Source: a virus
Strand: one strand, 5' to 3'
Length of the DNA: 23,545 nucleotides
Virus record (IMG/VR): IMGVR_UViG_3300032050_000831
Location: 1-23,545 of that record
Shown here: piece after piece, positions 1 to 23,545 of the stretch
Position numbering within the stretch: the stretch's first letter is position 1
How the letters are laid out: every line of letters begins with the position of its first letter
Notes under the pieces: generated by a model
What the model was told of the DNA's origin: nothing
The model's input: the letters and a program-made list of their open reading frames with translations, nothing else
Databases searched by the model: none
Translations under genes and position numbers: made by a program

Positions 1-2
1 AA

Positions 3-2066
3 GCGGAGAAAGGATATTGTTTAGCACCTCCAACATCAGGTTATGAATTTCAAAGTTTACGAACCGAGGCAATTTTAATTAGTGCTGAAGAGCGCGATTT
101 ACTATTGACACTGGCACGATCATTTAATCAGGTTGTTGAAAGTGAGGTTATAGTTCCAAAAAAGATTAAGGATGTCGATGACAGTAGTTTTATCGATAGT
201 CCATTTGACGATTATAATTTGCGCGGTGATATCTTAACTGAATTTACTAAACATGGTTGGACAATTGTCCAGGAAAATGGGACACGTTTCTTTTTGAAAA
301 GACCAGGTGACACATCGAGTAAAACATCAGGCACATATCATAAAGACCTAAATAAGTTTTATTGCTTTAGTACATCGACACAATTCGAAAGTGAAAAAGC
401 ATACAATAAAAGTGCAATCTATTGCCTTTTAAACTGTAATAATGACTGGACTAAATGCTTTAAGGAATTGTTGGATGCTGGATATGGTCGAGTGCGTAAA
501 AACATAAAAAGTAAATATGCATCGGTCATCCATTCGATGAAAGCTGACAATGCCGAAAAGGATGAAATAATAGATGAGATACGTAAGCTGGATGGATTAA
601 GCATTGCTGATTGCGCCGAAATAATAGACAACTACGAAGCTAACCAAGGTAAAAAGATTGCGCAATTTTGGGAGGTCATTCCGAATAAGGATAGAAAGCC
701 GACTATTAAAATTCAGTTGCATAAGTTCACGCAGTTTATTAGTAATCACCTGAACATTTATCGATATCGAATTGATAATACCTTTCGATATGTTAAGATT
801 GAAAAGGGATTAATTGAGGAGGTTAAAATAACAGACATTAAAGATGCTATTTATGATTACATAATGTCATTATCATATGTGTTTGATAGTATCATGCGTG
901 ATGATTTACTTGAGATAGTTCAACAAAGGTCAAACACTTTATTCAGTGATGGTCAGATGGAATTTGTTGAATACACTAATGTTAAAATATTAAAGAGTGA
1001 TAAGCACTATGCATACTTTCCTTTTTTAAATGGCATTGCGCGAGTAAGTGCTACCAACGGCATCGAGTTGTTGGAGTATTCACATGATGACATTAAAAAT
1101 TATGTGGTTTGGAAAAGTTCAGTTATTAAACATGAGATTAAGTTAAACGATAACTTTATTGAGCATCCATTTTATAAATTTATTTGGAAAATAAACGCGG
1201 ATAATACAGACCGTGCTGATTACTGCATGAACATTATCGGTTATCTCCTCCACGATTATAAAGATGAAATGAAACCTTACTGTATTATTTTTGGTGAGGA
1301 AAGTTCAAATCATAAAGTTGGCGGTGGTACTGGAAAGGGATTACTAACGAAAGCCGTTAGCAAATTATGTAAAACGGTTACTATTGATGGAAAAGGATTT
1401 GATCCCAATAAAACGTTTGCTTTTCAACGTATCACTATTGACACTAAAATTATTTTACTTCAGGACACTGAAAAGAATTTACCTTTTGAAAGCTTATTTA
1501 GTAAGATTACTGATGGTTTAACAGTAGAAAAGAAAAATAAAGACGAATTATTTATTGACTACGAAAATTCCCCAAAGTTTTTAATTACCACAAATTATAA
1601 TATCGATAATGAATCTCAAGCATCTAACAGAAGGCAATTTTTACTTGAGTTTAGCAATTTCTTTAATGATAAAAATACACCAGTTGACTACCTGGGCGAA
1701 CATTTATTTATCGGGTGGAATGCTGAACGATGGGATATTTTTTACACTTTCATGTTAACATCAGTTCAGTTTTATTTAGGCAATGACTTGCGTAAAATGG
1801 CTGAATCAGAAACATCAATACAGAAGCGCATTAGTGATAAGTTTACACCTGAATTTTATGATTGGTTTGTTGAGCGAAAAGTGGAGGACTGGACAAAGAT
1901 TAGCAGCTTGTATTCCGAATTTTTAACGCAGTCAGAGTTTAGCGAAAAGGACTATTCTAAACAAAGGTTCAGCAAAGCACTGGATAGTTCATGCAAATTT
2001 TTTGGATTAAAATACGAAAGGTCAAAAGAAGCGGTAACTAAAAACCTGATTGTAAGATGGAATTAA
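3..2066 (+). CDS. Primase-polymerase / SF3 (D5-like) helicase, 5' end missing
   Basis: Replicative primase-helicase. The reading frame is open from base 3, so the gene begins left of the window; a TTG at 105 is not the real start. The first residues include GYCLAPPTSGYEF, which resembles the late part of the bifunctional primase/polymerase (AEP) domain, where a G-Y-x-x-x-P-P stretch is typical. The centre and C-terminus carry an SF3/D5 helicase: Walker A GGGTGKG (about 1320-1340), a Walker B-like ILLQDTE (about 1450), and a sensor stretch FLITTNYNI followed by an arginine-containing SNRR (about 1580-1632). The last ~70 residues look like a winged-helix cap. The next helicase gene starts 10 bases before this stop. 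Such fused proteins prime and unwind DNA at phage forks. Helicase call firm; primase part inferred from a fragment. Confidence 0.88.
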   Translation, partial: AEKGYCLAPPTSGYEFQSLRTEAILISAEERDLLLTLARSFNQVVESEVIVPKKIKDVDDSSFIDSPFDDYNLRGDILTEFTKHGWTIVQENGTRFFLKRPGDTSSKTSGTYHKDLNKFYCFSTSTQFESEKAYNKSAIYCLLNCNNDWTKCFKELLDAGYGRVRKNIKSKYASVIHSMKADNAEKDEIIDEIRKLDGLSIADCAEIIDNYEANQGKKIAQFWEVIPNKDRKPTIKIQLHKFTQFISNHLNIYRYRIDNTFRYVKIEKGLIEEVKITDIKDAIYDYIMSLSYVFDSIMRDDLLEIVQQRSNTLFSDGQMEFVEYTNVKILKSDKHYAYFPFLNGIARVSATNGIELLEYSHDDIKNYVVWKSSVIKHEIKLNDNFIEHPFYKFIWKINADNTDRADYCMNIIGYLLHDYKDEMKPYCIIFGEESSNHKVGGGTGKGLLTKAVSKLCKTVTIDGKGFDPNKTFAFQRITIDTKIILLQDTEKNLPFESLFSKITDGLTVEKKNKDELFIDYENSPKFLITTNYNIDNESQASNRRQFLLEFSNFFNDKNTPVDYLGEHLFIGWNAERWDIFYTFMLTSVQFYLGNDLRKMAESETSIQKRISDKFTPEFYDWFVERKVEDWTKISSLYSEFLTQSEFSEKDYSKQRFSKALDSSCKFFGLKYERSKEAVTKNLIVRWN

Positions 2067-3280
2067 GAGATTATCAAAAAAGGATAGCGCAACAGACTGC
2101 TGAAAAGGTCAGAGAGTTTGGCTTTTGTTATATTGCCGCGGAGGTGCGTACTGGCAAAACATTAATGGCACTAAAAGCGGCTGAATTATTAGGTAAAAAG
2201 AATGTTTTATTTTTGACTAAAAAGAAAGCCATCAAAAGTATTGAAGATGACTACACTAACTTCGGATTTAGTTATAAAATTAGGGTAATTAATTACGAAA
2301 GCATACACAAAATTAGGGATAACTTTGACCTAATAATATGTGATGAGGCACATACTTTAGGTGCTTTTCCAAAACCAAGTTTACGCGTTTCACAACTTCG
2401 TAATTTTTATTATGAAACGGATAAGATACTTTTAAGTGGCACACCGCATCCCGAAAGTTATAGTCAGATATTTCATCAATTTTTTGTTTGCCAAAAAAAT
2501 CCATTTGTTGGAATGAACTTTTACCAGTGGGCAAAAATCTATGTTAACATTAAGCAAAAGCAATTTGGCTATGGTATCGTAAATGATTATAGCGAAGTTT
2601 ATGAATCTAAATTATTTCCGAAAATTGATGATTATTTTATTAGATGGTCACAAAAAAGTAGTGGATTTGTCACTGAAATTACAGAGGAAGTCCTTTATGT
2701 AAAAATGAACAGTGATGTATATAATATTGCTGATGAATTAGAAGCTAATAAAGTTATTCAATTACCTGATGGGGATGTATTGGCTGATACTGGTGTTAAA
2801 TTAATGGGTAAATTACATCAGCTTTATTCAGGTACTATTTTAACTGAAGATAATCAAGGAATAATAATAGATACTACTAAAGCTGAATTTATAAAAAAAC
2901 ATTTTGAGGGTAAAAAAATCGGCATTTTTTATAAGTTTAGGACAGAATTAGTAATGTTATATAAGGTCTTTGGAAGAGCGTTAACAGAGGATTTACATGA
3001 GTTTGACACTACCGATAAGATTATAGCATTACAAATGGTAAGTGGACGCGAGGGTATTAGTTTGAAAAATGCTGAATATTTAGTGTTTATGAATATTGAT
3101 TTTTCAGCAGTTACCTACTTTCAAGCACGTGATAGGATGACAACCAATGTCAGGACTTTTAACAAAATATTTTGGATATTTGCAATTAATGGTATTGAGC
3201 ATAAAATTTACAATGCCGTAAAAAATAAAAAAAATTATACGTTGCGACTTTTCAAAAAAGATTATGTACTTTCTCTATAA
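2057..3280 (+). CDS. SF2 DEAD/DEAH-box helicase
   Basis: A 407-residue superfamily 2 helicase, ATP-dependent, acting on phage DNA during replication or recombination. Visible motifs in order: Q-like N-terminus with LRDYQ (residues 3-7), Walker A EVRTGKT (29-35), DEAH (96-99), motif III LLSGTP (125-130), motif V-like SGREGISL (329-336) and motif VI QARDR (356-360). The length is near the minimum for a two-RecA-domain SNF2/ERCC3-like phage helicase, with no extra nuclease domain. ATG at 2057 overlaps the preceding helicase gene by 10 bases, so the two are translationally linked. The 3' end overlaps the following endonuclease by 17 bases. Confidence 0.92.
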   Translation: MELRDYQKRIAQQTAEKVREFGFCYIAAEVRTGKTLMALKAAELLGKKNVLFLTKKKAIKSIEDDYTNFGFSYKIRVINYESIHKIRDNFDLIICDEAHTLGAFPKPSLRVSQLRNFYYETDKILLSGTPHPESYSQIFHQFFVCQKNPFVGMNFYQWAKIYVNIKQKQFGYGIVNDYSEVYESKLFPKIDDYFIRWSQKSSGFVTEITEEVLYVKMNSDVYNIADELEANKVIQLPDGDVLADTGVKLMGKLHQLYSGTILTEDNQGIIIDTTKAEFIKKHFEGKKIGIFYKFRTELVMLYKVFGRALTEDLHEFDTTDKIIALQMVSGREGISLKNAEYLVFMNIDFSAVTYFQARDRMTTNVRTFNKIFWIFAINGIEHKIYNAVKNKKNYTLRLFKKDYVLSL

Positions 3281-3914
3281 ACACTATTATGACAATAAAG
3301 TTTTCTATGTAGGCATTGGCAAATGCAGAAAAAATAACGGCATTAGTAAATATCACCGAGCATACGATGAAAGCAAAAGAAGTGTAGCGTGGAAAGAAAT
3401 GGCAAAGGATGGATTTCGTTTTGAAATAGTGGAGGAGAGTGAAGATAGAAAGCATATCATGGAGCGCGAAAAATACTGGATAAAACATTATGGTCGGCGC
3501 ATCGATGGTGGTAAGTTGGTAAACATATTACCAGGCGGCAATTTAGTTTTGGAAGATCCTATTAAAAAGCGCAATCGAATGATTGGTAATAAAAATAGGT
3601 TAGGTAAAAAGTTTAGTGAAAAGTCAATTGCACTTATTAGTTATAAATCTAAAGGCAATAAAAACGCAATTGGTTATCGTAGTTATGCAGCTAAATTGAA
3701 ATATAGTTTCGCTAAATTAGGTAATACATATGCAAAAGGTAAGTTTGGTAATAAAAGTGGTAAGTTGCTAAATGTTGAAACTGGGCTTATCTTTGACAAT
3801 ATTCATGAGATTAATGACTTCTTTTTTAATGGTTCTGTAAAAACTTTCCTAACTTTGAAAACCTACATTGCAAAAGGTGTAACGTTTAAAGGATTAACAT
3901 TTTATCGCGTATGA
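3264..3914 (+). CDS. GIY-YIG (homing-type) endonuclease
   Basis: A 216-residue free-standing endonuclease. The N-terminus has the GIY-YIG fold signature in variant form: YFLYKHY (2-8), a short spacer, then FYVGIGK (14-20), followed by a basic stretch with HRAY (31-34), EREKYWIKHYG (67-77; a Glu here is the expected metal ligand) and NILPGGN (87-93), a common end of this domain. Residues ~95-150 are Lys/Asn/Gly-rich with GKKFSEKSIALISYKSKGNK, resembling NUMOD3-type DNA-binding repeats of homing endonucleases. The family cuts DNA at a cognate site and spreads its own gene. It starts inside the 3' end of the helicase gene and ends 4 bases into the tail fibre gene, so it is inserted without breaking either. 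A non-mobile repair nuclease is the less likely alternative. Confidence 0.85.
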   Translation: MYFLYKHYYDNKVFYVGIGKCRKNNGISKYHRAYDESKRSVAWKEMAKDGFRFEIVEESEDRKHIMEREKYWIKHYGRRIDGGKLVNILPGGNLVLEDPIKKRNRMIGNKNRLGKKFSEKSIALISYKSKGNKNAIGYRSYAAKLKYSFAKLGNTYAKGKFGNKSGKLLNVETGLIFDNIHEINDFFFNGSVKTFLTLKTYIAKGVTFKGLTFYRV

Positions 3915-5569
3915 GTTATCAATTTATAGATGAAAGTGCAACTATACTTAAAGTTATTGTCGATGGTGATGAACTTTTATTTAAAAAGGTTTATTGTTCA
4001 ACGGCGGTCGATGGTGATTATTTTATTTTAAATACCCACGAATACGAAAGTTCAATTTATCGTCAGGAGTTTAAATTGTTATACACCGATTGCACAAGTC
4101 CATCAGTAGCATCAGCAATAGCATTGCAAACTGCGGTAGATGCAATTATAAATAATTATGCTGGTACTTCAACTGGTGGTGGTATACTACACGGCACGGC
4201 ATCAGGAACTGATACTTATGCGGTAAGTATAACTGGTGTTACTTCTTATGCGGATGGTGATGCATACTTGGTTAGGTTTACTAATGGTAACACAACTGGA
4301 TGTACATTAAACGTAAATTCTTTAGGTGCTAAAGCACTTTATCGCAATAATGATGGTGCATTAATAGGCGGTGACATTGTAGATGGCGGTGAGATTTTAA
4401 CCGTTTATAATTCAACTACTGATGCTTTTCAGTGTATAGGTACTGCACCAAACACATTGCTTGCATACGTAACAAATGCTGATAGTGTAACGATTACTAA
4501 AGGTCAAGCGGTATATGCTTTTGGTGGTACTGGCGACCGATTAAGAGTTAAGCTTGCATCGAATACCACTGATGCGACATCAGCACAAACCATCGGAGTT
4601 GTTCAATCGACATCAATAGCAGCAAATCAGAAAGGATTAATCATCATGCAAGGTCAGCTTGACAACTTATCGATATTACCAACATCGACTTGGGCGGATG
4701 GTGATCCTATTTATTTAGGTGCAACGGCTGGTTCGTTTACTAAAATTAAACCATCAGCACCAAACCATTTAGTTTATGTTGGCTATGTACTTACTGCAAG
4801 TCCTGGTTCAGCGGGTAGAATGTATGTGCGTCCGCAGAATGGTTATGAGTTGGATGAACTACATGATGTGCAAGCAACCGCACCAAACAATAATGACACT
4901 TTATATTTTGATAGTTCAGTTAGTCAGTGGAAGACTGCATCTATTGCAACCATTACTGGTAATGCAAGTGCATCAAACACTGGAGTATTATCCTCTACAG
5001 ACTGGAGTACATTTAATGGTAAGGTTACCTCGCCTTGGGCATATAGGTTAAGTGGTAGATTTTACACCCCTTCAACTAATGCATTAGCTATTGGCTCAAC
5101 ACCTAACGTAGCAAATAGCATTAGATATAGTCCAGTTATAATTGAGAGAGATATTACTATTACACAGTTAGGTATTTCAGTTGTAACAATAGCTGGGACT
5201 GGTAATACTGCGAGAGTAGGTATTTATTCAAACAATGCATCTACTAACCAACCATCAAGTAGATTAGTTGACAGTGGTACGATTACTTTAGATGGTTCAA
5301 CTGGACAAAGGATTGTAACTGGATTATCAGTAACATTAACTAAAGGATTATATTGGTTTGCTTATTTTAGCAACGCAAGCACTGGAACTGTTGCATCAAT
5401 AGCTAATTTAAATTTACCTGATGTTATTGGTACTACTGGGACATTAAATAATGGACTTATAACTGGTTATAGTCAATCATTAACCTACACAACTTTGCCA
5501 GCATCAGCATCGAGTTTAGGTAACATATTTAGTGGGGCAAATTCATACTGCATTTATTATTATTATTAA
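3911..5569 (+). CDS. Tail fibre / receptor-binding protein
   Basis: A 552-residue beta-rich protein, poor in charged residues and rich in Thr, Ser, Asn and Gly, as in phage fibres. Residues 1-80 form a distinct N-terminal domain likely to attach to the tail. Residues ~90-178 and ~183-310 form two Gly/Thr-rich repeating modules; the second (from VTNADSVTITKGQAVY to MYVRPQNG) looks like a module common in Bacteroidota phage fibres. LSSTDWSTFNGK (360-371) is a hinge-like motif, and 375-552 is a C-terminal beta domain that could be the receptor-binding tip. The chain ends in four tyrosines encoded by repeated TAT. No catalytic depolymerase motif is visible. It overlaps the endonuclease stop by 4 bases. 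Function inferred from composition and context. Confidence 0.78.
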   Translation: MSYQFIDESATILKVIVDGDELLFKKVYCSTAVDGDYFILNTHEYESSIYRQEFKLLYTDCTSPSVASAIALQTAVDAIINNYAGTSTGGGILHGTASGTDTYAVSITGVTSYADGDAYLVRFTNGNTTGCTLNVNSLGAKALYRNNDGALIGGDIVDGGEILTVYNSTTDAFQCIGTAPNTLLAYVTNADSVTITKGQAVYAFGGTGDRLRVKLASNTTDATSAQTIGVVQSTSIAANQKGLIIMQGQLDNLSILPTSTWADGDPIYLGATAGSFTKIKPSAPNHLVYVGYVLTASPGSAGRMYVRPQNGYELDELHDVQATAPNNNDTLYFDSSVSQWKTASIATITGNASASNTGVLSSTDWSTFNGKVTSPWAYRLSGRFYTPSTNALAIGSTPNVANSIRYSPVIIERDITITQLGISVVTIAGTGNTARVGIYSNNASTNQPSSRLVDSGTITLDGSTGQRIVTGLSVTLTKGLYWFAYFSNASTGTVASIANLNLPDVIGTTGTLNNGLITGYSQSLTYTTLPASASSLGNIFSGANSYCIYYYY

Positions 5570-5570
5570 A

Positions 5571-5870
5571 ATGGGACAAGACATAATTTACCAATGGGTT
5601 GAAGATGGAGTAAATCAGGTTGTATCAGTTACAAATACACCAACCATCAATTATGAGTTATCAGGTTATATCGACTTGGTAGCTGGGAGAGCAACAGTAA
5701 GTTCTTATCATGCTGGTAAAGCGGTTATACTTACGCGTAATCAGGACAACACTACCTTAATCGGTAACGTGTACATATTTTCGCCTAACACGGTTAACAA
5801 CGTAAGCTTTGAGATTAGGTCAACTAACACCAGCGATAACGGTACTATTTATTGGCAAATAGTGGAGTAG
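5571..5870 (+). CDS. Small putative structural protein after the tail fibre
   Basis: A 99-residue protein not recognised by family. The ATG at 5571 sits one base after the fibre stop and is preferred; an in-frame ATG at 5532 would overlap the fibre gene by 38 bases and add a low-complexity Ile run. The sequence is beta-rich (YELSGYIDLVAGRATVSSY, then GKAVILTRNQDNTTLIGNVY) and ends IYWQIVE. It has no signal peptide, membrane segment or cysteines. Position directly after the fibre suggests a fibre accessory, fibre chaperone or small tip protein. A 61-base gap follows, the longest before the capsid leader. Confidence 0.7.
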   Translation: MGQDIIYQWVEDGVNQVVSVTNTPTINYELSGYIDLVAGRATVSSYHAGKAVILTRNQDNTTLIGNVYIFSPNTVNNVSFEIRSTNTSDNGTIYWQIVE

Positions 5871-5871
5871 T

Positions 5872-5892
5872 TATTTAGATTAATTCTAAATA
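5872..5892 (+). other. AT-rich hairpin in a 61-base gap
   Basis: Just after the stop at 5870, TATTTAGA (5872-5879) pairs with TCTAAATA (5885-5892) around the loop TTAAT: a perfect 8-bp stem with a single G-C pair. No T-run follows, so it is a weak candidate for a terminator; it could be an mRNA processing or stability element. The remainder of the gap holds short ATCA tandem repeats (about 5909-5920) before the next ATG. I see no TAnnTTTG promoter match here. Confidence 0.35.
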
Positions 5893-5931
5893 GATTAGTC
5901 AATAGTCTATCAATCAATCAATTATAAATCA

Positions 5932-6075
5932 ATGGCGAAAGCAACCAAAACAATAAGCACAAGGTTCATCAAAAAGGCGAGGCGTAAGCGACCTGGTGTG
6001 CATTCCAAAAAGAAAAATAGTGGACTAAAAATGTCCAAAAATTACCGCAAGAAATACAAAGGTCAAGGTGCTTGA
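5932..6075 (+). CDS. 47-residue highly basic protein
   Basis: A short ORF: ATG at 5932, TGA at 6073. The protein starts MAKATKTISTRF, has a central KKARRKRPGVHSKKKNSG and ends KMSKNYRKKYKGQGA. About 18 of 47 residues are Lys or Arg and there is no acidic residue, so it should bind nucleic acid or a packaged polymer. The RPGVHSK and KKYKGQG segments look conserved rather than random, and I have the impression of similar small proteins in other Bacteroidota phages, which I cannot verify here. The next gene overlaps its last 8 bases, which supports translation. It could be a virion DNA-associated peptide or a helper of the adjacent nuclease. Function unknown. Confidence 0.65.
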   Translation: MAKATKTISTRFIKKARRKRPGVHSKKKNSGLKMSKNYRKKYKGQGA

Positions 6076-6328
6076 GAGTGTATATCAAAAGAAAGTAATT
6101 GCCAAATATGAAAAGGATGGGTACTATGTTATTAAATTGGCTAAAACGAATAAGAACGGCATACCTGACTTATTGTGCATCAAACCGAGTGAGGTATTAT
6201 TTGTGGAGGTCAAGAACGAGAAAGGGAGGTTGAGTGAATTGCAGAAGTACCGCATTAAAGAATTAGAAACAAACGGATTTAAAGTTATTGTAGATAAATA
6301 TGAAATGGACAATCATTCATCCAAGTAG
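6068..6328 (+). CDS. VRR-NUC domain nuclease
   Basis: An 86-residue single-domain protein of the PD-(D/E)XK superfamily, VRR-NUC family. Catalytic signature: D34 in GIPDLL, then E47-x-K49 in FVEVKNEKG, then a conserved Gln in SELQKY (Q59). These are the metal-binding and active-site residues of the family, which includes virus-type replication and repair nucleases such as FAN1's catalytic domain. Phage stand-alone versions are usually 80-120 residues, so it looks complete. The only start giving the whole domain is GTG at 6068, overlapping the basic protein by 8 bases. Its 3' end overlaps the next gene by 29 bases. The likely job is cutting branched or flap DNA during replication or packaging. 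It lies away from the helicases, among tail and sugar genes. Confidence 0.85.
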   Translation: MLESVYQKKVIAKYEKDGYYVIKLAKTNKNGIPDLLCIKPSEVLFVEVKNEKGRLSELQKYRIKELETNGFKVIVDKYEMDNHSSK

Positions 6329-6947
6329 AGGTCGATGCCAAAAAGCATTTGAAGCAGCAGAGAGTTGCATTAATAACTTCGATAGTAGTGTAGATACACT
6401 TGAGTACATTGTGAGTATTGATAGTGACGATGCAGAACAAACGTGTTATGCGCAATGGTGCGTGCCATCAGGAATTACTTTGATCATTAACAATAACCGT
6501 TCATTAGTCGATGCGTGCAACAATGCGGCAAAGATTGCCAGTGGTGATTGCTTCCTTGTTTTATCGGATGACTTCCTAACACCGCGTCACTGGAACGAAC
6601 TACTTAAGCTTAAGATTGACCGCGATATGTATGGCATCCTGGTTAATGATGGTATAAGTGATGGTGACATTATGAGTTTGCCTATCATGAGCAAAAGCTT
6701 ATACGAGCGCATAGGTTACATCTACCATCCCGAATTCTTTAGTCTGTTTGCTGACAATGCTCTGTTGGATGTGGTTAAGAAGTTAGATTGCCTAATTGAT
6801 TGCAGACATCTATTGTTTGAGCATATGCATTACATTGTAGGTAAAGCACCTAAAGATGCAACTTATGAGCGCGAGAATAGTCACTATGCATACACCAATG
6901 GTAAGATGATTTACGATAAACTAAAGAAGCGCGGTTATGACCTCTAA
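6300..6947 (+). CDS. Glycosyltransferase, GT-A / family 2-like
   Basis: A 215-residue protein with the layout of a GT-A sugar transferase. The start MKWTIIHPSRGR is the typical first beta strand and loop. IVSIDSDD (37-44) is the nucleotide-contacting strand. LVDACNNAAKIASGDCFLVLSDDF (69-92) is the helix and strand leading to the metal-binding DXD equivalent, here SDD at 89-91. An acidic ADNALLDVVKK (151-161) is a candidate for the catalytic base region. No membrane segment is visible, so it should be cytoplasmic and use a nucleotide-sugar donor. It overlaps the nuclease by 29 bases and the next transferase by 11. The acceptor cannot be told from sequence. It could be virion protein, phage DNA or a host glycan. 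Confidence 0.75.
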   Translation: MKWTIIHPSRGRCQKAFEAAESCINNFDSSVDTLEYIVSIDSDDAEQTCYAQWCVPSGITLIINNNRSLVDACNNAAKIASGDCFLVLSDDFLTPRHWNELLKLKIDRDMYGILVNDGISDGDIMSLPIMSKSLYERIGYIYHPEFFSLFADNALLDVVKKLDCLIDCRHLLFEHMHYIVGKAPKDATYERENSHYAYTNGKMIYDKLKKRGYDL

Positions 6948-7503
6948 AAAGTATTTGACCATTCTCATACCTACACTTAAGAAGCGTGGCTTTTACCTTG
7001 AGCGGTTAATGAAGTGCTTGAATGCGCAAGATCAAACGCACGTGGAGATTATTAGTTGCGTTAATGAAGGTAACGTAAACATAGGTAAGATTAGAAACCT
7101 AATGCTTAAGCAAGTCCAAACACCTTACTGTGTCTTTATTGATGACGATGACCTGGTAGCAGACACATACATAAGCGACCACATAGAGATGATAAGCATG
7201 GGCGTGGATGTGATAGGATTTAAAGGTTTGATTTATACTGATGGTCGCAATCCGATTGAGTTCGTTCATAAGCATGGTCAGACTTATGAAACGGCAAAGC
7301 AAGGCAAGTACCCGATTTACCATCGCCCGATAATGCACATTAACGCCATACGAACCGAGATAGCATTAAAGGTTGGTTATCCTGAAAAGACATTTGGTGA
7401 GGACAAAGATTATGGTTTGAAGTTAGCTAATAGCGGTTTGGTTACCAGTGCTGGCTTTATTGATAAGGTTGAGTATTATTACTATTATAGAACAAAAAAA
7501 TAA
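6937..7503 (+). CDS. Family 2 glycosyltransferase (short GT-A)
   Basis: A 188-residue GT-A transferase: YLTILIPTLKKR (6-17) at the N-terminus, NIGKIRNLML (48-57) contacting the nucleotide, CVFIDDDD (65-72) as the metal-binding DXD motif, and FGEDKDYGLKL (153-163) matching the ED base motif of family 2. It is shorter than typical family 2 enzymes (around 250-300) because it stops soon after the core, at a Tyr-rich tail. It has no transmembrane helix. It overlaps the previous gene by 11 bases and shares one base with the next (TAATG), so the three sugar genes are co-translated. Enzyme class is clear; donor and acceptor are unknown. Confidence 0.87.
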   Translation: MTSKKYLTILIPTLKKRGFYLERLMKCLNAQDQTHVEIISCVNEGNVNIGKIRNLMLKQVQTPYCVFIDDDDLVADTYISDHIEMISMGVDVIGFKGLIYTDGRNPIEFVHKHGQTYETAKQGKYPIYHRPIMHINAIRTEIALKVGYPEKTFGEDKDYGLKLANSGLVTSAGFIDKVEYYYYYRTKK

Positions 7504-8081
7504 TGTATAGTCAAAATAACGAAGAGCAAATAATCCTAAACTATTTAGGTGATAGCACTGGTCACTTCTTGGACATTGGTGCTTTTGATGGAATAACTTT
7601 TAGCAACACTTACGAGTTAGTTAAGCGCGGATGGACTGGTGTAATGGTTGAGGCATCACCACGAACATTTATAAAGTTGCAAGAAAATGTGGAGGAGTAT
7701 AAAAATAAATTAACTTTGGTTAATGCGTGCATTGTTACAGATGACCAAAAGTTGGTTGACTTTTACGATAACATCCAAGCGACTGCAACGCATAACTTAC
7801 CGAATGTAGAGAAATGGAAAAAGCAAACACCATTTGATATGATAGCAGTAATGACTTGTCATCATAAGACCTTACTTGAAAAGGTTGGACATATGTACGA
7901 TTTTGTGAATATTGATGTGGAAGGTAGTTCGACTGATTTGTTCATGTGCCTTTATGATGAACTACCTGATGTTAAGATATGGTGCGTTGAGCATGATGGT
8001 AACGATAAAGCAATAATTGAGAAGGCGAAAGGATGTAAGGTGTTATTGCGTAATGGTGAGAATTTAATATTAGCTAAATAA
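7503..8081 (+). CDS. FkbM-type SAM-dependent methyltransferase
   Basis: A 192-residue class I methyltransferase. SAM-binding motif I is FLDIGAFDGITFSNT (22-36), the acidic end of strand 2 is GVMVEASP (46-53), and FVNIDVEGSS (134-143) is the motif characteristic of the FkbM family, which O-methylates sugars or polyketides. The N-terminal MYSQNNEEQIILNYL is also typical of the family. It follows two glycosyltransferases with a one-base overlap, so methyl capping of the sugar they transfer is the natural reading. The stop lies 8 bases before the small terminase start. Family firm; substrate inferred. Confidence 0.88.
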   Translation: MYSQNNEEQIILNYLGDSTGHFLDIGAFDGITFSNTYELVKRGWTGVMVEASPRTFIKLQENVEEYKNKLTLVNACIVTDDQKLVDFYDNIQATATHNLPNVEKWKKQTPFDMIAVMTCHHKTLLEKVGHMYDFVNIDVEGSSTDLFMCLYDELPDVKIWCVEHDGNDKAIIEKAKGCKVLLRNGENLILAK

Positions 8082-8089
8082 ACTGATAT

Positions 8090-8356
8090 ATGAGTGATGG
8101 ATTAATTCCAAAAGTTCCCAAAAAGAAAGGCGGTTTTAGAGAAGGTTCAGGTCGCAAGAAACGTGACGAAGAGCAAGAACTAATCCGTAAGCTATCGCCT
8201 TATGATGACCGCGCCATTGCGGTACTACTGCGTGGTGTTGAACGTGGCGACTTTAACTTTGTGAAGCTTTACATGAACTATCGTTATGGTACACCACAAC
8301 AACAAGTAAAGATAACCAACGAACAACAACAAGTAGTTATAAAGTGGGATGAGTGA
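8090..8356 (+). CDS. Small terminase subunit (putative)
   Basis: An 88-residue protein just upstream of the large terminase, overlapping it by 8 bases. It begins with a basic, glycine-rich stretch (KKKGGFREGSGRKKRDEE, 11-28), common at the start of short Bacteroidota phage small terminases, followed by helices (LIRKLSPYDDRAIAVLLRGVERG) and a Gln-rich tail ending VVIKWDE. Small terminases recognise the packaging site on phage DNA and feed it to the motor. This one is shorter than many (120-180), and a full DNA-binding HTH is not obvious. The call rests mainly on position and the N-terminal motif. Confidence 0.72.
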   Translation: MSDGLIPKVPKKKGGFREGSGRKKRDEEQELIRKLSPYDDRAIAVLLRGVERGDFNFVKLYMNYRYGTPQQQVKITNEQQQVVIKWDE

Positions 8357-9578
8357 TATCGAGATTCATTTAAAGAAATTACACCAGGGACAAATAAATG
8401 TACTTAATAATTCAAAGAGGTTTAATGTCCTTAAAATCGGTAGGAGGTTCGGCAAAACAACTTTTGCAATCAATTATCTCATACCTCGAATTGCTATTAG
8501 TGGTGGTTTTGTTGCCTATTTCACTCCTACTTACACTGACCTTGCTGACGTTTGGTCTGAAGTTAAAACAAGGTTATCGCCTATTATCGCAGAAAAGAAC
8601 GAGCAAACAAAACAGATAAAGCTTATCACTGGAGGTGTGATTGACTTTTGGTCGATGGATAATCCTGACAGTGGTCGAGGTCGCAAGTATGCGCGTGTGA
8701 TAGTAGATGAAGCGGAGAAAGCAAAGAAGTTTAAAGATGCATGGCAAAACACCATCTTACCAACGCTAATGGATTTTAAAGGTGATGCGTGGATTCTATC
8801 TACACCAAAGTTTGGGCAAACCTATTTTAAGCAATTGCACGCAAATAGAAAAGATAACTGGGCATCGTTTAACCTATCGACTTATGACAATCCATTTATT
8901 GATCCTAATGAGATTGAAGAGATAAAGCAAACCATGGATGAGTTAAGCTTTAGGTGCGAGATATTAGCGGAGGATGTCGATGTGACTAATAATCCATTTG
9001 CTTACGCATTTGATACGAATAAGCACATCGCAAGTGGTCTATTTTACGATGCATCTCTTCCAGTGTATTTATCATTTGACTTCAATAAAGACCCGATTAC
9101 GTGTATTGCTGGGCAAAGCAATGGTAACACTATCCGCATCATTCAAGAGTTTGCGTTAAGCAATAGCGACATCTTTGAGTTATGTGATTTATTGTTGGCT
9201 ACTTTCCACAATGTGCCGTTAATTATAACTGGTGATGCCACTGGTCGCAATAGGTCGGCACTGACTAAAGGTAACTACAATTACTACACGGTAATAAAGC
9301 AAAAGCTGATGTTAGGCGACAATCAAATGAAGGTCGGTAATATTAATCCATCTGTTGCCGATACGAGAGTGCTTATGAATAGTTTGTTGCAGAAAGCGGA
9401 CATACAGATTAACGATAGTTGCGTGAGGTTAATAAAGGATTTAAAGTATGTGGAGGTAGACAATGAAGGTGACATTAAAAAAGATAGAAGTAGTGAGTTT
9501 AAGATGTCCGATTTTTTAGATTGCTTTAGGTATTATTGTTTTGCGTTTCACCATCAATTTATTAAAATTTATGCGTAA
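8349..9578 (+). CDS. Large terminase subunit (packaging ATPase-nuclease)
   Basis: A 409-residue DNA packaging motor. The ATPase domain shows an adenine-site Gln (HQGQ, 12-15), Walker A GRRFGKTT (31-38), Walker B VIVDEAE (117-123) with D120/E121, and coupling motif ILSTPK around 150-155. The RNase H-like nuclease domain has its three acidic sites: D244 in LSFDFNKDP, D296 in ITGDATG, and D388/D391 in MSDFLDCFRYY. This is complete and at the usual length for this class. It docks on the portal, cuts concatemers and pumps DNA into the procapsid. Its start is 8 bases inside the small terminase gene. Confidence 0.95.
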   Translation: MSDIEIHLKKLHQGQINVLNNSKRFNVLKIGRRFGKTTFAINYLIPRIAISGGFVAYFTPTYTDLADVWSEVKTRLSPIIAEKNEQTKQIKLITGGVIDFWSMDNPDSGRGRKYARVIVDEAEKAKKFKDAWQNTILPTLMDFKGDAWILSTPKFGQTYFKQLHANRKDNWASFNLSTYDNPFIDPNEIEEIKQTMDELSFRCEILAEDVDVTNNPFAYAFDTNKHIASGLFYDASLPVYLSFDFNKDPITCIAGQSNGNTIRIIQEFALSNSDIFELCDLLLATFHNVPLIITGDATGRNRSALTKGNYNYYTVIKQKLMLGDNQMKVGNINPSVADTRVLMNSLLQKADIQINDSCVRLIKDLKYVEVDNEGDIKKDRSSEFKMSDFLDCFRYYCFAFHHQFIKIYA

Positions 9579-9587
9579 ATTTGAAGC

Positions 9588-10259
9588 ATGGCAACATACA
9601 CAACTACTATTACAATTAAAGGTGATGAGTTAGGCAATGTACCAGGATGGTATATGTTTAGCACAACCGTTCAAGGTTTAGGTTATAACTTAACTCCTAA
9701 TGCATCATTAACCGACTGGTGTGACCAAATTGTAGCGGATGGTTTAGCTGGTACATGGAATTATGTTATCACTTATTCTATCCAAGGTTCAACCACATTA
9801 AACACTGGGACTGATTCCGTAATTACGTTTACGATTACTAATCCGAACGATGTACCATTAATGATTGTTATCACCACTGAAGATAATTACTATCCTGCAA
9901 GCTTTACTAATCCATTAACTGTATGTGAAGGTGCATATGAATTAACATTAACTGCGTGCGAGGATAATTACGTTATACCAGCTGGTATTATACCAAGTAG
10001 TAACTATTACTTTGTGATTGAAACAAACCGAGGTAAGCGTTATCGTCAAGCGGTAAGCACTAATGTAGATGGCGATGTTCAGCTATGGGCGGCAGCACCT
10101 GAATTCCCAGTTGGATTTTTTACACCTGAAATGTTTACTTATACTTGCAAAGTATATACTGATAGTGAGTTAACCGACCAGGTTCAATTTACGATAGACA
10201 ATATCGTTTACAACACAATAAATTTAAAATTCATTCACACAATAATCGTATCTGACTAA
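9588..10259 (+). CDS. Putative virion/tail structural protein
   Basis: A 223-residue protein, not recognised by family. It is beta-rich with few charges: TYTTTITIKGDELGNVPGW at the start, then an Ig-like or jelly-roll-like middle (VITFTITNPNDVPLMIVITT) and a second half FVIETNRGKRYRQAVST. It has no signal peptide or catalytic motif. It is the first gene of the tail module after terminase and has a 9-base gap from it. It may be a tail tube, tail completion or decoration protein, but no gene in the window is clearly a major tail protein. A TAAATTTG sequence at 9576-9583 matches the promoter -7 consensus but has no -33 partner. Confidence 0.6.
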   Translation: MATYTTTITIKGDELGNVPGWYMFSTTVQGLGYNLTPNASLTDWCDQIVADGLAGTWNYVITYSIQGSTTLNTGTDSVITFTITNPNDVPLMIVITTEDNYYPASFTNPLTVCEGAYELTLTACEDNYVIPAGIIPSSNYYFVIETNRGKRYRQAVSTNVDGDVQLWAAAPEFPVGFFTPEMFTYTCKVYTDSELTDQVQFTIDNIVYNTINLKFIHTIIVSD

Positions 10260-10260
10260 T

Positions 10261-10617
10261 ATGCCAAATTTAATTCAAGAAAGAGCTTATAGCAATCTTT
10301 CAATAACATTAAGCACTATCAATAAACAATATTTTGAATTAGAATATGATGTTTATTATAATTATAATACTGACGATGATACCTACACTGGTACTGATTT
10401 CGTGCAAATAATAATACCAATATCAAACATTAATGCGCAATTAGTGCAATGTAAAGATGAAACTGGTCAAGAAATTAATGCATCAATAGTTATTAAAAAT
10501 AATCAAGACACTGTATTAACATTAAATACTAATGAATGGTATGTTGCTTTAGGTCAAATGCAAACTTCATTTTTTGATGATTTAATACAAGATATTTATT
10601 CAGTATCATTCGCATGA
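10261..10617 (+). CDS. Conserved-looking hypothetical protein, tail region
   Basis: A 118-residue acidic protein, not recognised. It contains an alternating pattern suggestive of beta strands (LSITLSTINKQYFELEYDVYY) and an Asp/Thr-rich turn DTDDDTYTGTD-like region around residues 36-44. It has a single cysteine and no membrane segment. ATG at 10261 follows the previous stop by one base, and its own TGA overlaps the next ATG (ATGA), so it is translated in series with the other tail genes. Small structural or assembly factor by position only. Confidence 0.55.
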   Translation: MPNLIQERAYSNLSITLSTINKQYFELEYDVYYNYNTDDDTYTGTDFVQIIIPISNINAQLVQCKDETGQEINASIVIKNNQDTVLTLNTNEWYVALGQMQTSFFDDLIQDIYSVSFA

Positions 10618-10895
10618 TAGAAGCATTAATTATAAATAGTTTTATCTGTATTGGTTTTAACATCGCAACTGAACCAGGCATGATATTAAACTGGATAGAG
10701 AAGTTACTTGAAGATAAACCGCTATGGTTGCAAAAACCGATTTACCTATGTCCAGTGTGCATGGCATCAGTTCATTCATTGTGGGTATTCCCTACATTAG
10801 ATTTGCCGTGGCATTATTGGTTTGGTTATACACTTGCACTATGCGGGATTAATGCGTTAACTTATGGATTTGTTAGCAGTATTAGAGAAAATTAG
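10614..10895 (+). CDS. Small membrane protein with CPVC motif
   Basis: A 93-residue protein with three hydrophobic stretches: about 4-18 (ALIINSFICIGFNIA), 50-60 and 68-87 (YWFGYTLALCGINALTYGF). Between the first two lies KPIYLCPVCMASVHS, with C46 and C49 and a nearby His54; this could bind metal or be redox-active at the membrane. There is no cleavable signal peptide. The gene overlaps the previous stop as ATGA and extends 32 bases into the next gene. A holin-like role is possible from size and hydrophobicity but nothing lysis-related is next to it, so I do not assign one. Confidence 0.65.
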   Translation: MIEALIINSFICIGFNIATEPGMILNWIEKLLEDKPLWLQKPIYLCPVCMASVHSLWVFPTLDLPWHYWFGYTLALCGINALTYGFVSSIREN

Positions 10896-11115
10896 AACTG
10901 ATTTAACTGGTTACCTGATTGAACAAGGTTTTGAATTTGTAGGGAGGTGTAATTGTTCAGCGTGTTATCAGGATAAATACAAACGCGATAACATCTTAAT
11001 AAAGGTTTGTCGCAACAGAGCGGAGTTTACATTGATGAAAAACAAGCATATCTACGAGATAGCTAAATTAGATAAGTTACACGAAGCAATAGAAAGTTAT
11101 GGAAAAAGTAATTAA
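10864..11115 (+). CDS. Small four-cysteine protein
   Basis: An 83-residue cytoplasmic protein, unrecognised. The centre holds GRCNCSACYQDKY and IKVCRN: cysteines at 29, 31, 34 and 49, enough for one zinc site. Flanks are helical and charged (LLAVLEKIRTDL at the start, IAKLDKLHEAIES at the end). ATG at 10864 overlaps the membrane protein gene by 32 bases, and the 3' end overlaps the chaperone gene by 17. A later start would remove the first helix, so I keep 10864. Position just before the tail chaperone suggests a tail assembly helper, but there is no direct evidence. Confidence 0.6.
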   Translation: MDLLAVLEKIRTDLTGYLIEQGFEFVGRCNCSACYQDKYKRDNILIKVCRNRAEFTLMKNKHIYEIAKLDKLHEAIESYGKSN

Positions 11116-11698
11116 TTGGCAATTACACGAAGGTCACACAATAGTTCCAGCATTCACTGTTGGAGGTGTGCAGTATTATGGTTTGCAAGATAGTTTCAAC
11201 ACATTTACCGAGCGCGGATTTCAAGCGTTAGCGGTATATGATGAATGGAATAATCGAATGACTAACGACCATTTAAAAGCATTTGTGGAGGTGATGTATG
11301 AGTGGATGTCGGGCAAGAATGGTCAGATAGATATTATGAAGGTTGGAGAGTTGGTGATAATGATTAAAGAGCGTTTGAACTGGATAGTTCCGACCGCAGA
11401 GTTACTTTATAAGATGGCTGGTGTTGCTTTTTTTGATGAACATGAGAGTCCTTATGTGTATGATGCAAAGTATGCTGAAAAGAAGATTAAATTTTGGAAA
11501 GACAATGTCGACCAACCAGAGGTTTTTTTTTGCAGTGTACCAATTGCTTTAAGGCACATATATCCCTTACCTCATATATCAGCAACCGATTTAGAGAAAT
11601 GTCTAAAACAGATCAGCGAAACGGAAAGGAAACAATTGTTGAAAGTTACTGGTTGGACATCCAACGAAATCTTGAAAACAATTTTGTCACTGGAGTAA
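11099..11698 (+). CDS. Putative tail assembly chaperone (G-like)
   Basis: A 199-residue mostly helical protein sitting immediately upstream of the tape measure gene, where siphophage tail assembly chaperones (lambda G and GT) are found. It has no membrane or catalytic motif; the middle is helical (VMYEWMSGKNGQIDIMKVGE). At codons 141-144 it has nine T residues, read GTT TTT TTT T, containing the canonical -1 slippery heptamer T-TTT-TTT in the correct phase. After it the zero frame continues for 55 codons (CSVPIALRHIYPLP to TILSLE). The chaperone would coat the tape measure and recruit tail tube protein. Family inferred from position, size and slippery site; no sequence family recognised. Confidence 0.6.
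   Translation: MEKVINWQLHEGHTIVPAFTVGGVQYYGLQDSFNTFTERGFQALAVYDEWNNRMTNDHLKAFVEVMYEWMSGKNGQIDIMKVGELVIMIKERLNWIVPTAELLYKMAGVAFFDEHESPYVYDAKYAEKKIKFWKDNVDQPEVFFCSVPIALRHIYPLPHISATDLEKCLKQISETERKQLLKVTGWTSNEILKTILSLE
11524..11530 (+). other. Candidate -1 ribosomal slippery heptamer TTTTTTT
   Basis: Bases 11524-11530 read T TTT TTT in the frame of the 11099 gene, within a run of nine T (11523-11531). This fits X-XXY-YYZ for -1 slippage. The -1 frame from 11530 is open to 11790 and ends 8 bases inside the tape measure gene, as in lambda-like GT fusions. A weak downstream stem is possible (11535-11541 with 11553-11559, one mismatch, 11-base loop), starting four bases after the slip site. No strong pseudoknot is apparent. 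Confidence 0.55.
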
Positions 11699-11790
11699 AA
11701 GTTGGTAAGCGGTATGGTGTAAATTATCGGAAGCTTACCTTAATCGAGTACCTTTTATTAGTAGAAGATATGTATAAAGAAAATGGCTGA
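11530..11790 (+). CDS. -1 frame extension of the tail assembly chaperone (T-like)
   Basis: This is the -1 frame region downstream of the slippery run. It adds 86 codons, giving a predicted fusion of 144 + 86 = 230 residues. Its last part, KVGKRYGVNYRKLTLIEYLL (about 11697-11756) and VEDMYKENG, looks like genuine helical protein and fills the 84 bases between the end of the zero-frame gene (11698) and the tape measure start (11783), which would otherwise be the only sizeable empty gap in this packed operon. An alternative is independent initiation at ATG 11599, giving 63 residues (starts MSKTDQRNG). A homopolymer sequencing error is the third possibility, since one extra T would join the two frames. 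Confidence 0.5.
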   Translation: MQCTNCFKAHISLTSYISNRFREMSKTDQRNGKETIVESYWLDIQRNLENNFVTGVKVGKRYGVNYRKLTLIEYLLLVEDMYKENG

Positions 11791-14314
11791 TAAAATAGTA
11801 ATTGAAGTTGTCGGTAATACCGCTGGTTTAAAAAGCTTAACCGATGAATTTAATAAGACCGCTAAAGCATCTGATAATTTAACTGATAGTTTAAATGATA
11901 ATGTAGATGCTAATAAAAAAGCTGAAGTAGAATTTAAGAATTTAAGACAACAAATTAAAGAAGCCAAAAATGAAGCGCAAGCAATGGCTGAAAAGTTTGG
12001 TGCAAGTTCTAAAGAGGCAACCACTGCTGCACAAAGAGTAGCAAATTTAAATGATGATTTAGAAGACTTCAATAACCGCGTTAAAGCTTTAAATCCTGAA
12101 GCAAAGTTTAATGCATTAAACAATGTGTTGGGGAATACATTAGGCGCATTTCAAGGTGTAGTTGGTGCGGTTCAATTGTTTGGTGGTGAGAGTAAGAAGG
12201 CGCAAGAAATAGCACAAAAGATGCAAGGTGCTTTGAACTTTGCTCAAGGTGTGAATAGTGTCTTATCAATGAAGGATTCTTTCAAAGATTTAGCGGCGGT
12301 TTTAGGACTTGCACGAACGGCACAAGCTACCGCAGCAGTATCTACCAGTGCATTAGCAGTAGCAGAAACTGAAGCGACAGTTGCAACATTAGGTTTTAAT
12401 GCGGCATTGCTTGCTAATCCAGTAGTATGGATAGTGGCTGCATTAGCGGCTGGTGCTGCGGCTTTTAAATTGTATGCTGATAGTGAGGCGGAAGCGGAAA
12501 AGAATGCCGAAAAATTAAAGACAACTCAAGAAGAGTTAAAAGATATAATTGATAAAGTCAACAATAGTATTTATAATGCAATTGATGCAAGTGATGAATA
12601 CAATGTAATGATAGGTAAAATGTCCCAAGGTCAAGCGGACATAAATAAGAATGCGAGAGAAGCTGGTAAATCTATTGAGGATTATCAAAAAGCAATTGCA
12701 AAAGCTTTAGCTGACAATAAACCAATTGAAGAGGCATTAAGCAAAAAACAAGCGATATTAGATAAGGATCTTCAGAAAGCTAAAGAGTATTCTGAAAGGT
12801 ATGGTCAGACTGAAAAGCAAAAGAATGATAGATTAAAAGTTATTAATGATAAATTTTTAGCTGATAATAAAAGTTTAATTGACCAAAAAGCGGCTAACGA
12901 TAAGATACTTGAGGCAAGTGCAATTGGTGTTAGTGCCGTTACTGAAAGTCAGCAATTAAAAGATAATATCGCTCGAGAAAAACAAAGGCAAGCGGATATA
13001 CGAGATTCAAAACAAGCGGCTGATAGAAGAGCATCTGACCGAGCAAAGGAGAAAGCGGAAGCTGAAAAAGCATTTCAGGAAGAGTTCACTCTTAAAAAGT
13101 TAAAGCAAAAGAATGAAGTTGACGAAGCTAAATCATCTGAAGAGAAATTAAAACTTCAACAACAATTTGCAAAAGAGAATTATGAATATGAGAAGGCACA
13201 TTTGGAAGAGAGTGGTGCAACTGCAAATCAATTAAAGATACTTTGGGAAAATTACTATGGAGTTAAATTAGGTTTAAATGCTCAAGAAGAGAAAGCAAAC
13301 CAAGATAAACTTAAAAAGGAATTAGACGAAGAGCAAAAGTTAATTGATGCAAAGATTGCTTTACGTTTAAAACAAGAAGCTGATCCAGTTAAGCAAGCGC
13401 AAATTGAAATGGATGCGTTGGATGACAAGTATGCAAAGATATTAGCTGATGAAACGCTTTCTTTAACTGAACGTGAAAGGATAAATACTGAATATCAAAC
13501 GGCACAATTAACTATAACTGATAAGGTAACCAAGGCGGTTGTAGATGCTGAAAAGGAAAAGCAAGATGCTCAAGATAAAACCGCAGAAAATGCGCAGAAA
13601 AATGCAGAGAAAAGATTAGCTACTGAATTAGCTATTAAGGATGCAATTGTTGGGGCGGTTGGTAATTTTGCAGACATCGGATTAGACATTACAAAGCAAC
13701 AATTAAATGCTGAAGAGCAACTATTAAAAGAGCAAAAGGATAAAGGTCTAATTTCTGAAGAGCAATATCAAAAGAAGTTAAACGAAATTAAGCATAGAGC
13801 GGATGTTGCCGATAAACAAGCGGCTATTTTCAAAGCTACACTTGACTTTGCATCAGCTTTAATTAACGCATTAAATGCACCTACTACTGCAATCCCAGCG
13901 GTACTTGCATTAACTACTGCGGTGGCTGGTGCTAACCTTGCAAAGATTATCGCAACACCTTTACCAAAGTATCAAAAAGGTACTTTATCAGTACCAGGTG
14001 TGGACATGGGAAGAGATAGTGTAATGGCAATGCTACAACCAGGTGAGGCGGTTATTCCAACTGCAATAAACAAGAAATACGCCCCTACAATACGTGCAAT
14101 CTACGAACAAAAGATAAGTGCATCTGACATTAATTCGTTCGTTAGAGGCAAGAAAAACGGCACTAATGGCGACCTTGTAGCAACAGTTGACACGTATGCT
14201 TTGAGTAGAGCAATGAGTAAGAATAGAAATGTGACGGTAGAGAATGCTCAAACAATAGGTAAAGTGATAGCAAATGAAATCGGTAGTCGCCTAAATAATC
14301 GTTATATCATATGA
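11783..14314 (+). CDS. Tail tape measure protein
   Basis: An 843-residue, alpha-helical, Ala/Lys/Glu/Gln-rich protein. Long coiled-coil stretches cover ~30-110 and ~235-660, interrupted by hydrophobic segments at ~205-230 (ANPVVWIVAALAAGAAAF) and ~690-725 (SALINALNAPTTAIPAVLAL), which in this family may insert in the membrane during DNA entry. The C-terminus has the motif MAMLQPGEAVIP near 747-758, found in many tape measure proteins. The protein sets tail length and is extruded at infection. Its length suggests a tail of about 125 nm if alpha helical throughout. Start overlaps the chaperone extension by 8 bases; the stop overlaps the next start (ATGA). Confidence 0.92.
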   Translation: MADKIVIEVVGNTAGLKSLTDEFNKTAKASDNLTDSLNDNVDANKKAEVEFKNLRQQIKEAKNEAQAMAEKFGASSKEATTAAQRVANLNDDLEDFNNRVKALNPEAKFNALNNVLGNTLGAFQGVVGAVQLFGGESKKAQEIAQKMQGALNFAQGVNSVLSMKDSFKDLAAVLGLARTAQATAAVSTSALAVAETEATVATLGFNAALLANPVVWIVAALAAGAAAFKLYADSEAEAEKNAEKLKTTQEELKDIIDKVNNSIYNAIDASDEYNVMIGKMSQGQADINKNAREAGKSIEDYQKAIAKALADNKPIEEALSKKQAILDKDLQKAKEYSERYGQTEKQKNDRLKVINDKFLADNKSLIDQKAANDKILEASAIGVSAVTESQQLKDNIAREKQRQADIRDSKQAADRRASDRAKEKAEAEKAFQEEFTLKKLKQKNEVDEAKSSEEKLKLQQQFAKENYEYEKAHLEESGATANQLKILWENYYGVKLGLNAQEEKANQDKLKKELDEEQKLIDAKIALRLKQEADPVKQAQIEMDALDDKYAKILADETLSLTERERINTEYQTAQLTITDKVTKAVVDAEKEKQDAQDKTAENAQKNAEKRLATELAIKDAIVGAVGNFADIGLDITKQQLNAEEQLLKEQKDKGLISEEQYQKKLNEIKHRADVADKQAAIFKATLDFASALINALNAPTTAIPAVLALTTAVAGANLAKIIATPLPKYQKGTLSVPGVDMGRDSVMAMLQPGEAVIPTAINKKYAPTIRAIYEQKISASDINSFVRGKKNGTNGDLVATVDTYALSRAMSKNRNVTVENAQTIGKVIANEIGSRLNNRYII

Positions 14315-16344
14315 TAAAGTTTACACTTGACTATTTAGAGGTTGACCCAGCATTGAACTGGCAAGACATTAACTTTACCATTAAGACCGATAAGCAATAT
14401 AATTTATTTTTGCAATATCAGGAATATACTTTGGATTTTGCTGGTAGCGGATTTGCTTACATTTATGATAAGATAAACAACGATAGCTTTTGTGAAAGTA
14501 TACCTTGCGAGATATTTAGCACGTGCGATAAGGTTGACTATTTAATTTTTAGTGGCAACATATTGCTTACTGACTGCGAGGTTAACGAGCGTGCTTGTAC
14601 GGTTAAATGTAAGGTTGTCGATAAATCATTTTTCTCACGCATCAATAACAATAAAAATATTAAGACCGCACTTGATAGTGGTAAAACTAAAAATGGTGAG
14701 GTGGTTACAAATTGTAACCAATACACGGTAGATGTTTATAGTGTATTAGGTAATACGTTTAAATACGAGGTTGAATGTGCGCGTGTGTGGGATGCTTTCC
14801 GTTATATGATTGACTTTATGTCGGATAATACGATTGACTTTAGGTCTGATGCATTTGCATATACTGGTATTTATGGTGGTATAGCTTTGACTACTGGCTA
14901 TCGTATGCGTAAAGGTACGGTCAGTGCATTAAGTGGTAGATGGACGCAATTTAGTTTTCTTGAGTTATATGAAGAGGTAAATAAGCGCATACCATTAGTG
15001 TTATTAGTTGAAGATCCTTATGGCAAGTTAGGTAAACCAACAGTTCGTATTGAACCAGCAGAGTATCGATTTAACACATCCGAAATATTTGATGCGCAAA
15101 ACATTGATGAAATCATAACTTCTTTTGATACCGACAAGCTTTATGCAAAGGTTAAGTTTGGCTCACCAGTAGATTACAATTCTATTTATAAGTTCCCTGA
15201 AGCAATTACATTTTACGGATTCCGCGAGGAGGAGTTTCACTTATTAGGAACTTGTAACCTTGACTTGACATTAGACCTTACTGCGGACTGGATAACAAGT
15301 AGTAACCTAATTGAAAAGATGGTTCAGAATTTAGACCAAAGTTATGATAGTGACATTGTGATGCTATCGACTGAAAGTTTAACTTTCACTACTGGTCGCA
15401 CAACCAACTCAAATTTTATCAATACAGTACCTGATTACTATTACTATAATGAGTTACTAAACAATGATCACATATCTCAAAGGTATGGTCAAGATTTATC
15501 CGCAGAGTTAGCAAGTTATTATGCATCCTCCACAACTGGGCAAGTATATGCTTATGCTGATACACCAGTGTCAACTGCTAATGCACATGGTGCTGGATTA
15601 TTAAACACGGTTGCTGAATTAGGCGATTTTTTAACGGCTGAAATTTATGATTACGGCAATTACTTTGATACGGCAACACATCAATACAATGCTTTAGAAA
15701 CTGCGGTTTACAATTTTGAGGCACAAATAACTTTCCAAACTGGTAGTATTAGCACTGGTACAAGTATAGTTTTAGTGCAACATTATTTAGTGCATTATGA
15801 TAATGCTGGAACTGAAAAAGCAAGATATCATTTTGGCACTCGTAATAACTTTTATAGTGGTAATCAAGATGACCATTTTTGGGGATTTACGGCAAGTAGT
15901 GGTAACAAAACTGCGACATTAACAAATACCAGTATAAGCATGGTGCAAGGTGATTACATTAAAATGTTTATGCGCTCAATACCGCAAGGTACTGGTTACA
16001 ATTTTAATTTTCATTATTTCAATGTAGCTACTGGAGATGTTACCTGGGGCATTGAGTTAACTGATGAGGCAACTTATTTACGATGTACGGCAACAAGTAT
16101 TTTTGGTGGTATCTTTAATAATGTAAATGCTGATGACTTGCGCGTTAAAGTTCATAAGTTTAATTATCCCATGACCGAACCTGAATGGTTACGCATCCTT
16201 AATAATCCGATAGGAAACGTTAAATTTGCAATGAATGGACAAAAGATTAGAAATGGTTGGATACAAGAAATAAAGTATTCGCCTATCACTGGTCAAGCAC
16301 AATTCACACTAAACACATCTAAAGCGACCGAAAATGGCAATTGA
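14311..16344 (+). CDS. Tail tip / baseplate protein, distal-tail-like
   Basis: A 677-residue protein directly after the tape measure, where distal tail and tail-associated proteins lie. Residues 1-110 (MIKFTLDYLEVDPALNWQDI, then CEIFSTCDKVDYLIFSGNIL) resemble the beta domain that docks on the tail end. The middle (~150-330) is mixed. Residues ~450-610 form a Ser/Thr/Gly-rich beta domain (ITFQTGSISTGTSIVLVQHY) that looks like an inserted adhesin or carbohydrate-binding sandwich. The C-terminal ~60 residues (GNVKFAMNGQKIRNGWIQEI) resume a charged fold. No peptidase motif is visible. It likely forms the tip hub and touches the receptor. The next gene overlaps by 11 bases. Confidence 0.75.
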   Translation: MIKFTLDYLEVDPALNWQDINFTIKTDKQYNLFLQYQEYTLDFAGSGFAYIYDKINNDSFCESIPCEIFSTCDKVDYLIFSGNILLTDCEVNERACTVKCKVVDKSFFSRINNNKNIKTALDSGKTKNGEVVTNCNQYTVDVYSVLGNTFKYEVECARVWDAFRYMIDFMSDNTIDFRSDAFAYTGIYGGIALTTGYRMRKGTVSALSGRWTQFSFLELYEEVNKRIPLVLLVEDPYGKLGKPTVRIEPAEYRFNTSEIFDAQNIDEIITSFDTDKLYAKVKFGSPVDYNSIYKFPEAITFYGFREEEFHLLGTCNLDLTLDLTADWITSSNLIEKMVQNLDQSYDSDIVMLSTESLTFTTGRTTNSNFINTVPDYYYYNELLNNDHISQRYGQDLSAELASYYASSTTGQVYAYADTPVSTANAHGAGLLNTVAELGDFLTAEIYDYGNYFDTATHQYNALETAVYNFEAQITFQTGSISTGTSIVLVQHYLVHYDNAGTEKARYHFGTRNNFYSGNQDDHFWGFTASSGNKTATLTNTSISMVQGDYIKMFMRSIPQGTGYNFNFHYFNVATGDVTWGIELTDEATYLRCTATSIFGGIFNNVNADDLRVKVHKFNYPMTEPEWLRILNNPIGNVKFAMNGQKIRNGWIQEIKYSPITGQAQFTLNTSKATENGN

Positions 16345-17956
16345 AAATATACCTAACCAACCAATACAGTTTGATCCTCCGATATTTGATGCACAAACTT
16401 GTTTGAATAGCGACCAAAAAAAGTACAATATGTTGCTTGAAGATGGTGATGAAATTTGCATTCAAGTTAAAAATATACCATCGACTGAAGTAGTAACATT
16501 TGATAGCAGTTTAAATTACACCAATGAATTTGAGAATGCAAACTTTGCTAACTCTTTAAATGATTGGTATCAGGTAGATGTTGTAACTGGTACTGATTAT
16601 GGTTTGTTTGGAACGTGGTCAACATCATGGTTTTATTTTGCTAATGGTGGTGCAACAACTTACAATTCTAAACCAGCGGAGATAGGAATTGGTCAGTACA
16701 TCGATAATCCTGGTAATATGTATATGATTAGCTTTGAAGCTGACATAACCGCTGGTGATATTATTGTTTACTTGGGCGACCTTGCAACACAAACATGGAA
16801 CTCGCAACTTATAGATGGTGCAACTCCTAATATTGATGGACGATATACGGTCTATTTAAGTTCATATGCTGGTGACTTTTTAGCTTTTGCAAATCAAAAT
16901 AATGGTGCGAAAGTTAATATCAAAAATGTTCGTGTAGTGGGAACTTGGGTATCTAATTTTGTTCCTGACAGTGGATTAGTTGACGGATGGATGTATGTTG
17001 AAAGTTTAAACGGATGGCAATGCAAGGATATTAACCAAAGCTTGACAACTGCATTTAATTTAACTAATGCTCAAAACTATCGTCTATCATTTAAAGTGGC
17101 TAATCTTACTAATGGTTCAATTAGTTGGTACGATGATGCAAATAATATTTTAACATCTGTTACTGAAAATAGACAATACGATTATTACTTTACTGCGCCA
17201 TCGACTGATCCTATTTATTTAATGACAGATAATGCTTTAGCGGTTGGAGGACTAATTTATGATTTTCATTTTTATGAAATGTGTTATGCTTATGAATGTG
17301 TAATAAGTCAAAATGGTGTAGCAGTAAGTGAGGAATTTGATAGCGCACATCCTACTTTCCCAGTGCAATTTTACCAAGATAGATTAATATGGTGCTTTGA
17401 TATTGGGCAAATAAATAATATTGACACTGGTAATCCTATGGCAAGTGGTTGTTATGACATAACTATTTTAGGTAGTAATTGTGGTGACACTGATTATACA
17501 TCATGGACACGAATTAATTATAAAGCAACTGGTACACATCCATGTTCTGTTTGGGTAGAAGGTGATAATAGTGGTTATGCGTTTGACCTTTTCTTTAACT
17601 CCGATGATACGGCGGTTACATATACATTAGGTCAGCGTTTAAGATTACTTCAATTTAATCCTATCTACCCAACCAAAGCAGAAACATATCTTTATTCAAA
17701 TGGTCAAATGACACGTACTTATGGTCAAACTGGTAAGAAGCGAGAAGCATGGTTTGATTATACCGATGAAAGCACGCACGATGTTATACGAGTTCAATTA
17801 CTTTGTGATACATTAACCATCGATGGTGCGCAATTCTTTGCTATCGCAGAGGACTACGAACCTGAATGGGCGCAAAATGGTAAGCAAGCTTTAGCACAAA
17901 GCCGTGTCGAATTAATGGCGGTATCTGAACCAACACTATTTAATAAATCATGTTAA
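16334..17956 (+). CDS. Tail adhesin with tandem CBM-like beta-sandwich domains
   Basis: A 540-residue probable tail-tip protein. After an N-terminal docking stretch (IPNQPIQFDPPIFDAQTCL), two successive regions look like carbohydrate-binding beta sandwiches: ~58-200 (NANFANSLNDWYQVD, ending VNIKNVRVVG) and ~205-320 (DSGLVDGWMYVESLNGWQC, ending IYDFHFYEMC). Both begin with a short stretch ending in a conserved W and end in a beta strand, as in family 4/9-type modules. Residues ~325-540 form a different fold with CYDITILGSNCGD and a C-terminal DYEPEWAQNGKQALAQ. No hydrolase motif. It would bind a surface polysaccharide. It ends 7 bases after the first possible start of the glycosyltransferase gene. 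Confidence 0.7.
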   Translation: MAIENIPNQPIQFDPPIFDAQTCLNSDQKKYNMLLEDGDEICIQVKNIPSTEVVTFDSSLNYTNEFENANFANSLNDWYQVDVVTGTDYGLFGTWSTSWFYFANGGATTYNSKPAEIGIGQYIDNPGNMYMISFEADITAGDIIVYLGDLATQTWNSQLIDGATPNIDGRYTVYLSSYAGDFLAFANQNNGAKVNIKNVRVVGTWVSNFVPDSGLVDGWMYVESLNGWQCKDINQSLTTAFNLTNAQNYRLSFKVANLTNGSISWYDDANNILTSVTENRQYDYYFTAPSTDPIYLMTDNALAVGGLIYDFHFYEMCYAYECVISQNGVAVSEEFDSAHPTFPVQFYQDRLIWCFDIGQINNIDTGNPMASGCYDITILGSNCGDTDYTSWTRINYKATGTHPCSVWVEGDNSGYAFDLFFNSDDTAVTYTLGQRLRLLQFNPIYPTKAETYLYSNGQMTRTYGQTGKKREAWFDYTDESTHDVIRVQLLCDTLTIDGAQFFAIAEDYEPEWAQNGKQALAQSRVELMAVSEPTLFNKSC

Positions 17957-18789
17957 TGGAAAAAGGAGTTTTAATCCTATCACTTGGAAGCGACCTTTAT
18001 GGAAGGTATGCGTTCAACCTTGCTTTATCAATTAAGCACACATCACCTGATGTACACATAACAGTAGTGCATTCAAATAATCTATTTAGATTAACTGAAA
18101 AGCAAATGTCGGTGTTTGATAATCTTATCGAATGTCCAGGCGAGTATTATATGAGTGGCAATAAAATTTGCTACATCAATGCAAAACTTTGGTTGGACAA
18201 ATTAACGCCGTATAAGAAGACCTTATTTTTAGATGCTGATATGATAGTGTCGCCGTACAAAAGTGTTGAGAGCATTTTTAAAAAGTGCGACAATAATCCT
18301 TTTGTGATGGTATGTAGAGGTGTAGATGTGAATGTGTCGGAATGGATAAACGTGGAGGAGATGAAAGAAAAGTTCGACCTTAAGAAATGGTACGATTGCA
18401 GTTCGGAATTGATGTATTTTGAAGATACCAAAGTATTTGAAAAGGCGCGTGACATCCACGAATTGTTTTTAAATGGCGAGTTTTACTTTAAGAACTTTGC
18501 TGGTGGTGTACCTGATGAAGCTTGCATTGTTCCCGCGTTACTTATAAGTTACAAGAAACCAAAGTTCGTACCTTTTAAACCAAGTTATTGGGAAGGTATT
18601 GAGAATAAATTTATGAAGAGTGAGCAAATTTTTAATAACTTTGAGTTATTATCAATAGGAGGTAATTCGGCATCGAAACACATCCAAAGTATTTACAATT
18701 TAGTCATTAAGTGGTATGGTTCAAAAACTGGGTTAGCCACTTTTACGTATGAAAATAAAATGCGCATCCAAGAACGAAAATTAATTTAA
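17950..18789 (+). CDS. GT8-like glycosyltransferase
   Basis: A 279-residue GT-A sugar transferase. VLILSLGSDLYGRYAFNLALSI (7-28) is the nucleotide-binding start, KICYINAKLWLDKL (72-85) the connecting helix, and TLFLDADMIV (91-100) holds the DAD metal motif characteristic of retaining family 8 or similar enzymes. FAGGVPDEACIVPALL sits around 190, where acceptor and catalytic residues lie. ATG at 17950 overlaps the tail gene by 7 bases; a second ATG at 17956 makes a TAATG junction and is equally plausible. There is no membrane helix. It separates the tail module from the portal, and its one-base overlap with the portal gene shows it belongs to the late operon. It probably acts on virion or host glycans with the 6300-8081 set. 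Confidence 0.82.
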   Translation: MLMEKGVLILSLGSDLYGRYAFNLALSIKHTSPDVHITVVHSNNLFRLTEKQMSVFDNLIECPGEYYMSGNKICYINAKLWLDKLTPYKKTLFLDADMIVSPYKSVESIFKKCDNNPFVMVCRGVDVNVSEWINVEEMKEKFDLKKWYDCSSELMYFEDTKVFEKARDIHELFLNGEFYFKNFAGGVPDEACIVPALLISYKKPKFVPFKPSYWEGIENKFMKSEQIFNNFELLSIGGNSASKHIQSIYNLVIKWYGSKTGLATFTYENKMRIQERKLI

Positions 18790-20513
18790 TGGAATTAACA
18801 TTAAACCAGGTAGCACCATACCTTTCCAAATACCAACCTAAAAGGCGTGAACATCACGAAGATTATTTAGAACAATATGAAGAGCATTCATGGCACTTCG
18901 AAGGCGAATATCCTAAAGAATTAATTGAGCGCCGTAGACCTGGTGAGCATAAAGATATAAAGCAATGGCGCGAGGCGGTGTACCAACCGATGACTAAAGC
19001 ACCATGCAGTAAAGTTATAACATCTCTACAAAAAATTCAGAAGTCACCTGACTGGCACGTTACAAAAAGTACTGTTGACTTTCCACTGATCGCAGAAAAC
19101 GAGGACTTGTACACGTATATGTACAAAAGATTTCCAACTTTTCAGACCATTGAGAAATATGCAACAGATGTATTTTTGCGTCAGTATTTAATTGATGCTG
19201 GTGCTATTGTAGTGGTTAAGCCATTAAACTTAAATAAACTTGAGAACGAATATTTCAAGCCAATGCCTGAAGTAATTAATTCCGAATATGTTTATGAGTT
19301 TATACCTAACCAATTATTTATTTGGAATGGTGACGAAGATTACTATTTTAAGAATGGCAAAGGTGAGATGAAAGGCGAGGTAGTGTATGCTTTGACAGAT
19401 ACACATATGTACCGCTATGAGCAAATAAGTGCGGATGGGAAGTATCGCGAGGCGTGGGCATATCAGCACAACTTAATGGAGTTACCAGCATTTGAAATTG
19501 GTAGTGTTGTAATTGAGTTTACTAATCAGGAAAGGCATTACGAAACACGTGTAGCTGGGATGATACCAGCATTAAATGAATGCGCACGTGAATATTCAGA
19601 TGCTCAAGCTGAAATGGTGCAACACATTTTTAGTACCATGTACACTTACGAAACTGCTGATTGCAACGTATGTAAAGGTAGTGGTATGATTAACTCAACT
19701 AATGGTGCGGTAGGTTGTACGGAGTGCGATGGAAAAGGTAAATATCCATTTAATCCATTTGAGCATATTGTTATTTCAAATAGTGTACTTAAAGAAACAC
19801 CTCCAAATCCACCAGCAGCTTACATCCAAAAGCAAACGGAGATTATTACTATTATGGATAGTAGATTTAAGCAACGTATATACGATGCATTAAGTGCTAT
19901 CAATATGGAGTTTTTAGCGGAGAAACCACTTGCACAATCAGGTGTCGCAAAGCAATATGATGCTGAAGAGTTAAATAATTTCGTTTATGCGGTGGCTGAA
20001 GATATGATTCACTTCATTAATATGACATCTTATTTAGCTGGTCTTTGGAGATATTCAACTATCTATTCTAAAGAGGATGTAATTACAATGTTGCCACAAA
20101 TTAACGTGCCTATCAAATACGAAATAGTAAGCGATAGTGTTATGTTAGATGATATCACACGAATGGTTAACGCAAAGGTAGATGCGACTTTAATTATTGC
20201 GGCGGAGATTGAATATGCACGCAGAAAGTTTAGCACTAATCCAACCATTGCTGAACAAGTAACTTCGAGAATGGAACTTGATCCTTTAGCTGGACTTGGT
20301 GACGATTCAATTTTAACGGCAAACCAATTAGGTGTAATTAGTAAAACAGATATTACAATTCATTATAACATTAATAAATTCATAGCGCGAGCAATTGATG
20401 AAAATAGTAATTGGTATGACTTAACGAAGTCAGAAAAGTTTGCTATTTTAGTCGGCTACGCTGAAGAGCTAAATAATGCCATCCCAGGAACAACTAATCC
20501 AACAACTACTTAA
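18789..20513 (+). CDS. Portal protein with DnaJ-like four-cysteine knuckle
   Basis: A 574-residue portal candidate. It precedes minor head, scaffold and capsid genes and has the size and helical stem/wing pattern of portals: charged N-terminus, a central beta region (EYVYEFIPNQLFIWNGDED), a long helix region around 340-410 (IITIMDSRFKQRIYDALSAI) and a helical C-terminus. Portals form the dodecameric DNA channel bound by terminase and tail. Unusually, residues 292-295 (CNVC) and 310-313 (CTEC) form two CxxCxGxG-type repeats, as in the DnaJ zinc domain, between the helices. The rest has no chaperone feature. Start shares one base with the transferase stop. Portal identity inferred from context and fold pattern, not from a family motif. 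Confidence 0.82.
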   Translation: MELTLNQVAPYLSKYQPKRREHHEDYLEQYEEHSWHFEGEYPKELIERRRPGEHKDIKQWREAVYQPMTKAPCSKVITSLQKIQKSPDWHVTKSTVDFPLIAENEDLYTYMYKRFPTFQTIEKYATDVFLRQYLIDAGAIVVVKPLNLNKLENEYFKPMPEVINSEYVYEFIPNQLFIWNGDEDYYFKNGKGEMKGEVVYALTDTHMYRYEQISADGKYREAWAYQHNLMELPAFEIGSVVIEFTNQERHYETRVAGMIPALNECAREYSDAQAEMVQHIFSTMYTYETADCNVCKGSGMINSTNGAVGCTECDGKGKYPFNPFEHIVISNSVLKETPPNPPAAYIQKQTEIITIMDSRFKQRIYDALSAINMEFLAEKPLAQSGVAKQYDAEELNNFVYAVAEDMIHFINMTSYLAGLWRYSTIYSKEDVITMLPQINVPIKYEIVSDSVMLDDITRMVNAKVDATLIIAAEIEYARRKFSTNPTIAEQVTSRMELDPLAGLGDDSILTANQLGVISKTDITIHYNINKFIARAIDENSNWYDLTKSEKFAILVGYAEELNNAIPGTTNPTTT

Positions 20514-21390
20514 GACTATTGACGATAGTGTTAATGCTTTTAACGAACAAATCCCAAGTGTTCAGAAAAAGGCATTTGCCAAAATCGTAAAGTTAATGGG
20601 CGACCTCGACAAAACTGGTGATACAGTTAAATTGTCGGTTAAGAATATTAAGATAATCGCCCAAATAAAAAAGGAGTTTGAAGGTGCTATTGTCGATGGT
20701 AACTACAAAAAGAAAGTTGACGAATTTTTAAAATCGTTTGACGATGTAAGCGACATCAATTCTCAATACTTTAGTGTGGTCACTGGGAAATTTAAACCAT
20801 CGGATGTTTTTGAAGCAATTAAAATAGCATCGGTAGATAGTGTAACTGAAAATTTATTAGGTAGTGGGATTCAATCCAACGTAGTAAATAAGCTTAATGA
20901 CATCTTAATTCAGAACGTAACTGGTAGTGCATCTTACGAAGATATGATTGACCAGGTGCGTATATTCATGACCGATACTAAAGAAGGTGATGGTGCATTA
21001 GCAAAGTATGCAAAGACATATACTACAACTGCGTTAAACACCTATTCGCGTCAATACAATGAAACGGCGGTATCTGACCTTGGTTTAGAATGGTATAAAT
21101 ATGTAGGTTCATTACTAACAACATCGCGTCCATTTTGCAAAGCATTAATAGATGCTAAAAAAGAAGGTATGGAGTTCGTTCACAAATCGCAGTTTGATGA
21201 GTTTTTACGAGGAGATATAAACGGCAAGAAAGTACCTATTAATAAAAAAACTGGACTTCCAGAAGGTTTGGAAGCTGGCACTAATGTTAGTAATTTAGCC
21301 GTCAAAGCTGGTGGTTGGAATTGTGGTCATCAGTTTATGCCAGTCAGCAGTAAGATAGTTCCAAAAGAGTTACTTAATAAATTTAAATAG
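20476..21390 (+). CDS. Minor head protein (Mu F / SPP1 gp7-like)
   Basis: A 304-residue minor capsid protein. The C-terminal region has the typical signature: TTALNTYSRQYNE (about 190-202), TSRPFCKAL with C221, a spacer, and GGWNCGHQFMPVS with C283 and H285, which in this family follow a common C/H pattern. The N-terminal two-thirds are helical. It probably binds the portal and DNA and helps head completion; the family is packed inside the head. ATG at 20476 overlaps the portal gene by 38 bases, the longest overlap here, so translation coupling to the portal is likely. No ADP-ribosyltransferase fusion is present. Confidence 0.88.
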   Translation: MPSQEQLIQQLLKTIDDSVNAFNEQIPSVQKKAFAKIVKLMGDLDKTGDTVKLSVKNIKIIAQIKKEFEGAIVDGNYKKKVDEFLKSFDDVSDINSQYFSVVTGKFKPSDVFEAIKIASVDSVTENLLGSGIQSNVVNKLNDILIQNVTGSASYEDMIDQVRIFMTDTKEGDGALAKYAKTYTTTALNTYSRQYNETAVSDLGLEWYKYVGSLLTTSRPFCKALIDAKKEGMEFVHKSQFDEFLRGDINGKKVPINKKTGLPEGLEAGTNVSNLAVKAGGWNCGHQFMPVSSKIVPKELLNKFK

Positions 21391-21392
21391 AT

Positions 21393-21638
21393 ATGGATAA
21401 ACAAATCGAAGTATGGATTGATGGTAAATTAAACACTATCATTCCGCAGTCCAACGAGGACAACATGAGAGAGCATCTCATGGAAAAATTCCAAGGTAGA
21501 TTCACAATCAAACCACATTTACCTGAAGGTGAGATTGAGAAAAAAACCGAAATGATTTTTCAAAAGTTAGACATTAATGCCATCAAAGAAGAGGCAACCA
21601 AACAAGCAAAAAAATTAAAGAAAAATGAAACTATCTGA
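21393..21638 (+). CDS. Small hypothetical protein in head module
   Basis: An 81-residue protein between minor head and scaffold. It starts MDKQIEVWIDGKLNTII, with a two-strand beta hairpin, followed by EHLMEKFQGRFTIKPHLPEGEIEKK and a charged helical, lysine-rich end (EEATKQAKKLKKNETI). No cysteines or membrane segment. It lies 2 bases after the minor head stop and overlaps the scaffold start by 14. It could be a head assembly accessory or a small scaffold partner. I do not recognise it. Confidence 0.6.
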   Translation: MDKQIEVWIDGKLNTIIPQSNEDNMREHLMEKFQGRFTIKPHLPEGEIEKKTEMIFQKLDINAIKEEATKQAKKLKKNETI

Positions 21639-22488
21639 ACTACTTAACAACGTAATGATCGCGGCTGGTATTCCAGGCGATGACGAAAACCTAAAAAAAT
21701 TATTAGGCAACCCAGCATTAAATCAAGATGACATCCCGCAAAATTGGGAAAGCGCATCGAGTAATATTATGACCGTGGACACGGCAAAGTACCATCCAGC
21801 GGTTAAATCACACTTTTATGGTGCGGCACTTAATCCAGTTGAAACGGAACTTCAAAAGCTAATGGAAGCTTACGAGTTTGGTGATGAGGATAAAGCGGAG
21901 TTCACTGGGATTAAATCGACTTATCAAAAGATACCTCTATTAAAAGAAAAGATAGATGCATTAATGACTAAAAAAGCATCCGCTAATAGTGGCGATTCTA
22001 AAAAATATGCAGACCAAATTAGCCAACTTAATGCTGAAATCGTAAGGATTAAACAAGAAGCGCAAAGGCAAGTTCAGGAAGTTGAGAATAGTCGCATCAA
22101 TGAGTTAAAAGATTTGCATATTGATGGTCTTTTAAACGGCTATAATTACATCAAAACTTTGAGTAAAGATGTGGCTAAAGTGTCGGCTAAAACTTTAATG
22201 AACCAATACCTGGATAGCAAAGGTGCAAAGGTTAAAATTGAGAATGGTAAACTTGCTTTAGTGAATGCACAAGATGAAGCTTTACCATATATTGAGAATA
22301 ACCAACCAGTAGAGTTTAAAACATTGCTTGATAAAATTGTAGCTGATAACCGAATGTTAGACCTTGGTCAACAAGCGCAACAAGCACCTACAAACTTTGG
22401 TACAACTGCGCCAACGGCAAATGCTGGTACACAATTTTTACAAGAACAATTAGCCGCTATCCGCGCCAATTCACAAATGAAAATTTAA
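21625..22488 (+). CDS. Capsid scaffolding protein (putative)
   Basis: A 287-residue charged, helical protein immediately before the capsid gene, the usual place of the scaffold. Residues ~100-165 make a coiled coil (KEKIDALMTKKASANSGDSK, KKYADQISQLNAEIVRIKQE, QRQVQEVENSRINELKD). The C-terminal ~40 residues are Gln/Ala/Thr-rich (GQQAQQAPTNFGTTAPTANA) and end in an Arg/Lys-containing short helix (AAIRANSQMKI), consistent with a capsid-binding tail. The N-terminus is a compact SELLNNVMIAAGIPGDDE. Scaffolds guide procapsid assembly and leave before packaging. No protease domain is fused. Call rests on position and architecture. Confidence 0.75.
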   Translation: MKLSELLNNVMIAAGIPGDDENLKKLLGNPALNQDDIPQNWESASSNIMTVDTAKYHPAVKSHFYGAALNPVETELQKLMEAYEFGDEDKAEFTGIKSTYQKIPLLKEKIDALMTKKASANSGDSKKYADQISQLNAEIVRIKQEAQRQVQEVENSRINELKDLHIDGLLNGYNYIKTLSKDVAKVSAKTLMNQYLDSKGAKVKIENGKLALVNAQDEALPYIENNQPVEFKTLLDKIVADNRMLDLGQQAQQAPTNFGTTAPTANAGTQFLQEQLAAIRANSQMKI

Positions 22489-22504
22489 TTTCGTTCTTTA
22501 TAGA

Positions 22505-22515
22505 TTTCTTGCTTT
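22505..22515 (+). repeat. 11-base direct repeat, copy 1
   Basis: TTTCTTGCTTT occurs here, 16 bases after the scaffold stop, and again exactly at 22663-22673, 28 bases before the capsid start. The two copies flank the terminator, promoter and hairpin block. In AT-rich sequence an 11-base match with an internal GC could be chance, but the placement is suggestive. Confidence 0.4.
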
Positions 22516-22535
22516 CCACAAATCAGTTGAAAATT

Positions 22536-22569
22536 GAGATAGGTACTTGTTACTTATCTCTTTTTTTTT
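22536..22569 (+). terminator. Rho-independent terminator after the scaffold gene
   Basis: GAGATAGGTA (22536-22545) pairs with TACTTATCTC (22551-22560) as a 10-bp stem with one G-T pair and a five-base loop CTTGT (22546-22550). Nine T follow (22561-22569). This is an intrinsic terminator that would end, or partly end, the long upstream operon 47 bases past the scaffold stop. Confidence 0.82.
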
Positions 22570-22578
22570 ATACCTTTG
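22547..22578 (+). promoter_or_regulatory. Bacteroidota-type promoter for the major capsid gene
   Basis: TTG at 22547-22549 and TACCTTTG at 22571-22578 fit the Bacteroidota -33 TTG / -7 TAnnTTTG pattern with a 21-base spacer. Transcription would start near 22584, leaving a leader of about 118 bases before the capsid ATG at 22702. The -33 TTG lies inside the loop of the terminator, and the spacer is its T-run, so both signals share the same bases. Confidence 0.65.
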
Positions 22579-22595
22579 TAATAGTAAGCAGCATT

Positions 22596-22657
22596 GACCG
22601 AAAGGTCTTACAAAATTCTTGGTCATCAGACCTTATAAAAAACTTTGTCGAAAGACA
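22596..22657 (+). promoter_or_regulatory. Three tetraloop hairpins in the capsid mRNA leader
   Basis: Within the predicted leader lie three short hairpins. GACC-GAAA-GGTC is at 22596-22607, GGTC-ATCA-GACC at 22621-22632 and TGTC-GAAA-GACA at 22646-22657. The first and third have GNRA-type GAAA loops. An alternative fold pairs AAGGTCT (22602-22608) with AGACCTT (22628-22634), seven perfect pairs that exclude hairpins one and two, so the leader could switch between two states. The spacing between hairpin starts is 25 bases each time. This may control capsid mRNA stability or translation. Structure seen; role inferred. Confidence 0.5.
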
Positions 22658-22662
22658 TTATT

Positions 22663-22673
22663 TTTCTTGCTTT
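22663..22673 (+). repeat. 11-base direct repeat, copy 2
   Basis: Second copy of TTTCTTGCTTT, matching 22505-22515. It ends 28 bases before the capsid ATG, just after the third leader hairpin. The intervening block holds the terminator, promoter and hairpins. Confidence 0.4.
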
Positions 22674-22701
22674 AAAATCACAATTAAATTTATTAAATAA
22701 A

Positions 22702-23545
22702 ATGGCTTTAGGTTATTGCGAAGCAGTGGTGTTACACCTTGCTACAATCAATGAAAACTATAACGGAACGAAGGTGACTCAACCTGGTTTCTTAAATATG
22801 TTATTACAAACTCCAAACGCACCAGAAATCGTTGCGGCTTATGGAGAAGGTCACCGCCGTGAAGTGCGCGTGAAATACAAAACTCCAGTAACGGAAAATC
22901 AGGTTTCTACATCTGAACATTGCGGAGTTGATGTTATCCCAGCTTATGCTGAAACAACAGTTCAGTTAGGTAAATATGTTCAACTTTCGATGCATATCAC
23001 TGACGATAAAATTCGTCAATATTGCGCTGATGCTTCTGCAACAGTTGCAGTTGGTTTACCAGCTACAAGAATGATGAGCGAGCATTTAGATTCAATTCGT
23101 CATGCGATGAGAGGTCTTTATGCAAAAATGGAAACTCAATTGACAACTGCTATGGCAACTCAATTCGGAGTTAACGCGCGTACTGGTGCTTCTACATCTA
23201 CATCTGTAAACTTTAACCTTAATGGTTCAACTCAAAACTTTGCAGAAGGTTTAACTCGTATCTTAACTGATGCGGCTATTAACGAACTATGCGGTACACC
23301 GATGATCGTTGGAAATGGACATATCCACGGATTTGCGATGAATTATTTATCTCAAGCTTACGGTTTAAATCAAAATGGTATCGACCAAGCTCGTTTAGCT
23401 GATGCTTTAGGTTTCCAGTTCTTCCATTCACAAAAGACTGCTACAACTTGGGGCGCTAACCAATTCGGAGTATTTGCACCAGGTTCTGTACACTTAATCA
23501 CTAACCCAAGAAACGTAGGTAATTTCGCTCAAGATTTAGGCACTG
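22702..23545 (+). CDS. Major capsid protein, 3' end missing
   Basis: An open frame from ATG 22702 runs 281 codons to the window edge with no stop. The protein starts MALGYCEAVVLHLATINENY and continues with an N-arm and helix, then mixed segments such as TRMMSEHLDSIRHAMRGLYA and LADALGFQFFHSQKTAT. The gene follows the scaffold, has its own promoter and structured leader, and uses more C-ending codons than its neighbours (Asn 11 AAC to 9 AAT, Phe 7 TTC to 4 TTT by my count), as expected for the most abundant virion protein. No family motif is decisive; HK97-fold membership is assumed from context. No maturation protease is seen in the window. A separate, longer downstream part must be expected. 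Confidence 0.82.
   Translation, partial: MALGYCEAVVLHLATINENYNGTKVTQPGFLNMLLQTPNAPEIVAAYGEGHRREVRVKYKTPVTENQVSTSEHCGVDVIPAYAETTVQLGKYVQLSMHITDDKIRQYCADASATVAVGLPATRMMSEHLDSIRHAMRGLYAKMETQLTTAMATQFGVNARTGASTSTSVNFNLNGSTQNFAEGLTRILTDAAINELCGTPMIVGNGHIHGFAMNYLSQAYGLNQNGIDQARLADALGFQFFHSQKTATTWGANQFGVFAPGSVHLITNPRNVGNFAQDLGT

Follow-up and report, generated by a model that had tools for sequence, protein, structure and literature searches.

This locus raises the question of whether the gene preceding a phage tape-measure gene encodes one protein or two, i.e., whether a run of nine T's within it is a programmed site for shifting decoding into the -1 frame. Frameshifting in tail assembly chaperone genes is widely conserved among tailed phages, where the usual picture is that of a short gene whose product receives an extension near its end. 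Chaperones of the lambda G/GT type comprise two products, which occur in a fixed ratio in vivo, are absent from virions and bind both the tape-measure and the major tail protein. Here, we investigate a candidate of this kind in a stretch of 23,545 nt from IMG/VR record IMGVR_UViG_3300032050_000831, in the following referred to as the window, together with its relatives.

The nine-T run is located at 11523-11531 (+ strand) inside an ORF of 199 codons (11099-11698, +). The tape-measure gene that follows (11783-14314, +, 843 aa) matches phrog_167, tail length tape measure, with an E-value of 6.6e-11. Across the run, the 0 frame reads GTT TTT TTT TGC, such that the heptamer T_TTT_TTT at 11524-11530 fits the phase of the X_XXY_YYZ pattern. 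In the -1 frame, an open stretch extends from 11491 to 11790, its last 8 nt lying within the tape-measure ORF. Given these frames, the predicted unslipped product comprises 199 residues, while a -1 slip would yield 144 + 86 = 230 residues. That is, residues 1-144 would be common to both products, residues 145-199 form the tail of the short form (including HIYPLPHISATDLEK) and the alternative -1 tail of the long form is encoded by 86 codons plus stop at 11530-11790 (+; including LTLIEYLLLVEDMYK). The stretch read in both frames amounts to 165 nt (11531-11695, +) plus the stop codon. The original prediction had named a correctly phased T-TTT-TTT in a 199-codon gene, a -1 frame open to 8 bases inside the tape-measure gene, a slip at codon 144 of 199 with 168 bases read twice, and products of 199 and 230 residues, all of which agree with the frames. 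It had furthermore likened the locus to lambda G/GT with an unusually early slip; the layout is as it described, and the comparison of relatives given below supports recoding.

The window is A+T-rich and a T9 is by itself unremarkable in it. When the 199-codon gene is recoded synonymously, T9 arises in 29% of the trials, and a second T9 is present within the window at 22561, which rules out considering the run significant on its own. Both observations imply that the run alone proves nothing; it is conservation that settles the question. Synonymous recoding leaves the -1 frame open across the overlap only rarely (P 0.0055). The second T9 comes after a hairpin, GAGATAGGTACTTGTTACTTATCTC, and hairpin and run (region 22516-22569) probably form an intrinsic terminator.

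Relatives were collected from IMG/VR in widening circles: close relatives, loci about 38% identical, loci syntenic via an upstream small membrane protein, and hits of a profile built from distant members, which added 75 more IMG/VR relatives. The 87 loci examined correspond to 40 lineages at 90% identity, 30 at 70% and 17 at 50%. One of them, L001, is 100% identical to the window, probably represents its own contig and was excluded as an independent member. No match for the gene was found in the phage-record collection, PHROGs, Pfam or genome contigs. The membrane-like protein used for synteny (10614-10895) carries a CPxCMAS motif and is encoded two genes before the putative chaperone; its synteny is family-wide, which makes it a usable marker. 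Between the two lies a gene for another small protein (10864-11115) with a Cys motif, GRCNCSAC, that resembles ESCGCNG in L036 and GYCNCAM in L054.

The original prediction had proposed to compare related phages for the run and both frames. A run of T7 to T10 is found at the site in all 87 loci, i.e., in 30 lineages below 70% identity whose members range from 27 to 58% GC, and none of the loci keeps the upstream frame without the run. Counted by lineage (n=30), the run is T9 in 25, T8 in three and T7 in two, besides one T10 in L134; the heptamer is in phase also in the T7 and T8 members. Its distance to the 0-frame stop is 165 nt in the window and ranges from 120 to 270 nt over the family. Both Phe codons of the site are TTT in every lineage (60/60 lineage-level codons), compared with a mean of 59% TTT and 41% TTC for the other Phe codons of the same genes. 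The log10 P-value for this all-TTT usage is about -14.5 when lineages are treated as independent. At the sequence level, the run is conserved as DNA. For clades at 41-47% GC, there is no other T run of at least 7 within about 7.5 kb. Relative to the window, the run of L007 is displaced by one base in the 3' direction, which alters the encoded residues (SFFF versus VFFC in the window) but keeps nine T's. The window gene contains another in-phase T7 at 11428-11434, which leads to immediate stops and is absent from L002-L006, and extra X_XXY_YYZ matches seen in some members are not conserved among the family loci.

Three loci deserve a closer description. L136 is truncated by the contig end, yet T9 and the open -1 frame are present. 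In L135, also with T9, both the 0 and the -1 frame are open from the run to the start of the tape-measure gene (2929-3208); here the double coding of about 270 nt is complete, with 240 aa for the 0 frame and about 239 aa for the -1 product. The run of L134 is T10 (2875-2884; f0 ORF 2426-3178), such that the DNA directly encodes the long form as an ORF of 250 aa and the short tail is intact and conserved in the shifted frame. The original prediction had seen in a tenth T the sign of a single fused gene; T10 occurs in 1 of the 87 loci, and this locus retains both tail frames. This T10 is either a sequencing error or a natural reversal of the default product. Judged by its record number (IMG/VR record 2881677958), L134 is probably a prophage in an isolate genome. 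We dropped the idea that T10 is avoided and the run length hence tuned: with Phe as the third residue, adding another T would usually produce a -1 stop.

To see which frame is constrained where, we counted substitutions between pairs of relatives by 0-frame codon position (first, second, third). Between the window and L007, the counts are 24, 6 and 68 before the run (68/98 at the third position), 12, 15 and 14, i.e., evenly spread, in the overlap, and 3, 17 and 6 after the 0-frame stop (11699-11782 in the window), where 17/26 fall on 0-frame position 2, which is the third position of the -1 frame. The overlap phases of this pair differ from those of the 0-frame region with P 0.0002 and from those of the -1 region with P 0.026 (Fisher). 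An independent pair from a second clade, L016/L017, shows 24, 16 and 65 before the run (65/105 at the third position), 10, 10 and 15 in the overlap, and 0, 13 and 5 after the stop (13/18 at the -1 third position). The same pattern is observed for the GC-rich pair L070/L071, with 14, 13, 42 before, 6, 5, 9 within and 4, 22, 10 after the overlap. In addition, the dS of the 0 frame drops in the overlap from 0.77 to 0.38 for the window and L002 and from 1.85 to 0.63 for the window and L007. As a further assessment, the protein of one frame was held while its codons were redrawn synonymously, and the likeness of the other frame's tail was scored over 2000 recodings. For six pairs of relatives, each tail is more alike than this null in both directions, with 0/2000 recodings matching; for three more distant pairs the 0-frame tail agrees, the -1 tail less strongly. 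Taken together, substitution phases, dN/dS and recoding nulls indicate that the 0 frame is coding before the run, the -1 frame is coding after the 0-frame stop, and both are constrained in between.

This has to be weighed against two readings that need no shift between two functional tails. Only one tail might be functional, with the other open frame being incidental or vestigial. L036, L038 and L044 would fit, as given their -1 protein the 0 frame is open by chance with P 0.4-0.6, but with both tails exceeding the recoding nulls in six pairs and with overlap phases (window versus L007) unlike the single-frame regions on either side, we consider it very unlikely. The second reading concerns how the -1 frame is entered. 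L016, L017 and L021 have no ATG, GTG or TTG before codon 75 of the -1 tail and L054 has none in the whole tail, so that in these members only a shift gives access to the tail. Moreover, it is from the run onwards that the -1 frame is conserved. A distinct overlapping gene that starts internally, e.g., at the ATG that the window, L002, L004 and L007 share at -1 codon 23 post-slip, is at odds with both observations, would assign no role to the invariant in-phase T run and deserves next to no credence.

The putative role as tail assembly chaperone is suggested by position and layout: the next gene encodes the tape-measure protein, the second frame ends at its start, and the same holds for nearly all relatives, with L054 as the exception. 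In L054 (reverse complement, 11995 onwards), small structural-looking ORFs follow the -1 tail and not directly the tape-measure gene. In L049 (3397-4497; same contig as L112), the -1 tail continues stop-free and in frame into the tape-measure protein; a slip there would yield a fusion of the chaperone with the tape-measure protein. Further upstream in the window, before the terminase gene, we observe a homing endonuclease match (PHROG), two glycosyltransferases and a methyltransferase-like gene at 3264-3914 and 6300-8081.

Tail chaperone families are very divergent, and the PHROG and Pfam searches gave no sequence match to known ones. An AF2 model of the short form based on 15 diverse members reached a pLDDT of 81; an earlier one from a shallow alignment (A3) had a pLDDT of 49 and was discarded. 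Foldseek of the short-form model against the PDB returned nothing significant, i.e., no match below E 1.8, and its best BFVD match (E 0.01, TM 0.34) is an unnamed viral protein. The HK97 tail assembly chaperone 2ob9 aligns (VIA) to model residues 10-153 with Z 3.1 over 83 residues and an rmsd of 4.2, at rank 17 among unrelated helical proteins. This likeness is suggestive but within noise, and the protein is not identified by its modelled structure. We rejected weak BFVD hits in Bacteroidota phages, which, judged by length, are probably genes located away from the tape-measure gene; weak tblastn hits in MT837862 and OR846721 do not match the layout and were attributed to chance.

Given the conservation of the run and of both tails, this putative tail assembly chaperone gene very probably contains a site for programmed -1 recoding and encodes two conserved tails that exclude one another. 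Most decoding events would cross U9 in frame and yield the short form of 199 residues. A minority would slip back one base on U_UUU_UUU and yield the 230-residue long form, which would share residues 1-144 and then continue with a different tail of 86 residues. The long form would not simply be the short form extended; instead, each product would have a tail that excludes the other. By analogy to lambda gpG/gpGT, the two forms may act together, in a fixed ratio, by coating the tape-measure protein and recruiting the major tail protein. The sequences themselves demonstrate the site, its two frames, their conservation and double coding and, for several members, that the -1 tail is not entered from an internal start; we infer the slippage itself, its ribosomal nature, the ratio of long to short form and the chaperone role.

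As to who slips, we favour the ribosome over RNA polymerase, with some reservation, because two deep lineages keep exactly the in-phase heptamer, namely the T7 members L047 and L070/L071 (57-58% GC), and because the known tail chaperone frameshifts are ribosomal (PMC5009743). No stimulatory hairpin or pseudoknot was found up- or downstream of the site (z between -1.6 and +1.7), nor a shared Shine-Dalgarno-like element near the run. AGAGG beside the run was dismissed as a stimulatory element, since it is restricted to clade I. Programmed transcriptional slippage, in which RNA polymerase would stutter on the nine T's such that some U10 transcripts fuse the N-terminus to the -1 tail, is a strong though somewhat less probable alternative. 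In bacteria, stretches of 9 A/T provoke efficient RNA polymerase slippage (PMC5009743), conserved A9 (sometimes A8) runs mark IS elements that use it (PMC1088944), and Shigella mxiE joins two ORFs via nucleotide insertion at a U run with an efficiency of 20-30% (PMC4256274). The dominance of T9 and the lack of a visible stimulatory RNA structure point the same way, and the T10 of L134 with both tail frames conserved would suit slippage by insertion and deletion. On the other hand, polymerase slippage should be weak in the two lineages with T7 and the three with T8, and a homopolymer error in sequencing may account for the T10. That T9 outnumbers T7 does not decide the matter, because the amino acids of two frames at once (Leu/Phe in the 0 frame, Phe in the -1 frame) also constrain bases 8 and 9 and because one more T would in many cases introduce a -1 stop. 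Ribosomal -1 slippage by itself predicts neither the fixation of T9 nor the T10 of L134 with both frames intact. A family in which polymerase slippage on a tuned nine-T run sets the chaperone ratio, with both exclusive tails required, appears unlikely to us. Finally, replication slippage in the T run could toggle the phage between a T9 allele making only the short form and a T10 allele making only the long one; the T10 with its fused ORF in L134 might be taken as an example. Such a contingency locus is extremely unlikely: T10 is confined to this one locus of 87, the T9, T8 and T7 alleles leave the same frame open by default, and other tail chaperones require the two products simultaneously (PMC5009743).

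The preferred reading, a programmed -1 recoding site, would extend tail chaperone recoding to a family absent from PHROGs, Pfam and the phage-record collection searched. The family is a large one of uncharacterised tailed phages, so far known almost only from metagenomes. In its members, two alternative tails share a long double-coding stretch and the shift site lies far from the 0-frame stop, and predictors trained on short overlaps will miss such sites. Its natural T7, T8, T9 and T10 variants provide material for testing ribosomal versus transcriptional slippage on one gene.

For comparison with known systems, we applied one script to lambda, P2 and Flavobacterium phage 11b as controls, and all three sites were recovered. 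The distance from the heptamer to the end of the first ORF is 25 nt for lambda and 28 nt for both P2 and phage 11b. In the literature, the mean distance is 26 nt for 2,476 annotated SEA-PHAGES genes and 36 nt for the Xu set; PRFect was trained at a mean distance of 26 nt and, in a set of other viruses, found only 2 of 43 genomes beyond 51 nt (PMC10885494). The novelty of the distance in our family is judged against these three phages and the published means, and we do not claim it to be unprecedented.

The frameshift of lambda G/GT (Levin 1993; Xu 2004/2013/2014, reviewed in PMC5009743) likewise resides in a gene directly before the tape-measure gene and uses an in-phase slippery heptamer. According to the annotated coordinates, the -1 frame of both lambda and P2 ends 8 nt inside the tape-measure gene, as in the window. 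In contrast, the slip in the window would take place 165 nt ahead of the 0-frame stop (25 nt in lambda), on a T run instead of GGGAAAG, both alternative tails are conserved, and there is no detectable sequence similarity. P2 E/E+E' (T_TTT_TTG) shares the T-rich heptamer, the -1 shift and the place before the tape-measure gene, but its heptamer lies 28 nt before the E stop, compared with 120-270 nt in this family. In Flavobacterium phage 11b, the gene before the presumed tape-measure gene, whose role is predicted, contains an in-phase A7 run with a -1 ORF ending at a long ORF; here the overlap is only 28 nt and the run consists of A rather than T. Outside tail chaperones, conserved homopolymers (A/T runs of about 8-10) join overlapping frames with no evident stimulatory structure in Shigella mxiE, Thermus dnaX and IS elements, although the T7 members of our family are shorter than the runs described there. 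That is, frameshifting in tail chaperone genes is itself already known, and it is the long double-coded alternative tails that set this family apart.
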